NCBI GenBank assembly: GCA_025462645.1
Contig: JAOAPB010000028.1
Coordinates: forward strand, 62,001-126,000
From: Edaphobacter sp.
GTDB taxonomy: Bacteria > Acidobacteriota > Terriglobia > Terriglobales > Acidobacteriaceae
DNA length: 64,000 nucleotides
Direction: 5' to 3'
Both the position numbers and the translations under genes were made by a program. Below are positions 1-64,000 of this stretch, one piece after another (position 1 is the first letter of the stretch; the number at the start of each line of letters is the position of its first letter). The notes beneath the pieces were generated by a model. That model saw only the letters and a list, made by a program, of their open reading frames with translations. It made no database searches and was not told the DNA's origin.

Positions 1-567
1 GGTGTCGACTACGACGACCTGCGGCCCGAGCACATGGTCGTGACCGACCTGAACGGCAAGATCGTCGACGGCAGGCTGAAGCCCTCCTCCGACCTCGATA
101 CCCACACCTTGCTCTACCGCGAATTCCCGGGCATCGGCGCTGTGGTCCACACCCACTCCGAATACGCCACCAGCTTCGCGCAGGCGGGCCTGCCCATCCC
201 GCCGCTGGGTACGACACACGCCGACTACTTCTGCGGCCCCATCCCCGTGACGCCCAGCCTCACCGACGAAGCCATCGGAGGCCGTTACGTCCACGAGACC
301 GGCCTCGCCATCGTCAATCACTTCAGGCAGCAGGGAATCGACCCCCTCGCCGTCCCGGCCGTCCTCGTAGCCGGCCATGCCCCGTTCTGCTGGGGCAAGG
401 ACCCTCACGCCGCCGCCCACAACGCCGTAGTCCTCGAAGCCGTAGCCCGCATGGCCTACAGAACCCTCACCCTGGCCCCCGGTCACCCCGGTGTCTCCAG
501 GGCCCTCCTCGACTGCCACTACTTCCGCAAACACGGAACCAGGGCCACCTACGGACAGACCAGCTAA
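1..567 (+). CDS. araD: L-ribulose-5-phosphate 4-epimerase, 5'-truncated by the window edge
   Basis: The reading frame is open from base 1 and runs to the stop at 567, giving the last 188 residues of a protein that begins before the window. The class II aldolase/epimerase fold is clear: a metal-binding HTH motif (VVHTHSEYATSF), the following stretch GTTHADYF, and a later conserved histidine in AGHAPFCWG. The family interconverts L-ribulose-5-phosphate and D-xylulose-5-phosphate using a divalent metal bound by three histidines, and E. coli AraD is about 231 residues. The neighbouring xylulokinase fits an arabinose/xylulose route feeding the pentose phosphate pathway. A related fuculose-phosphate aldolase is possible but less likely given the motifs. 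The first ATG in the window (34) is internal and not the start. Confidence 0.9.
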   Translation, partial: GVDYDDLRPEHMVVTDLNGKIVDGRLKPSSDLDTHTLLYREFPGIGAVVHTHSEYATSFAQAGLPIPPLGTTHADYFCGPIPVTPSLTDEAIGGRYVHETGLAIVNHFRQQGIDPLAVPAVLVAGHAPFCWGKDPHAAAHNAVVLEAVARMAYRTLTLAPGHPGVSRALLDCHYFRKHGTRATYGQTS

Positions 568-772
568 GTGGTCAGACCAATAGAGGGCAAAAAGAGCGTT
601 TTCGTCTCAGAAGAGGGCAGTTTTCTATCCAGCGTTGCCACACATTCCACCACATTCTGACCACAAAAACACCACATCTACAGCTCATTTTTCTCGAAAA
701 TAAAGGGAAAAACGCGAAAAACCACCCACCCATTTTTTTGGAAAAATCCAGGCAAATTTTTCGCGCTTCAAC

Positions 773-1843
773 TTAAAACTTGACCGGCAGGGTGCATCCC
801 TCCACACTGCTCTCCCGAGCCATCTCCAGCAGCCGAATCACCCGATACCCATCCTCCGGAGTAACAGCCAGTTTGCCAACCCCATTGATGGCATCACGCA
901 CATTCGCGTAATAGCCCCGATAGTCCCCAAACGCAGTCTTTACAGGGGTTTTGACCAGAGTCCCAGGCTCAGCCGGAACCGGAGCGACCGTCAAAGTCCC
1001 CCACGCAGCCTCATCCTCAGCCAGCCAATCGCCCTCGCCCAGACGCGGAACCTTAGCCCCGCCCACAAGCGCAGGCTCCTGCGGATCGAGCCCGTACTTC
1101 TTGAAGCTGCCCTTCGTCCCATGCAACAGGAATCTGGGCGCAGCATCGCACGCCAACATGCTGGCCCGGCAGTGCGCCCGCAGCCTTGGATACTCAAGCG
1201 TGATGTCAAAAGCATCCTCAATCGCCGTCTGATCACGATCCTTGCGGACACTGGCGGTAATTCCCTGGGGAGTTCCAAACAGAGCGAGAACCTGATCGAC
1301 AAGGTGAGGACCAAGATCGAACAACATTCCATTTGCCAGGTCACCGGCCTCCTTCCACGTGTTCTCACGCGGTAGAGGACGGAAGCGGTCGAAATGAGAC
1401 TCGAAGGTTACAAGGCGGCCCAGCGCCTCTTCTTCAATGAGCTTTCGCACGGTAAGAAAGTCGCCATCCCAGCGACGATTATGGAAGGGGGCCAGCACCA
1501 GGCCGCGCTCGGCGGCAATACTCCCAAGCTCCTTCGCCTCCGCACTGGTCGCCGCAAACGGTTTGTCGATGACGACGTGCTTTCCTGCAAGCAGAGCCTG
1601 CCGGGCCAGGGAGAAGTGCGTCTCATTCGGTGTCCCGACCACAACCAGTTGTATGGTCGCATCCTTCAGCACCTCTTCGAAGGAGCGCAGTATCCGAGCC
1701 TCGGGATAGGCCTTTGCCGCTTCATCGCCGCGCCGCTGGACAATCGAGTCAAGGCGAAGACCCGGGACGGCGCTGACAAAGGGAGCATGAAAGACGCGTC
1801 CCGCAAGGCCGAAGCCGATTACTGCTGTATTGATCTCTGCCAT
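773..1843 (-). CDS. Gfo/Idh/MocA-family NAD(P)-dependent oxidoreductase
   Basis: This 356-residue cytosolic oxidoreductase has an N-terminal Rossmann fold with GFGLAG near residue 10 and the family's lysine in VVIDKPFAAT around residue 95. A C-terminal alpha/beta substrate domain follows (FDLGPHLVDQVLALFG and beyond). The family oxidises or reduces sugars, inositols and their derivatives. The overall pattern resembles the YdgJ/scyllo-inositol dehydrogenase branch, but the substrate cannot be read from sequence. It lies 102 bases downstream of the xylulokinase gene on the same strand, so it is probably co-transcribed and acts in the same sugar pathway. The 205 bases between its stop and araD are A/T-rich and hold no gene I can see. 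Confidence 0.88.
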   Translation of the reverse strand: MAEINTAVIGFGLAGRVFHAPFVSAVPGLRLDSIVQRRGDEAAKAYPEARILRSFEEVLKDATIQLVVVGTPNETHFSLARQALLAGKHVVIDKPFAATSAEAKELGSIAAERGLVLAPFHNRRWDGDFLTVRKLIEEEALGRLVTFESHFDRFRPLPRENTWKEAGDLANGMLFDLGPHLVDQVLALFGTPQGITASVRKDRDQTAIEDAFDITLEYPRLRAHCRASMLACDAAPRFLLHGTKGSFKKYGLDPQEPALVGGAKVPRLGEGDWLAEDEAAWGTLTVAPVPAEPGTLVKTPVKTAFGDYRGYYANVRDAINGVGKLAVTPEDGYRVIRLLEMARESSVEGCTLPVKF

Positions 1844-1945
1844 CTCATCTCCATATCGATCTTGTCATCCAAGTTCCTTGGACAGGACCATTTTGACATG
1901 GCACAGATGCAGTTGCTCTCAGGCCCGTGTGCCGATTACTTCCAG

Positions 1946-3424
1946 CTAGCTCTGTCTCCCGGCTATCTGCTTCAGGGCGGGATAAAGCCTTCGGTACTGT
2001 GCATAGGCTCCGTTCATGACAGTTGCATTTCGCGGGACGATGGTCTGGGCAATCCGGATGGTAGCTGCACAAGCCGCCTCTACACTCGCCCATGCGCCGA
2101 CGCCAGTTCCAGCTAATAGAGCAGCTCCAAAGGCCCCACCCTCCTCGGCCTCAAGCAATTCCACTGGTTGCCCGTAGACATCGGCCTGAATCTGCCTCCA
2201 GAGCGGTCCACGAGCCCCACCCCCGCCCAATCGGATGGCCTTCACTGGAACTCCGAGTTCGGCAAACAGGGTCAAAGTATCCCGCAGGCTGAAAACCACC
2301 CCTTCGAGCACTGCCCGGACGAAGTGCGCGCGAGTGTGAGAGGCTGTGATCCCCACAAACGCGGCGCGCGCCTTCGGGTCAAGATGCGGAGTCCGCTCTC
2401 CAAACAAGTATGGAGCCCACATCAAGCCCTCACTTCCTGCAGGAGCCTCTGCCGCCAGAGCCGTCAGCTCCTCATAGCTGCCCTCCGGAGCAAAGGTGTC
2501 GCGAAAATAGCGGAGGCTAAGTCCGGCCCCATTGGTTACGCCCATCACATGCCAGCGTCCGGGAGCGGCATGACAAAACGTATGCAGTCGCCCGAGCCGG
2601 TCCTTGGCCGGCGAATCCGTAGCCGCGAACACCACGCCGCTTGTCCCAATCGTCGCCGAGACCGACCCTGGCGAAAGAATGCCCATTCCGACCGCACCGG
2701 CGCCCTGGTCGCCAGCCCCGGCAGCTACTGGAGTACCTGCTGCCAGGCCCGTAGCTGCACCCCCGGCGACATTGATCCGTGCGCAGATCTCTGGCCCTTC
2801 GAACAGGCGCGGCAGCCACTCCATGGGAATACCGGCCTCCTCCGCAACCTCCACCGACCAGCGCCGATTCGCCACATCCAGCAGCAGCGTCCCACTGGCC
2901 TCCTGCATATCCATCGCGAACTCGCCCGTCAGCCGATACCGCACATAGTCCTTGGGGCAGAGCACATGCGCGATGCGCGCAAAGATCTCGGGTTCATGAT
3001 CCCGTACCCACAGCAGCTTGGTCAGGGTGAAGTTCGGCAGAGCCGGATTACAGGTTAGCTCGATCAACCGCTCGAAGCCGATCTTTTCCGTGAGCCAGTC
3101 GCACTGCGGCTGCGTGCGCTGGTCGCACCAGATCAACGCGGGACGAAGGACCTGGCCCTCGGCATCGAGTATGACGCAACCATGCATCTGGCCGGTCAGT
3201 CCTACAGCCTCGATATGTGTCCCGGTTATCTCTGCAGCGGCCATGACTCCGGCGATAGCCTGCCTGGCCGCTCGCCACCAGTCCTCGGGTTCCTGCTCGG
3301 CCCAGCCGATATGCTCCGAGCGAATGCTGGCGTGTTCACTGCCAGATGAGGCGATTATCTTGCCGTCACGATCGATCAGCACAGCCCGTGTTCCACCGGT
3401 ACCGACATCAACGCCAAGAAACAT
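1946..3424 (-). CDS. xylB: Xylulokinase (FGGY-family carbohydrate kinase)
   Basis: This 492-residue protein has the FGGY layout of two actin-like ATPase domains. The N-terminal phosphate loop is FLGVDVGTGGTRAVLID (residues 2-18), then GLTGQMHG, the substrate region ALIWCDQRT, and the C-terminal ATP-binding segment ATIGTSGVVFA. The family phosphorylates D-xylulose to D-xylulose-5-phosphate. Length matches E. coli XylB (484). The ATG start opens directly into the phosphate loop, so the start is well fixed. It heads a probable two-gene unit with the downstream oxidoreductase. The product of AraD is the same xylulose-5-phosphate, which supports a pentose role. Kinases for other sugars in the FGGY family are hard to exclude. 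Confidence 0.9.
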   Translation of the reverse strand: MFLGVDVGTGGTRAVLIDRDGKIIASSGSEHASIRSEHIGWAEQEPEDWWRAARQAIAGVMAAAEITGTHIEAVGLTGQMHGCVILDAEGQVLRPALIWCDQRTQPQCDWLTEKIGFERLIELTCNPALPNFTLTKLLWVRDHEPEIFARIAHVLCPKDYVRYRLTGEFAMDMQEASGTLLLDVANRRWSVEVAEEAGIPMEWLPRLFEGPEICARINVAGGAATGLAAGTPVAAGAGDQGAGAVGMGILSPGSVSATIGTSGVVFAATDSPAKDRLGRLHTFCHAAPGRWHVMGVTNGAGLSLRYFRDTFAPEGSYEELTALAAEAPAGSEGLMWAPYLFGERTPHLDPKARAAFVGITASHTRAHFVRAVLEGVVFSLRDTLTLFAELGVPVKAIRLGGGGARGPLWRQIQADVYGQPVELLEAEEGGAFGAALLAGTGVGAWASVEAACAATIRIAQTIVPRNATVMNGAYAQYRRLYPALKQIAGRQS

Positions 3425-3676
3425 TCCGCCCTCAATCTCTTTCTATTGGAAAGCTTTTTGAGCAGTGTATCCCGTGTGGCGGGACCGAATCGCTCCGGAA
3501 GTAACGTGGATCGATAGGATTGAGGCCACCGGGACAAATAAGATTTCATTTGTCATGGGCCAAAACGCATTTTTTTGAAGATTCCGGGAGACTTAGCGCA
3601 TCTCACTTTACATTAGTGATTCCCACAGGTGTGTTCCGCAAAGGCCTACCGTTGACAGCTGCTTGAAATTAAAAAG

Positions 3677-5215
3677 GTGCAGGTTACGATTATTCGTATG
3701 AGTGAAAGCAAAATAGCGCGCTATTTCCGCAGGATTCTGATGCCCTTCGGTTTATGTGTGCTGAGTCTTCCCAGCTACGCCCAGGGTCCCGGCGCGCAGA
3801 CTACCCAAATTCCAGCCAGCGGGCCGAAAACTCCGACGGACAGCTCGCCGATAGCGGCCGCTCAGCAGAATCTCTACGGTGCTTCAGGCCAGAACGGCGC
3901 ACAGGTCACGCAGGATTCGTTCAAAGGCGGCATCGTCGAGGGCAAGGCTACGGGCACGGTAGTCGATCTCTCGCTCGACGAGGCTGTCCAACGCGGCTTG
4001 CGACAGAATCTTGGCATCATCCTGCAGTCCTCGGCGCAGAGAAATGCGAATGGCCAGCGGCTGGAGCAGCTTCAGGCGCTGCTGCCGACGGTCAATGGAA
4101 CGGCGAGCCTCCAGGTCCAGCAGGTGAACCTTGCAGCCTACGGCCTGAAGTTTCCCGGTCTCAACCCCATTATCGGGCCGTTCCAGGTTGTCGATTTTCG
4201 CGCATACCTTACGCAGAACCTGGTCAACGTCTCGGCGTTGCAGAACTACATCGCCTCGAAGCATAACTTCGAGAGCGCGAAGCTGACCGCGGCGGACGCG
4301 CGCGATCTTGTTGTCCTGACAGTAGGGAACGCCTATCTGCTATGCATCGCCGACAGCTCCCGCATCGACGCCGTGAATGCAGAGCTGGCTACCTCGAAGG
4401 TGTCGCTGGACCAGGCGGTAGCGGCCCACGACGCAGGCACGAGCCCCAAGCTCGATGTGCTCCGCGCCCAGGTGGACTACCAGAATGAGCAGCAGAGCCT
4501 GATCTCTGCGAAGAATCAGTTTGAGAAGGACAAGCTGGCCCTGGCGCGTGCAATCGGCCTTCCGCTCGATCAGGTATTCCGCCTGACGGATACCTCCCCC
4601 TATGCCGCGTTCGATCAGCTCGATCCGCAGGTAGCGTTCGAGCAGGCACTGAGGGTTCGCAAGGACCTGCAGGCCTCGGCCGAGCAGGTAAAGGCGGCCA
4701 GCGCGGAGAAGACCTCCGCCTGGGCGTACCAGCTACCGGTGGTAAGCTTCAGCGGCGACTTTGGTGACCTGGGGACGACGCCCGGCCACTCTCACAGCAG
4801 TTATACGGCGACCGGACAGATCAGCGCCCCTATCCTGCAGATAGCCAAGACCAAAGGCCAGGAGGAGGTCGCGAGCGCGCAGTATGAACAGGCTCGCGCG
4901 AAGCTCTCCGACCAGGTGCAACAGGTGAATGCGGATGTCCGCGACAGCCTTCTCGACATCCAGGCGGCTGCCAGGCTGGTGGAAGCGACGCACTCAAACG
5001 TGGAACTGGCCAACGAGGCTCTTAATGAGGCGCAGCAGCGCTTCCGCGCCGGGGTCTCCGACACCCTGCCGGTCTCGCAGGCCCAGTCGCAGACCGAACA
5101 GGCGAACAATCAATACATCAGCGCCCTCTATCAGCACAATATTGCCAAGTTGTCCCTGGCCCGTGCCTTGGGCGTGACGCAGACAAACTACAAAGATTAT
5201 CTCGGAGGAAAGTAA
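3677..5215 (+). CDS. TolC-family outer membrane efflux protein
   Basis: This 512-residue protein has an N-terminal signal peptide (hydrophobic MPFGLCVLSLPSYAQ, cleaved after AQ). Two outer-membrane-efflux repeats follow, rich in long amphipathic helices (for example QQVNADVRDSLLDIQAAARLV). TolC-type proteins trimerise into a channel through the outer membrane and periplasm for drug efflux or type I secretion. The stop is one base before the TTG start of the HlyD/EmrA-type gene, so the two are certainly co-expressed. The frame opens with GTG at 3677; ATG at 3698 is an alternative, and neither has a convincing ribosome binding site. No inner-membrane pump gene follows. Confidence 0.9.
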   Translation: MQVTIIRMSESKIARYFRRILMPFGLCVLSLPSYAQGPGAQTTQIPASGPKTPTDSSPIAAAQQNLYGASGQNGAQVTQDSFKGGIVEGKATGTVVDLSLDEAVQRGLRQNLGIILQSSAQRNANGQRLEQLQALLPTVNGTASLQVQQVNLAAYGLKFPGLNPIIGPFQVVDFRAYLTQNLVNVSALQNYIASKHNFESAKLTAADARDLVVLTVGNAYLLCIADSSRIDAVNAELATSKVSLDQAVAAHDAGTSPKLDVLRAQVDYQNEQQSLISAKNQFEKDKLALARAIGLPLDQVFRLTDTSPYAAFDQLDPQVAFEQALRVRKDLQASAEQVKAASAEKTSAWAYQLPVVSFSGDFGDLGTTPGHSHSSYTATGQISAPILQIAKTKGQEEVASAQYEQARAKLSDQVQQVNADVRDSLLDIQAAARLVEATHSNVELANEALNEAQQRFRAGVSDTLPVSQAQSQTEQANNQYISALYQHNIAKLSLARALGVTQTNYKDYLGGK

Positions 5216-5216
5216 C

Positions 5217-6440
5217 TTGTCAGACGAAACGCAGAATAATGACGCCACAACTGAAGAATCACCGGAGAAAAAGTCGCGCCGCAAGATTATCCTCTTTGCG
5301 GTCCTTGCTCTTCTTGTGATCGGCGCAGGTCTCTTCTACTGGCATTCCACCTTTACGGAAGATACCGACGACGCTCAGGTAGATGGCGATCTGTATCAGG
5401 TCAGCTCTCGAGTCACGGGCCAGGTGATCAAGGTCTATGTCGAAGATAACCAGACGGTTCGGGCAGGCGATCTGCTGGCGGAGATCGACCCCAAGGACTA
5501 CCAGGTAGCACTCGAGCAGGCGTTGGCCACCCTGGCCAGTGCACAGGCTGCGGCTATTCAGGCTAATGTGAATGTGCCGATTACCAGCATCAGTGCGAGT
5601 ACGAGCGTAAGCACCACCGGCTCTGACGTCCAGGCTGCTCAGGCGGCCATTGCCCAGGCGCAGAAGCAGGCTCAGGCGGCTGAGGCGCGGGTCGCGCAGG
5701 CCAAGGCAAACGCCATCAAATCCCAGCTCGACGTAGATCGCTACACGCCGCTCGTGGAGAAGGATGTCATCTCGAAGCAGCAGTTCGATGGTGCCGTAGC
5801 CCAGGCCGCTGCCAACAAAGCGGCCGTGCTTGAGGCCGAGGCTACAGTAATCGCGCAGCAGTCTGCCGTGAGTCAGGCGATGCAGAAGCTCGCGCAAGCT
5901 CGCTCGCAAGCCAACGAGTCGGTGAAGAACGGTCCCGAGCAGGTGAGGGCACAACAGGCCAAGGCGAACTCTGCGCTGGCGGATGTGAAGCAGGCTCAAG
6001 CCAAGGTGGACCAGGCTCAACTTAACCTCTCTTATACGAAGATCACGGCTCCGGCCTCCGGCGTAGTGAACAAGAAGAACGTTCAGGTGGGTGCGAACCT
6101 CAGCATCGGGCAAGACCTCCTGACGATCATCCCGCTGACAAATCTTTGGGTTACGGCCAACTTCAAGGAGACGCAACTGGAGAAGATGCAGCCGGGCCAG
6201 AAAGTGACCATCAAAGTGGATGCCCTTGGCGGACGCAAGTTCCATGGCGTGGTGAAGCAGATAGGCGGTGCTACGGGATCGCGGCTCTCACTGTTTCCGC
6301 CAGAGAACGCTACCGGCAACTATGTGAAGGTGGTTCAACGTATTCCGGTTCGCATCGATTTCACGAATCTACAGGATGAGAACAAGGACTTCGCTCTGCG
6401 GCCCGGGTTCTCAGTTACCCCAGCGGTGGCAGTCAAGTAA
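5217..6440 (+). CDS. HlyD/EmrA-family periplasmic adaptor (membrane fusion protein)
   Basis: This 407-residue protein is the inner-membrane-anchored adaptor of a tripartite exporter. One transmembrane helix (about residues 22-42) follows a charged N-terminus. The EmrA-like signature TDDAQVDGDLYQVSSRVTGQV opens the biotin-lipoyl half-motif, a very long Ala/Gln-rich coiled coil occupies about residues 95-265, and the second lipoyl half plus beta-barrel come after (ITAPASGVVNKKNVQVG). The start is TTG at 5217, supported by GGAGG 10 bases upstream and by the abutting TolC stop. EmrA-type adaptors normally pair with a DHA2 drug:H+ antiporter (EmrB); none is encoded next door, so the pump must be elsewhere. 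A terminator lies 26 bases downstream. Confidence 0.92.
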   Translation: MSDETQNNDATTEESPEKKSRRKIILFAVLALLVIGAGLFYWHSTFTEDTDDAQVDGDLYQVSSRVTGQVIKVYVEDNQTVRAGDLLAEIDPKDYQVALEQALATLASAQAAAIQANVNVPITSISASTSVSTTGSDVQAAQAAIAQAQKQAQAAEARVAQAKANAIKSQLDVDRYTPLVEKDVISKQQFDGAVAQAAANKAAVLEAEATVIAQQSAVSQAMQKLAQARSQANESVKNGPEQVRAQQAKANSALADVKQAQAKVDQAQLNLSYTKITAPASGVVNKKNVQVGANLSIGQDLLTIIPLTNLWVTANFKETQLEKMQPGQKVTIKVDALGGRKFHGVVKQIGGATGSRLSLFPPENATGNYVKVVQRIPVRIDFTNLQDENKDFALRPGFSVTPAVAVK

Positions 6441-6465
6441 GTTGATAGATTAGGATTTTTGGTTC

Positions 6466-6516
6466 TCTCCGCGTCCTCCACCCGATTTCCATTGGACGGC
6501 GCGGAGATTTTTTATT
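6466..6516 (+). terminator. Rho-independent terminator after the tolC-hlyD pair
   Basis: TCTCCGCG (6466-6473) pairs perfectly with CGCGGAGA (6500-6507), with a further three pairs across a two-base bulge. A T-rich tract follows directly. It closes the efflux operon before dps. Confidence 0.75.
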
Positions 6517-6612
6517 TGTGTCCTCTCTCTCTCTTTTGAGGAGACGTTCTATCTGGGAAACCGGGTCTGGTCTCATCGCATCAAATGCAGGAAAGCGGAA
6601 TCTTAGAGGTGA

Positions 6613-7212
6613 ATGATGGCAGTTGCAATGAAAAAGGCACAAACCGCAGATGCTTCCGTAGCCCCTCACTGGCATGCTCAAGCAAAAGAGATTCAAAAGT
6701 ACGGGACCGTGGTCCAGGACATTCCGCATCCGCTAGACGCCAATGTGCGAGCGGATATGGTGGCCAGGCTAAACCAGTTATTGGCAGATTCCATCGCTCT
6801 ACGCGATATGTACAAGAAGCACCACTGGCAAGTCGCCGGGCCAACCTTCTACCAGCTGCATCTGCTGTTCGATAAGCACTTCAACGAGCAGGTCGAGGTA
6901 GTCGATACGATTGCCGAGCGTGTTCAACTGCTGGGTGGAGTAACCATTGCAATGGGTGGAGATGTAGCTGAAACGACTAAGATTCCGCGCCCTCCACGGG
7001 GACGGGAGGAGGTCCCGGTGCAACTCTCGCGTCTGCTCGATGCCCACAGGATCATCATTAAGAGCTGCCTCGACATCTCCGACGCAGCGGATAAGGCGGG
7101 CGATCAGGGTACGAACGACCTTGTAGTCAGCGACGTTCTGCGCCCAAACGAGTTGCAGTCGTGGTTTCTAGGCCAGCACCTTGTCGAGATGCCGCTGGTG
7201 CTTGAAAAGTAA
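6613..7212 (+). CDS. dps: Dps-family DNA-protecting ferritin-like protein
   Basis: This 199-residue protein is a miniferritin. The inter-subunit ferroxidase ligands are present in the usual spacing: His71 (HHWQV), His83, Asp87, Asp98 and Glu102 in the DTIAERVQLLGG signature. The family forms dodecamers that oxidise Fe(II) with peroxide and store the iron, and many bind DNA. The N-terminal tail of about 45 residues carries several lysines (MKKAQ, KEIQK), typical of tails that touch DNA. The start is the first of two adjacent ATGs, with AGAGGT just upstream. It stands alone between two terminators, so it should be expressed independently. Confidence 0.93.
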   Translation: MMAVAMKKAQTADASVAPHWHAQAKEIQKYGTVVQDIPHPLDANVRADMVARLNQLLADSIALRDMYKKHHWQVAGPTFYQLHLLFDKHFNEQVEVVDTIAERVQLLGGVTIAMGGDVAETTKIPRPPRGREEVPVQLSRLLDAHRIIIKSCLDISDAADKAGDQGTNDLVVSDVLRPNELQSWFLGQHLVEMPLVLEK

Positions 7213-7241
7213 GTCTCAGCAACAATCCAACGGAGCGATAG

Positions 7242-7280
7242 ACAGCCCGGCTGCATTCCGCAGTCGGGCTGTGTATCTTT
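7242..7280 (+). terminator. Rho-independent terminator after dps
   Basis: ACAGCCCGGCTGC (7242-7254) pairs with GCAGTCGGGCTGT (7260-7272) through one G-T wobble and a five-base loop, followed by GTATCTTT. It is 29 bases after the dps stop. Confidence 0.75.
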
Positions 7281-7346
7281 AATGCCAAGGCGGGTCGCAT
7301 CGAAAGCCTGTAGTCACTCATCTAGTATTTATAGAAATAAAATCCT

Positions 7347-8369
7347 ATGCCGATCGCGCTTGCATTCTTCGTTCATTACGCCTATTCGATCCTCTTCTTG
7401 TGGGTTCTGATAGAGCAGCTCGGCATACCCATTCCCAGTATCCCCGTGCTGCTGACGGCCGGAACCCTAAGTGCAACTCACAGGATTCATCACTCGTACT
7501 CGCTCTCGGCCGTGCTTCTGGCCTGCATCCTATCGGATAGTCTGTGGTATTGGCTGGGGCGGCGATATGGCAACAATGTATTGCGCCTCCTCTGCCGTCT
7601 CTCCTTCGAGGCCTCGACCTGCGTCAGCAAGACGGAGGAGTATTTCACCCGCCGCGGTCCAGTTACTCTTCTGTTCTCGAAGTTTGTGCCTGGCCTCAGC
7701 ACCGTGGCTGCGCCCATCGCAGGCCAGACCGGCATGCCTTACAGCAGGTTTCTCATCTGGGATCTTGCAGGGTCCATTCTCTGGGCCGAAACCTTCCTTC
7801 TTGCTGGCCAATTCTTCGGTGATATCGCGCAAAAGAGTGCTCCTTTCTTCCACTGGCTTGGTCGATTCGCCTTTGTCATCTTCGTCCTCATGGTGTTGGG
7901 CTTCCTTGCTCATCGCATCCTGAAGCAGCGCAGGTTCCTCCTGAAGGTCCGTGAACTCCGCCTGGAGCCGGGCGAGTTGAAGTCCATGATGGACAACGCT
8001 GAGCTACACGGAAATATTCCGCCGTTCATCGTCGATCTGCGCCACCCGCTCGACTACCTGCCGGACCCCAGAGTGCTTCCGGGAGCACTCCGCATTGGCC
8101 CGAATGAACTGAAGCAGCACAGCGAGATCATTCCGCGCGACCGCGATGTGATTCTTTACTGCACCTGCCCCAACGAGGAGACCAGCGCCAAGCTCGCGCT
8201 TCAACTCCACAAGATGGGCGTCTACCGGGTTCGTCCACTCCGGGGTGGATTCGACGGCTGGAAGGAGGCGGGCTATCCGCTGGTGGACTACGTGACCGAT
8301 GTCCCGACATCGCCTGCAAGTCAGTCGATTCTTCCGCCGTCTTCGTCTGCGGCTCTGCCTCTGCTCTGA
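7347..8369 (+). CDS. DedA-family membrane protein fused to a C-terminal rhodanese domain
   Basis: This 340-residue protein has two parts. Residues 1-190 are a DedA/SNARE-associated membrane domain with the family pattern EQLGIPIPSIPVLLTAG, the central FTRRGPVTLLFSKFVPG and several transmembrane helices. Residues about 225-320 form a soluble rhodanese-like domain (PFIVDLRHPLDYL, then the catalytic-loop candidate LYCTCPNEETS, then RPLRGGFDGWKEAGYPL). DedA proteins act in membrane lipid (undecaprenyl-phosphate) transport and proton-motive-force maintenance, while rhodaneses carry sulfur or act as regulatory modules. The loop has cysteines, so sulfurtransferase activity is possible but unproven. 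No obvious ribosome binding site precedes the ATG. The 3' end is 40 bases from the convergent tonB gene. Confidence 0.88.
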   Translation: MPIALAFFVHYAYSILFLWVLIEQLGIPIPSIPVLLTAGTLSATHRIHHSYSLSAVLLACILSDSLWYWLGRRYGNNVLRLLCRLSFEASTCVSKTEEYFTRRGPVTLLFSKFVPGLSTVAAPIAGQTGMPYSRFLIWDLAGSILWAETFLLAGQFFGDIAQKSAPFFHWLGRFAFVIFVLMVLGFLAHRILKQRRFLLKVRELRLEPGELKSMMDNAELHGNIPPFIVDLRHPLDYLPDPRVLPGALRIGPNELKQHSEIIPRDRDVILYCTCPNEETSAKLALQLHKMGVYRVRPLRGGFDGWKEAGYPLVDYVTDVPTSPASQSILPPSSSAALPLL

Positions 8370-8409
8370 TTCGAGCCTACGGACGCTTCGAGCCTGCGGA
8401 CGCGCGGAT

Positions 8410-9135
8410 CTATCCTCCTATTCTGAAGTTTACGGTGATCGTCGTTTCGACTGCCGTAGGTTCGCCATTGAGCCTGTATGGCTGGTAGCGCGCCGCGCGG
8501 ATCGCCTCGACCGCCGCATTCTGCAGCATGGGAGGACCGCTGGCGACGTGCAGGCTCTCGATGCTTCCGCTGCGGGAGATGACAGCCTCGACCACCACGG
8601 TGCCCTGCACGCCTGCAGCCTTAGCGATAGCGGGGTAGACAGGGCGAATGGGTGCCATTAGCATCCCCGCTGAGACGCCCCCGGAGACTCGCAAAGGCCC
8701 GATGGCCGGCCGCCCCGGAGTCACGGTTATCCTCGAAGGGTGTCCTTCGCTGTCTGTGCTCAGGGCGGATGGGATGCTGTTCGGCATCGCCATTCCGACA
8801 GAAGAGATTACCGGAGCCTCGTCGGCGCCGGGATTACGGCTTGGCAGCTGAGACGGCAGAGAGATGGGTCCCACAACAGTGGAAACCGGTACGCTTGTGC
8901 TTGACGCTGCGGAGATAGCCTGTGCCCGTTCGACATGGACGGGTGGTTTTGGAAGCAGGGGAGCCAGGACCGGCCCCGCTTGCAAGCGAACCGCCAGCCG
9001 CTCTGGATGCAGCAGCGGCAACAGGATCAGCAACCCGCCCACGGCACACTGTAGCGCCAGCGATCCCAACATTGTCCATCGCTTCGTAGAAGAGGCGTGG
9101 CTGACCTGCGATATAACAAGACTGTCCTCGAACAT
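8410..9135 (-). CDS. tonB: TonB-family energy transducer
   Basis: This 241-residue protein has a short cytoplasmic tail, one transmembrane anchor (about residues 22-42, LGSLALQCAVGGLLILLPLL), a long proline- and serine-rich periplasmic linker, and a C-terminal TonB domain of about 90 residues. The C-terminal domain carries YPAIAKAAGVQGTVVVEAVI and the closing AARYQPYRLNGEPTAVET. TonB couples the proton motive force to outer-membrane receptors. No exbB or exbD is adjacent, so its partners are elsewhere. ATG at 9135 is preceded on its strand by AGGGG at good spacing. Acidobacterial genomes usually hold many TonB-like proteins, so this may be a dedicated paralogue rather than the general one. 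Confidence 0.88.
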   Translation of the reverse strand: MFEDSLVISQVSHASSTKRWTMLGSLALQCAVGGLLILLPLLHPERLAVRLQAGPVLAPLLPKPPVHVERAQAISAASSTSVPVSTVVGPISLPSQLPSRNPGADEAPVISSVGMAMPNSIPSALSTDSEGHPSRITVTPGRPAIGPLRVSGGVSAGMLMAPIRPVYPAIAKAAGVQGTVVVEAVISRSGSIESLHVASGPPMLQNAAVEAIRAARYQPYRLNGEPTAVETTITVNFRIGG

Positions 9136-9287
9136 ATAGCACCCCTTTTCTTCCCGATGAGTTCATCGGAATCAGGTGCGCATCTGCGAGGAATGCGGCC
9201 ATATCTGGTTAGACACCTATAACACCCGAGAATGTTCCCGCAACAAAACCTCCACAAAAACTCTTCTTTGAGAGATGATGAATCACC

Positions 9288-10550
9288 ATGTCAGACAGGT
9301 CTACAACGACAACCACCGCGCCCACTACCCGCGTTCTTTCAACGACGACTACCGCGCCCTCTACCCGTGTTCTTTCGATCGATGTTCTCCGGGGTATCAC
9401 GATCGCCTTCATGATCCTGGTCAATGATCCCGGCGACTCGGCTCACACGTATGCTCAGCTGGATCACGCGAAGTGGAACGGATGGACCCTTACTGACTTG
9501 GTCTTCCCCAGTTTTCTCTTCATCGTCGGAGCCTCCATCATCCTCTCGCTCCACTCCCGCATTCAGCGCGGGGATAGTCGCCGCGCTCTTGCCGTGCATA
9601 TGGTGCGCCGCTCAGTGACAATCTTTGTGGTGGCGATGATCCTGAACCTGATCCCGTACTTTCGGTTCACCCACCTGCGTCTCTATGGAGTTTTGTCTCG
9701 TATCGCGCTCTGTTATCTATGCGTGGGACTAATCTGCCTGGTCACGCAGAGCGCCCGCAAACTACTTGCAATCGTTGCGGTGCTTTTGATCAGCTATTGG
9801 ATGCTGATGCGGTTTGTGCCTGTCCCCGGCTTTGGCCTGCCCGTCCGCGATATTCCTCTGCTCGATCCTGACCTCAATCTGGCCGCATGGATCGATCGTG
9901 GTGTGATGGGCTTCCTCCAACGCACGATACACACGGGTGTTCTCTACGAGAAGACCCGCGATCCTGAGGGCCTGCTGAGTACCATTCCCGCCATAGCCAC
10001 GACCTTGCTTGGTTCTGTCGCTGCTCTCTGGCTTCGCCGTGTCGACGGAAAGATCATGCCTGCCATTAGCAAAACCCAGTGCGCCCTTGGCCTACTCCTT
10101 ACTGGACTCTTGAGCCTCTCAGCAGGACTCTTCTGGAACCTCTGGTTTCCCATCAACAAAAAGCTCTGGACGAGCTCGTACGTTCTCTTTGCTGCAGGGT
10201 GCTCTCTGTTGGGGCTTGCCGTCTGCTACTGGCTCATCGATATCCGCCGATTTCACGAAACCAAGCTGGGAAGCTGGCTTACCTGGCCGTGGCTCGTCTT
10301 TGGCTCCAATGCCATCGTTGCCTACGTCGTCGCCGCTCTCGTCGAGAAGACCCTGTTCTTAATCACCTCCTCATCGACCCTCGGCCCCAACAGCAAGCCT
10401 CTGACCGCCTGGGGTTGGATCTATAGCCACATCTTCGCTCGAGGCCACTCCACGGAGCTTGCCTCTCTGGCGTTCTCGCTATGTTTTGTGGCGGTCTGCT
10501 TCATTCCGAACTGGCTTCTGTGGCGCAAGCGCATCTTCGTCAAGGTCTGA
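9288..10550 (+). CDS. Heparan-alpha-glucosaminide N-acetyltransferase-like membrane acyltransferase
   Basis: This 420-residue polytopic membrane protein has around ten hydrophobic helices and the family opening VLRGITIAFMILVND with LTDLVFPSFLFIVGASI. That pattern is shared by HGSNAT-like, DUF5009 and related acyltransferases, which move acetyl groups across membranes onto sugars. Bacterial members are mostly uncharacterised, and I infer a role in modifying an envelope or imported glycan. Residues 7-31 are unusual: an in-frame tandem duplication of a 12-residue Thr-rich unit encoded by two 36-base repeats (9306-9377). The ATG at 9288 has GAGAG upstream. It is divergent from tonB. Confidence 0.82.
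   Translation: MSDRSTTTTTAPTTRVLSTTTTAPSTRVLSIDVLRGITIAFMILVNDPGDSAHTYAQLDHAKWNGWTLTDLVFPSFLFIVGASIILSLHSRIQRGDSRRALAVHMVRRSVTIFVVAMILNLIPYFRFTHLRLYGVLSRIALCYLCVGLICLVTQSARKLLAIVAVLLISYWMLMRFVPVPGFGLPVRDIPLLDPDLNLAAWIDRGVMGFLQRTIHTGVLYEKTRDPEGLLSTIPAIATTLLGSVAALWLRRVDGKIMPAISKTQCALGLLLTGLLSLSAGLFWNLWFPINKKLWTSSYVLFAAGCSLLGLAVCYWLIDIRRFHETKLGSWLTWPWLVFGSNAIVAYVVAALVEKTLFLITSSSTLGPNSKPLTAWGWIYSHIFARGHSTELASLAFSLCFVAVCFIPNWLLWRKRIFVKV
9306..9377 (+). repeat. Two tandem 36-base repeats inside the acyltransferase gene
   Basis: Copy 1 is 9306-9341 and copy 2 is 9342-9377. They differ at a handful of positions and keep the frame, so the protein carries the same Thr-rich 12-residue unit twice just after its start. 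Confidence 0.85.
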
Positions 10551-10633
10551 AGTGCAGCCGTGCGCAACCTTCCAGACTCGCGACCCGTTACCATAGACTT
10601 TCGTCCCGCAACCAACTGCGGCAGGAGAGGGAA

Positions 10634-12223
10634 TTGGCCTACACCGACTTACGCGACTGGATCAACGCACTCCACACAGCAGGGGAGCTGAAGCGCATCA
10701 CGCAGGAGGTGGATCCTATCCTCGAGATGGCCGAGATCGCCGACCGTGCCGCTAAGCTTGGAAAGGGAACGGCGAAGGCTGGCGGCCCGGCTCTCCTCTT
10801 CGAGAACGTCAAAGGCTATCCCGGCGCGCGAGTTCTGATGAACCAGTTCGGCAGCGAGCGCCGAATGAATCTGGCTCTCGAGACCAACTCGCTCGACGAT
10901 ATCGCCGACCGCATCCGCATACTCATCCGGCCCGAGACCCCTACCAGCTTTATGGACAAGCTGAAGATGCTACCCAAACTGGCAGAGGTCGGCAGTTTCT
11001 TCCCCAAGGTCATCTCCGCCAAAGAGGCTCCGTGCAAACAGGTCATCCATCGTGGGGCTGACGTAAATCTTCTGGCTCTCCCCATCCTGAAGACGTGGCC
11101 GCAGGACGGAGGCCGCTTCATCACATTGCCCTGTGTCGTTACGCGAGACCCCAAATCAGGCAAGCGCAACGTGGGGATGTACCGGATGCAGGTCTACGAC
11201 GGCCAGACCACAGGGATGCACTGGCAGCGGCAGAAGGTGGCCGCTGAGCACATGCGTGAGCGGCTGCGCGCCACAACGCCCGACCTGGCTGGAAACGTAG
11301 ACCTGATGGCCATCACCAGCGGAGGAACGGCGGCCGCGGCCTCGCTCGACACATTGAGCACCACTACCCTGACGAAGATTCGTGGAGACCGCATGGAGGT
11401 TGCTGTAGCGATCGGCACTGATCCGGCTACGACCTTCAGTGCCATCGTGCCCGCTCCGCCCGACGTCGAGGAGTATCTCATAGCGGGCTTCCTGCGGCAG
11501 AAGCCCGTAGAGCTGGTGAAGGCCGAAACAGTTGACCTCGAAGTCCCCGCACACGCTGAGTACATCCTCGAGGGCTACGTTGAGCTAGGCGAACTTCGTA
11601 CCGAAGGCCCGTTCGGTGACCACACTGGCTTCTACACCATGCAGGACGACTATCCGGTCTTCCACGTCACCTGCATAACCCATCGTAAAGACCCAGTCTA
11701 CGCAGCCACTATCGTCGGCAAGCCCCCGATGGAGGATGCATGGATGGGCAAGGCTGTCGAGCGGATCTTCCTGCCCCTGATGCAGTTGACGCTGCCTGAG
11801 ATCGTTGACGTCAACCTCCCGCCGGAGGGAGTCTTCCATAACCTCATGATCGTGTCGATCAAAAAATCCTATGCCGGCCATGCGCGTAAGGTGATGAACG
11901 GTATCTGGGCGATGGGACAGGCGATGTTTACCAAGTGCATCGTCGTGGTAGACGAAGACTGCGATGTGCAGGATCTGGCCGAGGTTACGCTGCGCACCAC
12001 GAACAACATTGATCCGGAGCGCGACATCCAGTTCACACTGGGCCCTGTCGACTCGCTCGACCATGCCAGTCGTCTACCCAACTACGGCAGCAAGATGGGG
12101 ATCGACGCCACGAGAAAATGGCCGGCTGAGGGATTCAATCGTCCGTGGCCGCCGATGCTGACGATGGACACCGAGGTGAAGGCAAAGGTGGATGCGCTCT
12201 GGAAGAAGCTCGGGATCGAGTAG
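10634..12223 (+). CDS. ubiD: UbiD-family decarboxylase (prenylated-FMN dependent)
   Basis: The protein is 529 residues from the TTG at 10634. That start is chosen because GGAGAGG lies five bases upstream and the conserved protein begins there (AYTDLRDWINALHTAGEL); the open frame runs further upstream without family similarity. Family hallmarks are present: the N-terminal acid-rich start, TLPCVVTRDPKSGKRNVGMYRMQ, the catalytic region ELRTEGPFGDHTGFYT with the conserved Glu/Arg/Asp, and the C-terminal DDCDVQDLAEV-like segment. UbiD enzymes reversibly decarboxylate aromatic or alkenyl acids, for example 4-hydroxy-3-polyprenylbenzoate in ubiquinone or menaquinone routes. The cofactor-making partner UbiX is not encoded nearby. 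Confidence 0.9.
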   Translation: MAYTDLRDWINALHTAGELKRITQEVDPILEMAEIADRAAKLGKGTAKAGGPALLFENVKGYPGARVLMNQFGSERRMNLALETNSLDDIADRIRILIRPETPTSFMDKLKMLPKLAEVGSFFPKVISAKEAPCKQVIHRGADVNLLALPILKTWPQDGGRFITLPCVVTRDPKSGKRNVGMYRMQVYDGQTTGMHWQRQKVAAEHMRERLRATTPDLAGNVDLMAITSGGTAAAASLDTLSTTTLTKIRGDRMEVAVAIGTDPATTFSAIVPAPPDVEEYLIAGFLRQKPVELVKAETVDLEVPAHAEYILEGYVELGELRTEGPFGDHTGFYTMQDDYPVFHVTCITHRKDPVYAATIVGKPPMEDAWMGKAVERIFLPLMQLTLPEIVDVNLPPEGVFHNLMIVSIKKSYAGHARKVMNGIWAMGQAMFTKCIVVVDEDCDVQDLAEVTLRTTNNIDPERDIQFTLGPVDSLDHASRLPNYGSKMGIDATRKWPAEGFNRPWPPMLTMDTEVKAKVDALWKKLGIE

Positions 12224-12287
12224 AGGGATTTAGACACAACGGGACCAATCTCAAGGCAGCATGGCGCGGTACTGAAGCAGGAGAAGA

Positions 12288-13040
12288 ATGAAGTTATCAA
12301 CCTTGATAGGTCTCGCATCTCTCTGTCTCGCTGGATCTTTCGCTCAAGCTCAAGCCTCCGATTCACGTGCATCAAGCCGTAGAAATACCTTTGCCGTCTT
12401 TGTCGAATACTCCAACGACTCCAGCCACATCCTGTTGGGCATAGCGCAGAACCGCAAGCTGGCAGCCCTCGGCGCCTCCTATGCGCGGCGGCTATGGGCC
12501 TCTCGTGTTGGGGACCTGCGTTATCTTGTAGAGGTGCGACCGGTACTGATGGAGAGCGATCCGGTCAATCATAGTGTCGTGACCGTCACCCCGATAGTTC
12601 CTGTGGGACCACCCACGACCTACAAATACGACGATGTACCTTATCTCTCCTGTACCCCGGGAAACTTCCATCAGACATTCCAGAGCCCATCGAACACCGT
12701 CCAGTACGACGTGACCGTTACCTGCGATCGTCGTTGGAGCTTCGCTCAGGGGCTTTCACCCATCGGCTTGCAATACAGCCTTCGGCGCGGCCATAGCATC
12801 CAGCCCTTTGTCTCGTCGACGGCAGGTTACATCTTCTCCACCCGCCCTATTCCCACCACCGATGCCGGCTCCTTCAACTTCACCTTCGACTTCGGGGTGG
12901 GAGTCGAGTTCTTTCAAAGCAGGATGCGTTCCATCCAGGCTGAGTACCGGTATCACCACATCTCGAACCACGACACCGCCAACGCCAACCCCGGTATAGA
13001 TAATGGGGTCTTCAAGCTCTCCTACGCCTTCGGCAGGTAA
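12288..13040 (+). CDS. PagL-like lipid A 3-O-deacylase (acyloxyacyl hydrolase family), probable outer membrane protein
   Basis: This 250-residue protein has a cleavable signal peptide (ends near FAQAQA, residue 23) and an alternating beta-strand pattern expected of a small outer-membrane barrel. The C-terminal motif EYRYHHISNHDTANANPGID matches the PagL catalytic region, where the histidine and serine of the HxSN motif and a later acidic residue form the active site. PagL-type enzymes remove the 3-O-linked acyl chain of lipid A. AGGAG lies five bases before the ATG. Length is larger than Pseudomonas PagL (about 170) because of an insertion in the first half. The deacylase call rests on the C-terminal motif. 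Confidence 0.75.
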   Translation: MKLSTLIGLASLCLAGSFAQAQASDSRASSRRNTFAVFVEYSNDSSHILLGIAQNRKLAALGASYARRLWASRVGDLRYLVEVRPVLMESDPVNHSVVTVTPIVPVGPPTTYKYDDVPYLSCTPGNFHQTFQSPSNTVQYDVTVTCDRRWSFAQGLSPIGLQYSLRRGHSIQPFVSSTAGYIFSTRPIPTTDAGSFNFTFDFGVGVEFFQSRMRSIQAEYRYHHISNHDTANANPGIDNGVFKLSYAFGR

Positions 13041-13058
13041 CCGAGCGTCTCGTCTTCG

Positions 13059-13595
13059 TCACTCCACGGTTACAAGCGTGATGCTCGATAGGTTGCGTAC
13101 CCACCGTGCAGGTCTCTTCTCTCCGCTGGCCACCAGCTTGATCAGACCATCCTCGCCCAGTGGCTTGCCATCCATTGCGATAGCGACGATCACGTCGGCG
13201 TTGTGGATGGTGCTCTGCACCTCTGCACCGGAGTACAACACAAAGTAGTGGTCGGTACCCTCGACGCGCACATAGCTGTGGAAGATCTTCTTCTCTCCTG
13301 CCTTGTCGAAGGGAGCACCGTATTTGGTCAGCAGGCCGTCAAGCGCCACGCCTGTATAGGTTTCATCCTTCTTTGTGTGCCCGTTGTGAACCATCAAGGT
13401 CTTCTGCGGCATCGCCTGCAGCTCTGCCACCGACAGGGTCGTCGCTTTGCCGTCTACTGCGAGCGTAAGGCTGGTGGACGCCGCTGCCTTGGCATGAGCG
13501 TGCTCCGGCATCGTCTGTCCCAGGGTCGGGCTGCCCGTCAACACAATGCCAACGCCTATCGTCGCAAGCCACAGGAAGCTTCGGTTCAATCTCAT
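13059..13595 (-). CDS. Secreted protein with a degenerate molybdopterin (SUOX)-like domain
   Basis: This 178-residue protein has an N-terminal signal peptide (about 26 residues, ending SPTLGQ) followed by a single domain. The pattern LSVAELQAMPQKTL, then TYTGVALDGLLTKYG, then GTDHYFVLYSGAEV and MDGKPLGEDGLIKLV resembles the molybdopterin-binding core of sulfite oxidase-like proteins. The cofactor-binding cysteine is missing, so an enzyme is unlikely. Such stand-alone periplasmic domains are common in Acidobacteriota and their function is unknown. It ends 18 bases from the convergent PagL-like gene and starts 110 bases from the divergent nuoI. Confidence 0.7.
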   Translation of the reverse strand: MRLNRSFLWLATIGVGIVLTGSPTLGQTMPEHAHAKAAASTSLTLAVDGKATTLSVAELQAMPQKTLMVHNGHTKKDETYTGVALDGLLTKYGAPFDKAGEKKIFHSYVRVEGTDHYFVLYSGAEVQSTIHNADVIVAIAMDGKPLGEDGLIKLVASGEKRPARWVRNLSSITLVTVE

Positions 13596-13693
13596 GCGAC
13601 TATCCTAACCCTGACGAGGTCGTCGCAACCAAAAAGAAGCAAGCCGAAATCCTGCCGATTTTTTGCCCTAAAAATCGTCTGGCCGACACACGT

Positions 13694-13706
13694 TATACTT
13701 AGGACA
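13694..13706 (+). promoter_or_regulatory. Possible -10 element of a leaderless nuoI transcript
   Basis: TATACT at 13694-13699 ends six bases before the A of the nuoI ATG. A start point at the usual distance would fall on the ATG itself. There is no good -35 hexamer at 16-18 bases. Confidence 0.35.
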
Positions 13707-14209
13707 TGTCAAAACTTCGCGACGCCGCAGCCATTGCCAAGGGAATGAGCATCACCTTCAAGGAGATGTTCCAGCCGACTGAGGTCGAAAACTACCCCGA
13801 CGGCAAAGGCCCCATGCGTGGAGCCAAGTTTCAGGAGCGCTTTCGCGGCAAACATCAGCTCCAGCGTGACGAAAACGGTCTGGAGAAGTGCGTCGCCTGC
13901 TTCCTCTGCGCCGCCGCCTGCCCCTCGAACTGCATCTACATCGAGGCAGCCGAGAACACGGAAGAGAAGCGTATCTCGTCAGCCGAGCGTTACGCCAAGG
14001 TCTACAACATCGACTACAACCGATGCATCTTCTGCGGCTACTGTGTCGAAGCCTGTCCCACCGACGCGATCACCCACGGTCACGGCTTCGAACTCGCCTC
14101 TCTGAATGCCACGAATCTAGTCATGCGCAAAGAAGATCTTCTGGTGCCTTCGCACAAGCTTCCGGACGTCGTGCAATCCGAGCAGGACGAGGCAGAAGTG
14201 CTTGCATAA
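13706..14209 (+). CDS. nuoI: NADH-quinone oxidoreductase subunit I (2x[4Fe-4S] ferredoxin-type)
   Basis: This 167-residue subunit I has both cluster motifs intact: Cys62/65/68/72 (CVACFLCAAACP) and Cys107/110/113/117 (CIFCGYCVEACP). In complex I this protein carries clusters N6a and N6b and passes electrons from the peripheral arm towards the quinone site. Length is normal for the family. No other nuo gene is next to it, which is unusual because nuoI normally sits in the nuoA-N operon. It could be a separated single copy or a second copy belonging to another complex. A -10-like TATACT ends six bases before the ATG and there is little room for a ribosome binding site. Confidence 0.88.
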   Translation: MSKLRDAAAIAKGMSITFKEMFQPTEVENYPDGKGPMRGAKFQERFRGKHQLQRDENGLEKCVACFLCAAACPSNCIYIEAAENTEEKRISSAERYAKVYNIDYNRCIFCGYCVEACPTDAITHGHGFELASLNATNLVMRKEDLLVPSHKLPDVVQSEQDEAEVLA

Positions 14210-14380
14210 CCTGCCCCGGCAAAGTACTTCGTCGTGTAGGTCACGTTAGGCGGTGCGAATTTGCGAGACCATAGAAAGTTCTTTAGCGGAGCGCTTCGCC
14301 TATCCTCCTCCGCCCGTCTCGCTCTTCTAGCTAGGCAACGTTGAGCTACCGCGTCAGAATCTAGCGAGAATCTCATAGCG

Positions 14381-14770
14381 ATGGAAACTTCGACCGACAA
14401 TACGCCCTCCATACTGCACATCTGCCGCCGCGAAATGCTTCGTCCTCTGCGCGACCAGATCCTTCGCCTCTCCGGTTTTACTGTCGATTCGGTCCTTGCT
14501 CACTCCGAGGGTCTCACCATGTTCCTGGCTCGTCCCTACGATCTCGTGCTGATCGACGTGGAAGGGGAGTATGGAATCAGGGAGGCCGAGGAACTCTGTT
14601 CCAAGGTCAAGACTGCCCGGAATGAACAGCTTGTCGCCTTCGTCTGCAACTGGCGCGTCGCCGCCTTGACGGATTGCCCGGATGAGATCGTCCGCACAGA
14701 GTTCGATCCCGCTGCCTTTGTCGCCGGAGTTCGAGGCATCGTGCCCGCCCACAAGCCTGGCTCCTTTTGA
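14381..14770 (+). CDS. Stand-alone degenerate response-regulator receiver-like protein
   Basis: This 129-residue protein has the alternating alpha/beta pattern of a CheY-like receiver and no output domain. Strand 3 ends in LVLIDVEGEYG, giving a candidate phospho-acceptor aspartate, but the acidic pair at the end of strand 1 is replaced by SILHICRREML and the usual lysine is not evident. It is therefore probably a non-phosphorylated receiver-like domain. The partner is unknown. It is 171 bases downstream of nuoI on the same strand, and the SAM riboswitch begins about 115 bases after its stop. Confidence 0.6.
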   Translation: METSTDNTPSILHICRREMLRPLRDQILRLSGFTVDSVLAHSEGLTMFLARPYDLVLIDVEGEYGIREAEELCSKVKTARNEQLVAFVCNWRVAALTDCPDEIVRTEFDPAAFVAGVRGIVPAHKPGSF

Positions 14771-14885
14771 AATAGAAAGAGTCGCGTCTTCCTTGGGGAG
14801 CATCTACCTTCCATATGCAGTACTTGCAGCAGTGCTATCGCTGTGCTACAACTGAACTATTCCAGTTTGCCTTCGGGCAAATTTG

Positions 14886-14993
14886 AATTTCATGCAGAGT
14901 GGTTGAGGGACGAGCCCTTTGATGCCACGACAACCGGACAGAACAAAGGCGTACCGGTGTCAACTCTCTCCTGGAGACAGGGAACATGAGATT
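14886..14993 (+). promoter_or_regulatory. SAM-I (S-box) riboswitch
   Basis: The aptamer core is recognisable. A nine-pair P1 is formed by AATTTCATG (14886-14894) and CATGAGATT (14985-14993). It is followed by GAGTGG, GAGGGACGAGCCC, the GATGCC and CAACCGG segments, and the CCGGTGTCAA segment near 14954-14963. These match the order and spacing of the S-box consensus. S-box RNAs turn off methionine, cysteine or SAM synthesis and transport genes when SAM is plentiful. The next gene, 122 bases on, is annotated by similarity as threonine synthase, which is unexpected for this regulator. A covariance search with the Rfam SAM model would settle it. Confidence 0.85.
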
Positions 14994-15091
14994 CGGAGCA
15001 CGCAGTCCCGAATTAAGGCCTGCACCCCGCATTTCACCTTCCTGGCCGTTCACGGCAAATCCAAAAGAGAGTACGTCAAAAGCCCAGATTC

Positions 15092-15111
15092 CTCTTTCCC
15101 CTCGGAGAGAG
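15092..15111 (+). promoter_or_regulatory. Hairpin sequestering the ribosome binding site of the threonine-synthase-like gene
   Basis: CTCTTTCC (15092-15099) pairs over eight bases, one of them a wobble, with GGAGAGAG (15104-15111), which is the ribosome binding site four bases before the ATG. AAAGAG at 15064-15069 could instead pair with CTCTTT and free the site. This looks like a translational expression platform; it is inferred from base pairing only. Confidence 0.55.
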
Positions 15112-15115
15112 CGCA

Positions 15116-16396
15116 ATGAACTATTCCTGTACCAGGTATGAGCTGAAGTGCAATGAGTGCGACAAACGATTCGGCAACCAGCCGCTCTCCGCCTGCCCCG
15201 ACTGCCTCGCGCCACTTGAGGTGGTCTACGATCTGGAAGCAGCTCGTGGCGTCTTCACCCGCGAAGCCATTGCAGCAGGCCCAGCCAATATCTGGCGCTA
15301 TGCCGCTCTGCTCCCCATCCCCGAGGGCTTTCAGCCCGATCTCCCGGTGGGCTTCACCCCACTGGTGAAGGCTACGAACCTCGGCAAGCGCATCGGAGCG
15401 ACCAATCTCTACGTCAAGAACGATGCCGTCTGCTTCCCGACCCTCAGCTTCAAAGACCGCGTCGTCTCCATCGCCCTGGCCAACGCCCGGCGCTTTGGCT
15501 TCGAGACGGTGGGAGCCTCTTCGACCGGCAACCTGGCCAACTCCGTAGCTGCCCAGGCAGCGCGCCTCGGTCTCAAGGCCTGCATCCTCGTTCCGGCTGA
15601 TCTCGAGCCTGCCAAGATCCTCAACACCCAGGTATACGGCGCGCGTCTCGTCCGCATCGACGGCAACTACGACCACGTCAACCGCCTCTGCACCCTCATC
15701 GCCGACGAGTACAGCTGGGGCTTCGTCAACGTCAATCTGCGCCCCTACTATGCCGAGGGCTCGAAGACCGTTGGCTACGAGATCGCCGAACAGCTCGGCT
15801 GGCGTCTTCCCGACAACGTCGTCGTCCCCATGGCGGGCGGCTCGCTCATCCGCAAGATCCGCAAGGCCTTCCAGGAGCTTGTCTACCTCGGTTTGGTCGA
15901 AGACAAGCCCGTCCGGTTCTTCGGAGCACAGGCCACCGGTTGCTCTCCCATCTCCACAGCCGTAAAGCAGGGAACGGACAACATCGAACCGCAGCGCCCG
16001 AACACGATTGCCCGCTCGCTCGCCATCGGCAACCCGGCTGACGGCCCGGCGGCTGCCAAGATGATCCGCGACACCGGCGGATGGGCTGAGGATGTCTCCG
16101 ATATCGAGATCGTCTCCGGCATGCAGGAGTTGGCAGAGACCGAAGGCATCTTCACCGAGACTGCTGGCGGCGTCACCACAGCCGTTACCGCACGGCTCTA
16201 CGCGCACGGGCGCATCTCGCCCGACGAACTCACCGTGACCTGCATCACAGGCAATGGTCTCAAGACAACTGACGCGCTGGCCGGACACTACCGGGAAGAG
16301 CGTGCCGTCCGTCCGCGCCTGGCAGACTTCGATGTCTACCTTCGTGAACTGGATGGTATCGCCGTACCCGAATTGGCCGCCGCAGGAGGAAATTAA
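15116..16396 (+). CDS. Threonine synthase-like PLP enzyme under SAM riboswitch control
   Basis: This 426-residue fold-type II PLP enzyme begins with a zinc ribbon (Cys12, Cys15, Cys27, Cys30). The PLP lysine is Lys113 in LSFKDR and the phosphate-binding loop is SSTGNLANS. By similarity it is ThrC, which turns O-phosphohomoserine into threonine. Two context facts argue for a sulfur role instead: a SAM-I riboswitch precedes it, and a CysO/MoaD-like sulfur carrier gene overlaps its stop. Relatives with the same ribbon include cysteate synthase, and mycobacterial CysM uses a carrier-bound thiocarboxylate with an O-phospho substrate. I infer it may add sulfur to O-phosphohomoserine or O-phosphoserine. 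Plain threonine synthase remains possible. Confidence 0.85.
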   Translation: MNYSCTRYELKCNECDKRFGNQPLSACPDCLAPLEVVYDLEAARGVFTREAIAAGPANIWRYAALLPIPEGFQPDLPVGFTPLVKATNLGKRIGATNLYVKNDAVCFPTLSFKDRVVSIALANARRFGFETVGASSTGNLANSVAAQAARLGLKACILVPADLEPAKILNTQVYGARLVRIDGNYDHVNRLCTLIADEYSWGFVNVNLRPYYAEGSKTVGYEIAEQLGWRLPDNVVVPMAGGSLIRKIRKAFQELVYLGLVEDKPVRFFGAQATGCSPISTAVKQGTDNIEPQRPNTIARSLAIGNPADGPAAAKMIRDTGGWAEDVSDIEIVSGMQELAETEGIFTETAGGVTTAVTARLYAHGRISPDELTVTCITGNGLKTTDALAGHYREERAVRPRLADFDVYLRELDGIAVPELAAAGGN

Positions 16397-16677
16397 TGTC
16401 AATCAAAGTATCGCTTCCCACCGCCTTCACCCGCCATACCGATGGCCGCAAGCAGTTCGACTCCGTCGCCGAGAATCTTCCCGGTCTCCTCGCGGACATC
16501 GACCAGACATTTCCGGCTCTCGGCACGCAGATCAAAGGCGAAGACGGCAAGCTCCGCCGCTTCATCAACATCTACGTCAACGATGAGGACATCCGCTTCC
16601 TCGGCGGCGAGACCTACTCGTTCCAGGATGGTGATGAGGTCATGCTCATCCCCTCCATCGCAGGCGGTAACGCCTAA
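16396..16677 (+). CDS. CysO/MoaD/ThiS-like sulfur carrier protein
   Basis: This 93-residue ubiquitin-like protein closely resembles mycobacterial CysO as I remember it, especially the stretch INIYVNDEDIRFLGG and the closing DGDEVMLIPSIAGG. Such carriers are adenylated at the terminal glycine by a MoeB/ThiF-type enzyme, converted to a thiocarboxylate, and donate sulfur to a partner enzyme. The Gly-Gly is followed by two more residues (Asn-Ala), so activation would need trimming, as known for some carriers processed by JAMM peptidases. The ATG overlaps the stop of the PLP-enzyme gene by one base (TAATG), with GGAGG upstream, so the two are made together. A strong terminator follows. Confidence 0.88.
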   Translation: MSIKVSLPTAFTRHTDGRKQFDSVAENLPGLLADIDQTFPALGTQIKGEDGKLRRFINIYVNDEDIRFLGGETYSFQDGDEVMLIPSIAGGNA

Positions 16678-16709
16678 CCGGAACACCTGAAATCGAGCTG
16701 CAAAATCAG

Positions 16710-16740
16710 AAGGCGCGCCAAATAATTGGCGCGCCTTTGC
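16710..16740 (+). terminator. Rho-independent terminator after the sulfur carrier gene
   Basis: AAGGCGCGCCAA (16710-16721) pairs perfectly over 12 bases with TTGGCGCGCCTT (16726-16737) around a four-base loop, with T residues at the 3' edge. It ends the riboswitch operon. Confidence 0.85.
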
Positions 16741-16899
16741 TATGTGGCCTGGAGATGGAGCTGGCCAAAGCTGTAGAAATGCTTCCTTTGCCTCATTATT
16801 TCGTTGTGAAGCAACGCATGAGTAAGGTTTTATCTCTTATCACCTGTAATATCTTCGCGAGGCAGCGACAACCTGTTACTAAAGAAAGAAGGTCTACAG

Positions 16900-17049
16900 A
16901 TGTTTCTCATTCTGGCTATCGTTCTGATCGTGCTTTGGCTGGGCAGCTTCTTCGTTCTTCATGTAAGCAGCTTCCTCATCCATCTGCTGCTCATCTTTGC
17001 CGTAATCTCCCTCATCATGAACTTCGTCAGCGGCAAGCGATCCGTCTAG
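16900..17049 (+). CDS. Lmo0937-family small membrane protein (DUF5670)
   Basis: This 49-residue protein starts at the ATG at 16900 and is almost entirely two hydrophobic helices separated by a histidine-containing turn, ending in the basic tail SGKRSV. The opening FLILAIVLIVLWLGSFFVLH and the ending AVISLIMNF match the Lmo0937 family, which is widespread, often stress-induced and of unknown function. GAAAGAAGGT lies upstream at a plausible ribosome-site distance. It stands alone, and a terminator follows 24 bases after the stop. Confidence 0.78.
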   Translation: MFLILAIVLIVLWLGSFFVLHVSSFLIHLLLIFAVISLIMNFVSGKRSV

Positions 17050-17073
17050 ATTCAGCTTCTTGTGTGCAAAGTA

Positions 17074-17103
17074 AAGGCCGAGCCCGAGAGCTCGGCCTTG
17101 TTT
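17074..17103. terminator. Terminator between the small membrane protein gene and lon
   Basis: AAGGCCGAGC (17074-17083) pairs perfectly with GCTCGGCCTT (17090-17099) around a six-base loop. GTTTGT follows on the plus strand and TTAC on the minus strand, so it could serve both convergent genes. Confidence 0.75.
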
Positions 17104-17118
17104 GTCTCCGAAGCGTCT

Positions 17119-19545
17119 CTACTGATGTGCGAGAGGCTGTGGAATGTCGATCCCTGAGGGCGGGAGCACAGCGGTAATCCCTTCAGGCGTCTCCTCCTGA
17201 AGCTCCGGCAACTTGCCCTCCAGTGCGATCTTCAGCACCTGGTCCATCTCTTCCACGAAGTGCAGCTTCATGGAGTTCTTCAGCAGCTCCGGTAGATCGG
17301 CCATGTCCTTGCGGTTCTCTTCAGGAAGAATCGCCTCAAAGATACCCGCGCGATGGGCAGCCAGCAGCTTCTCCTTCAAGCCACCGATCGGAAGAACCTT
17401 GCCGCGCAGCGTAATCTCGCCGGTCATGGCAATATCGCGTCGCACCTTGATCTTCGTCAGCGCACTCGCCAGGCCGGTAGCAAGGGTAATCCCGGCCGAC
17501 GGGCCATCCTTGGGAATGGCGCCCTCCGGCACATGGACGTGGATATCGACGTTCCGGTAGAAGTCCTTCTTCAGACCGAGATGAGCTGCCCTTGACCGTA
17601 TGTAGCTTAGCGCAGCCTGTGCAGACTCCTGCATGACATCGCCCAGCTGACCGGTCGCCGTCATCTTGCCCTTCCCATCCAGAACCTGCACTTCCGTCTG
17701 TAGGATCGTTCCGCCCATCTCCGTCCACGCAAGGCCTGTAACCAGCCCAACCTCGCTCTTCTCGTGGACCTGAGAGTCTCGGAACTTTGCCACACCCAGA
17801 AGCTCTGCCAGATTCTCCGCAGTTACGGTCTCCTGATGCTTGGCACCATTCTTCACTACGCGCCGTGCTACCTTGCGGCACACGTTCCCAATCTCACGTT
17901 CAAGGTTGCGCACACCAGCTTCACGCGTGTAGGCGCGGATGATCAGCTTCAGGGCGCCATCCTCAAAGACGATCTGCTCCTCTGTCAGGCCGGTCCCTTC
18001 GCGCTGCTTCTTCACGAGGTACTGCTTGGCAATCTCCAGCTTCTCCAGCTCGGTGTAGCCATGCAGCCTCAGAATCTCCATGCGATCCTGCAAGGGGCCA
18101 GGGATCGTGTGCAGCACATTCGCCGTCGCGACAAACAGAACCTGCGACAGGTCATACTCCACATCGAGGTAGTGATCCTGGAAGGAGGTATTCTGCTCCG
18201 GATCGAGAACCTCGAGCAGGGCACTGGCCGGGTCGCCACGGAAGTCCGAGGCCATCTTGTCAATCTCGTCCAGCATGAACACCGGGTTCTTCGTCCCGGC
18301 CTTCTTCATCGATTGGATGATCTGCCCTGGCAACGCGCCGATATAGGTGCGCCGATGCCCGCGAATCTCAGCCTCATCGCGCACGCCACCCAGCGACATC
18401 CGTACGAACTTGCGCCCCGTTGCCTTGGCGATCGACATTCCAAGCGAGGTCTTGCCCACACCTGGAGGTCCGACGAAGCAAAGGATCGACCCCTTTGGAT
18501 TCTTGACCAGCTGCCGTACGGCAAGAAACTCGAGGATGCGTTCCTTGATCTTCTCCAGCCCGTAGTGGTCTTCGTTGAGGATCTGCTCCGCGTGCTCAAT
18601 CGAGCGAATCTCCTTCGAGCGCTTCTTCCACGGCACTGCAAGCAGCCAGTCCAGGTAGTTGCGCGAGACAGTGGACTCAGCCGACATCGGCGGCATCGCC
18701 TCGAGCTTCTTCAACTCCTGCATCGATTTGTCGAGAACGTCCTTTGGCATCCCTGCCGCTTCGATCTTCTTCTTCAGCTCGTCGAACTCGGACTTCTCTC
18801 CGCGGCCAAGTTCTTTCTGGATGGCCTTGATCTTCTCGTTGAGGTAGTACTCTTTCTGCGCCTTCTCCATCTGCCGCTTCACTCGCGACTGGATGGTCCG
18901 GTCCATGTTCAACTTCTCAATCGCCACATCGAGGACATCCGCCACCTTGGACAGCCGAACCTCAGGATCGAAGACCTCCAACAGCAGCTGCTTCTCTTCA
19001 ATGGAGAGCTGTAGATTGGCAGAGATCGTATCTGCCAGCTTCGCCGGTTCATCGGAGCGCACGCTCGCGGCCATAGTCTCATAGTTCAAAGACTGCTGCA
19101 GCTTCACATACTGCTCAAACAGCGAGTGAACTCGTTGCATGAGCTGCTCGACCTGGGGCGTCTGCTCCAGATGCGTCTGGCCGGTCTGCACGGTAGCGAC
19201 AAAGAAGCCGTCGACGTCGTTCACTTCAGTGGCGCGCGCACGCTCCACGCCTTCAACCAGCACTTTAATATTTCCGTCCGGCATCTTGACGCTCTGGACG
19301 ATATTTCCAATCGTGCCCGTCTCATAGATATCATCGGCGTTCGGCTCGTCGATGGAGGCGTCATGTTGCGTCGCCAGGAAGATCTTCCGATCCCCCGACA
19401 GCGCCTCCTCCAGTGCCAGCACGCTGGACTCGCGTCCAACGACGAAGGGAGTCATCATATGTGGAAAGATGACCATGTCACGAATGGGCATCATTGGCAG
19501 CTTGCGAACGGAGCCGCTCAGCGTTTCTTTTGGTTGGTTTGTCAT
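17119..19545 (-). CDS. lon: Lon ATP-dependent protease
   Basis: The protein is 808 residues from the ATG at 19545 (MTNQPKETL). That start is chosen because GGGGAGAG lies just upstream; the frame extends 22 codons further without family similarity. The domain order is normal: N-terminal substrate domain ([19 protein letters not shown]), central AAA+ module with Walker [11 protein letters not shown] and Walker [10 protein letters not shown], and the C-terminal protease with the Ser-Lys dyad ([15 protein letters not shown] and the later [19 protein letters not shown]). Lon is a cytosolic hexamer that degrades misfolded and regulatory proteins. No heat-shock operator was recognised upstream. Confidence 0.97.
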
Positions 19546-19717
19546 TACTCTCCCCACAATTAGACGTTTTGACGACGGTAACGATGCAACTCCCGGCGTT
19601 CGCGGCTTCATGTGATTGTAATGCGTCAGCTAATCCTGCGCGAGTGTTCAAACTATAAGGTGGAGCAAGAGCAAACGATGACACATAGTGCATATCGCAG
19701 GCTGGACAAGAGATATC

Positions 19718-20611
19718 TCAAAAACTTCTGCCGTTTACCTGGAAAGATGGTGCCGAGGCCAGAAGAGCGGATACCTGGTCTACATCTCGCAGGTAGATCG
19801 TATTGCAAGATAGAAGATTCTTTGATGGGAGTAAAGACACGGAACGCTTCAGTGGGTCATAGGAATGTGGTTTAAAGCCGTTATGCAGCAGGCACTCATG
19901 TACGGCAAGCTCATTTGGGCTAAATGCCGTATCGGAGCTATTCATTTCAACAATCAACCCGAGAAGCAGAGAAGAACGAAGAGTGGAGGCTGCTCCTGCC
20001 AGAACCTCTGCCTCCCAGCCCTCGACATCCATTTTTATCAGTGTGGGAGTTCGCTCCCTGAGAACTGTATCAAGTGTCGATATAGGCACTTGAATGGACG
20101 GGCCTGTCCAGCCGTCGTCCTCGATGATGTGATTCTTGGTGTCGAGGTCCGCTGTGAAACGTACCATAGACTCTCGTCGACCCAACCCAATGTTGTGAGG
20201 CGTAACCTTATCGAGGATGTTGTTAACGCGCAAATTTGCACATAACTTGCCGAAGGTCTGCGGTACGGGTTCAATGGACACCGTCTGAGCGCCAACTGCA
20301 CCTGCTGCAAGCACCGTATAGGTGCCGACGTTCGCGCCTATATCGACGAAGAGGCTATTCTCCCTCAGCAGGTGCATCAGAAGAGCGCAATCGGCGAAGT
20401 CGCTCAGCCCCGTATAAATGTTTTGTGTGGCACCTGTCATACCAGGCGAGATGATGAGGAAGGTCTTATTGACGAAGGGGACAAGAACCGCTCCGGGTAC
20501 CAGACGACTCCCAATCTGCCACTTCACATAACGCACCAGAGCACCCCAGCGATTGGAAGCGTTCAGGGGATGCCGAAGAATGGCGCGAAGTGTCGACAGC
20601 AGACGTTTCAT
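19718..20611 (-). CDS. FkbM-family SAM-dependent methyltransferase
   Basis: This 297-residue protein has the Rossmann-type SAM site [16 protein letters not shown] around residue 90, followed by SIEPVP and the family-specific [17 protein letters not shown]. FkbM-type enzymes O-methylate natural products, glycans or lipids. The N-terminal 60 residues are basic and hydrophobic and may associate with the membrane. It sits between lon and clpX on the same strand with no obvious link to either, and its base composition looks lower in GC than theirs. This suggests an insertion from a glycan-modification locus. The substrate is unknown. Confidence 0.85.
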
Positions 20612-20722
20612 AGGACAAGGCTATGGAACTGGCATCATGCGCTTATTCTCGAGCTTCAAAAACAAGTTGTCGATAAATATACAACGACAGCAGGATGCCT
20701 TCAACGTCTACCGCTTTAAGAA

Positions 20723-22009
20723 TTATCCTGCCTTCTCCAGAAGCATTGGCAGCGTCAGATCGCGATTTTTGACCATGGCTTCTGTAATCACGATGTCCTT
20801 CACCTTCTTGTTTCCAGGCACGTGGTACATCAGATCCAGCATCAGCTCTTCGATGATCATTCGCAGGCCACGTGCCCCTACCTTACGCAACAGAGCCTCG
20901 CGTGCAATCGCTCTCGCCGCCTCATCGGAGAACGTCACCTTCACACCCTCGAAATCGAACAGCTTGGCATACTGCTTGAGAATCGCGTTCCGAGGCTTCG
21001 TCAGGATCTCGATCAGCGCTGCTTCATCCAGCTCGTCCAAAATCCCCATCACAGGCAGGCGTCCGACAAACTCTGGAATCAAGCCGTATTTCAACAGATC
21101 CTGCGGCTCCGCCTGCCGCAACAGCTCGGAGTCACGCTGTGCACGGATCGGCGTGACGTCTCCATCCTTCGCATCGGGATCGGCAATCGCGCGGAAGCCA
21201 AGTGCCTTCTTGCCGACACGTCGGCCAATAACCTTTTCGAGGCCGACGAACGCTCCACCGCAGATGAAGAGGATGTTGGTCGTATCCACCGCCGTGAACT
21301 CCTGGTGCGGATGCTTGCGTCCGCCCTGCGGCGGAACATTGGCAACGGTACCTTCGAGAATCTTGAGCAGCGCCTGCTGCACACCTTCACCCGAAACGTC
21401 GCGCGTAATAGAAGGGTTCTCGTCCTTGCGTCCGATCTTGTCGATCTCGTCGATGTAGATGATTCCGCTCTGTGCCCGCGTAACGTCCCCGTCCGCAGCC
21501 TGTAGCAGCTTCAGGATGATGTTCTCAACGTCCTCGCCGACATAGCCGGCTTCGGTCAGAGTGGTCGCGTCGACGATCGCGAACGGCACATCAAGCATCT
21601 TCGCCAGCGTGTGCGCCAGCAGGGTCTTGCCCGATCCGGTCGGGCCTACCAGAAGAATGTTCGACTTCGCCAGCTCCACCTCATTGCCGCGCGTCTTGTT
21701 CATCTGGATGCGTTTGTAGTGGTTGTAGACCGCTACGGCCAGCTTCTTCTTCGTCTGGTCCTGTCCGATCACGTACTCATCCAGAAATGCCTTGACCTCC
21801 TGAGGCTTCGGCAGGTGCGCCGGGGCCGCTCCAGGCTGGGCCTCGCTGCGATCATCTTCGAGGATTGAGTTGCATACCGCTACGCACTCATCGCAGATGT
21901 ACGCCCGCGGATAGTCCGACGGCGAGGAAATAAGCTTGGCGACGGCATCCTGCGACTTATGGCAGAACGAGCATCGAAGTGATTCGTCTGAGCCCCGTGA
22001 TGTTTTCAT
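20723..22009 (-). CDS. clpX: ClpX, ATP-binding unfoldase subunit of ClpXP
   Basis: This 428-residue protein has the N-terminal zinc-binding domain (Cys13, Cys16, Cys39, Cys42) and one AAA+ module with Walker A GPTGSGKT at 122-129 and Walker [12 protein letters not shown]. The pore-loop and sensor regions are intact, and the IGF-like ClpP-binding loop region lies in the expected insert. ClpX unfolds tagged or damaged proteins and feeds them to ClpP. It lies 166 bases downstream of clpP on the same strand, in the common tig-clpP-clpX order. The size of the gap and a hairpin within it suggest that clpX may also have its own promoter. Confidence 0.97.
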
Positions 22010-22127
22010 AGATACGACAACTCCTCGGTAAACCGCACTACAAGGTGTAGTACAAGTTTACACCTCTTTCATCTTGCCCATCGTGGGCAAGGTGCCTTTG
22101 GCTATACATCGAATTGGTCATAACGCC

Positions 22128-22154
22128 GAAGCCCGGACCGACGGCCCGGGCTTC
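22128..22154 (-). terminator. Hairpin between clpP and clpX
   Basis: GAAGCCCGG (22128-22136) pairs perfectly with CCGGGCTTC (22146-22154). It lies just after the clpP stop on that strand, but there is no strong T run, so it may attenuate or process rather than terminate. Confidence 0.4.
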
Positions 22155-22175
22155 TATGCGGTAGTCCACCAGTCG

Positions 22176-22766
22176 TTACGTTCTGGGCCGATCGATAATA
22201 TCGTCGATAATCCCATATTCCTTCGATTGCGCTGCCGTCATGATGAAGTCGCGCTCGACATCCCGCTCGATGCGCTCCAGTGTCTGGCCCGTGCTTGCGC
22301 TCATCAGCTTGTTGGTAATCTCGCGAATCCGCAGGATCTCGCGCGCATGGATGTCGATATCCGTCGCCTGGCCGCTCAACCCGCCCATGGACGGCTGATG
22401 GATCAGGATACGCGAGTTCGGCAGGGCGAACCGCTTGCCCTTCTTGCCTGCCATCAGCAGGAAGGCGCCCATGCTCGCAGCCTGTCCGATGCAGAACGTT
22501 ACCACATCGTTCTTGATGTACTGCATCGTGTCATAGATTGCCAACCCGGCGGTAATGGACCCCCCCGGAGAATTGATATAGAGCTGGATGTCCTTCTCCG
22601 GGTCCTCGCCGCTCAGGAACAGCATCTGCGCAATGATCACATTGGCGATGTTGTCGTCGATCGGTGTACCCAGAAAAATGATGTTGTCCCGCAGCAGACG
22701 GCTATAGATGTCGTAGGCGCGTTCGCCCCGGCTCGTCTGCTCGATCACCATCGGTACTAGTCCCAT
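22176..22766 (-). CDS. clpP: ClpP, proteolytic subunit
   Basis: The protein is 196 residues from the ATG at 22766 ([20 protein letters not shown]), the usual ClpP opening. A TTG ten codons upstream is less likely. The catalytic triad is Ser98 ([11 protein letters not shown]), His123 (LIHQPSMGG) and Asp173. ClpP is a self-processing serine protease that forms a 14-subunit barrel and works with ClpX and ClpC. Both unfoldases are encoded in this window. It is downstream of tig by about 73 bases and probably shares its transcript. Confidence 0.97.
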
Positions 22767-22839
22767 AACACTCTCTTTCTTTCTTCCGTTACGCAATTAG
22801 ACAAACATCTGCTAGACAAACATCGGCCCGTTAAAGACT

Positions 22840-24288
22840 CTACGCCGACAGCTTCTCGTAGAGCACGCTTCCAGTCTTCTCGCGCCGCATCTGCTCGCGA
22901 ATCCGCTCCAACCCGCCATCCTTCGCCAGCCTGTCCCGCAGCGTCTCCAGCGGCTCCCGCGACTGGATCGAGAGCATCAACAACTCACGATCGAGATCCT
23001 CATCGCTCACCGCGACGCCCTCTGCCTCAGAGACGCGGTCCAGAATCATCGAAGCCTTCACTTCATTCACAGCCTGATCCCGCTGCGCCGCACGCAGACG
23101 TCCGAAGTCCAGCTTACGCATATCCTCGGCCTTCATACCCTGCTGAGCCAGCGCGCGAAGCCCGCGGTCCAGCCGCGCATCCACCTGCTGCTGCACAAAC
23201 GACTCGGGGACAGGGAACTGATACTTCGCGATAAGCTCCTCGAGCATCTTGTCCTTCGCCTGGCTCTCCAGCGCGTTTTTCTTCCGGTCGGCCGAGTGCT
23301 CCCGCAGCTTGGTCTCGAAGTCCTCCCAGCTCTCGTAGTTGCCAAGCTGTTTGGCAAACTCGACATCCCGTTCGGGATAGGTCTTGCGCTTGATGCTCTT
23401 CACCGTCACGTCGTAGCTGACCGTCTGGCCCGCCAGCCGCTGCTCGCCGAAGTCCGCCGGATAGACCACCTCGAACTTCAGCTCCTGGCCCGGCTTCGCT
23501 CCACGCAGAGCCTCATTGAAGGCGCCCAGCGTATTCTTTCCGCCGATCTCGATCAGGACATCCTCGCCCGTAATCGGCTCGCTCTTGGACGCGTTGGCTA
23601 CGCCGTCCTCGGTCACTGTCTGCGCAAGATCCTGCACCTCGCCGCGGAACTGGATCTCTGCCCAGTCTCCATCCACCAGCGGACGGTCTTCCTCGACGGG
23701 CTCCACGGTCGCATAGCTGTCGAGAACCCGGCTCAGCTCCGCGTCGAACTCCTCGTTCGTCAGGGTCGCATCGGGCTTCGTCACGCGAACGCTGTCGTAA
23801 CCCGCAATCTCGAACACCGGAGCAACCTCGAACGCAGCCTTGAACTTCAGCGGCTGGCCGTCGAACAGCTGCATGTCGAGCAACTGCGGCTCCGACACAG
23901 GCTTCAGCTTCTGCTCGTCGATCGCATTGCGGAAACGCTCCCCTACCAGGCTCTCCAGAACCTCCTGCCGCACCTCTTTGGCGAACTTCGACCGGATCAG
24001 CGACTCCGGCACCTTGCCTGCGCGGAATCCGGGAATCCGCGCCAGCTTCTGATACCGCTTCACGATGGTCTTGAAGCTCTTCGAGACCTCATCTGCCGGG
24101 ACCTCCACTTCAATCTCGCGGGTCAACTCCGGGTTCAGAGAGGGAGCATGCTGATGCTCGTGGTCATGGTCATGTGCGTGATCATGCGTGTGTGCTACTT
24201 CGGACTGCTGCTCAGCAGTTTCGTTTGTCTCTGTCATCTCAGTCGGGGTCAAAGCCATGCCTTCCAGGGACGTCTGTATATGCCGCAT
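22840..24288 (-). CDS. tig: Trigger factor (ribosome-associated chaperone/PPIase) with His-rich N-terminal extension
   Basis: This 482-residue protein has the ribosome-binding domain with the signature GFRAGKVP (residues 87-94), a PPIase domain (around DRPLVDGDWAEIQFRG) and the long helical C-terminal chaperone domain. Trigger factor binds nascent chains at the ribosome exit and delays misfolding. About 55 residues precede the conserved domain, and residues 33-47 contain eight histidines alternating with Asp, Glu, Ala, Thr and Gln. The start may be 24288, 24258 or 24237, all of which keep the His-rich part. The gene leads the tig-clpP-clpX group. Confidence 0.95.
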   Translation of the reverse strand: MRHIQTSLEGMALTPTEMTETNETAEQQSEVAHTHDHAHDHDHEHQHAPSLNPELTREIEVEVPADEVSKSFKTIVKRYQKLARIPGFRAGKVPESLIRSKFAKEVRQEVLESLVGERFRNAIDEQKLKPVSEPQLLDMQLFDGQPLKFKAAFEVAPVFEIAGYDSVRVTKPDATLTNEEFDAELSRVLDSYATVEPVEEDRPLVDGDWAEIQFRGEVQDLAQTVTEDGVANASKSEPITGEDVLIEIGGKNTLGAFNEALRGAKPGQELKFEVVYPADFGEQRLAGQTVSYDVTVKSIKRKTYPERDVEFAKQLGNYESWEDFETKLREHSADRKKNALESQAKDKMLEELIAKYQFPVPESFVQQQVDARLDRGLRALAQQGMKAEDMRKLDFGRLRAAQRDQAVNEVKASMILDRVSEAEGVAVSDEDLDRELLMLSIQSREPLETLRDRLAKDGGLERIREQMRREKTGSVLYEKLSA

Positions 24289-24393
24289 CGCTCGCTCTCG
24301 CCGCGCGGTCTACGCCTCTCTACTACTGTACGAGTCTTCGTTGTGGAGGGTCAAACCTGCTACCGTCTATCCCCTTGCCAGTCCGCGGAGCAG

Positions 24394-25746
24394 CTACCGC
24401 TTCGACTCGTCCGGCGCCAGAGGAAATATCTCCAGCCGTATCGTCCATTGCGTAGACTGTCCCGGCTGCAGGACAACCATCCCGGTATCCTCCTCCTTAG
24501 GCCATTCGTGCCCAAACGGGTCGTCATAGTTGAACTGCGGTTCGATCGAGACAAACTTCGCATCCGCCGGGGCATAGACTCGCATCGCCTTGATGGTCGG
24601 GCTAACGGCGGTAATTCGCAGGCCATAGCCGCTCTCCGGATCGCGCAACTCGGCAACCGGACCACTCTCCAGCAGCGTCGGCCGCAGATGGACAAAGCTG
24701 TCGTCCAGGCTTAGGTGCCCTAGCGGTACACCCGCTCGCGGGGTGAAGTCATACTCCGTACCCGCCACCGGCAGTAGCTTTCCGCTTGGAAGTCCACTAC
24801 GACGATCCCGAACCTCCGCTCGCATCGCGCTCGGCATTCGCAGGGTAGCCCTCTCACGATCTCCGCTGAGGATCGCGAACCGGGGGTGCCAGCCAACTCC
24901 CATCGGCTCCGGTTTATCTCCCGTATTGCGAGCTACGACCTGCAACTCCATCGCCCGGCCGCTCAGCTGGACCGATGTCGTGATCTCCGTCTGCGATATC
25001 CAGTGCCCGTAGAAGTCTCCCGCATTGAAGGTCGCCTGCGCCTCTCCGCCATCAGGCATCACACTCGTCTTCACCGAGTCTGCTCCGCGTCGCAGCAGCA
25101 GGCCGCCTACGGACACCGCGTCTCCGGCATATTTCGTCGTGGTCAGGGGAAGGTTAAGCGGCTGCCCGTTCCACGCGGTCACGATAGAGGTCCCACCCGG
25201 TGGAACTGCCCCGAAGATACGGTTTGCCCATGGCACTTCGAACGCACCTCCCATCGCCAGGCTTGCCTCTCCCGACAGATCCATCCCGTTTCCGTCCATC
25301 AATCGCGCCGCCTCATCGAGAGACGGAGAGGCGAGGAGCTGTACCTCGCCCTTATGGGGCAGATAGGCGGTAATCTGCAGCACATTCATGCCGCGCCCAG
25401 GCAACACCGTGGCCGAAAGAAACTCCGGCACCGTCCCAATGGTTGGCTGAGCGCGCTGCAGCACGATCGCATCCTGTCCGCCTGGCTGCGCTGTTACAGA
25501 GACCTGCGGAGCAGAGTCTCTCTTCACCTTCAACTCTGTCTTCAACTTCGCAAATTGTCCCTGCCTGTGCGCTCTCCACCCAACTGCCAGCGACAAAAGC
25601 CCAATTGTCAGTACAAGAAAGGTCAAAAGACCTGAACGCTTGACGATCAAAAGCCAGGCACCTTTGCGCAACTCCTCGAATCTTCGCGCCACAAGGGCGG
25701 CGTACATCCTGCTAAGTCTTGGGTCTTCCAACTTACCGCCTTCCAT
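24394..25746 (-). CDS. Membrane-anchored aldose 1-epimerase-like protein
   Basis: This 450-residue protein has one transmembrane segment (about residues 40-58, SGLLTFLVLTIGLLSLAVGW) followed by an extracytoplasmic galactose-mutarotase-type beta-sandwich (about 90-445). Family-like elements are GVGWHPRFAILSGDRER, with the conserved HPxF, and SLDDSFVHL. Classical mutarotases are soluble cytosolic enzymes of about 340 residues that interconvert sugar anomers. An anchored form facing the periplasm is unusual, and the catalytic residues should be checked against known structures. It could instead be a carbohydrate-binding protein. It lies about 105 bases upstream of tig on the same strand. Confidence 0.72.
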   Translation of the reverse strand: MEGGKLEDPRLSRMYAALVARRFEELRKGAWLLIVKRSGLLTFLVLTIGLLSLAVGWRAHRQGQFAKLKTELKVKRDSAPQVSVTAQPGGQDAIVLQRAQPTIGTVPEFLSATVLPGRGMNVLQITAYLPHKGEVQLLASPSLDEAARLMDGNGMDLSGEASLAMGGAFEVPWANRIFGAVPPGGTSIVTAWNGQPLNLPLTTTKYAGDAVSVGGLLLRRGADSVKTSVMPDGGEAQATFNAGDFYGHWISQTEITTSVQLSGRAMELQVVARNTGDKPEPMGVGWHPRFAILSGDRERATLRMPSAMRAEVRDRRSGLPSGKLLPVAGTEYDFTPRAGVPLGHLSLDDSFVHLRPTLLESGPVAELRDPESGYGLRITAVSPTIKAMRVYAPADAKFVSIEPQFNYDDPFGHEWPKEEDTGMVVLQPGQSTQWTIRLEIFPLAPDESKR

Positions 25747-25838
25747 CTAAAACTCGCGCTCAGAGTATTCTACGAAAACAATGCGAGAATCTTCGTATCA
25801 CCCATCAGCAGTTTGATTGCCATTATCATTGAGATGCA

Positions 25839-26555
25839 GTGATACGCATTAAAAACCAGCTAACGTCCCCACTCTTTCTCCAGATTCGCGAATCCATCAT
25901 CGACTGCGAACGCTGCCCCCGCCTCCGCGACTATTGCCGCGGAATCGGAGAGGTCAAGCGCCGTGCCTACCAGGATGAGACCTACTGGGCCCGACCCGTC
26001 CCCGGCTTCGGGGACCCCCGCGCCCGCGTTCTCATCCTCGGCCTCGCCCCTGGAGCCCACGGGGCCAACCGCACTGGCCGCCCCTTCACCGGCGACGGCT
26101 CCGGCTACTTCATGTATCCCGTCCTCCACGAACTGGGCTTCGCCAGTCAGCCCACTGGCGTCTCCCGCGACGACGGCCTGAAACTCCGCCACGCCTGGAT
26201 CGCCTCTGTCGTCCGTTGTGCTCCGCCCGGCGACAAACCCACTCCGCAGGAGATTCGCAACTGCGCCACCCACCTCGCCGGCGAGATTGAAGCCCTCTCT
26301 CGCGTCCGTGTCGTCGTCTGTCTGGGAAAGATCGCCTTCGATGGTTACCTCGCCCATCTTCTCCAGACCGGGGTCATCGAAAAGAAATCGGCTTACACTT
26401 TCACCCATGGAGCCCAGTACGTCCTACCCAACGGCTTGCACCTGCTGACCAGCTATCACCCCTCTCTGCGCAACACCAACACCGGTCGCCTGAATCGCAC
26501 CATGTTCGCAAAGATCTTCCTCCGGGCCAGGGAGCTAGCCGGTCTCGCCGTCTAA
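25839..26555 (+). CDS. Family 5 uracil-DNA glycosylase (UdgB)
   Basis: This 238-residue protein has iron-sulfur-ligand-type cysteines (CERCPRLRDYC), motif A GLAPGAHGANRTGRPFTGD and the second catalytic motif SYHPSLRN. The motif A form GLAPG rather than GEAPG points to family 5 (UdgB) rather than family 4. These enzymes remove uracil and some other deaminated bases and leave an abasic site. The start used is GTG at 25839; no good ribosome binding site is seen. It is divergent from the aldose-epimerase-like gene and has no DNA-repair neighbours. Confidence 0.9.
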   Translation: MIRIKNQLTSPLFLQIRESIIDCERCPRLRDYCRGIGEVKRRAYQDETYWARPVPGFGDPRARVLILGLAPGAHGANRTGRPFTGDGSGYFMYPVLHELGFASQPTGVSRDDGLKLRHAWIASVVRCAPPGDKPTPQEIRNCATHLAGEIEALSRVRVVVCLGKIAFDGYLAHLLQTGVIEKKSAYTFTHGAQYVLPNGLHLLTSYHPSLRNTNTGRLNRTMFAKIFLRARELAGLAV

Positions 26556-26636
26556 CTCGCCGGTGCTCTCCTGTATTGCTTCTAGGGATTAGCGCAGAGC
26601 TTCAGCCCTGCGACTAGGGTCAACAAATGCAAGGGG

Positions 26637-26656
26637 CTTTAGCCCGGGTCTCTCTC
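26637..26656 (+). repeat. Dispersed hairpin repeat (GGCTTTAGCC type)
   Basis: GGCTTTAGCC followed by a GGGTCTCTC-like edge occurs here and again at 62149-62170. The two copies share this core and their right flank. It lies in an intergenic gap ahead of the YtxH gene. Confidence 0.5.
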
Positions 26657-26745
26657 CTCGCTGGTAAAAAAACCAACCAATCCCCATAAGCCAGAATCCA
26701 ACGGAGTGATGTATTGAGAAAAATTACGGCACGAGGGTATCTCGC

Positions 26746-27042
26746 ATGAGTGCAAAAAACTATTGGTTGGCCTTTGGTATCGGGGTTTCGGCTGGCGCCG
26801 CTATCGCTCTCCTTTATGCTCCCCAGACCGGGACAAAGACCCGCAGGCAGCTCCGCAAGGGTGTGGAGGATGCTGGAGATTACCTCGAAGATGCAGGAGA
26901 CTACCTCAAGTCCCAGGCCGAGCGCTTCAGCAACGAGGCGCAGAAGGCGGTGAAGCGCAGCCGGGAACAGGTGGAAACCGCAGTGGACAAGGCTGGTGAC
27001 GTCGTCTCCAAGGCCGTCAAGACCGCACAGTCTCTCGTTTAG
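26746..27042 (+). CDS. YtxH domain-containing small stress protein
   Basis: This 98-residue protein has an N-terminal hydrophobic segment (LAFGIGVSAGAAIALLYAPQTG) that matches the YtxH family opening, including the APxxG turn. The rest is a charged amphipathic helix rich in Lys, Glu and Gln. Residues 41-53 contain a short duplication (EDAGDYL twice). YtxH-like proteins are general-stress proteins of unknown biochemical role, probably membrane-attached. It stands alone, and two terminators follow in opposite orientations. Confidence 0.8.
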   Translation: MSAKNYWLAFGIGVSAGAAIALLYAPQTGTKTRRQLRKGVEDAGDYLEDAGDYLKSQAERFSNEAQKAVKRSREQVETAVDKAGDVVSKAVKTAQSLV

Positions 27043-27061
27043 CCTTTGGGAGAGTGACAAC

Positions 27062-27092
27062 GAGGTCCCGGCATTTAGCCGGGACCTCATTG
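27062..27092 (+). terminator. Terminator after the YtxH gene
   Basis: GAGGTCCCGGC (27062-27072) pairs perfectly with GCCGGGACCTC (27078-27088) around a five-base loop, 19 bases after the stop, followed by ATTG. Confidence 0.75.
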
Positions 27093-27110
27093 CATATTTA
27101 GCGTTAAACA

Positions 27111-27143
27111 ATACGCCCCGGCTTATTTTGAGCCGGGGCGTAT
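27111..27143 (-). terminator. Terminator after clpC
   Basis: ATACGCCCCGGCT (27111-27123) pairs perfectly over 13 bases with AGCCGGGGCGTAT (27131-27143). It lies 20 bases past the clpC stop, with TTGTTTAACG following on the minus strand. Confidence 0.75.
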
Positions 27144-27162
27144 CTACATCAGTTATCCGAAG

Positions 27163-29631
<2,469 letters not shown>

Positions 29632-29805
29632 GTTCTTCCCCTTCAAGCCGGCCACTATCCAGCCCGAAGGCCACATAGCGCCGTTGGTCCCGTACCATCT
29701 CCGTGCCACGTACTTCCAGAGACAAATCGGCTACTTCAAGCTACGAAGCATCCATCCTGCTCCTATCAGTGTAGTCGCCTGTGCGGCCTACATGAAATTC
29801 TTCAA

Positions 29806-29821
29806 AAGTTATGCATAACTT
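29806..29821. promoter_or_regulatory. 16-base perfect palindrome upstream of clpC
   Basis: AAGTTATGCATAACTT is a perfect inverted repeat with no loop, about 175 bases before the clpC ATG and 52 bases from the stop of the lolD-like gene. The absence of a loop argues for a dimeric repressor site rather than a terminator. No regulator is known for it. Confidence 0.4.
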
Positions 29822-29872
29822 AGCACTCTTTTAGACTCTCATTGTGCAAAACCAGCACCTAATTAGATGCAC

Positions 29873-30556
29873 TTAGGTCCGTTCTTGAACTAGACGCCCA
29901 TCGCGCAACCGCAAAACTCGTCCGCAACGTGCTGCAAACTCAAGGTTATGTGTCACCAGTACACTAGTCAGACCATGCGCCCTGTGCAACCCCTGAATTA
30001 ACTCGAAGACCGCCTCAGCCGTCTTCCCATCCAGGTCTCCGGTCGGCTCATCCGCCAGCAGGATCTTCGGTTCGGTTACCAACGCCCGCGCCAGCGAAAC
30101 TCGCTGCTGCTCTCCTCCGCTCAGCTCGCCCGACCTGTGCCCCCCCCGCTCCGCCAGCCCTACCTCGCCCAGCCAAACCCTGGCCCGCTCCATAGCCGAA
30201 GCCCGCCCCATCCCCCGGGCCAGCAGCGGCATCGCCACATTCTCCACCGCCGTGAACTCCGGCAGCAGGTAGTGAAACTGCCACACATACCCCACATCGC
30301 GATTACGATAGTCCGCAGCCTGCCTCGGGGTAAACGAGCTAAGCCGGCTCTCCCCGCACCAAACCTCACCCGCCGTAGGCGTATCGAGAGCAGCCAGCAG
30401 ATGCAGCAGCGTGCTCTTGCCGGCCCCGCTCTCCCCCACAATCGCCACCATATCGCCGGCATAAACCGTCAGATCCAGCCCGCGAAAGAGCTCCAGTCCA
30501 CCCCGGCCATGCTCCGACACATCGGAGTAGACCTTGGTCAGCCCCACCGCCCGCAT
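29873..30556 (-). CDS. lolD: LolD-like ABC transporter ATP-binding protein
   Basis: The protein is 227 residues from the ATG at 30556 (MRAVGLTKVYSD), which fits the family length of about 230. Upstream in-frame starts would overlap the AhpD-like gene by more than 60 bases. The ABC elements are complete: Walker A GESGAGKS (41-48), Q-loop VWQFHYLLPEF, signature LSGGEQQR, Walker B ILLADEPTGDLD and the switch histidine in VLVTHNLEFA. It belongs to the LolD/MacB ATPase group. The permease gene two positions upstream is LolC/E-like, so together they probably extract lipoproteins from the inner membrane; a MacB-like export role cannot be excluded. Confidence 0.88.
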   Translation of the reverse strand: MRAVGLTKVYSDVSEHGRGGLELFRGLDLTVYAGDMVAIVGESGAGKSTLLHLLAALDTPTAGEVWCGESRLSSFTPRQAADYRNRDVGYVWQFHYLLPEFTAVENVAMPLLARGMGRASAMERARVWLGEVGLAERGGHRSGELSGGEQQRVSLARALVTEPKILLADEPTGDLDGKTAEAVFELIQGLHRAHGLTSVLVTHNLEFAARCGRVLRLRDGRLVQERT

Positions 30557-30630
30557 CACCACAGCCCGCCCCACAACTCCCGGCAGGGGCTCCAGCGCGC
30601 CTTCGTTCTCGAACCGCGTATCTCCTTCGC

Positions 30631-31095
30631 TCAACTCTTCCCCTCGCCGCCCCGGTTCGAGTGCGACCCCAGAGAGATCGCAAGCCGGTTCCACGCGTTG
30701 ATCGTTGTAATCACCAGTGTAAGGTTCACCGTCTCCACATCGCTGAAGTGAGCCCGCACCTCGTCATAAATCACATCCGGAGCATGTCCGTCCTGGATGT
30801 TCGTCACCGCCTCGGCCCACGCCAGCGCCGCCCGCTCCCGCTTTGTGTAGAGGTCCGAGTCTCTCCACTCCGGCGCTGCGGCAATCCGCTCCGCCGTCTC
30901 ATTCAACCTCCGCAGTTCAGCCGTATGGACGAGAATGCAATACTCACATCCGTTCAGCAGGGAAGCCCGCAGCCGCACCAACCCCAGCAACGATGGCTCA
31001 AGCCCTGCGTCGATATTCAGGTAGTGCTCCAGCTCCCGCATCTTCGCCAAACCCTCTGGCGCCAGCTCTCCATACTTCAATCGCCATTCACTCAT
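30631..31095 (-). CDS. AhpD-like carboxymuconolactone decarboxylase family protein
   Basis: The protein is 154 residues from the ATG at 31095 (MSEWRLKYGEL), which overlaps the permease stop by eight bases. It carries the AhpD-core motif with both cysteines and the histidine (GCEYCILVHTAEL). In characterised members this CxxC is a peroxidase or disulfide-reductase site that protects against alkyl hydroperoxides. A second typical feature is the C-terminal segment VNLTLVITTINAWNRLAISL. Its position between the two parts of a Lol-type ABC transporter, translationally coupled to the permease, is odd. I infer co-expression but no proven functional link. Confidence 0.85.
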   Translation of the reverse strand: MSEWRLKYGELAPEGLAKMRELEHYLNIDAGLEPSLLGLVRLRASLLNGCEYCILVHTAELRRLNETAERIAAAPEWRDSDLYTKRERAALAWAEAVTNIQDGHAPDVIYDEVRAHFSDVETVNLTLVITTINAWNRLAISLGSHSNRGGEGKS

Positions 31096-32407
31096 ACCGC
31101 AAAGCCTCCGCAGGCAAAACCCTCGCTGCCGACCCACTCGGATAGAGCGTAGCGATCAAGCTAACCCCCAGACTCACCGCCGCCACGATCACCGCGTCCC
31201 AGACCTTCGGGGCGAACGGCAGATAGTCGATCGAGTAGACCGCCGCGTCCAGATGAATAAACCGATAGTGTCCACCCACCCAGCTCAACCCATACCCAAC
31301 GATCAGCCCCAGCACGGTCCCAATCACACTAATCAGCAACCCTTGCAGCAGAAATATCCGTCGCACCTGCTCCTGCCTTACGCCGAAGCTCATCAGCACG
31401 GCGATGTCCCTGGTCTTCTCCATCACCATCATGGTCAGCGCAATCAGGATATTCAGCGCAGCCACGCACACGATCAGCGCCAGCACGATGAACGTCACCA
31501 CCTGCTCCAGCTTCAGCGCGCGAAACAGCTCGCGATTCTGCTCCATCCAATTCGTCGTCTGGAACCCTTTGCCCGCCTCTGCCTCGATCTCACGCCCTAT
31601 CGTGTCCGCTCTGTAAAGATCATCTACCTTGAAGCTGATCACCGAGATCAAATCCGGCTCGCTGAACAGTCGCTGCGCATCCTTCAATCTCACAAACGTG
31701 TAACTCGAGTCGTACTGATAGAACCCCGACTTGAATATCCCGGCTACTTGGAAACGTTGGTATCGGGGTACCAATCCCAGCGGGGTCAACTCACCCTGCG
31801 GACTCGTCACCAATACCGCATCCCCCACTCTGGCCCCAATCGTCTCCGCCAGATCCTTGCCAATCACAATCGGAGGCACCGCCCGTGCCGCCCCATCTGC
31901 TTCTCCCTTGCCCGACGACGAAGGTCCGGGGGGCCCATCCTTTGCAGTCTCACCGCGAAGCGTGGGATGTACACTGTCCACCGGCTCCAGCGCATTCGCC
32001 GACCCCTCCACCACCGACTGCAACAGATCCCCCACTGTCCGCTCATCCGCTGGAATCACACCCTTCACCAACCCCCCACCGCTCCGTGCCCCATGCGAGA
32101 TCAGCACCTGCCCATACAGCCCTGGAGCCGCCGCCGTCACATGCGGCACCCTCCGCAGTCGTTCCAGCAGCGGCCGCCAATCCCTGATTCCATCTGCCGC
32201 CACTCGCATCAGGTCCACATGAGCCGTCGAGCCTACCAGTCGCTCCTGCAAGTCCCGCCGCATCCCATTCGTAATTGCCAGCGCAATGATCAGCGAGGCC
32301 ACCCCCGCCGCCACACCGATCACGGAGATAACGGTAATCACCCCGACCACAGCCTGCCGCCGCTTTGCCCTCAAATACCGCGCCGCAATAAAGAGTTCAA
32401 ATCGCAT
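31088..32407 (-). CDS. LolC/LolE-family lipoprotein-releasing ABC permease
   Basis: The protein is 439 residues from the ATG at 32407 (MRFELFIAARYLRAKRR), the usual LolC/E opening. One transmembrane helix lies near the N-terminus, then a large periplasmic MacB-PCD domain, and three helices make up the C-terminal FtsX domain (about 320-435, LIVCVAALNILIALTMMVMEKTRDIAVLMSFG). The family releases lipoproteins from the inner membrane to LolA. The periplasmic domain contains an extra low-complexity stretch of about 40 residues, part of which is encoded by a palindromic repeat (31926-31970). TTG at 32437 is an alternative start. Confidence 0.88.
   Translation of the reverse strand: MRFELFIAARYLRAKRRQAVVGVITVISVIGVAAGVASLIIALAITNGMRRDLQERLVGSTAHVDLMRVAADGIRDWRPLLERLRRVPHVTAAAPGLYGQVLISHGARSGGGLVKGVIPADERTVGDLLQSVVEGSANALEPVDSVHPTLRGETAKDGPPGPSSSGKGEADGAARAVPPIVIGKDLAETIGARVGDAVLVTSPQGELTPLGLVPRYQRFQVAGIFKSGFYQYDSSYTFVRLKDAQRLFSEPDLISVISFKVDDLYRADTIGREIEAEAGKGFQTTNWMEQNRELFRALKLEQVVTFIVLALIVCVAALNILIALTMMVMEKTRDIAVLMSFGVRQEQVRRIFLLQGLLISVIGTVLGLIVGYGLSWVGGHYRFIHLDAAVYSIDYLPFAPKVWDAVIVAAVSLGVSLIATLYPSGSAARVLPAEALRYE
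31926..31970 (+). repeat. Palindromic repeat copy inside the lolC-like gene
   Basis: CCCATCCTTTGCAG and CCGCGAAGCGTGGG form an imperfect stem around TCTCA. The layout matches the copies at 50815, 63141 and 63843. Read on the minus strand it encodes HPTLRGETAKDGPPG within the permease's extra loop and keeps the frame. Confidence 0.55.
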
Positions 32408-32536
32408 CGAGTCCCAGCTTACTATCCAGACAATCAACCCGACGCATCACCATGTCTCTGTTCTTGCTCGTCGTCGCTCTTGTTATTGGAGTTGCTCTCG
32501 ATTCATGCCGTTGTTCTTGCCAGTACCGTTGTAAGC

Positions 32537-32718
32537 ACTTGCTATCACCGTGGCCCTTGCTGCCGTTCTGGTCCTTGGCCTTCGTTTTGGTCCCTGCTGT
32601 CACCTTGATCCTTGGCCGTCGTTTGGTCCCTGCTGTCACCTTGGTCCTTGCCGCCATCGTGGTCCCTGCCGTCATCCTGGTCCTCACTGTCCTTTGTCCT
32701 TGTCGTCATCCTGAGCGA
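32537..32718 (+). repeat. Degenerate 18-base tandem repeat (about ten units)
   Basis: Successive units of about 18 bases approximate YTGCYGTCAYCYTGGTCC, for example CTGCTGTCACCTTGGTCC and CTGCCGTCATCCTGGTCC. The last unit, TTGTCGTCATCCTGAGCG, runs directly into the REP-like element. Confidence 0.8.
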
Positions 32719-32731
32719 AGCGAAGGATCCC
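32706..32731 (+). repeat. REP-like element (CATCCTGAGCGAAGCGAAGGATC type)
   Basis: CATCCTGAGCGAAGCGAAGG is a sequence found dispersed in many acidobacterial and other soil-bacterial genomes. A related copy is at 59391-59412 in this window. Confidence 0.7.
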
Positions 32732-32876
32732 GAAGGTCCGCACGTCACCTATGCCGTCAAACCCTTTCGGCAATAAATCTGTCAAGCCCCCACCATATCT
32801 AACTATAAGAAAACAGGCCATATCCACGTGGCATACTAGTTTCGCTCCATCCGCTACACTAGATACAGCATCAAGA

Positions 32877-32905
32877 AAGCCCCAGAGATCACTGGGGCTT
32901 CTCCT
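32877..32905. terminator. Terminator-like hairpin in the non-coding region
   Basis: AAGCCCCAG (32877-32885) pairs perfectly with CTGGGGCTT (32892-32900), and CTCCTTTTT follows on the plus strand. On the minus strand it could end the TRIC transcript 158 bases past the stop. On the plus strand it would end an unidentified transcript. Confidence 0.6.
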
Positions 32906-33018
32906 TTTTAATCATGTAAATCCTTTAGAAAGACGACTTTGCGCGTAACCCTTTTATATGGACGAATTTAGCGGCATATCATTTTACATCTCATAGAAAA
33001 AAGAAGACTTACGCCAAA

Positions 33019-33037
33019 GTACCCCCCCGGGGGGTAC
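33019..33037. repeat. C/G palindrome (GTACCCCCC / GGGGGGTAC)
   Basis: Nine pairs with a single unpaired C, 21 bases from the TRIC stop. It may be part of a dispersed repeat or a transcript-end structure; no T run follows. Confidence 0.5.
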
Positions 33038-33057
33038 CCCCACCCAGAAAGGAGACC

Positions 33058-33735
33058 CTAATGCACCATCACCTTCGGCAGATTCCAGTGCCGCCACACC
33101 GCCACCATCCGCAACACGAAACAGACCCCCGCACCCCCGAACAGGACCAACGTCCGGGGCAACTTCAGCTTCAACCCCACAACCACCGCCAGGGCCCCTG
33201 CCAGCGCCGCCGCGGCGTAGACATCGGTCTGGAGAACCCCTGGCACCCGGTTCAGCAGGATATCGCGTACCGTCCCCCCGCCAACCCCCGTCACCCCTCC
33301 CATCAAAATCGAGAGCATGGGATTGATGCCGAACTCAATCGCCTTTCCAGCCCCCGCAATCGCGCACAGTGCCAGCCCCACGGCATCCATCGTGATCATC
33401 AACTGAGCAGGAACCTGCTGGAAGAACTGGTAGAAGAAGAAGACCGCTCCTCCCCCGGCAAACGCCGTAGCCGGATACCGCCAGTCACGAACGCTGTTCG
33501 GAGGAATCGCTCCGATCAGCAGATCGCGGATCATGCCTCCGCCCAGCGCCGTGGCGAACGACACCACCATCACGCCGAGCAGATCGAGCTCCGCCCGAAT
33601 CCCCGCCATCGCCCCCTCGACGGCGAACACGAACACCCCCATCAGGTCGACCACCAGCAGCAGAGTATCGGGATTGTAGAGCGAGAAGCGTCCCACTCCC
33701 CGCTTCATCGGCTCCTCGACGCCGACCTCTGTCAC
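33058..33735 (-). CDS. TRIC/YicG-family (UPF0126) cation channel-like membrane protein
   Basis: This 225-residue protein consists of two repeated three-helix units plus a seventh helix, as in bacterial trimeric intracellular cation channels. The glycine-rich motifs GGGMIRDLLIG and GGGTVRDILLN mark the two repeats and line the pore in solved structures. The family conducts monovalent cations; its bacterial physiology is unclear. GTG at 33735 overlaps the preceding gene's TGA by four bases, so translation is coupled to the propeller protein gene. An N-terminal extension of about 20 residues precedes the first helix. Confidence 0.88.
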   Translation of the reverse strand: MTEVGVEEPMKRGVGRFSLYNPDTLLLVVDLMGVFVFAVEGAMAGIRAELDLLGVMVVSFATALGGGMIRDLLIGAIPPNSVRDWRYPATAFAGGGAVFFFYQFFQQVPAQLMITMDAVGLALCAIAGAGKAIEFGINPMLSILMGGVTGVGGGTVRDILLNRVPGVLQTDVYAAAALAGALAVVVGLKLKLPRTLVLFGGAGVCFVLRMVAVWRHWNLPKVMVH

Positions 33736-35957
33736 CGAACCACCGCCTTCACCGCCACCACATTCTCATACCGGTCATACACTCGCACCGCCAGCACATG
33801 CTCCTTCGCATCGCTCACAGAAACAGAAGCAGGAGCAGCCGCAACCGGCACCGCGACGGTGAAGTCGTACCGCTCCACCGGCGAGTCCGATACCTTGCCC
33901 ACCGGCTCCAGGTACTGCCAGGGCCCGGCATCCAGCGAGTACTCCGCATGGGCAATCGGCGAGGTCGCATCCCGGGCCTCCAGCGTCGCATGGATCTTCA
34001 TAGGGCTTTGGGGAGCAGAGCCCACCTCCATCCTCGCCTCCAGAACCCCCGGCACCGGCGGTGTCGTATCCACCACGAACACCCCACTCACCCGCTCACC
34101 CGTCAACGCCTCTGCATCCGTATGCACCGGAGCATCGCTGGCCACGACCTTTATTTCGTAGCTTCCATCCGGCAGCAGGGAAGAGTCGAAGCTATAAAAC
34201 CTGTCGTTGATCTTGTCTTTAAGCAGCCGCCAGTTCGCTTCGCCCACGCCGCGATACCAGGCAGCAAACATCATGTCATCGCCGTTGTCGTCATGCGCCA
34301 TCCAGCGAACTGTCACAGCGGTCTTATCCTTCTGAGCTGCCAGCGGAGCAGTATTCGCATCCGGCGTAAAGCTGGCCACTGGAGTCGCAGCAGGGAACGC
34401 AACCTGAACCGTTGTATTCGGAGGAGGAGCAGCACTCGCAGTCACTCTTGCTCCAGGCTGCACCACAACCTCATCCACCACAGGAGCGACGTTCTTCGGC
34501 AGGTAGTTCAACGCCACGGCATCCACAGCACCACCACTCTGCAACACAGCCTTCCATTGCACATACCGTCCCGCAGGCGCCGTGAATGCCCCATCAGCGG
34601 AGACGCGAGACCACTCGCTCCAGCCCATCAGAGGACTCGCCACATTCCCGCTCCGCACGTATAGCTCGAACCCAGACGTTACGCCCGCCCGAATCTCCGC
34701 TCGCCCCCACTGCGAGAACCCCTGCGCGTCGAACACCTCACTCGTGTAGGTCGCATCCTTCGCTGGAACATCGCCTAACCGGAAGACCTTCCCGCTATTG
34801 CTCGTCGCCACCAGCAACCCATCCTGCACTGCGGCAAACGCCATCCCCTGCGCAGCCTCCAGGTGAGCCACATCCGTAAACCGTCCCGGCATCTCCACAT
34901 CCACCCGATACACACGTCCCCGATTGCCCGTAGCCGCCAGCAGAGCCCCATTGCGGAACGCCAGCGCATAGACGACGTCATCCTTCAGCGTCAGCAGCTT
35001 CTGCGGCGTACCATCTGTTGAGACCCTGTAGATCTCCGTTCCATCAGGCACCAGCGTGTTCGCACCCGCAGCCACAGAAGACCCAGGCTGCACGAACGTC
35101 ACCGTAACTCCCACATTCCCAGTCACCGGCAGCGGAGGTAGCGTCGTTGCGCCCTTCGTCCCCACACCGGCGGCATAGACATTCCCCGCCGCGTCGAGCG
35201 CCAGCGCCGTAATCTCCCTCCGTGGAGCCGCATACACCGCAAACGGCTTAGCTCCAGCAGTCCCCGTGGCGAGCCGATAGATCACACCCGACCCATCGCT
35301 CCCCGCCCACAGTGTCCCATTGGCTCCCAGCAGCAGGCAGCGGATATGCTGGTCCGCCGTCCTGAACAGCACATCAGCCTTGCCACCACCAGCCGGCACC
35401 CGATACACCACCGCCGGAGCCCCCGCCGCCACATAAACCTCACCCGCCTTGCCCACCGCCAAATCCCAGAGGTACTTGGGCTTCTCCTCCGTCGTCGCCG
35501 GATCAAACAGTACAGTCACTGCCCCCCCACTCCGCGGAATCCGATAGACCTTCCCATCCGGCGAGGTCGCCGCCAGCACGCTTCCGTCCCCTGCCACGCG
35601 AAGCGCCTGCACTGCCAGCTCCTTACCCTCGAAGATCTGGGCGGCCCTTCCATCGGGCGAAACCCTCATCACCGTCGCAGACCCCGACGCCGTCCCGCCC
35701 AGCCCTAGATACCCATTCCCAGAAGCATCACTAGCAAGAGACCAGACGTAGCTCTTTCCCGTCGCATACAGCATGGAGATCGTCGGTCCTGCCTCCAACC
35801 GCCCATCGCTCCGAATGGCCACCCCATCCGTAGAGCCCTTCTCCATCTCGTCGTAGCGTCCCACGCTCCACAGTTTCGTCCCCTGCGCGCTCACAAACCC
35901 CGACAACAAAGAAGCTGTAGCCAGCACCAACCCAATCACTGATACTCGTCGAATCAT
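33732..35957 (-). CDS. Secreted beta-propeller protein
   Basis: This 741-residue protein has a signal peptide (about 25 residues, ending FVSAQG) and repeated 40-50-residue blades with the pattern DGRVYRIPRSGG or GKVFRLGDVPAK (about 60-400). This is typical of NHL/YVTN-like or WD40-like propellers. The C-terminal third (about 400-741) contains beta-sandwich segments (RVYDRYENVVAVKAVV at the end) and an Ala/Pro/Thr-rich linker. I do not recognise a catalytic site, so it is probably a binding or scaffold protein in the periplasm or on the surface. It shares a four-base overlap with the TRIC channel gene downstream. Confidence 0.72.
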   Translation of the reverse strand: MIRRVSVIGLVLATASLLSGFVSAQGTKLWSVGRYDEMEKGSTDGVAIRSDGRLEAGPTISMLYATGKSYVWSLASDASGNGYLGLGGTASGSATVMRVSPDGRAAQIFEGKELAVQALRVAGDGSVLAATSPDGKVYRIPRSGGAVTVLFDPATTEEKPKYLWDLAVGKAGEVYVAAGAPAVVYRVPAGGGKADVLFRTADQHIRCLLLGANGTLWAGSDGSGVIYRLATGTAGAKPFAVYAAPRREITALALDAAGNVYAAGVGTKGATTLPPLPVTGNVGVTVTFVQPGSSVAAGANTLVPDGTEIYRVSTDGTPQKLLTLKDDVVYALAFRNGALLAATGNRGRVYRVDVEMPGRFTDVAHLEAAQGMAFAAVQDGLLVATSNSGKVFRLGDVPAKDATYTSEVFDAQGFSQWGRAEIRAGVTSGFELYVRSGNVASPLMGWSEWSRVSADGAFTAPAGRYVQWKAVLQSGGAVDAVALNYLPKNVAPVVDEVVVQPGARVTASAAPPPNTTVQVAFPAATPVASFTPDANTAPLAAQKDKTAVTVRWMAHDDNGDDMMFAAWYRGVGEANWRLLKDKINDRFYSFDSSLLPDGSYEIKVVASDAPVHTDAEALTGERVSGVFVVDTTPPVPGVLEARMEVGSAPQSPMKIHATLEARDATSPIAHAEYSLDAGPWQYLEPVGKVSDSPVERYDFTVAVPVAAAPASVSVSDAKEHVLAVRVYDRYENVVAVKAVVR

Positions 35958-36042
35958 CGTGACCTGAGTCTAAAGCACCGTCTTGCTTCCAGAAAAAAGA
36001 CGGGGACCAAAAGCCCTCGTCTCCATCGTCAATAGGTTGAGA

Positions 36043-37050
36043 TTAGTTCGCTAGAACTGCTCGATACCGTACCTGATTCTTCTTCACCTTGGCTACGGCA
36101 TCATTGGCTTTGGCCATGGCAAAGCGTTCAGTAATCGCCTTCACTCCGTGCCTCGCTGCGACATCCAGCATCTCGTGCAGATCTCTCGGACTTCCGGTCG
36201 AACTTCCGGCCAGTGTCTTCTGCTGGTCGACTAGCGAGAACGCCTGAATCTGCATCGGCGAAGGAGGAACGCCAACGACACAAAGAGTCCCCTTGGGTCT
36301 TAGTGCAGTCACGTAGCCTTGCCAATCCTGATCCGCGCTAACCGTCGAAAGCAAAAAGTCGAACGACCCTGCAACCTTCTTCAAAGCACCCGTGTCGCGC
36401 GTATTCACAAAGTGATGCGCCCCTAGCGACCTCGCCTCTGCCTCTTTATCCTTCGAGGTCGAGAACGCCGTTACTTCGGCGCCAAACGCTTTGGCAAACT
36501 GCAATCCAATGTGACCCAAGCCACCAATCCCAATCACACCCACCCGCGAGTAGGGTCGAACTCCATGGTTTCGCAAGGGGCTATACACCGTAATTCCGCC
36601 ACATAGAAGAGGAGCTGCGTTTTCGCTATCGAGTGTTGCCGGTACCGGGATGGCAAACCGAGAATTCACCCGAATTTTGTCCGCATAGCCACCGTTTCGC
36701 CCTATACAGGTAGGTTGCGACTGAGCGCAAAGATGCTCATCACCCTGCCTGCACCACTCGCATATTCCGCAGCTATCCGCTTGCCAGCCCACGCCCACGC
36801 GCTCACCGATTGCGCGATTCTTAACGTCGCTACCGACTGCGACGACTGTTCCCATAATTTCGTGTCCGGGAATAAACGGGTATTTGCTTAATCCCCTGTC
36901 ATTATCGATCAGGTGAACATCGCTGTGACACACGCCGCAATGCGAGATCTTGATCTCAACCTCGTTCGGCTGCAACTCGCCTGGATCAAATTTGTAAGGC
37001 AGCAGTTGTGCACCGGCCGCGTGCACAGCGAAACCATGTATTTCAAACAT
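36043..37050 (-). CDS. Zinc-dependent NAD(P) alcohol dehydrogenase (MDR family)
   Basis: This 335-residue medium-chain dehydrogenase has the catalytic zinc site in GVCHSDVHLID and PGHEIMGTV, and the structural zinc cluster in CGICEWCRQGDEHLC. The dinucleotide loop is VIGIGGLGHIGLQFAK. It looks closest to the cinnamyl-alcohol/YahK-like aldehyde reductase branch, which usually prefers NADPH; the substrate is not deducible. It is a single gene with 165 bases upstream and no regulator next to it. Its base composition looks somewhat lower in GC than the flanking genes. Confidence 0.92.
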   Translation of the reverse strand: MFEIHGFAVHAAGAQLLPYKFDPGELQPNEVEIKISHCGVCHSDVHLIDNDRGLSKYPFIPGHEIMGTVVAVGSDVKNRAIGERVGVGWQADSCGICEWCRQGDEHLCAQSQPTCIGRNGGYADKIRVNSRFAIPVPATLDSENAAPLLCGGITVYSPLRNHGVRPYSRVGVIGIGGLGHIGLQFAKAFGAEVTAFSTSKDKEAEARSLGAHHFVNTRDTGALKKVAGSFDFLLSTVSADQDWQGYVTALRPKGTLCVVGVPPSPMQIQAFSLVDQQKTLAGSSTGSPRDLHEMLDVAARHGVKAITERFAMAKANDAVAKVKKNQVRYRAVLAN

Positions 37051-37215
37051 TCGGGATCTATTCCTTTAGCGCACGACGTATCCATCCCCGCCCATCGTTT
37101 GATGCTACAACACCGCTGGACATAAAACGCCGATAGGGAGACATCATGCGAGCTTCATTTAACATTCTCTGCAACAGAAGACCTGCCAGCACTTACGCAT
37201 GATGCTCTATCTCCT

Positions 37216-39036
37216 TCATCGCACAACAAGATTCAAAATTTGGGAACCCGTTACCGCATAGCCTGTCTCTGCCGATCCCACCTGGATCACGCTCTCCCCA
37301 GTCAACTGCATCCTCTGAGCATCCTTCAATGCACCAAGCACATTCACCATAGAGAGCGGTACCTCTGGTAGCGACTCCCCCTCCAGCACCGCTTGTGCTG
37401 CATGGTCTAGCAGCGTCACATAGACCTTGTCATTTGCGTGACTTCGGTTCATCTGTCCAATGGTATCGGCTAAGCCGACGGCATATTGGGCTGTTGTGCC
37501 CGTCGGCATCGTTAGTCTGTCAACCGCAGCAGCATCGCTCACCAACACGCGCATCGGCCCTGGAGTCAACACTGGCGGAAGTTTCACCACCAGCCGAACC
37601 ACCCGTCTCTCTGCCTGATAGGGATGTAGCGTAGCCTCTACTTCAATCGTCTCGCCCGCGCTTGCCTCCATGCGGCTCAGCCTGGCTGTCTCGATCACCG
37701 CAGTCCGACGTTCCGATATGGCTTCCATCTTGAGCCGCAGTCCCGTGACCACCGGCTGCTCCAATGCATTCCCATATACCTTGCCGAATCGTTCCCCAAC
37801 GAACAGCGCCGTATTGATCGCTCCAGAATTTAATTCATTCTGTGCAAGCAAGCCCTTCAACTGAACCGCCGGCAAACCTTGCACGGCTAACTCCCCGGAC
37901 ACGCGGAAGCTCATATCCGCCGCCGCCGTATTGGTTCCCTGCAAACTCTGATACACAGACACCAACATCGCCGAAGGCGTCAACTGGCGATTATCTAGGA
38001 CCTCAAAGTGAAACGTCTTCGCAGTCTGCATCTTCCCCGCAACCACGGGAGGCACTACCTCCACAACCACCGGAATCATCCGCGACTTTACGCCAAATCG
38101 CCCCAAAACGGCCGAGGCCCGATCCTCCGTGAATGCTCCCACCGTCTCCGTTGTATTTACAATTTTGAACGCATTCAGGGGAGAGGCCAGCGTGGCCACC
38201 ACCTCCGCCTTTGTCATTGGCATGTCCACAGGCCCATACTGCGTAATCGGATGTCCGCAGGCCAGCAGTCGTGTCGGATCCACATACGTCACCGTACAGG
38301 TCCCCGCCATGGACAGGTCCCCGCGTACGAGCACCGCACTCACCGCCGATCCCGGCACTAAAGCCTCTGGTTGCACAGCCTTCGGATCCGCCCCGCCCAG
38401 GCCCGCTACCGGAGTCAGACCCATCGCCCGGAATCGGTCGCCGAATAGATCGACCGCCTGCTGACTGAATCCGCCAAAGACCAGTGGAGTCTCCATAGCC
38501 TGAATCTCCATCTGTCCCTCGCTCCCCGTCAGACCCGCTCGCTTCAGCCCACCCGCACCCGCTGGCCAAATCTCCCCGTCACGCACCGCCAACATATACT
38601 CAATGGGCGTAATCCCCGCAATAGGATCTTTGCTGAACTGGCCAACCCGATAGCTCAGCGCGCCCACGAGCCGTCCATCGATGTACACGGGGCTTCCGCT
38701 CATTCCCGCGACCACCCCGGTATACTCCGGCTTTGCGCCATGGAGTCGCGACAGAATCATGTCCCGCCCAGGACCCAGCGAATCCTTCAGCACTCCCAGG
38801 ATCTCGACTTGCATCGGCTCCGGGTCCACGCCTTCGAAGACCGTATAGGCGACGCCCCGCAGCCCTCGCTTCACCTCCGAAAGCGGAAAGATCCGCGTCT
38901 CCGCAGGTGGAGCAGCCCCGGCCCTCCGACCCTGAGCTCCCACACCATCGCTGGGCCCCTGTGCCCAGGCTCCACCCATTAGCATCCAACATACGGTTAG
39001 GCACTGAATCAATCGCATCTTTACCACGGCATTCAC
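37216..39036 (-). CDS. S55 (SpoIVB-type) peptidase domain protein, secreted
   Basis: This 606-residue protein has a signal peptide (cleaved near WAQ, residue 26) followed by an S55 serine-peptidase domain. The motif GMSGSPVYIDGRLVGAL at 111-127 contains the probable catalytic serine. The conserved GITPIEYML follows, and the general-base histidine is probably in LACGHPITQYG (the SpoIVB-type GH motif). The remaining 300 residues are beta-rich and resemble nothing I can name. SpoIVB cleaves SpoIVFA during Bacillus sporulation, and here no sporulation genes are expected. GTG at 39036 or ATG at 39018 could be the start. It is divergent from the VWFA gene. Confidence 0.82.
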   Translation of the reverse strand: MNAVVKMRLIQCLTVCWMLMGGAWAQGPSDGVGAQGRRAGAAPPAETRIFPLSEVKRGLRGVAYTVFEGVDPEPMQVEILGVLKDSLGPGRDMILSRLHGAKPEYTGVVAGMSGSPVYIDGRLVGALSYRVGQFSKDPIAGITPIEYMLAVRDGEIWPAGAGGLKRAGLTGSEGQMEIQAMETPLVFGGFSQQAVDLFGDRFRAMGLTPVAGLGGADPKAVQPEALVPGSAVSAVLVRGDLSMAGTCTVTYVDPTRLLACGHPITQYGPVDMPMTKAEVVATLASPLNAFKIVNTTETVGAFTEDRASAVLGRFGVKSRMIPVVVEVVPPVVAGKMQTAKTFHFEVLDNRQLTPSAMLVSVYQSLQGTNTAAADMSFRVSGELAVQGLPAVQLKGLLAQNELNSGAINTALFVGERFGKVYGNALEQPVVTGLRLKMEAISERRTAVIETARLSRMEASAGETIEVEATLHPYQAERRVVRLVVKLPPVLTPGPMRVLVSDAAAVDRLTMPTGTTAQYAVGLADTIGQMNRSHANDKVYVTLLDHAAQAVLEGESLPEVPLSMVNVLGALKDAQRMQLTGESVIQVGSAETGYAVTGSQILNLVVR

Positions 39037-39239
39037 GTCTACAGACTAGAGCCTCATCGCAACAACGCAAAGTCGAAGTCGGAGTAGGACAGATAATTGC
39101 CCTCTTTCGTGCATAATTTTCTGGGGCAATAATTGAAATTTAGCTGAAAACAGACCAGCATAATGTTTGCCGCTGCATCGTTTACTGGCTCTCACAACTC
39201 TTGTTGGATGGCGTCAAACATACCGGAGTAAAGTCTTAG

Positions 39240-40445
39240 ATGATGATTACCCGCCCAAACCACTCCAGCAAACCGCCACTCACCGTTCTTCTACTAGTAG
39301 CTACGCTGGCGCTCTCTCTCCCTCTCTCGCCTGCCTGCGCGCAGGACGCTCCTTCGACTCAAACTCCGCCCCAGCAGACTAAACCGGACCAGACCCCTGA
39401 CTCGGCCGGTCCCCAGACCGACAACGGTACCATTATCCTCAAGAAAAAGAAGGAGGGCGGCGAGGAGCCACCGCCGGCGCCCGCTGCTCCAGTCGAACCC
39501 AAAGTCAAGAACCCCAACAATGAGACCTACTCCATCCGCGTCGACGTCCCCGTCGTCAATGTCGATGTCAACGTCATCCTCGACAAGACCCACCAGTTCG
39601 TTCCCGGCCTCAAGGCCCCCAACTTCCTCGTCCTCGAAGACGGAGTCCCCCAGCAGATCACCAGCGTCCGCATGACCCAGACTCCCATTACAGCAGTCAT
39701 GCTGCTCGAGTTCGCCTCCAACAGCTACTACTTCATTCGCGACATGCAGAACGCCTCCTACAGCTTCTTCCGGTCGCTTCGCCCCGACGACTACGTCGCC
39801 GTCGTCACCTACGACCTCCGCACCCATATCCTCACCGACTTCACCAACAACAAGGACACCGTCGGCCAGGCCATCAGCTCCCTCATTATCCCTGGCTTCT
39901 CCGACACAAACCTCTTTGACGCCCTCTATGAAACCCTCGATCGCACCAGCCGCATCGAAGGCCGCAAGTACATCATCCTCATCGGCACCGGTCGGGATAC
40001 CTTTTCCAAGATCACCCTCGACAAGATTCTCGCCAAGGTCAAGGCCACTCCCAATGTCACCATCTTCACCATCGGTACCGGCGCCCTTGTCCGCGAACTC
40101 GCCGACGCCCGCGGAGGAATGGGCCCCATCACCCGCATGGACTATCTCCAGGCTGAAAACCAGATGCGCACCTTCGCCTCAATGACCGGCGGTCTCAGCT
40201 TTAATCCAATGTTCCAAGGCGCGCTCCCCGACGTCTTCGGCCAGATCAACGACTCCATTCGAAATCAGTACCTCCTCACGTATCGCCCCACAAATACCAA
40301 GAATGACGGTACTTATCGCAAGATCAAAGTCATGCTCGTAGACAACGAGGGCCATCCCCTCCAGATGCAGGACGAAAAGCACAAACCCTTGAAGTACTCG
40401 GTTATCGCTCGCGACGGCTACAAGGCGAAGCAGCAAGTCGAATAG
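39240..40445 (+). CDS. Secreted VWFA-related protein (acidobacterial type)
   Basis: This 401-residue protein has a signal peptide (about 35 residues, ending CAQDA), a proline/glutamate-rich linker (residues 40-90) and a von Willebrand factor A-like domain (about 100-370) with the opening IRVDVPVVNVDVNVILDKTH and later GRKYIILIGTGRD. The usual metal-site motif DxSxS is replaced by EFASNS, so metal binding is doubtful. Such proteins are abundant in Acidobacteriota and their role is unknown. The gene may share a transcript with the cobalamin-binding-type gene 49 bases downstream. Confidence 0.82.
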   Translation: MMITRPNHSSKPPLTVLLLVATLALSLPLSPACAQDAPSTQTPPQQTKPDQTPDSAGPQTDNGTIILKKKKEGGEEPPPAPAAPVEPKVKNPNNETYSIRVDVPVVNVDVNVILDKTHQFVPGLKAPNFLVLEDGVPQQITSVRMTQTPITAVMLLEFASNSYYFIRDMQNASYSFFRSLRPDDYVAVVTYDLRTHILTDFTNNKDTVGQAISSLIIPGFSDTNLFDALYETLDRTSRIEGRKYIILIGTGRDTFSKITLDKILAKVKATPNVTIFTIGTGALVRELADARGGMGPITRMDYLQAENQMRTFASMTGGLSFNPMFQGALPDVFGQINDSIRNQYLLTYRPTNTKNDGTYRKIKVMLVDNEGHPLQMQDEKHKPLKYSVIARDGYKAKQQVE

Positions 40446-40494
40446 TTCCAATCATCACTACAAGCCAGCTAATCTTCGCAAGATACCCTTACCT

Positions 40495-41295
40495 ATGCGC
40501 ATTGTCTCCCTGCAGCCATCCATCACACTTACTCTGTCCGCGCTTAACAAACTCGAACACCTCTGCGCCTGCACAAAGTACTGCATCGAAGCGTTGCCTT
40601 CGCTCTCCACGCGCAACCTGCAAATTCTCCACGACTCATGGACGGCAGATACCGAAGAGATCCTCGCCGCCAGCCCGGACCTCGTCATCGCCAGCGTGCC
40701 CTACCGCATGGAGTCCCTGGCCGCCATCCTCAAATCCGGCCTTGCCATCCTTACTCTGGCTCCTCACAGCCTCGCCGACGTCTACAAAGACATCCGCCTC
40801 ATAGCCTCGGTCGTCAACGCCTACGGCGAAGGCGAAGCCCTCGTCGCCCGCATGAGCTCCACGATCGAAGCCACCCGCCGACAGTCCACCCATCGCACCC
40901 AGACACCCCTCGTCTACTGCGAAGAGTGGGGTAAACCCCTCATCCACTCTCAGCACTGGGTGGCCGAGCTGGTTGAAGCCGCCGGAGGACAATATCTCGG
41001 CGAACCCGGCACCCATACAACCCCCGAGGCAATCGCTGAAGCCGACCCCGACGTCCTCCTCTTCGCCTGGTGCGGAGCCGGAGACCGAGTTCCCCTCGAA
41101 AGAGTCATAGCTCAGCGCAACTGGCACCACCTGCGGGCCATCCGCGAGCGCCGCGTCTTCTGCATCCCCGACGAGTTCCTCAACACACCCGGCCCCACAC
41201 TCCTCGAAGGCCTCGCAAGCATAGCTTCTACAACCCACCCAGACCTCTACCCACCTCATCCGCGAATCATTCAACTCACCGAGGCCGAGGCATAG
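40495..41295 (+). CDS. BtuF/FepB-type cobalamin- or metallophore-binding protein
   Basis: This 266-residue protein has the type III periplasmic-binding fold: the opening MRIVSLQPSITLTLSAL, the central helix and the closing RRVFCIPDEFLN. It starts directly in the mature domain with no signal peptide or lipobox, so it is either cytosolic or mis-started; no better upstream start is apparent. BtuF-like proteins bind B12 or siderophores for ABC import, and cytosolic homologues also exist. No BtuC/D genes are nearby. It overlaps the convergent DinB-like gene by 20 bases at its 3' end. Confidence 0.78.
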   Translation: MRIVSLQPSITLTLSALNKLEHLCACTKYCIEALPSLSTRNLQILHDSWTADTEEILAASPDLVIASVPYRMESLAAILKSGLAILTLAPHSLADVYKDIRLIASVVNAYGEGEALVARMSSTIEATRRQSTHRTQTPLVYCEEWGKPLIHSQHWVAELVEAAGGQYLGEPGTHTTPEAIAEADPDVLLFAWCGAGDRVPLERVIAQRNWHHLRAIRERRVFCIPDEFLNTPGPTLLEGLASIASTTHPDLYPPHPRIIQLTEAEA

Positions 41296-41770
41296 TCAGA
41301 TCCAGATCTTGTCGCGTCATCTGCTTCGTCAACAAGATTACCTGTCCTACATGCTGCTGCACATGTCCAACAACCTGGTAGATAGCATCTAGCACGCTGA
41401 CATCGCGACCCTGCGGCGTGACTCTCTCCACCAGCCGCTCCGCTGGCAGGGAAGCGATGATCGCCCGGGCCTCGGCCACAGTACTCGCAAACGTCTCCAT
41501 CAACTGAGTCCCACTCAACCCACCATCCGCACTGAACTCTGCATCTCGAACTCGCACGTCCTTCGCCCCGCCGACCCCATGTATCGTCCACTGCCGCATG
41601 TTCCCGCAGAGATGGAGCACTAGGTTTCCCACTGTATTTTCATGCGCTCCATGCCGCTCCCAGATCTGCTCGTCCGTCAGCTTGCCCAAACAAAGCCGCA
41701 GGTTATCTGTCATCCCATCCAGCTTCTTGCACGAATAGTCCAGAAACAGAGCAGCGATCTCATTATTCAT
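41276..41770 (-). CDS. DinB-like protein (DUF1572)
   Basis: This 164-residue protein looks like a four-helix DinB/YfiT-type bundle. The histidines that would hold a metal are in LVLHLCGNMRQW and VVGHVQQHVGQ (a HxxxH-type arrangement), typical of the DUF1572 branch. DinB-superfamily proteins include thiol-dependent S-transferases (bacillithiol or mycothiol). The specific activity here is unknown. It converges on and overlaps the binding-protein gene by 20 bases. The tRNA-Gln gene lies 98 bases upstream on the opposite strand. Confidence 0.78.
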   Translation of the reverse strand: MNNEIAALFLDYSCKKLDGMTDNLRLCLGKLTDEQIWERHGAHENTVGNLVLHLCGNMRQWTIHGVGGAKDVRVRDAEFSADGGLSGTQLMETFASTVAEARAIIASLPAERLVERVTPQGRDVSVLDAIYQVVGHVQQHVGQVILLTKQMTRQDLDLTMPRPR

Positions 41771-41868
41771 GACGCCATTCTAGCCCTCACACATTGACCA
41801 GAACTATCTCAATCCGTACACTCTAAGAGGCAGTCAGCGAGCGACATATCGCGACTCCTTCAATCTGT

Positions 41869-41942
41869 TGCCCCCTCGTTCAATGGTAGGACTGACGACT
41901 CTGACTCGTCCAATCGGGGTTCGAATCCCTGGGGGGCAACCA
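41869..41942 (+). tRNA. tRNA-Gln (CTG anticodon)
   Basis: The cloverleaf folds fully. The seven-pair acceptor stem is TGCCCCC with GGGGGCA, the D-stem GTTC/GGAC, and the anticodon stem GACGA/TCGTC with loop CTCTGAC, whose middle three bases are CTG. The T-arm is CGGGG-TTCGAAT-CCCTG, the discriminator base is A, and CCA is encoded at 41940-41942. It reads CAG codons. Confidence 0.95.
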
Positions 41943-41960
41943 ATGACGTTTTACGTCAAT

Positions 41961-41986
41961 CAGTCGACACGGCCAAACAGTCGACA
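41961..41986. repeat. Two direct CAGTCGACA repeats just downstream of tRNA-Gln
   Basis: The copies at 41961-41969 and 41978-41986 are 17 bases apart and each includes the palindrome GTCGAC. They fall in the gap between the tRNA and the stop of the VWFA gene and might be a protein-binding site or remnants; no more can be said. Confidence 0.4.
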
Positions 41987-42088
41987 TGCCCAAAAAGATT
42001 GTCTGGTTTGGAACCTCGCCATCAAAACGGCTTTGGTTTTCCACTAGATGGCTACTGAATCTATAAGCACTGCCCATACAAAATTCGG

Positions 42089-43177
42089 TTACTGTTTAGG
42101 CCCGGCTCCCGATGACGGAAAAGCATCCGTGGCAACCTGAGCTTGCTGGAGCAGACGATACCCATCACGAGTCCTGATGCGGTATTTCTGCAAATCTTTG
42201 CCGACAAGTTTCACTGTGATGCTCCGCCAACCTCGGTTCGGATTCGGCTGGGGGTAATAGCTGAACGAATAAAGGTGCGCCAGGTCATCCCTGATGGAGG
42301 CAAAGGCTTGCCGTTCATCCTTCCAGCTCTTGGAGAAATAGGCCTTGCCGCCGGTGGCCTTGCTCATTCTCTCAAACACAGCAGTCGAGACCGGCTCTGC
42401 CTGGGCCTCTCTGGTGCTGATCATATAGATGATTGTCCCGGTCGATTGAGCCAACTCGGCTACGTCCTCAGGAGGCACCAGGCTGGCATTGTCCGGACCG
42501 TTTGAGAAGACCACGATCGCCTTTCGTCCCGCCAACTGTGCGGCATCTTTTACCGTCAGTAAGAGGCAGTTGTAGAGTGCGGCGTCGTCTCCGGCTACAG
42601 TGCTGCGCACGCCGTGTAGTACCTGAGAGCGATCAGGCGTCAAGGCTGCGACCCGAGATAGGTTGCGACTATAAGAGTACAAAGCGATCCCGTTCACTCC
42701 TTCCAGGGAGCGAATGAATTCGGAGATTGCATCCTGCGCAAACACGAACCCTCGATACATGTAGTTGCTCGTGTCAAAAAGGATGAAGATGTTAGAGCTA
42801 GTGACCTGCGGAGGCGGAGTTATGGCGTGATCGTCCGCTGGTGCTCTACTGGAGGCTCGCGCTTGATGTTTGTCGTCTGGTGAACCAGAGTTGACCAATC
42901 TGTGAATCGGTTCGTTGCCTTCTTCGAAAGTAGAGATTTTTTCCGGAATCTTGTCCTCAGTAATGACGAAATCCTCGGGACGAAGTCCGCTGATATAGTT
43001 TCCCTTACTGTCGGTAACCGCAACATTTAGCTCCACCAGGACGACATTGACACGGATTGAACCATCATCCTGAGCCGCAGTCCGAGAATCGCCGACGTAG
43101 AAAAAAAGCGAAAACAACCAGAGGAATAGAAGATATCTCTTTACCATAACTGTCCTGTTCTCGTTCATGACTTTCAC
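42089..43177 (-). CDS. Secreted VWFA-related protein, coupled to the 1045-residue protein
   Basis: This 362-residue protein has a signal peptide (hydrophobic YLLFLWLFSLFFYVG near residues 15-29) and the acidobacterial VWFA opening IRVNVVLVELNVAVTDSKGNY. The A domain (about 130-330) has a partial metal site, DTSNY, so the second serine of DxSxS is lost, followed by IALYSYSRN and GRKAIVVFSNGPDN. GTG at 43177 overlaps the TGA of the upstream gene by four bases, so the two are translationally coupled; ATG at 43168 is an alternative. Function is unknown; I infer a secreted complex with the upstream product. Confidence 0.8.
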   Translation of the reverse strand: MKVMNENRTVMVKRYLLFLWLFSLFFYVGDSRTAAQDDGSIRVNVVLVELNVAVTDSKGNYISGLRPEDFVITEDKIPEKISTFEEGNEPIHRLVNSGSPDDKHQARASSRAPADDHAITPPPQVTSSNIFILFDTSNYMYRGFVFAQDAISEFIRSLEGVNGIALYSYSRNLSRVAALTPDRSQVLHGVRSTVAGDDAALYNCLLLTVKDAAQLAGRKAIVVFSNGPDNASLVPPEDVAELAQSTGTIIYMISTREAQAEPVSTAVFERMSKATGGKAYFSKSWKDERQAFASIRDDLAHLYSFSYYPQPNPNRGWRSITVKLVGKDLQKYRIRTRDGYRLLQQAQVATDAFPSSGAGPKQ

Positions 43178-46100
43178 TGCTCGCCGCTGACGTTGGGAGG
43201 TGACTTCGTGGGTGGCAGCGCGATCCTGCCCTGACGAAATTCATCTCCCGTCTCTCTCATTGCTCGCTGCAAAGCCGGCCAATCCTCGAGGTTCGTAGCA
43301 AAGATCTTTGCCGTCATGCGGCGAGTCAACTCGGGAACCAGGCGATTGAGCCTGACCGGGGAGTAGCCCATCTCGTCGGCGAGACGAGCCCAATATAAAT
43401 TGTTGGATTGCCAGGACTCGCTGAAGAGGCGGGCTGAATACCCTCCAAAGAATGGAAAGGGTTTTAAATCTAACAGTGCTGGAGAGTAAGTATCAGCTAA
43501 TGTCGGATGCGGTACGCCGAAGTCTTTTGACAAGCGTTCCCAACTGGCATCGACCGGGTTCAGGCGACAGAGGCTGTCTAATTCTTGAGATGCGGGACCC
43601 CGCGAAGCGACCTCATCAGGAAACTTTCGACGAAACTCAGCGGACAGGTAGAAGGTGTCTGCCGGCAGAATTCGAGGAAGTACTGCTTTCAAACTCTCTG
43701 TATCGATCAGTGCCTGTTGGACCTCCTCCAACTGCTGCGGCCCCATAAGATCGGGAAGAATGCCCATCACCTTTCCTTGTAGCGATGCATCTCCTACCGA
43801 GGCCGCTAGAAGCTCTTCTCCGGATCTCTGGTAGAGGGCAACAGCATGAAGTTGAACCGGAGTGACACTCCACCAACGTCGCTCGGTTGCACTGATCAAG
43901 ACGTTTGGTATCAGTTCCTTCCAGACCAGAGCCTGAACGTTTTCCGGGGCGATGAAGTCCTCTTCTGTCGTTGCAAGCGCATAGGGTAGATCGGCTAACG
44001 AGCCGACCAGATAGGCTCCACCGCCGGCCGGCGCACCTACCCCAAACAGTCCCGGAACATGCCATGTTTGCGCCGTGCTGTCGATCGTGACCCCCGAAAA
44101 ATCGTGCGCACGAACAAAGAGTGGATTGTTGTGGAGCATTTGCGCACCAGGAGGTTCATAGTAGGCGTAGTTCAAACCCACAAGGGTGTCTCTGAGGAAG
44201 GGAGCAAGTTGCCCACGGGCTGCATCCAGTTGCGCACGTGAACCTGATGACTTGATCACCTTCGCCAAGTCCGTTCGCACCTGCAATTCGGCGTGACGCG
44301 TTGTGTAAACCCTTGGCGCCCATACGACCTTCTCGGTATTGGTGAAGATCGGACGCGGCATTTCAAAATCCCGGAGAGCACCTGCGAGCGGTAGCAACTT
44401 ATCGCTCACGGCCGCTCCCTGTGCCATCTCATTCAAGCCATCTGCGAGTCCGAACAGTGTGTCGAGAGACACCAGGCGCTGATCATCCAGCACCAGGCGA
44501 ATCTTCCCAGCTAGTTCTGCGCGTACGCGCTCGCCCTCCTCGCTTTGTTGAGGCGGGCCGGCCAACAGCTTGATAACCTCCTCTTGCGATAGGGTCTCCT
44601 TGCCGCTTGCTGCGTGCAGCAGCGACCCCAGCGAACTGCGGGCGGCATCGAAGAGTTGGGTTGAGGAAGAGATCTTCGTAAAAGGCGAGATCATGCTCTC
44701 CCAAGACGTATTCAGCTCGGTGTTTGGAATCTCTCCCTGCCGGGCAAGGATCTGCCAGAGTCCAAGGTTGGCTTGAAATACCCCCAGCACGTTCCCCCGC
44801 AGAGTTGAGTTTGAAACTTCATCAATTCCATCCGCGACATTCAAAAAACGTGAGATGGAGGAATCGCTCAACTCTGGAAACTCCGCGAAGACTAAGTACC
44901 AGTCGCCGAATCGTGAAAATTTGTCGGCCAGCAGTCGCACCGTTCCAGCGGAGAGACGTTTTTCGGGCGATCGCGCAAGATCCATTTCGTTCGTCGCAAG
45001 ATAGATCTGCAGTGGCCCGGCCCCGGTCTCGATTCGGGAAAAGGCGACCATAGCCTCCAGCAACTGCTCAGAATGGTCCCAGTTACGGGTGCGTTTACTC
45101 CACTCATGAACGATCTTCGAATCGGTTTTTTGGTGAAGAATCTCTTTCCAGGTCTCGAGATCTCCCGGAACGTGGAACTCGCCGTTCGGCTCCCATTTGA
45201 TCCGGGTAAACAGAACCAAAAGTCCAGGTGCCTTTCGAAACACACTATTAGTCGCCGTAGGCTCAGAGTTTTCTGGCCGGAAAGCTTCGTAGAGCCGCTT
45301 TAGACGTGGAGCGCGAATGAGTTCGGCCTGCTGTCTCTGGCTGACACGGGACAGCACATCAAAATAAGTGGCCATCCAACCCCGATCCTTCATAAGCAAA
45401 CGGATAACGAAGTCTCCGGGCGATTCTGGACTTGCTCCTACCAATTCCTTCCATACCGGCTCGGCGTTAGGTCCACCCGGCACAACGACGACTCCGGAAC
45501 GAATTCTGATCTGGCTTCCATAAAAATCAAGGGCAGGGGCGAAAGGGAGTAGTTTTCTCAGACCCGGCGACCGATCTAAGGCGAGCCTGGTTTCGGAGTC
45601 GTTTTTGGCTAGTGCCCAATAGAGGCGGGCGACTGTTGGATTATCCACCAGCACATCCACTAAGCTGCTGGAGGCCCTTCTCCTGTTTGAATTTAGCGCA
45701 ACCCAGTCGCCTTCCCGAAGGAGCACTGGAACCCGAGTGACGGGATACGGGTAGAGGAAGGGAGTCTCTTTTTGAAGAGCCTCTTCGAGTTCAACGAGAG
45801 GAAAGCCCGAATCAATCGTAAGAAAGGCTCTTTCCGGATCCGCGGTCTCAAGTGTCACATTTTTTTGACCGCAGCCTCCCTGCACCCTGTACCCGAGGAT
45901 GCGAACCAAAGTCCCAGCATCGGTACAGCCCGCAACCCGAATCGTACTGCTCGGTCCGGCCAGAATCTGGAGTTCTCTCGCTTGATCTACATAACGGGAC
46001 AGCAGGATCAGGAACTCTGTAGGTTTTCCGATCTGATAGCCCTGCATGTAGATGTTGCGAGCCAGCAGGGGCAGTACGTCCTCCGGGCCAACCTTCTGGC

Positions 46101-46311
46101 TTATACCCGCCATTCGCAGAAAGGATCGCAAGGGCCCCGGGATGTTGACGGTATTAACTGTAGGGGCAGACGTCCTGGCCGGATGGATATCCGGAGGAGC
46201 TGATCCGGCAGTCTCCCCGAGTACACCACCAGAGCTTGCAAAGGAGTAGATACACAGGTACAGAAGACCTGTCATTAGATTGGCGAATGGTCGAAGAGGG
46301 GACTTAGTCAC
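43174..46311 (-). CDS. Large secreted protein of unknown function (1045 residues)
   Basis: I do not recognise this protein. GTG at 46311 has AGGGG eight bases upstream. The N-terminus is a signal peptide (about residues 10-32, FANLMTGLLYLCIYSFASSGG). The body looks largely helical with few cysteines, no repeats I can define and no catalytic motif. Scattered tryptophan- and proline-rich stretches (WSVTPVQLHAVALYQ, PFPFFGGYSARLF) suggest extracytoplasmic location. Its stop overlaps the VWFA gene by four bases. It is probably an Acidobacteria-restricted family; a structure prediction would be the quickest route to a function. Confidence 0.7.
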   Translation of the reverse strand: MTKSPLRPFANLMTGLLYLCIYSFASSGGVLGETAGSAPPDIHPARTSAPTVNTVNIPGPLRSFLRMAGISQKVGPEDVLPLLARNIYMQGYQIGKPTEFLILLSRYVDQARELQILAGPSSTIRVAGCTDAGTLVRILGYRVQGGCGQKNVTLETADPERAFLTIDSGFPLVELEEALQKETPFLYPYPVTRVPVLLREGDWVALNSNRRRASSSLVDVLVDNPTVARLYWALAKNDSETRLALDRSPGLRKLLPFAPALDFYGSQIRIRSGVVVVPGGPNAEPVWKELVGASPESPGDFVIRLLMKDRGWMATYFDVLSRVSQRQQAELIRAPRLKRLYEAFRPENSEPTATNSVFRKAPGLLVLFTRIKWEPNGEFHVPGDLETWKEILHQKTDSKIVHEWSKRTRNWDHSEQLLEAMVAFSRIETGAGPLQIYLATNEMDLARSPEKRLSAGTVRLLADKFSRFGDWYLVFAEFPELSDSSISRFLNVADGIDEVSNSTLRGNVLGVFQANLGLWQILARQGEIPNTELNTSWESMISPFTKISSSTQLFDAARSSLGSLLHAASGKETLSQEEVIKLLAGPPQQSEEGERVRAELAGKIRLVLDDQRLVSLDTLFGLADGLNEMAQGAAVSDKLLPLAGALRDFEMPRPIFTNTEKVVWAPRVYTTRHAELQVRTDLAKVIKSSGSRAQLDAARGQLAPFLRDTLVGLNYAYYEPPGAQMLHNNPLFVRAHDFSGVTIDSTAQTWHVPGLFGVGAPAGGGAYLVGSLADLPYALATTEEDFIAPENVQALVWKELIPNVLISATERRWWSVTPVQLHAVALYQRSGEELLAASVGDASLQGKVMGILPDLMGPQQLEEVQQALIDTESLKAVLPRILPADTFYLSAEFRRKFPDEVASRGPASQELDSLCRLNPVDASWERLSKDFGVPHPTLADTYSPALLDLKPFPFFGGYSARLFSESWQSNNLYWARLADEMGYSPVRLNRLVPELTRRMTAKIFATNLEDWPALQRAMRETGDEFRQGRIALPPTKSPPNVSGEQ

Positions 46312-46625
46312 TTGATACCCCTTCAGAACCCTTTGAGACTTGGGGTAGCCCGGACCGGCGAGTGGAGTAGCCCCTCCACGTGCGATTTGGGGTCAGAGCA
46401 AACTTAAAAACCGTGAGCCATCTAGTTGCGCTTCGGTCATGCTCTGTACCTTGTCTGCGGATTCTTGCTCACGTCGAGCAAGATATATCATTCTTATCTG
46501 CCTTTCCAAGTGTTTTTCAGAGAATATTTCCAGAAACCCAAAAAGCCGTAATAACCCGGGGAAATACCTGGCTAGTGCGGCCGGAATACGGCTGCGAGGA
46601 GTACGGAAAAGTCTGCATGGTGAAA
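46312..46625. other. 314-base gap upstream of the VWFA/1045-residue operon
   Basis: No gene is supported. It should contain the promoter of the operon reading left. A hairpin, GTGGAG pairing with CTCCAC (about 46362-46379), lies about 50 bases from the GTG; it could be a terminator or regulatory element. Confidence 0.6.
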
Positions 46626-47237
46626 TTACTTCTTGGGTCCAGGTAGCGTCCCCACTTCTTTCAGGTACGCGGGATTGAGCGTTGCCTTGCTTTTAGCAAT
46701 TCCTAGCAACGTCGGGTAGAACTGAACAAAGGTAGTGTCGACGGCAGCGTGCTGGGTATGACAGGAGTAGCAATCGGCGGTTGCAGGAATCATCTTCGCC
46801 TTCACTTTGTTGTCAAAGCCGAAGAAGCCCCATTTTCCTGGAAATCGCTTTTCGTCCTTCACGTGAACCTCAACTGCCATCACATCTGAGCCTTGATAAT
46901 GGCCCCGCTGGTTGATGGACCCTTTACCCTCCGCCCCGCGGACCTCTAGCACCATCACAGTTTGATCGGGCCAGGTACCGGTCGCGACAAACCTGGCATA
47001 AGCCTCCGGATTCACGAAAACATTGTCGAACATGGAATGATCTGCCGCGCCGGCATCCGGGCTATAGCTCATGTCGATACCGGAGGTGAGATACACCCAC
47101 TCGCGATACTTCTCAGGAAACTTGAGTTCTGCGTCTTTGGTGTACTCAGGGCCTGATTTAGGAGCAGTAACCTCCGGACCATAGACGACGGGAAAGGACA
47201 AGAGCATCGTGACGAGGAGTGTTATTTTCGCTAACAT
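46626..47237 (-). CDS. Cytochrome P460-family periplasmic c-haem protein
   Basis: The protein is 203 residues from the ATG at 47237 (MLAKITLLVTMLLSFPVVYG, a signal peptide). A single haem-binding site CYSCH lies near the C-terminus, and the P460 pattern EYRxWVYLTSGIDM-like REWVYLTSGIDMSY comes earlier, then MFDNVFVNPEAYARFVATG. Cytochromes P460 carry a c-haem crosslinked to lysine in nitrogen-oxidising bacteria; many homologues lack the crosslink and have unknown electron roles. It is divergent from the LytS-type kinase with about 110 bases between starts. Confidence 0.85.
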   Translation of the reverse strand: MLAKITLLVTMLLSFPVVYGPEVTAPKSGPEYTKDAELKFPEKYREWVYLTSGIDMSYSPDAGAADHSMFDNVFVNPEAYARFVATGTWPDQTVMVLEVRGAEGKGSINQRGHYQGSDVMAVEVHVKDEKRFPGKWGFFGFDNKVKAKMIPATADCYSCHTQHAAVDTTFVQFYPTLLGIAKSKATLNPAYLKEVGTLPGPKK

Positions 47238-47347
47238 GTCGCCAGTATCGTCTCCATGTCTCCTCAGCGCGAGACCAGCCACTGCAGGGAGAGGTCGACT
47301 CGCTGCATTTTTCTCCCAGGAGCCGGTTGGGCGAAGATACTGAATCT

Positions 47348-48469
47348 ATGGAACTGCCGAACCTGGAGCCGAGCAGGTACCTGCCGGTAGCAAAACGCTG
47401 GTGGTGGATGGGATCCCTTTGGCTGGGACTCGGCATCTTGAATGCAACCCAGACAGTGGTTGGTATGCGATCGGAGGGAATGCAGCACGCATGGGGCCGG
47501 TTGTTTTTTATGCTGGTATTGTCATGGCTGATCTGGCTCCCCGCGACTCCGTTGATACAGTGGCTCGGAAGCAGATTTCCTCCAATTCACTGGCGCCCCA
47601 TATCGACATGGCTGATACATCTGGCAGCATGCACTGGAATCGGCCTGGCATACTCCTTGTGGACGGCGTGGCTGCGAGAGGTGCTGCATCCTTGGGGCGA
47701 TTCCGTTAAGCACGCATCCGTGCTGGCCGTTGGCATCGATGTCTTCTGCTACGAATATCACCTGTTTCTCATTCTTTATGCAGCCATCCTTACCATCTAC
47801 TATTACCTTGACTCGAGGAAGAGGCTGGCGCTGCGGGAGACCGAGGCAGCTCGCCTGAATGAAGAGCTTTCGAAGGCGCAACTGAACGCACTACGACATC
47901 AGCTCGAACCACACTTTCTCTTCAATACATTGAATGCCATCGCTGGGCTGGTCCGCGAGAGCCGAAATGGCGATGCCGTCAACATGATTGTGGGACTGAG
48001 TGATCTGCTGCGGCGTGTGTTGGAGGGTTCTGCCAGGCAGGAGGTTGCTCTGGGCGAAGAGATGGAGTTGCTCGAAAAATACCTCGCCATACAGAAGATG
48101 AGGTTCGCAGACCGTCTCCAGGTCGCAGTGGATATACCTGGAGAGCTGCTTGTGGTTCAAGTTCCCAGCCTGATCCTTCAGCCTATGGTGGAGAACGCAA
48201 TTCAACACGGTATCGGAAGACGGGTTGAGGGAGGAGTAATCCGCATTACGGCATCGCGCGTGGATGGTCGGCTCACGCTCATCATCTATAACAATGGGCC
48301 GAGTCTCCCTGAGGGATGGCAGCAGACGAACGCTGGCATTGGAATTGCAAACGTGCGTACTCGTCTGCGGGGGCTCTATGGAACCTCCTGCGTGCTGGAT
48401 ATTCGTAATCACGAGATAGGCGGCGTGGAGGTTCTGTTGTCCTTTCCTGGCAGGACGTGCTCCCCATGA
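47348..48469 (+). CDS. LytS/AlgZ-type sensor histidine kinase
   Basis: The protein is 373 residues from the ATG at 47348 (MELPNLEPSRYLP), with four transmembrane helices (about 19-40, 50-73, 86-106, 132-152) and no long periplasmic domain. The phospho-acceptor region is QLEPHFLFNTLNAI, the HisKA_7TM/LytS-type motif, and the ATP-binding part is VPSLILQPMVENAIQHGI with GIGIANVRTRL. The signal is unknown, probably within the membrane. Its stop overlaps the response regulator start by four bases (ATGA), which is normal for the pair. Confidence 0.93.
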   Translation: MELPNLEPSRYLPVAKRWWWMGSLWLGLGILNATQTVVGMRSEGMQHAWGRLFFMLVLSWLIWLPATPLIQWLGSRFPPIHWRPISTWLIHLAACTGIGLAYSLWTAWLREVLHPWGDSVKHASVLAVGIDVFCYEYHLFLILYAAILTIYYYLDSRKRLALRETEAARLNEELSKAQLNALRHQLEPHFLFNTLNAIAGLVRESRNGDAVNMIVGLSDLLRRVLEGSARQEVALGEEMELLEKYLAIQKMRFADRLQVAVDIPGELLVVQVPSLILQPMVENAIQHGIGRRVEGGVIRITASRVDGRLTLIIYNNGPSLPEGWQQTNAGIGIANVRTRLRGLYGTSCVLDIRNHEIGGVEVLLSFPGRTCSP

Positions 48470-49224
48470 ACAAGATCCGCATATTAGTGGTGGATGACGA
48501 GCCCCTGGCCCGTAGCAATCTCATAGTGCTCCTGCGTCTCGATCCGGAGGTTGAGTCTATCGATGAGTGCGGCTCGGGTCGTGAAGCGATAGAAAAAATC
48601 CGCGCGAATAAGCCGGATCTTGTCTTCCTCGACGTCCAGATGCCGGAGTGCGACGGGTTCGACGTGCTTGAACTACTAGGCGGCGATGTCCCTCCGGCCG
48701 TGATCTTCGTGACGGCGTACGATCAGTACGCCCTGAAGGCATTTGAAGCCGAAGCTCTCGATTATCTCCTGAAGCCGTTCGATAATGCGCGGTTCGTGCG
48801 AGCGCTGAATCGTGCGAAGGAGCAGATCGCGCATCGCACGCATACCTCCGCGCAGATGCGAGAACGATCTGCTCAAAGGATGAAACGGCTGATGGTTAAG
48901 AGCGCTGGGAGGGTCTCCTTCCTCCAGGTAGCTGACATCGACTGGATCGAAGCCGCTGACTACTACGCCTGCCTGCATATAGGTACAAAGGCGCATCTAT
49001 TGCGACGTACCATGCATGAACTTGACTGCGATCTGGATCCAGCCGCATTTTGCCGTATTCATCGATCGACGATCGTTAATCTGAATCGAATCCGCCAGCT
49101 AAGCTTCGACTGCGACGGTGAATACGAAGTGGTGCTCGCCGACGCAACCAGGTTGCGAATGAGTCGTCGCTATCACAAGATATTGCAATCTCGACTCGAG
49201 CACTTGGGTCGCAATGAAACCTGA
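48466..49224 (+). CDS. LytTR-family response regulator
   Basis: The protein is 252 residues from the ATG at 48466. The N-terminal receiver has the acidic pair Asp10/Asp11 and phospho-acceptor Asp56 (LVFLDVQMPE). The C-terminal LytTR DNA-binding domain is recognised by GRVSFLQVADIDWIEAADYY and RIHRSTIVNLNRI. It pairs with the upstream LytS-type kinase and probably controls nearby genes such as the divergent cytochrome P460 gene, though no target site was identified. An alternative GTG at 48457 is less likely given the four-base overlap. Confidence 0.95.
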   Translation: MNKIRILVVDDEPLARSNLIVLLRLDPEVESIDECGSGREAIEKIRANKPDLVFLDVQMPECDGFDVLELLGGDVPPAVIFVTAYDQYALKAFEAEALDYLLKPFDNARFVRALNRAKEQIAHRTHTSAQMRERSAQRMKRLMVKSAGRVSFLQVADIDWIEAADYYACLHIGTKAHLLRRTMHELDCDLDPAAFCRIHRSTIVNLNRIRQLSFDCDGEYEVVLADATRLRMSRRYHKILQSRLEHLGRNET

Positions 49225-49267
49225 GGAAGTTTAAAACTCATTTAGAGCGGAGGCATGCGCAACCACC

Positions 49268-50905
49268 TTATCTCACCGAAATCTTCCGCAGATACTCAAA
49301 GTTCCCCGAAGCTCCCGGCTTCACACCCTCGATACGCCGCGTATGCACCACTTCGTTGTTCGGATACCACAGTGGAATTCCCGGTAGATCCTCTGCCAGA
49401 ATCTGCTGCACCTCGACGTAGTCCGCGCGGCGTCTTCCTTGGTTTGTCTCCGCTGCCGCAGAGGTCAACAGAGCATCCACTCGCGCGTTCGAGTAACGTC
49501 CCCGGTTGCCGCCTTTAGGCGGAAATGCCCCCGACCCATAGGCATAGCGAAAGATATCGGGATCCTCGTTACTCCCGATCCATCGCAAGGCATACATCTG
49601 GAACGCGCCCTTCGTCACGTCGGCATAGAACGTCCCAAACTCCGCCGATCGGATATCCAATCGAATCCCCGCTGCTCGCAGCTGCTGTTGCAATACAGCC
49701 GCCATCAGCCGAGTCGTCTCATCCGTACTCGTCTTCAGCGTAAGACGCAGCCTCACCCCATTTTTGCCGGCATGAAGACCAGCGTCCTCCAGTAATCGTT
49801 GCGCGTGTGCAACGTCATGCGAATACTGTGCCATCTCCGCATCCGTCGCCGCCGCCCAATGTCCGATAGGCAGCAGCGTATTTGCCAGCCGTGCCTGTCC
49901 CCGCCAGATTGCATTCACAATCGCCTGCCGATCCATCGCACAAGCCACAGCCTGTCGTACCCGCTTATCCCTCAGCGTTGGATCGTTCACATTGAAGTTC
50001 ACATAGACCACAGGCGAACCCGCTGGACTCTCGATCTTCAGATTCTGCGCGCTCTCGAGTGCATGAACCATATCGAGCGTGATCACATTGCTCGCCAGAT
50101 CGGCCGATCCCTTCTTCAACTCCAGCGCACTTGTAATCGCATCGGGCACCACCGTAAATCGTATCCGCTCAACCTTCGGAGTCCCGGCCCAATACGCTGC
50201 ATTCCGCTCCACCACCACTTCCTTGTCCTGCACAGCACTCACAAATCGAAACGGCCCGCTCCCCACCGGATGCATCCCAAAATCTCGCCCTGCTCCTCGA
50301 GGTACGACCCCAAACAAACCATCGCTCATATTGAACAGAAGTCCTGCATAGGGTTGCTTCAGCCGCACTGCAACGATCAAACGATCCCGCACCTCCACGC
50401 TCGCAACCGGTGCGAAGGCGCCGGACTTAGCCGTAACCAGCGTTCCGTCGACCATGCTCCGAATGGTCCACGCAACATCATCAGCCTCCAGCGGTCGCCC
50501 ATCCTGAAACCGCACCCCATCCCGCAGATGAAACACCCACGTCAAAGCATCCGGTTGCTCCCAACTCGTCGCCAGCCAAGGTTGCAGATTGTAGTGCTCA
50601 TCCTTCTTCACCAACGCATCAAAGATCACCCCACCCACGCGCTCACTCTGCGCATCCGTCCCTTGCCGCAGGTCAAGATTGTTAGGACTGCTCTCGATGA
50701 TCATCACCACCGTCCGAGGATCCTCCACCCGCCCCCGGCATCCCACCATCCCAAGACAAAGCGCTACCATCCACCAGCTAAAAACCCCAAAAATCAAACT
50801 AGAGGGCAAACCAATCGGGTGCCCCATCTTCGCGACAGCCTTATCGTCGCTAAGGTGGGCCTTCGCGAAGCGAACTACCCTCTTCCAAGCACTTGTCCCA
50901 CTCAT
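49268..50905 (-). CDS. Oligopeptide-type ABC substrate-binding lipoprotein (SBP_bac_5)
   Basis: The protein is 545 residues from the ATG at 50905, which overlaps the anmK stop by four bases. After an unusually long cytoplasmic lead, a hydrophobic stretch ends in the lipobox LGMVGC, then the DppA/OppA-type domain follows (FDALVKKDEHYNLQPWLATSW, FHLRDGVRFQDGRPL). These proteins bind peptides or other amides for import. Residues about 11-30 are encoded by a palindromic repeat (50815-50874), lengthening the region before the lipobox; the true start may instead be the ATG at 50827. No permease genes adjoin. The link to anmK suggests muropeptides as ligand. Confidence 0.88.
   Translation of the reverse strand: MSGTSAWKRVVRFAKAHLSDDKAVAKMGHPIGLPSSLIFGVFSWWMVALCLGMVGCRGRVEDPRTVVMIIESSPNNLDLRQGTDAQSERVGGVIFDALVKKDEHYNLQPWLATSWEQPDALTWVFHLRDGVRFQDGRPLEADDVAWTIRSMVDGTLVTAKSGAFAPVASVEVRDRLIVAVRLKQPYAGLLFNMSDGLFGVVPRGAGRDFGMHPVGSGPFRFVSAVQDKEVVVERNAAYWAGTPKVERIRFTVVPDAITSALELKKGSADLASNVITLDMVHALESAQNLKIESPAGSPVVYVNFNVNDPTLRDKRVRQAVACAMDRQAIVNAIWRGQARLANTLLPIGHWAAATDAEMAQYSHDVAHAQRLLEDAGLHAGKNGVRLRLTLKTSTDETTRLMAAVLQQQLRAAGIRLDIRSAEFGTFYADVTKGAFQMYALRWIGSNEDPDIFRYAYGSGAFPPKGGNRGRYSNARVDALLTSAAAETNQGRRRADYVEVQQILAEDLPGIPLWYPNNEVVHTRRIEGVKPGASGNFEYLRKISVR
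50815..50874 (+). repeat. Palindromic repeat copy in the peptide-binding lipoprotein gene
   Basis: Its first 46 bases match those of the copy at 63141-63200 at 44 positions. GCCCCATCTTCGCGAC and GTCGCTAAGGTGGGC form an imperfect stem. It encodes part of the N-terminal lead on the minus strand without breaking the frame. Confidence 0.8.
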
Positions 50906-52107
50906 CCGTGCGTGACCTTTCCCAACACCACCACTCTGGCAGCCCCCGTAGCGGTCGGAACATTCCCCGCCATCCCAAACCACGTCAGCCAAGCCAACAA
51001 CGCAAAGGCCACCCCTTCCTTAGCCTGCGCCGGAACCCCCAACTCCTCCATCAACCGCACTTTCACTCCAAGCGGCTCCAATCCCTCCCGCAACATCCCC
51101 ATCAACGTGGCATTCTTCGCGCCACCCCCAGCGACCACATACTCAATCCTCGTAGCCAGCGGAGCCGCCTGACCCAGGTGCCCCCACACAAACCGCCGAT
51201 AAGCATCCAGAATCGAAGCCGCAGTCAAAGCCGTAGCCGTGGCTACGACATCCGCATCGCTCGCTCCAGCCTTCCTGCACATGCCTATAAATCTATCGAC
51301 GAAAGCCGAGCCATACTCCTCCCGCCCACAGGATTTAGGCGGCAGAGCAGAGAAGAAGTACCCACTCTCCAGAACCTTAGCCACAACAGGCTGAATTGTC
51401 CTCCCTCGCCGCGCCACCGCACCCCCACGATCGAACCCCCTCCCATACAACCTGGACATACAACCATCGATCACCATATTTCCCGGCCCGGTATCGAACG
51501 CCATCACCCGATCGAGAGAGGCGCCAGCAGGAATAGCCGTAAGGTTCCCAATCCCCCCAAGGTTCTGCAGCACCCGGCTCACCTTCGCCGAACGAAACAT
51601 GCAGTAGTCGAGCATTGGCACCAGCGGAGCGCCCTGTCCGCCAGCAGCCATATCCGCCGGCCTGAAATCACTCACCACCGGAGTTCCCAGCCGTTCCGCA
51701 ATAAGCGCAGCCTCGCCAATCTGCCACGTACACCGCACCTCGCTCCCGAAATATCGCGCCGCCGCCCCCTGGTGATAGATCGTCTGCCCATGACACCCCA
51801 CCAACCCCACCTTCACCCCAACCTGCGCCACTGCCTTCTCCACGCAATCCGCATAGATCTCTCCCAGCCGCCAGTTCAGCCGGCTCATCTCCGCCACCGA
51901 GATAGCCTGCGCATCCATAGCCGCAAGCACCGCCGCACGCACCGCCTTCGGATAGGCAAACCCGGCATGCCCCAGCAGCTTCACTGCAGGCGTCCCACCC
52001 TGCACACGCGAAGGTGAAATCCGGCAGAGAGCCACATCCACTCCATCCGCCGAGGTGCCGCTCATCACCCCAGCCACGACCATGCTCTTCGCCTTCATCG
52101 CCGTCAT
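50902..52107 (-). CDS. anmK: Anhydro-N-acetylmuramic acid kinase
   Basis: This 401-residue protein has the ATP-binding opening VVAGVMSGTSADGVDVALC and the AnmK-specific elements VGCHGQTIYHQG and FDTGPGNMVIDG. AnmK cleaves and phosphorylates 1,6-anhydro-MurNAc to MurNAc-6-phosphate in peptidoglycan recycling. ATG at 52107 overlaps the mutS stop by four bases, and its own stop overlaps the start of the peptide-binding lipoprotein gene by four bases. Three coupled genes in a row suggest a mutS-anmK-SBP transcript. Length is normal (E. coli 369). Confidence 0.95.
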   Translation of the reverse strand: MTAMKAKSMVVAGVMSGTSADGVDVALCRISPSRVQGGTPAVKLLGHAGFAYPKAVRAAVLAAMDAQAISVAEMSRLNWRLGEIYADCVEKAVAQVGVKVGLVGCHGQTIYHQGAAARYFGSEVRCTWQIGEAALIAERLGTPVVSDFRPADMAAGGQGAPLVPMLDYCMFRSAKVSRVLQNLGGIGNLTAIPAGASLDRVMAFDTGPGNMVIDGCMSRLYGRGFDRGGAVARRGRTIQPVVAKVLESGYFFSALPPKSCGREEYGSAFVDRFIGMCRKAGASDADVVATATALTAASILDAYRRFVWGHLGQAAPLATRIEYVVAGGGAKNATLMGMLREGLEPLGVKVRLMEELGVPAQAKEGVAFALLAWLTWFGMAGNVPTATGAARVVVLGKVTHG

Positions 52108-54743
52108 CCCTTCAACTCCCGCTGCAACTCTGCCAGCAGATTCAAAGCCTCCAACGGAGTCAGCGCATTCACATCCGCCTCCCCCAGCCGATCCACAATC
52201 CGCTGCGACAGCGGTGTAAACATCGTCATCTGCATCTGCGGCACATGCTCGGGCGTTGCCTCGCGAACCTGCTGCGTCTCTGCCCGTTCGTGCACCTTCA
52301 GTACCTCACGCGCCCGAGCGATCACTCCCGCCGGCAGCCCTGCCAGCCTCGCTACCTCAATCCCATAGCTCTTGCTTGCCGGTCCCACCTCAACCGTATG
52401 TAAAAACACGATCCCCGTCGAAGTCTCCTTCACGGTCACCCGCAGATTCCTCAGTCGCTCCAGCCTCTCCGCCAGCAGTGTCAGCTCATGGTAGTGCGTC
52501 GCAAACAGCGTCCGCGCTCCAATCCGGTCATGCAGATGCTCCACCGTAGCCCAGGCCAGACTCAAGCCGTCATAGGTAGCAGTCCCACGCCCCATCTCAT
52601 CCAGCAGCACCAGCGACCGATTCGTCGCCGTATTCAAGATCGCCGCCGTCTCCGTCATCTCCACCATGAACGTCGACCGCCCCCGCGCCACATTGTCGCT
52701 AGCCCCAATCCTCGTATAGATCCTGTCCACCAACCCAAGCCGCATCCGCTCCGCCGGAACGAAACACCCGCACTGAGCCATCACCACCAGCAGCGCAGCC
52801 TGACGCAGATACGTGCTCTTACCACCCATATTCGGTCCTGTAATCAGCAGCACCGCAGGCCCCGCATCCGCATCCAGATGCACCGAGTTAGGTACAAACC
52901 GCCCACCACCCGACTCCTCCAGCCGCCGCTCCACCACAGGATGCCGTGCACGCACAAACTCCAGCACGCCGCTCACCTCGACCTCAGGCCGCACCCATCC
53001 TCGCAGAGCCGCCAGATGCGCAAAGCATGCCAGCAGATCGATCTCCGCCACCCGCCGCGCCGTCTCCCTCATCCGTCCCGCCGCATCCAGCAACTGCCTC
53101 CGCAGCTCCGCGAAGATCCTGCGCTCGATCTCCCCACTCCGCTCCTGGGCCGTCAGAATCTTCGTCTCATACTCCTTCAACTCCGGAGTCGTAAACCGTT
53201 CCGCGTTTACCAGCGTCTGCTTCCGCTCGTAGTCCGCCGGAACCGCCTTCGCATTCGCCTTCGTCACCTCCAGGTAGTAGCCAAACACACTGTTGAACCG
53301 CACCTTCAAACTGCCGATCCCAGTCCTCGCCCGCTCCCGCTCCTCAATCGCCACCAAAGCCTGCCGTCCACTCCGGCTAAGCTCGCGCAGTTCATCGAGC
53401 TCCGCATCCACGCCAGCTCGAATCGCCCCGCCATCTACAAGCGAAACCGGCGGTTCCTCCGCAATCGTCTGCACGATCATCTCGTGCAGGTCTGCCAGCG
53501 GGTCGACGCTAGCGCCCAACTCCCGCCACCTCGCACTCTCAAACGCATTCACCGCCGCAACCACACCCGGCAGACACCCCAGCGTCGCCGCCAGAGCCAT
53601 CACCTCTCGCGGCCCGGCCGAGTCCAGAGCCACCCGTCCCAGCAGTCGCTCCAGATCGAGCACACCATCCATCGACCGTCGAAGTCCCTCACGTCTGCGC
53701 AGATCGGTACTCGCCTCTCCAACCGAAGCCAGCCTCGCCTCAATCTCCGCCAGTCCGCTCGAAGGCCGCAACAGAGTAGCCCGCAACAACCGCTTGCCCA
53801 TAGGAGTGCAGCATGCATCCAGCGTATAGAACAAGGTGGTCTGCGAAGACTCACCCGAGAACAGAGGCTCCACCAACTCCAGATTCCGCACGCTCACCGC
53901 ATCCAGCTCAAGGCACGTAGACCGTTCGTAAAATCGCAGCCCATCCACATGCTCCAACCCACCCTGCTTGGTCGCCCGCATATAGTGCAGCAGGGCCCCG
54001 GCCGCCACCGTAGCAGCCTCATGCCCACCCAGTCCCATCCCATCCAGCGAGTGAACCTTGAAGTGATTCCGCACCAGCGGTATCGCATACTCCGCCGTAA
54101 ATACCCACTCCTCGACAGAGGTCTTGGTTCTAATCCCATCCAATCCGGCAGTCGTCTCTTCTTCTCCCGCAAGATTCACGCCACGCAGCAGACCCTGCCC
54201 ATACACAAGCTCCACCGGTCGCGTTCGTCCCAACTCATCCACCGCACCCGCCCAGGCACCCGCTCCAACAAACTCCGTAGCCCGAAACTCTCCAGTGGAG
54301 AGGTCAAGCAGGGCAACTCCCCAGACTGATCCCACCCCTGCCACGCTCGCCAGATAGTTACTCTGCTCCGCCCCAAGCGAAGGATCGAGCGCCGTCCCCG
54401 GCGTCAACACCCGGGTCACCTCCCGCCGCACAATCGTCTTCGTCTGCTTCGGATCCTCCATCTGCTCGCAGAGCGCGATCTTGTATCCCATGCGCAACAG
54501 CCGCTGCAGATACCCCTCCGCCGCATGATACGGAACCCCGCACATCGGCTGCTTCTTCTCTTTATCCCTGGCCGTCAGGGTCAGTTGCAGCTCGCGCGAT
54601 ACCAGGATTGCGTCGTCGTAGAACAGCTCGTAGAAGTCCCCGATCCTGCAGAACATCAGGCAGTCGGGATGCTGCTCCTTCGCCGCAAAGTACTGCCGCA
54701 TCACCGGCGTAAGCGTAGCTTCAGTTGTCGTCTCAATCCCCAT
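52104..54743 (-). CDS. mutS: DNA mismatch repair protein MutS
   Basis: This 879-residue protein has the N-terminal mismatch-recognition motif with the Phe-x-Glu wedge (GDFYELFYDDA), the connector, the lever and clamp helices, and the C-terminal ABC ATPase (GPNMGGKSTYLRQ, LLDEMGRGTATYDG, TLFATHYHELT). MutS dimers bind mismatches and recruit MutL. Length is typical (E. coli 853). No mutL adjoins; instead the gene leads a coupled set with anmK. A -10-like TATTCT lies 12 bases before the ATG, so the leader may be very short. Confidence 0.97.
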   Translation of the reverse strand: MGIETTTEATLTPVMRQYFAAKEQHPDCLMFCRIGDFYELFYDDAILVSRELQLTLTARDKEKKQPMCGVPYHAAEGYLQRLLRMGYKIALCEQMEDPKQTKTIVRREVTRVLTPGTALDPSLGAEQSNYLASVAGVGSVWGVALLDLSTGEFRATEFVGAGAWAGAVDELGRTRPVELVYGQGLLRGVNLAGEEETTAGLDGIRTKTSVEEWVFTAEYAIPLVRNHFKVHSLDGMGLGGHEAATVAAGALLHYMRATKQGGLEHVDGLRFYERSTCLELDAVSVRNLELVEPLFSGESSQTTLFYTLDACCTPMGKRLLRATLLRPSSGLAEIEARLASVGEASTDLRRREGLRRSMDGVLDLERLLGRVALDSAGPREVMALAATLGCLPGVVAAVNAFESARWRELGASVDPLADLHEMIVQTIAEEPPVSLVDGGAIRAGVDAELDELRELSRSGRQALVAIEERERARTGIGSLKVRFNSVFGYYLEVTKANAKAVPADYERKQTLVNAERFTTPELKEYETKILTAQERSGEIERRIFAELRRQLLDAAGRMRETARRVAEIDLLACFAHLAALRGWVRPEVEVSGVLEFVRARHPVVERRLEESGGGRFVPNSVHLDADAGPAVLLITGPNMGGKSTYLRQAALLVVMAQCGCFVPAERMRLGLVDRIYTRIGASDNVARGRSTFMVEMTETAAILNTATNRSLVLLDEMGRGTATYDGLSLAWATVEHLHDRIGARTLFATHYHELTLLAERLERLRNLRVTVKETSTGIVFLHTVEVGPASKSYGIEVARLAGLPAGVIARAREVLKVHERAETQQVREATPEHVPQMQMTMFTPLSQRIVDRLGEADVNALTPLEALNLLAELQRELKG

Positions 54744-54806
54744 AGCAGAATCGCCAGAATACCGTACTCGCGCCTGTGCTCTCCCAATCTTCGGAACTGC
54801 CTTGGT

Positions 54807-54837
54807 TTGAGCGCCGCGCCCTCATAACCGATATACT
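54807..54837 (+). promoter_or_regulatory. hemX: Candidate promoter of hemX-hemA
   Basis: TTGAGC (54807-54812) and TATACT (54832-54837) are separated by 19 bases, about 38 bases before the hemX ATG. The spacing is slightly long. Confidence 0.35.
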
Positions 54838-54874
54838 GAAGGTTCGGCGCTACAAAGCGAACGAACCCTAACGA

Positions 54875-55690
54875 ATGTCTCTCCTCTGGCTCAGAGTCGC
54901 GGTACTTCTCTACGGCATTGCCGCGCTGGCAGTCCTCCCGGCAGCGCTCTACGACCGTCCCCGCTGGCGTCACGTCGCCATCCCGGCTACCGTCGCGGCA
55001 CTCCTCTTCCACTTCGTCTCGCTGGCCGAGATGCTCAACGCCGCCCACCATCGCCTTCCCGTCGACACCCACGAGACCCAGGCCCTCCTCAGCCTTCTCC
55101 TGGCCCTGGCCTTCCTTCTGGTCTACTGGCGCTATCGAACAGTCTCTCTCGGCGTCTTCATCCTGCCCGTATGCTTCCTTCTTGGCCTCGTCCCCGCCTT
55201 CCGTCCAGGCCAGGAGACAACCCCCTTCCCCCAGTTCCATACCGTCTGGATCTTCTTCCACATCACACTCCTGCTCGCCGCCTACGCCGCCCTTGCGCTC
55301 TCCCTCCTTGCCTCTCTTCTGTATCTGGTGCAGGAGCGTCGCCTCAAATCCAAGTCCGCCCCCGCAGGCGCAGCCTGGTTGCCACCGCTTGAGACGACCG
55401 ACCAGATCGCCCTCAAGACCCTCCTCTTCGGCCTCCCCTGCATGACCGCCGGCCTCCTCATCGGCTCGCTCATCGCCGAGCAGACCATCGGCCCGTCGTA
55501 CTTCCTCGACCCCAAGGTCCTTCTCTCCTTCGCAATGTGGCTCGCCTACGTCGGCATGATCTACATTCGCCGCCACTCCGGCCTCCGCGGGCGCCGCGCC
55601 GTCTATCTCTCCAGCTTCATCTTCATGGTTGTCCTCGCAGTCTGGGCAGCCAACGAGCTCTCCGCCGTCCACAGGTTCACCACGCCATGA
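54875..55690 (+). CDS. hemX: HemX/CcsA-type cytochrome c assembly-family membrane protein
   Basis: This 271-residue protein has eight or so transmembrane helices. Family features are the conserved histidines in VSLAEMLNAAHHRLPVDTHE and the haem-handling stretch FHTVWIFFHITLLLAAY. CcsA-type proteins deliver haem for cytochrome c maturation; the HemX subset sits beside hemA, as here, and is thought to affect HemA levels. The stop overlaps the hemA start by four bases, so this is probably HemX. A weak promoter candidate lies just upstream. Confidence 0.85.
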   Translation: MSLLWLRVAVLLYGIAALAVLPAALYDRPRWRHVAIPATVAALLFHFVSLAEMLNAAHHRLPVDTHETQALLSLLLALAFLLVYWRYRTVSLGVFILPVCFLLGLVPAFRPGQETTPFPQFHTVWIFFHITLLLAAYAALALSLLASLLYLVQERRLKSKSAPAGAAWLPPLETTDQIALKTLLFGLPCMTAGLLIGSLIAEQTIGPSYFLDPKVLLSFAMWLAYVGMIYIRRHSGLRGRRAVYLSSFIFMVVLAVWAANELSAVHRFTTP

Positions 55691-56952
55691 GCCTGAACAA
55701 ACCCCTCAACCGGCATCTCGTGCTCCTCGGTGTCAACCACAACACCGCGCCCATCGAGATCCGCGAGCGCCTCGCCATCCCCGCCGGCCGCCTCGCCGAC
55801 GCCACGCGCACGCTACTCCACCAGCCCGGCATCCGCGAAGGCCTCATCCTCTCCACCTGCAACCGCGTGGAACTCGTCACCCTCCAGGAAGACGCCGCTG
55901 CCACCGACCCCGGCAAAGGTGCCGACCTCCTCCGCTTCCTCCACGAGTACTTCGCCGTGCCCCCCCACACCATCCAGCCCCATCTCTACGAGTTCCGCGA
56001 GCGCGAAGCCGTCCGTCATCTCTTCCGCGTAGCCAGCTCCCTCGACTCCATGGTCGTAGGCGAGCCTCAGATACTCGGCCAGGTCAAGGAGTCCTACACC
56101 GTAGCCCGCGAGGTAGGCGCCGTCGCCGGTAACCTCGAAGGTCTCCTCCAGCGCGCCTTCACGGTAGCCAAAAAAGTCCGCACCGAGACCCAGATCGGCT
56201 CCAACGCCGTCTCCATCGCCTCGGTAGCCGTAGACCTCGCCAGAAAGATCTTCGGCACCCTGCAAGGGAAGACCGTCCTCCTCGTAGGAGCCGGCAAGAT
56301 GTCCGAGCTCGCCGCCCGTCACCTCATCCAGCAGGGCGCAGCCAATATCCTCGTAGCCAATCGCACTCAATCCCGCGCTGAGAAGATAGCCGCCGAGTTC
56401 AACGGACAAGTCATCCCCTTCGATCTGCTCTACGAGAACGCTGATCGCGCCGACATCGTCATCACCAGCACCGGTGCTCCGCAAAAACTCTTCGGCCGCT
56501 CCCACGCCCAGCACTTCCTCCACCGTCGCCGCCACCGTCCCATGTTCTTCATCGACATCGCCGTCCCCCGCGACGTCGACCCCAGCATGAACGACGTCGA
56601 AGGCTGCTTCGTCTACGACATCGACGATCTCCAGCAGGTAGCCGCCGCCAACCTCGCCGACCGCAGTCGCGAAGCCGCCGCCGCCGAAACCATCGTCAGC
56701 AGGGAAGTAGAAAAATACGAGCAGCGTCTCCAGTCCCGCGACGCCGTCCCCGCCATCATCGCCCTCCAGCAAAACGCAGAGGCCATCCGCGAGGCCGAGC
56801 TTGCCCGCGCAACAAAACGCCTCGCAAGCCTCACCCCCGACCAGCAAGCCGCAGTAGAAGCACTCACGCGCTCGCTCACCGCCAAGCTCCTCCATCCCCA
56901 GCTCACGGCTCTCCGGCGTTCGGTTAGTGCCGCAGAAGATGAAAAAAACTAG
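55687..56952 (+). CDS. hemA: Glutamyl-tRNA reductase
   Basis: The protein is 421 residues from the ATG at 55687 (MSLNKPLNRHLVLLGVNHNT), chosen because it overlaps the hemX stop by four bases; the frame extends 50 codons upstream without family similarity. Elements are the catalytic Cys58 (STCNRVEL), the substrate region GEPQILGQVKESY, the NADPH loop VGAGKMSELAARHL and a C-terminal dimerisation helix. It catalyses the first committed step of C5-route haem synthesis. With hemC and hemD downstream in the window this is a loosely spaced haem region. A hairpin follows the stop immediately. Confidence 0.96.
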   Translation: MSLNKPLNRHLVLLGVNHNTAPIEIRERLAIPAGRLADATRTLLHQPGIREGLILSTCNRVELVTLQEDAAATDPGKGADLLRFLHEYFAVPPHTIQPHLYEFREREAVRHLFRVASSLDSMVVGEPQILGQVKESYTVAREVGAVAGNLEGLLQRAFTVAKKVRTETQIGSNAVSIASVAVDLARKIFGTLQGKTVLLVGAGKMSELAARHLIQQGAANILVANRTQSRAEKIAAEFNGQVIPFDLLYENADRADIVITSTGAPQKLFGRSHAQHFLHRRRHRPMFFIDIAVPRDVDPSMNDVEGCFVYDIDDLQQVAAANLADRSREAAAAETIVSREVEKYEQRLQSRDAVPAIIALQQNAEAIREAELARATKRLASLTPDQQAAVEALTRSLTAKLLHPQLTALRRSVSAAEDEKN

Positions 56953-56973
56953 GCCCGGTTCTGCACACCGGGC
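56953..56973 (+). terminator. Possible terminator after hemA
   Basis: GCCCGGT (56953-56959) pairs with ACCGGGC (56967-56973) just after the stop. No T run follows, so the call is weak. Confidence 0.35.
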
Positions 56974-57168
56974 AGGGCAAGTCTTCCACTCCTGATTTCG
57001 TGCCTGACCTCTCAGCGGCAGGATTTCGGCGGAGACCGTACTAATGCGCCCACAACACTGAATCGAAAAAATAGTTGCATCCGAATATCGCCCTATCTCT
57101 TTCCATTGCACTACTTCCACCTGTGACCTTTCATTCTCAGCCACATCTAAAGAACAGAGGATTCTAAG

Positions 57169-58149
57169 ATGCCAAGGTCGAAAGTGCCACTACTGCTTCT
57201 TCTTCTTTCCCTGGTGACTCTGTTCGTGCCAGCCTTCGGGCAAAGCGCAAACCAAGCCCGCCCAGGGACTCTCAACTATCTCGAAGGACAGGCCTCCATA
57301 GAAGGCCGTCAGCTCTCTCCCAACTCCGTGGGCAACACCGAACTTCAGGCCGGACAATATTTGTCCACCGCGAACGGTAAAGCCGAAATTCTTCTTACTC
57401 CGGGTGTCTTCCTCCGTCTCGGCAACGATAGTACGGTCCAGATGGTCTCTCCCACCCTGACCCAGGTCGAAGTCAAACTCGAGAGCGGCCATGCCAACGT
57501 AGAAGTCGATCAACTCTACAAACAGAACACGATTCTTATCGATCTGAAGAACGGTCAGACCCATCTACTGAAGCCCGGTCTCTATGCCTTCGATGCCAAT
57601 AACTCCACTGTCCGTGTCTTCGACGGCAAGGCCGATGTCTACCCAGGGGAAAATCTCCAGACCGACATCAAACCCATCGAGGTCAAAGGCTCCCGTCAGA
57701 TCGTACTCACCGGCGAACCGGCCAATCCGCAACACTTCGATAAGGGCAGGTCCGAGGACGATCTCTACAAGTGGAGCAGCCTCCGCTCTGAGTATCTGGG
57801 TGAAGCCAACGTCGACCTCGCCTCGGAGTACGCCGGAGCCTCCAGCTTCTATCCCGGCTGGTACTGGGCTGGCGGTCCTTACGGCTACACCTGGCTCCCA
57901 GGTGACGGCCTCTTCTGGAACCCCTTTGGTTACGGCTTCTACTCGCCCTACTACCTCTACGGTGGAGGTTTCGTCTACGGCCGTTATGGTCGCGGTATCT
58001 ACCCCTATCGCGGCGGCTACGGCTACCGTGGCGGTCGGTCAATCGGCGGATATGCCCAGGGCGGTGGATTCCGCGGTGCCGGTAGCGGTGGAGGCTTCCA
58101 CGGCGGTGGAGGCGGAGGTTCCCGCGGCGGCGGTGGTGGTCATCGCTAA
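57169..58149 (+). CDS. Secreted FecR-domain protein with a Gly/Tyr-rich C-terminal tail
   Basis: This 326-residue protein has a signal peptide (residues 1-24, ending AFG) and a FecR-like beta domain (about 30-160, ILLTPGVFLRLGNDSTVQMV). After a linker, the last 110 residues are dominated by Gly, Tyr and Arg (GYGYRGGRSIGGY, then GGG runs). FecR domains are usually periplasmic sensors of TonB systems or carbohydrate-associated; here there is no anti-sigma part, so it is more likely an envelope structural or surface protein. The tail is low complexity and prone to length change. It stands alone between hemA and hemC. Confidence 0.82.
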   Translation: MPRSKVPLLLLLLSLVTLFVPAFGQSANQARPGTLNYLEGQASIEGRQLSPNSVGNTELQAGQYLSTANGKAEILLTPGVFLRLGNDSTVQMVSPTLTQVEVKLESGHANVEVDQLYKQNTILIDLKNGQTHLLKPGLYAFDANNSTVRVFDGKADVYPGENLQTDIKPIEVKGSRQIVLTGEPANPQHFDKGRSEDDLYKWSSLRSEYLGEANVDLASEYAGASSFYPGWYWAGGPYGYTWLPGDGLFWNPFGYGFYSPYYLYGGGFVYGRYGRGIYPYRGGYGYRGGRSIGGYAQGGGFRGAGSGGGFHGGGGGGSRGGGGGHR

Positions 58150-58202
58150 TCTCACCGGACGCAGGTAGGCGCAATCGTCGCGCATACCTTTCCAAAAAAG
58201 AG

Positions 58203-58237
58203 GGCAGGAAGCGACTTACTACGAGCCGCTTTCTGCC
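58203..58237 (+). terminator. Hairpin after the FecR-domain gene
   Basis: GGCAGGAAGCG (58203-58213) pairs with CGCTTTCTGCC (58227-58237) through one wobble, with TTCACC following. It is plausible as a terminator but has no T run. Confidence 0.45.
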
Positions 58238-58379
58238 TTCACCCGTTTAAACCGCATCCTCACTTGCAAAGTTGGCACAGTGGCCTTGAGGTGCGAACAG
58301 CCCCATACTCCATACGTTGATTTGGATAGTCGCTTGCAAGCAAGCGCGACCCCATCACATCCCGTATCCTAGACATGAC

Positions 58380-59354
58380 ATGAGTAGCGAGCACAACAAC
58401 CCAAAGAACCCCATCCGCATCGGCTCCCGTGGCTCTCAGCTTGCCCTCTGGCAGGCGAACCACATCCTCTACGCTCTCCGCGACGCCGGCTACCACGTCG
58501 AGCTCGAAGTCATACGCACCACCGGCGACCGCATGCAGCAGCCGGGCTTCGTGCCCCCCGCCGACCTCGACGGCAAAGGAATCTTCATCAAGGAGATCGA
58601 AGAGGCCCTCGAAGAGGGTCGCATCGACCTCGCCGTCCACTCCCTTAAGGACCTACCGACAAAACTAGCCCCGCAGTTCACGATCGCCGCCATCCCCAAG
58701 CGAGCCGACGCGCGCGACGTCTGGGTCTGCGAGCAATACTGGGCGCTCCACACTCTGCCCATGGGCGGAACCATTGGCACCACCAGCCCTCGCCGTCGTG
58801 CCCAGCTTCTCGCGCTCCGCCCCGACGTGCAATTCGTCGACGTCCGCGGCAACATCGACACCCGCCTCAAGAAGCTGGCCGCCGGTCAGTGCGATGCCCT
58901 CGTCCTCGCCGCAGCCGGCCTCGATCGCCTCAAACGAGCCGAGTGGGTCCATCAGCGCTTCGCTCCAGACGAGCTCTGTCCCGCCCCCGGCCAGGGGGCT
59001 CTCGCCCTCGAAACCCGCAGCTGCGAGCACGTCATCGACGAAGCCCGTGACGCCTACATCCGTCAGGCCATCGCCTTCTTCAACCATCCCGAGACCCGCT
59101 TCTGCGTCGAAGCCGAGCGTGTCACCCTCGACGTCCTCGGCGGTGGCTGTTCGCTCCCCATCGGAGTCCACTGCGTCCCTGGGTACGACAAGTGGCGCAT
59201 GTACGCCCAGGTCATCGCTCCCGACGGCGAGACCATGGTCCAGATCGATACCGAAGCAACCCTCGACACCGACCCTGAAACACTCGGCCAATGGGTCGCC
59301 GAAGATCTCAAAGCCAAGGGCGCCCTCGCCCTTCTCGCCTCAGCTACCCTTTGA
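58380..59354 (+). CDS. hemC: Hydroxymethylbilane synthase (porphobilinogen deaminase)
   Basis: The protein is 324 residues from the ATG at 58380 (MSSEHNNPKNPIRIGSRGSQ), chosen because the conserved domain starts just after it; the frame opens earlier without similarity. Motifs are IRIGSRGSQLALWQA, HSLKDLPT, and the dipyrromethane cofactor cysteine Cys257 in GGGCSLPIG. The enzyme joins four porphobilinogens into hydroxymethylbilane. The product of the next step, HemD, is encoded 3.5 kb downstream. The 3' flank has a 21-base tandem duplication. Confidence 0.96.
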   Translation: MSSEHNNPKNPIRIGSRGSQLALWQANHILYALRDAGYHVELEVIRTTGDRMQQPGFVPPADLDGKGIFIKEIEEALEEGRIDLAVHSLKDLPTKLAPQFTIAAIPKRADARDVWVCEQYWALHTLPMGGTIGTTSPRRRAQLLALRPDVQFVDVRGNIDTRLKKLAAGQCDALVLAAAGLDRLKRAEWVHQRFAPDELCPAPGQGALALETRSCEHVIDEARDAYIRQAIAFFNHPETRFCVEAERVTLDVLGGGCSLPIGVHCVPGYDKWRMYAQVIAPDGETMVQIDTEATLDTDPETLGQWVAEDLKAKGALALLASATL

Positions 59355-59394
59355 AGCAAAAAACGTTTGTCATGAAGCAAAAAACGCTTGTCAT
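59353..59394 (+). repeat. 21-base tandem duplication after hemC
   Basis: GAAGCAAAAAACGTTTGTCA and its near copy (GAAGCAAAAAACGCTTGTCA) sit back to back at 59353-59373 and 59374-59394, differing at one base. The first copy includes the last two bases of the hemC stop. Confidence 0.85.
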
Positions 59395-59412
59395 TCTGAG
59401 CGTAGCGAAGAA
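59391..59412 (+). repeat. REP-like element (second copy)
   Basis: CATTCTGAGCGTAGCGAAGAA is a variant of the element at 32706-32731, and it begins at the end of the tandem duplication. Confidence 0.65.
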
Positions 59413-59567
59413 CCCCCGCATTTTGTTCGTAGCGGCTATGCTGTCAACGTCAATGCCACAGAGATGCGAAATCGACTTAACGCTCGCGCTTGCATCCCAA
59501 TACTCACAGCGTTCACATACACAGCGATGAAATCGCTATAAACTGCTATCTGGAAGTGTGAGGTGTA

Positions 59568-61988
59568 ATGAGCGAAGGTCGTTGGGTTTTGTTGATTGCA
59601 AGTGAAGTGGGTGGCACGGACTCTGTCTCAGATCGCGCCATGGAGCGATTAGTTAATGCAATCAGAGAAGAAGGCTACGAGGTCGTCCGCACCTCCACTC
59701 CGGAAGATGGTCTATCCCTCGTAACGTCGGACCCATCCCACAGCGCCATCCTGCTCGACTGGGACCTCGAAGGCGAGAACCAGTTCGACGAGCGCGCCGC
59801 GCTCAAGATCCTCCGCGCCGTCCGTCATCGCAACAAGAAGATTCCGATCTTCCTCATCGCCGACCGCACCCTCGTCAGCGAGCTTCCGCTCGAAGTCGTC
59901 AAACAGGTCCACGAGTACATCCACCTCTTCGGCGACACCCCCGCCTTCATCGCCAATCGTGTCGACTTCGCCGTCGAGCGCTACCACGAGCAGCTTCTCC
60001 CGCCCTACTTCCGCGAGCTCAAGAAGTACACCGACCAGGGAGCCTACTCCTGGGACGCGCCCGGCCACATGGGCGGCGTAGCGTATCTGAAGCACCCCGT
60101 CGGCATGGAGTTCCACAAGTTCTTCGGCGAGAACCTCCTGCGCTCCGACCTCGGCATCTCCACCGCCCCTCTAGGCTCCTGGCTCGATCACATCGGACCT
60201 CCCGGCGAGTCCGAGCGCAACGCTGCCCGCATCTTCGGAGCCGACTGGACCTTCTACGTCCTCGGCGGCTCGTCAAACTCAAACCAGATCATCGGCCACG
60301 GCGTCATCGCGCAGGACGACATCGTCCTCGCCGACGCCAACTGCCACAAGTCCATCTGCCACTCCCTCACTGTCACCGGCGCGCGCCCCGTCTACATGAA
60401 GCCCACGCGCAACGGCTACGGCATGATCGGCCTCGTCCCTCTCAAGCGCTTCCACCCCGACTTCATCAAGGGCCTCATCGAGCGCAGCCCCCTCACCAAG
60501 GGTGCCCGCTCACAGAACCCCACCTACGCCGTCGTCACCAACTCCACCTACGACGGCCTCTGCTACGACGTCAACCGTGTCGTAGCAGAGCTCTCGCAAA
60601 GCGTCCCTCGCGTTCACTTCGACGAAGCCTGGTACGCCTACGCCAAGTTCCACAAGATCTATCGCGGCCGCTTCGCCATGGACGTCCCCGACGACATGCC
60701 CGATCGCCCAGCCATCTTCTCCGTGCAGTCCACCCACAAGATGCTCGCGGCATTCTCCATGGGCTCCATGGTTCACATCAAGCTCAGCCCCCGTGCGCCT
60801 CTGGACTTCGATCAGTTCAACGAGTCCTTCATGATGCACGGCACCACCTCGCCCTTCTACCCTCTCATCGCAAGCCTCGACGTAGCCGCCGCCATGATGG
60901 ATGAACCCGCCGGCCCGACGCTGATGTTCGAGACCATCCACGATGCCATCAGCTTCCGCAAGGCCATGTCCTCGGTCGCTCACCGCCTCCGCGCCGCTGA
61001 AAATGGCGAGGGCTGGTTCTTCCGCCTCTTCCAGCCCGACCAGGTCACCGACCCCGAGACGGGCGAGACCCACGTCTTCGAAGAGACTCCCGACAAACTT
61101 CTCGGCTCGAACCCCTCCTGCTGGACCCTCAAGCCCGGCGAGGACTGGCATGGCTTCCAGGACGATGACATCGCCGACGACTACTGCATGTTGGACCCCA
61201 CCAAGGTCACCATTCTCATGCCGGGCGTCAACGCTCAGGGCCACATCGGCGACTGGGGCATCCCTGCCGCCATCCTCACCGAGTTCCTCGACAGCCGCCG
61301 CGTCGAGATCGCCCGCACCGGCGACTACACCGTCCTCGTCCTCTTCTCGGTCGGTACCTCCAAGGGCAAGTGGGGCAGCCTCCTCGAGAACCTCTTCGAG
61401 TTCAAGCGCCTCTACGACACCGAAGCCTCTCTCGAAGAGGCTCTCCCCGAGCTCGTAGCGAAGTATCCCAACCGCTATCGCAACGTCACTCTCAAGGAGC
61501 TCTCCGACGAGATGCACGCCGCCATGGTCCAGCTCAACCTGGCCAACCTTGTCGGCGAGGCCTGCGACGAGGACTTCGACCCCGTCCTCACCCCCGCGCA
61601 GACCTACCAGAAGCTCCTCCGCGCCGAGACGGAAAAGATCCGCTTCAACCAGATGGCCGGGCGCATCGCTGCCGTCATGCTTGTCCCATACCCCCCAGGC
61701 ATTCCCATGTCGATGCCCGGCGAGCGTCTCGGAGGCCCCGACAGTCCCGTCATTCGCCTCATACTGGCCATGGAGGAGTTCGGCAAGCGCTTCCCGGGCT
61801 TCGAGCGAGAGACTCATGGCATCGAAAGCGATGCCGAAGGGAACTACTGGATGCGAGCGGTCATCGAAACCCACGGAGCCAAGCGCCACACCAGCGGCAA
61901 CGGCAACGGCAAGCAGCGTCCACCCAGTTCAGCGCCTCCAGTCAAGAAGACACGCCGCATAACCGCGGTTCGAAGACCCCAGGAATAA
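59568..61988 (+). CDS. Orn/Lys/Arg decarboxylase (biodegradative arginine decarboxylase-like)
   Basis: This 806-residue PLP enzyme has the N-terminal receiver-like wing domain (about 1-130, ILLDWDLEGENQF) and a large PLP domain with Lys391 in STHKML, the Schiff-base site. The C-terminal domain is complete, and an extra basic tail of about 35 residues follows (GNGNGKQRPP). It fits the AdiA/LdcI/SpeF fold-type I group, acting on arginine, lysine or ornithine to make polyamines or resist acid. Which substrate cannot be read. GAGGTG precedes the ATG. No antiporter gene adjoins, so biosynthesis is more likely than an acid-resistance cycle. Confidence 0.9.
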   Translation: MSEGRWVLLIASEVGGTDSVSDRAMERLVNAIREEGYEVVRTSTPEDGLSLVTSDPSHSAILLDWDLEGENQFDERAALKILRAVRHRNKKIPIFLIADRTLVSELPLEVVKQVHEYIHLFGDTPAFIANRVDFAVERYHEQLLPPYFRELKKYTDQGAYSWDAPGHMGGVAYLKHPVGMEFHKFFGENLLRSDLGISTAPLGSWLDHIGPPGESERNAARIFGADWTFYVLGGSSNSNQIIGHGVIAQDDIVLADANCHKSICHSLTVTGARPVYMKPTRNGYGMIGLVPLKRFHPDFIKGLIERSPLTKGARSQNPTYAVVTNSTYDGLCYDVNRVVAELSQSVPRVHFDEAWYAYAKFHKIYRGRFAMDVPDDMPDRPAIFSVQSTHKMLAAFSMGSMVHIKLSPRAPLDFDQFNESFMMHGTTSPFYPLIASLDVAAAMMDEPAGPTLMFETIHDAISFRKAMSSVAHRLRAAENGEGWFFRLFQPDQVTDPETGETHVFEETPDKLLGSNPSCWTLKPGEDWHGFQDDDIADDYCMLDPTKVTILMPGVNAQGHIGDWGIPAAILTEFLDSRRVEIARTGDYTVLVLFSVGTSKGKWGSLLENLFEFKRLYDTEASLEEALPELVAKYPNRYRNVTLKELSDEMHAAMVQLNLANLVGEACDEDFDPVLTPAQTYQKLLRAETEKIRFNQMAGRIAAVMLVPYPPGIPMSMPGERLGGPDSPVIRLILAMEEFGKRFPGFERETHGIESDAEGNYWMRAVIETHGAKRHTSGNGNGKQRPPSSAPPVKKTRRITAVRRPQE

Positions 61989-62142
61989 TCCAATCCGGCA
62001 CGCGAACCCATCCAGCCCGGACCTTTAATGTCGGGCCTCAACTAAAGTCGGGGCTTCAACTTATTTTGGTTCTCATAGGAGTCATTGGGATTAGCGCGGT
62101 TCCAGGTAGTGTCTGACCAATCCTGGCCTTTGCTTCTAGGTA

Positions 62143-62164
62143 CCCCAAGGCTTTAGCCTTGGGG
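62143..62164 (+). repeat. Hairpin repeat (CCCCAAGGC ... GCCTTGGGG)
   Basis: Perfect nine-pair stem with loop TTTA. It shares GGCTTTAGCC and the right flank with the copy at 26637. It lies in the 270-base gap after the decarboxylase, where no gene is seen. Confidence 0.65.
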
Positions 62165-62258
62165 TCTCTCAAGGGAGATGAAAGATACGCTTTAGCCACT
62201 GGGGTCTGTCCTCTCACGCTGGTCCCAAATCGCAGATATATTCCTCAAGCTACGGTTG

Positions 62259-62663
62259 TCACTTCTTGGAAAACGAGCGCGTCAATACCACCATATTCCA
62301 GATATCTTCCGGCTTCGCGCGGTCGCCTTCACCGGGCATCTGACCTTTGCCGGTCTTGATGATGTAGAAGAGTTCCCCGTCAGTCAGGTCTTTCAGAGCT
62401 GCGGGATCGGTGTAGTCCTTAAGGACGAACTTCATAGCGGCAACAATATCGCCCTTGCCATTGCCGTTCTCTCCATGGCACATGGAGCACTCATATCCAT
62501 ACATCTTCTTGGCGCGGGCCAGAGATTCGGATGTTGGCTTTACCGGGTTCACCATGCGCGCGGCTTCAGCGGGAATAACTGTCTGTGCAGGCGCAGCAGC
62601 CGGTTGCTGTGGCGAGAGTGCGAAAGGCAGCAGTACGGAAAGGACGAACAAAGGCCTCAACAT
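62259..62663 (-). CDS. Small periplasmic cytochrome c (class I type)
   Basis: The protein is 134 residues from the ATG at 62663 (MLRPLFVLSVLLPFALSPQQ, a signal peptide), chosen because GGAGGAGG lies five bases upstream. One haem-binding motif (CSMCHGENGNGKGD) lies about residue 55 and the distal methionine is probably in KTGKGQMPGEGD. Such monohaem proteins shuttle electrons in the periplasm or belong to larger oxidoreductases. It stands alone between the decarboxylase and hemD, on the opposite strand. The haem genes around it would supply its cofactor. Confidence 0.88.
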   Translation of the reverse strand: MLRPLFVLSVLLPFALSPQQPAAAPAQTVIPAEAARMVNPVKPTSESLARAKKMYGYECSMCHGENGNGKGDIVAAMKFVLKDYTDPAALKDLTDGELFYIIKTGKGQMPGEGDRAKPEDIWNMVVLTRSFSKK

Positions 62664-62907
62664 GCGAGCCTCCTCCATTGCGGAACGGATACTATGCCTC
62701 TGGTGAGCCGATGGGAAGCTTTATCTTTAGCTAGTCACCTTCTTCTATCTCCGAAAGGCCGCCGCGTGGGAGCAGTCGGTTCCGAAGGAAGGGCTAAACG
62801 AAACAGCAACTTGGCTAACTCATCAAAGATGGCATGGCTTCGGAAGCTTGCATGACGAAAGCCCGCTGATGGGGTATCCCACCTCGACAAACTACAATCT
62901 CTAGGAG

Positions 62908-63765
62908 ATGCCCACCCTCGATAACAAACGCATCTTGATCACCCGAACTCGTCACCAGGCATCCGAGCTAGCCACCCAACTGGAAGCCCTCGGAGCCACC
63001 CCTCTCCTCATCCCCACGATAGAGATCATCACCCCCGAAACTTACGCACCCCTCGACACCGCTCTTGCCCAACTCGAATCCTTCGACTGGCTACTCTTCA
63101 CCAGCGCCAACGCCGTCGAGGTCTTCGCTCAGCGATTAAATCGGGTGCCCCATCTTCGCGACGGCCTCATCGTCGCTAAGGTGGGCAATCGCGGAAGCGA
63201 TCCGCTCTCTTCCGTTGATCCACAAAAGCCGATAGAGGGCTTCGACGCAAAGCTGCCGAAGATCGCCGCCATAGGCCCAGCCACTGCCAAAGCGGTGCAG
63301 GGAATCGGCCTCCAGGTCGACCTCATCCCGCCAAAGTACATCGCCGAATCCCTGCTTGAAGCCCTAATCCCCGAAGCCCTCGGCAAGCGCATGCTCCTCA
63401 TTCGTGCCGAGCAAGCCCGCGACATCCTTCCCGAAGGCCTCACCGCCGTCGGAGCCCACGTCACCATAGCCGAGGCCTATCGCACCCAGACGCCCCCGGA
63501 CTCCATCCCAGCCTTGCAGTCGATCTTCGCCTCACCCACCAGCTACCCGGATGCCATCACCTTCACCAGCGCCTCTACCGCTCGCAACCTCATCGCGCTC
63601 CTCGAAGCCGCCAACCTCACCCTCCCCCCCACCATCACCCTCGCCTCCATAGGCCCCATCACCTCCCAGACCCTCCGCGACCTCGGCCTCTCCCCGCACC
63701 TCGAAGCCGCCGAACCCACCATCCCAGCCCTGATCCAGTCCCTCACCGCCCACTTCGCCAGATAA
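62908..63765 (+). CDS. hemD: Uroporphyrinogen-III synthase
   Basis: This 285-residue protein has the two-domain HemD fold with RILITRTRHQASELATQLEALG, FTSANAVEVFAQRL, AIGPATAKAVQGIGL and SASTARNLIALLEAANL. It closes hydroxymethylbilane into uroporphyrinogen III. Between the FTSANAV segment and AIGPATAKA there are about 30 extra residues, largely encoded by a palindromic repeat (63141-63200), which relatives appear to lack. The protein remains in frame. AGGAG lies directly before the ATG and TACAAT ends 10 bases upstream of it, so the leader is short. Confidence 0.93.
   Translation: MPTLDNKRILITRTRHQASELATQLEALGATPLLIPTIEIITPETYAPLDTALAQLESFDWLLFTSANAVEVFAQRLNRVPHLRDGLIVAKVGNRGSDPLSSVDPQKPIEGFDAKLPKIAAIGPATAKAVQGIGLQVDLIPPKYIAESLLEALIPEALGKRMLLIRAEQARDILPEGLTAVGAHVTIAEAYRTQTPPDSIPALQSIFASPTSYPDAITFTSASTARNLIALLEAANLTLPPTITLASIGPITSQTLRDLGLSPHLEAAEPTIPALIQSLTAHFAR
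63141..63200 (+). repeat. Palindromic repeat copy inside hemD
   Basis: Begins TCGGGTGCCCCATCTTCGCG and matches 50815-50860 at 44 of 46 bases. The arms GCCCCATCTTCGCGAC and GTCGCTAAGGTGGGC pair imperfectly around GGCCTCATC. It adds VPHLRDGLIVAKVG-type residues to HemD. Confidence 0.85.
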
Positions 63766-64000
63766 CTCCCCGCTGTTCGTCGTAGCAGTCGTTTGTTCCC
63801 GTCGTTGTTTTTGCTTGTTCTCCCTCAACCAACCCGAACTGCTCGGGTGCCCCATCCATCGCAGCCTCACCGCAATGGGTGGGAATGTATCCTCTCCCCA
63901 GCCAGCTTGCTGTTGTCCTCCCAATTCTGCCACTAACAGGGGTACCTAGTGCGAGCTCCACGTCTTATCCGAAGAGTTGCACAGTTTCTCCAGCGTACAG
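63766..64000. other. 235-base end stretch without a gene
   Basis: No coding region is supported. It holds a hairpin repeat copy at 63843-63883 and otherwise nothing I recognise. Confidence 0.6.
63843..63883 (+). repeat. Palindromic repeat copy in the gap after hemD
   Basis: TCGGGTGCCCCATCCATCGC begins as the 63141 and 50815 copies do, then the stem bases diverge but still pair (CCCATCCATCGC with GCAATGGGTGGG). This compensatory change suggests selection or origin as a structured element. Confidence 0.65.

Follow-up and report, generated by a model that had tools for sequence, protein, structure and literature searches.

A SAM-riboswitch-preceded metM-metO-like operon in Edaphobacter, predicted to make homocysteine

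Introduction

Mycobacteria synthesize cysteine with the CysM/CysO/Mec+ system. In Wolinella, the HcyS/HcyD/HcyF/MetY system uses a carrier thiocarboxylate for homocysteine, and a JAMM protease removes the extra C-terminal residue of the carrier. A further system, MetM/MetO, was reportedly described in Streptomyces by Hasebe et al. in 2024: metO is said to lie downstream of metM, and thiocarboxylated MetO to give its sulfur to O-phosphohomoserine on MetM, yielding homocysteine.

The accessible part of a 2025 paper citing Hasebe et al. (PMC12172450) calls MetM a homocysteine synthase and places a SAM riboswitch upstream of S. albulus metM. According to the same text, ThrC of Microcystis is 51.6% identical to S. 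albulus MetM and makes threonine in vitro, acting as threonine synthase and deaminase; with sulfide, it gave only one unidentified peak (PMC12172450).

Here we analyse a locus of Edaphobacter sp. (Acidobacteriota) in a window of 64,000 nucleotides, the whole stretch under study (assembly GCA_025462645.1, contig JAOAPB010000028.1, positions 62,001 to 126,000 of the forward strand). A sequence-only reading had taken it for a possible distinct sulfur-assimilation module; the module is not new, as it matches MetM/MetO (Hasebe et al. 2024, via the accessible part of PMC12172450). The locus is of this already known kind, here in Acidobacteriota and with genomic support for a role in methionine synthesis. 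Our literature search for MetM together with Acidobacteriota found only PMC12172450.

Results

The locus

In window coordinates, its features are as follows.

14887..14992, + strand: SAM-I (S-box) riboswitch aptamer, RF00162 covariance-model match
15092..15111, + strand: candidate expression platform, hairpin CUCUUUCC-CCUC-GGAGAGAG pairing the metM Shine-Dalgarno sequence, from local folds
15116..16396, + strand: metM-like gene, PLP-dependent threonine-synthase homologue of 426 aa with Lys113 and a Cys4 ribbon, predicted homocysteine synthase, from the ORF and family models
16384..16389, + strand: AGGAGG ribosome-binding site of the carrier gene, within the metM 3' end, read from the sequence
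16396..16677, + strand: metO-like gene, CysO/ThiS-family sulfur carrier of 93 aa with C-terminus ...SIAGG-NA, from the ORF and PF02597 ThiS
16710..16737, no strand: 12-bp inverted repeat 3' of the carrier gene, doubtful terminator with a weak T-run on the + strand

The S-box aptamer claimed at the outset was recovered by a covariance search with the Rfam SAM model. RF00162 matches 14887-14992 (+) over its full length (model positions 1-108), scoring 68.1 bits against a gathering cut-off of 44.4 (E 9.6e-14); it is the only such match found in the 5.96-Mb genome, where 150 of 518 first-look candidates were scored. A candidate anti-P1 switching element 3' of the aptamer was rejected, its complementarity being no better than that of shuffled regions.

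The metM Shine-Dalgarno sequence is paired in a local hairpin in 11 of the 12 same-genus leaders folded (L063 is the exception; L060 was left out). The hairpin stems occur in the compensating versions CUCUCC/GGAGAG and CUUUCC/GGAAAG, read from individual folds: the MAFFT alignment of these hairpins is misregistered by loop length, and therefore no pair counts were taken from it. On its own, the window leader folds no better than shuffled sequences (z -0.01); aptamer and leader together reach z -2.71. High SAM would probably act by hiding the metM Shine-Dalgarno sequence.

The first gene had been read as a ThrC-like PLP enzyme with Lys113, and family models agree. Its product scores 271 bits with TIGR00260 (thrC, cut-off 167) and matches PF00291, and the PLP lysine, Lys113, lies within SFKDR. 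All six best NCBIfam models are threonine synthases, with a PRK08197 score of 277 bits that stays under the cut-off of 303. Threonine synthases are also the closest solved structures, cysteine synthases appearing only at E about 3e-4, and the enzyme does not fall in the CysK/CysM family. Where the solved threonine synthases and a second ThrC-like protein of the same genome (contig C124) have NSVNP[HY]R[LI]EGQKT in common, the window enzyme has NVNLRPYYAEGSKT; the C124 protein retains the NSVNPYRLEGQKT motif of the solved enzymes. As to the zinc ribbon of the first reading, the four cysteines (C12, C15, C27 and C30) are present and do not vary across an alignment of 12 sequences that includes the window's own, but two relatives outside those 12 (L066 and L067) have serine at ribbon positions, and zinc binding is best called putative.

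The adjacent gene likewise agrees with the earlier description, that of a CysO/MoaD-like carrier overlapping the enzyme gene by one base. Its product matches PF02597 (ThiS), with mycobacterial CysO as nearest solved structure (3dwg, 1.7e-19), and the base in common belongs to the metM stop TAA (16394-16396) and the metO start ATG (16396-16398).

Only in part does the strong terminator once read 3' of the carrier survive. A 12-bp hairpin does exist at 16710-16737, but its + strand T-run is poor (TTTGCTAT follows the hairpin), a terminator scan picks it up on the - strand alone, and the scan's count in the region, 2 against 1.9 in shuffles, is about the background rate.

The carrier tail

Two residues (NA) follow the di-glycine of the window MetO, so that GG is not terminal, and trimming is therefore expected before thiocarboxylation. 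Residues after GG were found in 19/19 carriers read from the window's family; in 11 of these 19, which are not independent, the residue directly after GG is Cys. A tail is present in 29 of 33 acidobacterial loci (L111-L143), the carriers of L125, L131, L134 and L143 ending at GG, as do nine of nine carriers read from more distant Acidobacteriota. Nitrospinal and nitrospiral carriers found have short tails; cyanobacterial ones end at GG. In the genome of the window itself, CysO ends in GG-C and MoaD in GG-CSV, and the JAMM protease on contig C39 has its HxH...SxxD motif intact. By inference, this protease may act on MetO.

Companion genes and missing alternatives

Among ten PF00291 matches found in the genome, three are ThrC-like: the window gene, one near the end of contig C18, and the C124 gene, which overlaps by 4 bases a downstream GHMP kinase gene reading as thrB. 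A genome-wide look for a second thrC thus gave a positive answer. With a covariance match for the riboswitch and more than one ThrC-like gene at hand, neither of the two objections that the sequence-only reading had raised against itself and that could be checked here, lack of such a match and a sole thrC, came true.

Contig C39 carries, in a row, genes for CysM, the JAMM protease, a second CysO-like carrier (34% identical to the window MetO) and MoeZ (E1 plus rhodanese). This operon type is type 4c of Iyer et al. 2006, with one acidobacterium listed in the accessible part of that paper (PMC1779556). Another E1 candidate is encoded on contig C108.

Models of MetA (PF04204) and HcyBio (PF01837) have no match in the genome. 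The MetX model TIGR01392 has three; the best reaches 83 bits, covers the model in part and falls on an alpha/beta-hydrolase-like protein that seems, by eye, to begin with a signal peptide. This search returned nothing convincing as MetX. At 96% completeness and 5% contamination, the assembly cannot prove a gene absent. Judged from gene content, ThrB could supply O-phosphohomoserine, no convincing gene for homoserine acylation is seen, and the cysteine branch appears to have its own enzyme and carrier.

Conservation across Acidobacteriota

We sampled 247 Acidobacteriota genomes: 60 with a close MetM (58 at at least 393 bits and at least 46% identity, plus two fragments, G112 and G215) and 187 without. 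The 60 are spread over 22 families. A same-strand carrier lies downstream of metM in 33 of them (32 within about 320 nt, one at 2.6 kb); no carrier was found in the downstream DNA covered (708-4,325 nt) in 27. Under stricter filters, a same-strand SAM-I match is present upstream within 390 nt in 32/60 and at 1.3-2.4 kb in 5 more. At 16 full-length metM genes of the 60 neither SAM-I nor SAM-II was found.

Within the window's family, 21 of the 26 genomes searched have MetM. In twenty of these 21 the genome holds a single SAM-I match, which stops 107-269 nt short of the metM match; the remaining one, G112, has a metM truncated by the end of its contig. The carrier, too, is found in 20/21, with none in the 1,010 nt covered at G023. 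The five family genomes without MetM have a SAM-I match in 0/5 cases; four have MetX (at least 376 bits) and one has neither. As the order riboswitch-thrC-carrier recurs in relatives, it is more than chance.

More broadly, a carrier follows on the same strand in 76 of 81 named loci, made up of Nonomuraea and the best 80 of 590 from one scan, and 35 of the 81 match a model built from acidobacterial SAM-I sequences. Cyanobacterial loci among the best 80 of 590 have the carrier in 24/24 and match that model in 0/24. Beside the MetM-like genes of some relatives stands a second ThrC-like gene.

SAM-II-like riboswitches upstream of metM

Five genomes (G235, G051, G063, G009 and G132) have, 5' of metM and with no SAM-I match, nine SAM-II-like aptamers (RF00521) in all, in tandem in four of the five. 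In the MetM tree these genomes group together (100/97). One aptamer scores above the Rfam cut-off (36.3 against 36); the other eight range from 24.8 to 33.4, with E 0.2 for the lowest. Behind every aptamer, a G+C-rich stem with a T-run was read by eye as a terminator, and a conserved CUAAA(C/G)AG-type element pairs with the terminator loop region: 63 of 72 pairs form, compared with a mean of 56.0 and a maximum of 61 in 500 single-base shuffles. In the P1 helix, one of five pairs varies and 65/500 shuffles match it; covariation therefore adds little there, while the anti-terminator pairing does add. In G235, a gene that looks by eye short-chain-dehydrogenase-like stands between aptamers and metM.

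Relaxed thresholds gave no SAM class at the other metM loci without SAM-I (L204, L210-L224); L225, scanned alongside, has SAM-I. Tandem SAM-II riboswitches are known from 44 examples in the accessible text of PMC9481103, in which 'Acidobacter' has no match. No report of SAM-II at metM was found in the literature searched.

Phylogeny

A branch with support 100/99 sets the 30 MetM-type sequences, without exception, apart from the rest of a 38-protein tree. On the other side are the genome's own C124 and C18 proteins, the solved ThrC of Thermus and Aquifex and four plasmid-borne proteins annotated as thrC; the window clade is thus separate from the solved threonine synthases. Four cyanobacteria placed in the tree fall within the MetM clade, as does its only actinomycete, Nonomuraea gerenzanensis (Actinomycetota), where SAM-I ends 44 nt before the matched MetM region and the carrier comes 40 nt after it. 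Kinship of the window enzyme to Streptomyces MetM is indirect. The best 80 of 590 relatives include no Streptomyces, and Nonomuraea came from a search of a plasmid collection.

Relatives' operons with probable activation and sulfur-source genes

The order SAM-I, E1, cysteine-desulfurase-like gene, metM, metO is seen in four genomes, G128, G019, G153 and G169, all belonging to a single other family. Their E1-like protein is about 47-49% identical to the E1 of contig C108, and the desulfurase-like protein is an aminotransferase of class V (Pfam, on the G019 proteins only). In such an operon a single SAM sensor would govern the carrier, its activation, the sulfur source and the enzyme.

At a Myxococcota locus (L163), SAM-I and metM are followed by MetO fused to a NIL domain; after it come two PF00291 genes that resemble CysK/CysM, and a JAMM gene. 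A Desulfuromonadales locus (L150) comprises SAM-I, a CysK/CysM-like gene (by eye), E1, metM and a sulfite-reductase-like gene, beyond which lie a similarly extended carrier and what looks by eye like a further E1-like gene.

Complementarity with other homocysteine routes

MetX, MetA or HcyBio occurs in 2/45 genomes with a carrier or SAM riboswitch near metM, compared with 79/187 genomes without MetM (Fisher p 1.9e-7, with the carrier/riboswitch groups counted by hand and related genomes treated as independent, here as in the other tests). Avoidance is not seen in the 15 genomes whose MetM-like gene has no carrier and no riboswitch close by (alternatives in 4/15, p 0.29), and these genes may be doing something else. 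Over all MetM genomes the count is 6/60 against 79/187 (p 1.8e-6), and outside the window's family 6/39 against 75/182 (p 0.003). For MetX alone it is 3/60 against 55/187 (p 3.8e-5). In all these counts MetX was taken at no less than 215 bits, a threshold set afterwards from a gap in scores (215.9, then 175.1); the curated cut-off of 500 bits was reached by no genome, controls included. None of the three alternatives is found in 108/187 genomes without MetM; other routes therefore exist beyond those found.

Discussion

We think it highly likely that the locus is a SAM-repressed metM-metO operon making homocysteine by the MetM/MetO route, with catalytic steps that are predicted. Direct observations comprise the covariance-model match of the riboswitch, the genes with their conserved order, the companion genes and the failure to find alternatives. 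We base the homocysteine role on the SAM-I match, the conserved order, the separate thrC-thrB pair and C39 cluster, the lack of MetA and HcyBio matches, the avoidance pattern, the relatives' operons, the SAM-II-like aptamers, the separate clade and the published precedent. In its core, the sequence-only reading had a ThrC-like enzyme joining the sulfur of a thiocarboxylated carrier to O-phosphohomoserine, or to O-phosphoserine, under SAM control; genomic context supports the homocysteine branch and disfavours the cysteine one.

The pathway we envisage is hypothetical in its catalytic, protease and switching steps. First, the Mec+-type JAMM protease of the genome would probably cut MetO back to its di-glycine. 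The carrier would then be adenylated by an E1-like enzyme (MoeZ of C39 or the E1 of C108) and thiocarboxylated, a rhodanese or a cysteine desulfurase providing the sulfur. MetM would bind O-phosphohomoserine, made by ThrB, on its PLP, eliminate phosphate and add the carrier's thiocarboxylate sulfur, giving homocysteine while bypassing free sulfide and homoserine acylation. At high SAM, the SAM-I aptamer would fold and shut expression, probably by way of the hidden Shine-Dalgarno sequence.

Counting against the MetM/MetO reading are the threonine activity of the Microcystis enzyme in vitro (PMC12172450, accessible part), the 27/60 MetM genomes in which no carrier was found in the downstream DNA covered, the 16 full-length metM genes with neither SAM-I nor SAM-II, the 6/60 with MetX or MetA, the 108/187 genomes that have neither MetM nor any of the three alternatives, the indirect kinship to Streptomyces MetM, and a MetO that does not end in GG.

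That the enzyme is an ordinary or bifunctional threonine synthase, with carrier and riboswitch incidental or coupling threonine to SAM, seems to us improbable. The TIGR00260 score above its cut-off and the in vitro threonine synthase activity of the Microcystis homologue (PMC12172450, accessible part) speak for it; yet the genome encodes two more ThrC-like proteins, one of them from a gene that overlaps a thrB-like gene, and it is the C124 protein that keeps NSVNPYRLEGQKT where the window enzyme has NVNLRPYYAEGSKT. That relatives use two classes of riboswitch for SAM control and the avoidance of other homocysteine routes also argue against it.

SAM-I riboswitches can control cysteine genes. 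Together with CysO being the carrier's closest solved structure, this could point to cysteine made from O-phosphoserine and the carrier, as with mycobacterial CysM, but we rate that branch of the sequence-only reading very improbable: the cysM-JAMM-cysO-moeZ cluster is separate and has its own carrier, only 34% identical to MetO, among family models and solved structures the enzyme is closest to threonine synthases rather than to CysM, and the avoidance pattern concerns homocysteine genes. That the pair makes some other sulfur compound from a phosphorylated amino acid is barely credible, even with a substrate that is predicted only and with second ThrC-like genes beside MetM-like genes of some relatives, for SAM feedback, the alternatives missing from the genome and the precedent in Streptomyces all agree with homocysteine as the product.

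Beyond the homocysteine reading of the operon, we offer a tentative idea that may well prove wrong. MetO of Acidobacteriaceae would usually, though not universally, be a pro-carrier whose tail, encoded in the gene, mimics a carrier-amino-acid adduct, and which is primed by the Mec+-type JAMM of the cysteine pathway; across the phylum, two unrelated SAM riboswitch classes, SAM-I and (mostly tandem) SAM-II, would both have been recruited to this one homocysteine step. If the pro-carrier part is true, cysteine and methionine synthesis would be coupled via one protease.

The MetM/MetO reading suggests a homocysteine source for a family of soil bacteria in which no convincing homoserine acyltransferase turned up beside MetM. 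It also suggests that some paired annotations of 'threonine synthase' and 'MoaD/ThiS' call for reinterpretation as methionine genes, and the riboswitch context is independent evidence for the methionine role of the route outside Streptomyces.

Altogether, the locus resembles several known systems. With Wolinella it has in common a carrier thiocarboxylate leading to homocysteine and a carrier with extra C-terminal sequence, but Wolinella employs MetY and O-acetylhomoserine where the window has a ThrC homologue and, by inference, O-phosphohomoserine. The same carrier family, E1 plus rhodanese and JAMM protease are found in the CysM/CysO/Mec+ system and in the operons that Iyer et al. 2006 (PMC1779556, accessible part) describe as ThiS/MoaD-E1-JAB-cysteine synthase, and an operon of the latter type sits on contig C39; in the window, however, the PLP enzyme is ThrC-like, presumably SAM-controlled and provided with its own carrier. 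Cyanobacterial ThrC with an adjacent metO-like gene, as in Microcystis, is also similar: the four cyanobacteria in the tree fall in the same clade, and a carrier is present in 24/24 loci read, but unlike the window those loci have no SAM-I match, and none is reported for Microcystis in the accessible part of PMC12172450. The closest likeness is to MetM/MetO of Streptomyces, in the ThrC homologue with its sulfur-carrier gene, the upstream SAM riboswitch (S. albulus, from the same source) and the proposed reaction; by comparison, the window lies in another phylum, its carrier runs two residues past GG, and some of its relatives, as one group, have SAM-II-like aptamers in place of SAM-I.

Upstream of metM, riboswitches resembling the second SAM class (SAM-II) were found in five Acidobacteriota genomes (loci L205 to L209), with nine such aptamers lying some 0.1-1.1 kb before the gene and arranged in tandem in four of the five genomes. 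Eight of the nine score under the Rfam cut-off; all nine are accompanied by a stem resembling a terminator and by a possible anti-terminator.

In one acidobacterial family (L192 to L195), the operon reads SAM-I, carrier-activating enzyme (E1), cysteine-desulfurase-like gene, metM and metO. MetM-like genes at L215, L216, L220, L221 and L223 have neither carrier nor riboswitch nearby, and a second ThrC-like gene lies within about 1-2 kb of them. Serine replaces cysteine at positions of the zinc ribbon in the MetM proteins of L066 and L067 (genomes G179 and G225).

A C-terminal NIL domain begins directly past the di-glycine of MetO at a Myxococcota locus (L163:5257-5772, Pfam match) and a Desulfuromonadales locus (L150:6627-7142, assigned by likeness); operon partners of these fusions are E1, CysM-like, JAMM or sulfite-reductase-like genes.

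The other carriers of the window's own genome likewise extend beyond di-glycine:

C39:17138-17401 (L046), CysO, tail GGC
C81 (L045), MoaD, tail GGCSV
C15 (L044), ThiS, C-terminus GGGI

On a short contig of that genome (C72:1-2000, L034), a CysK/CBS-like gene adjoins a cystathionine gamma-lyase/synthase-like gene, a pair possibly serving reverse transsulfuration.
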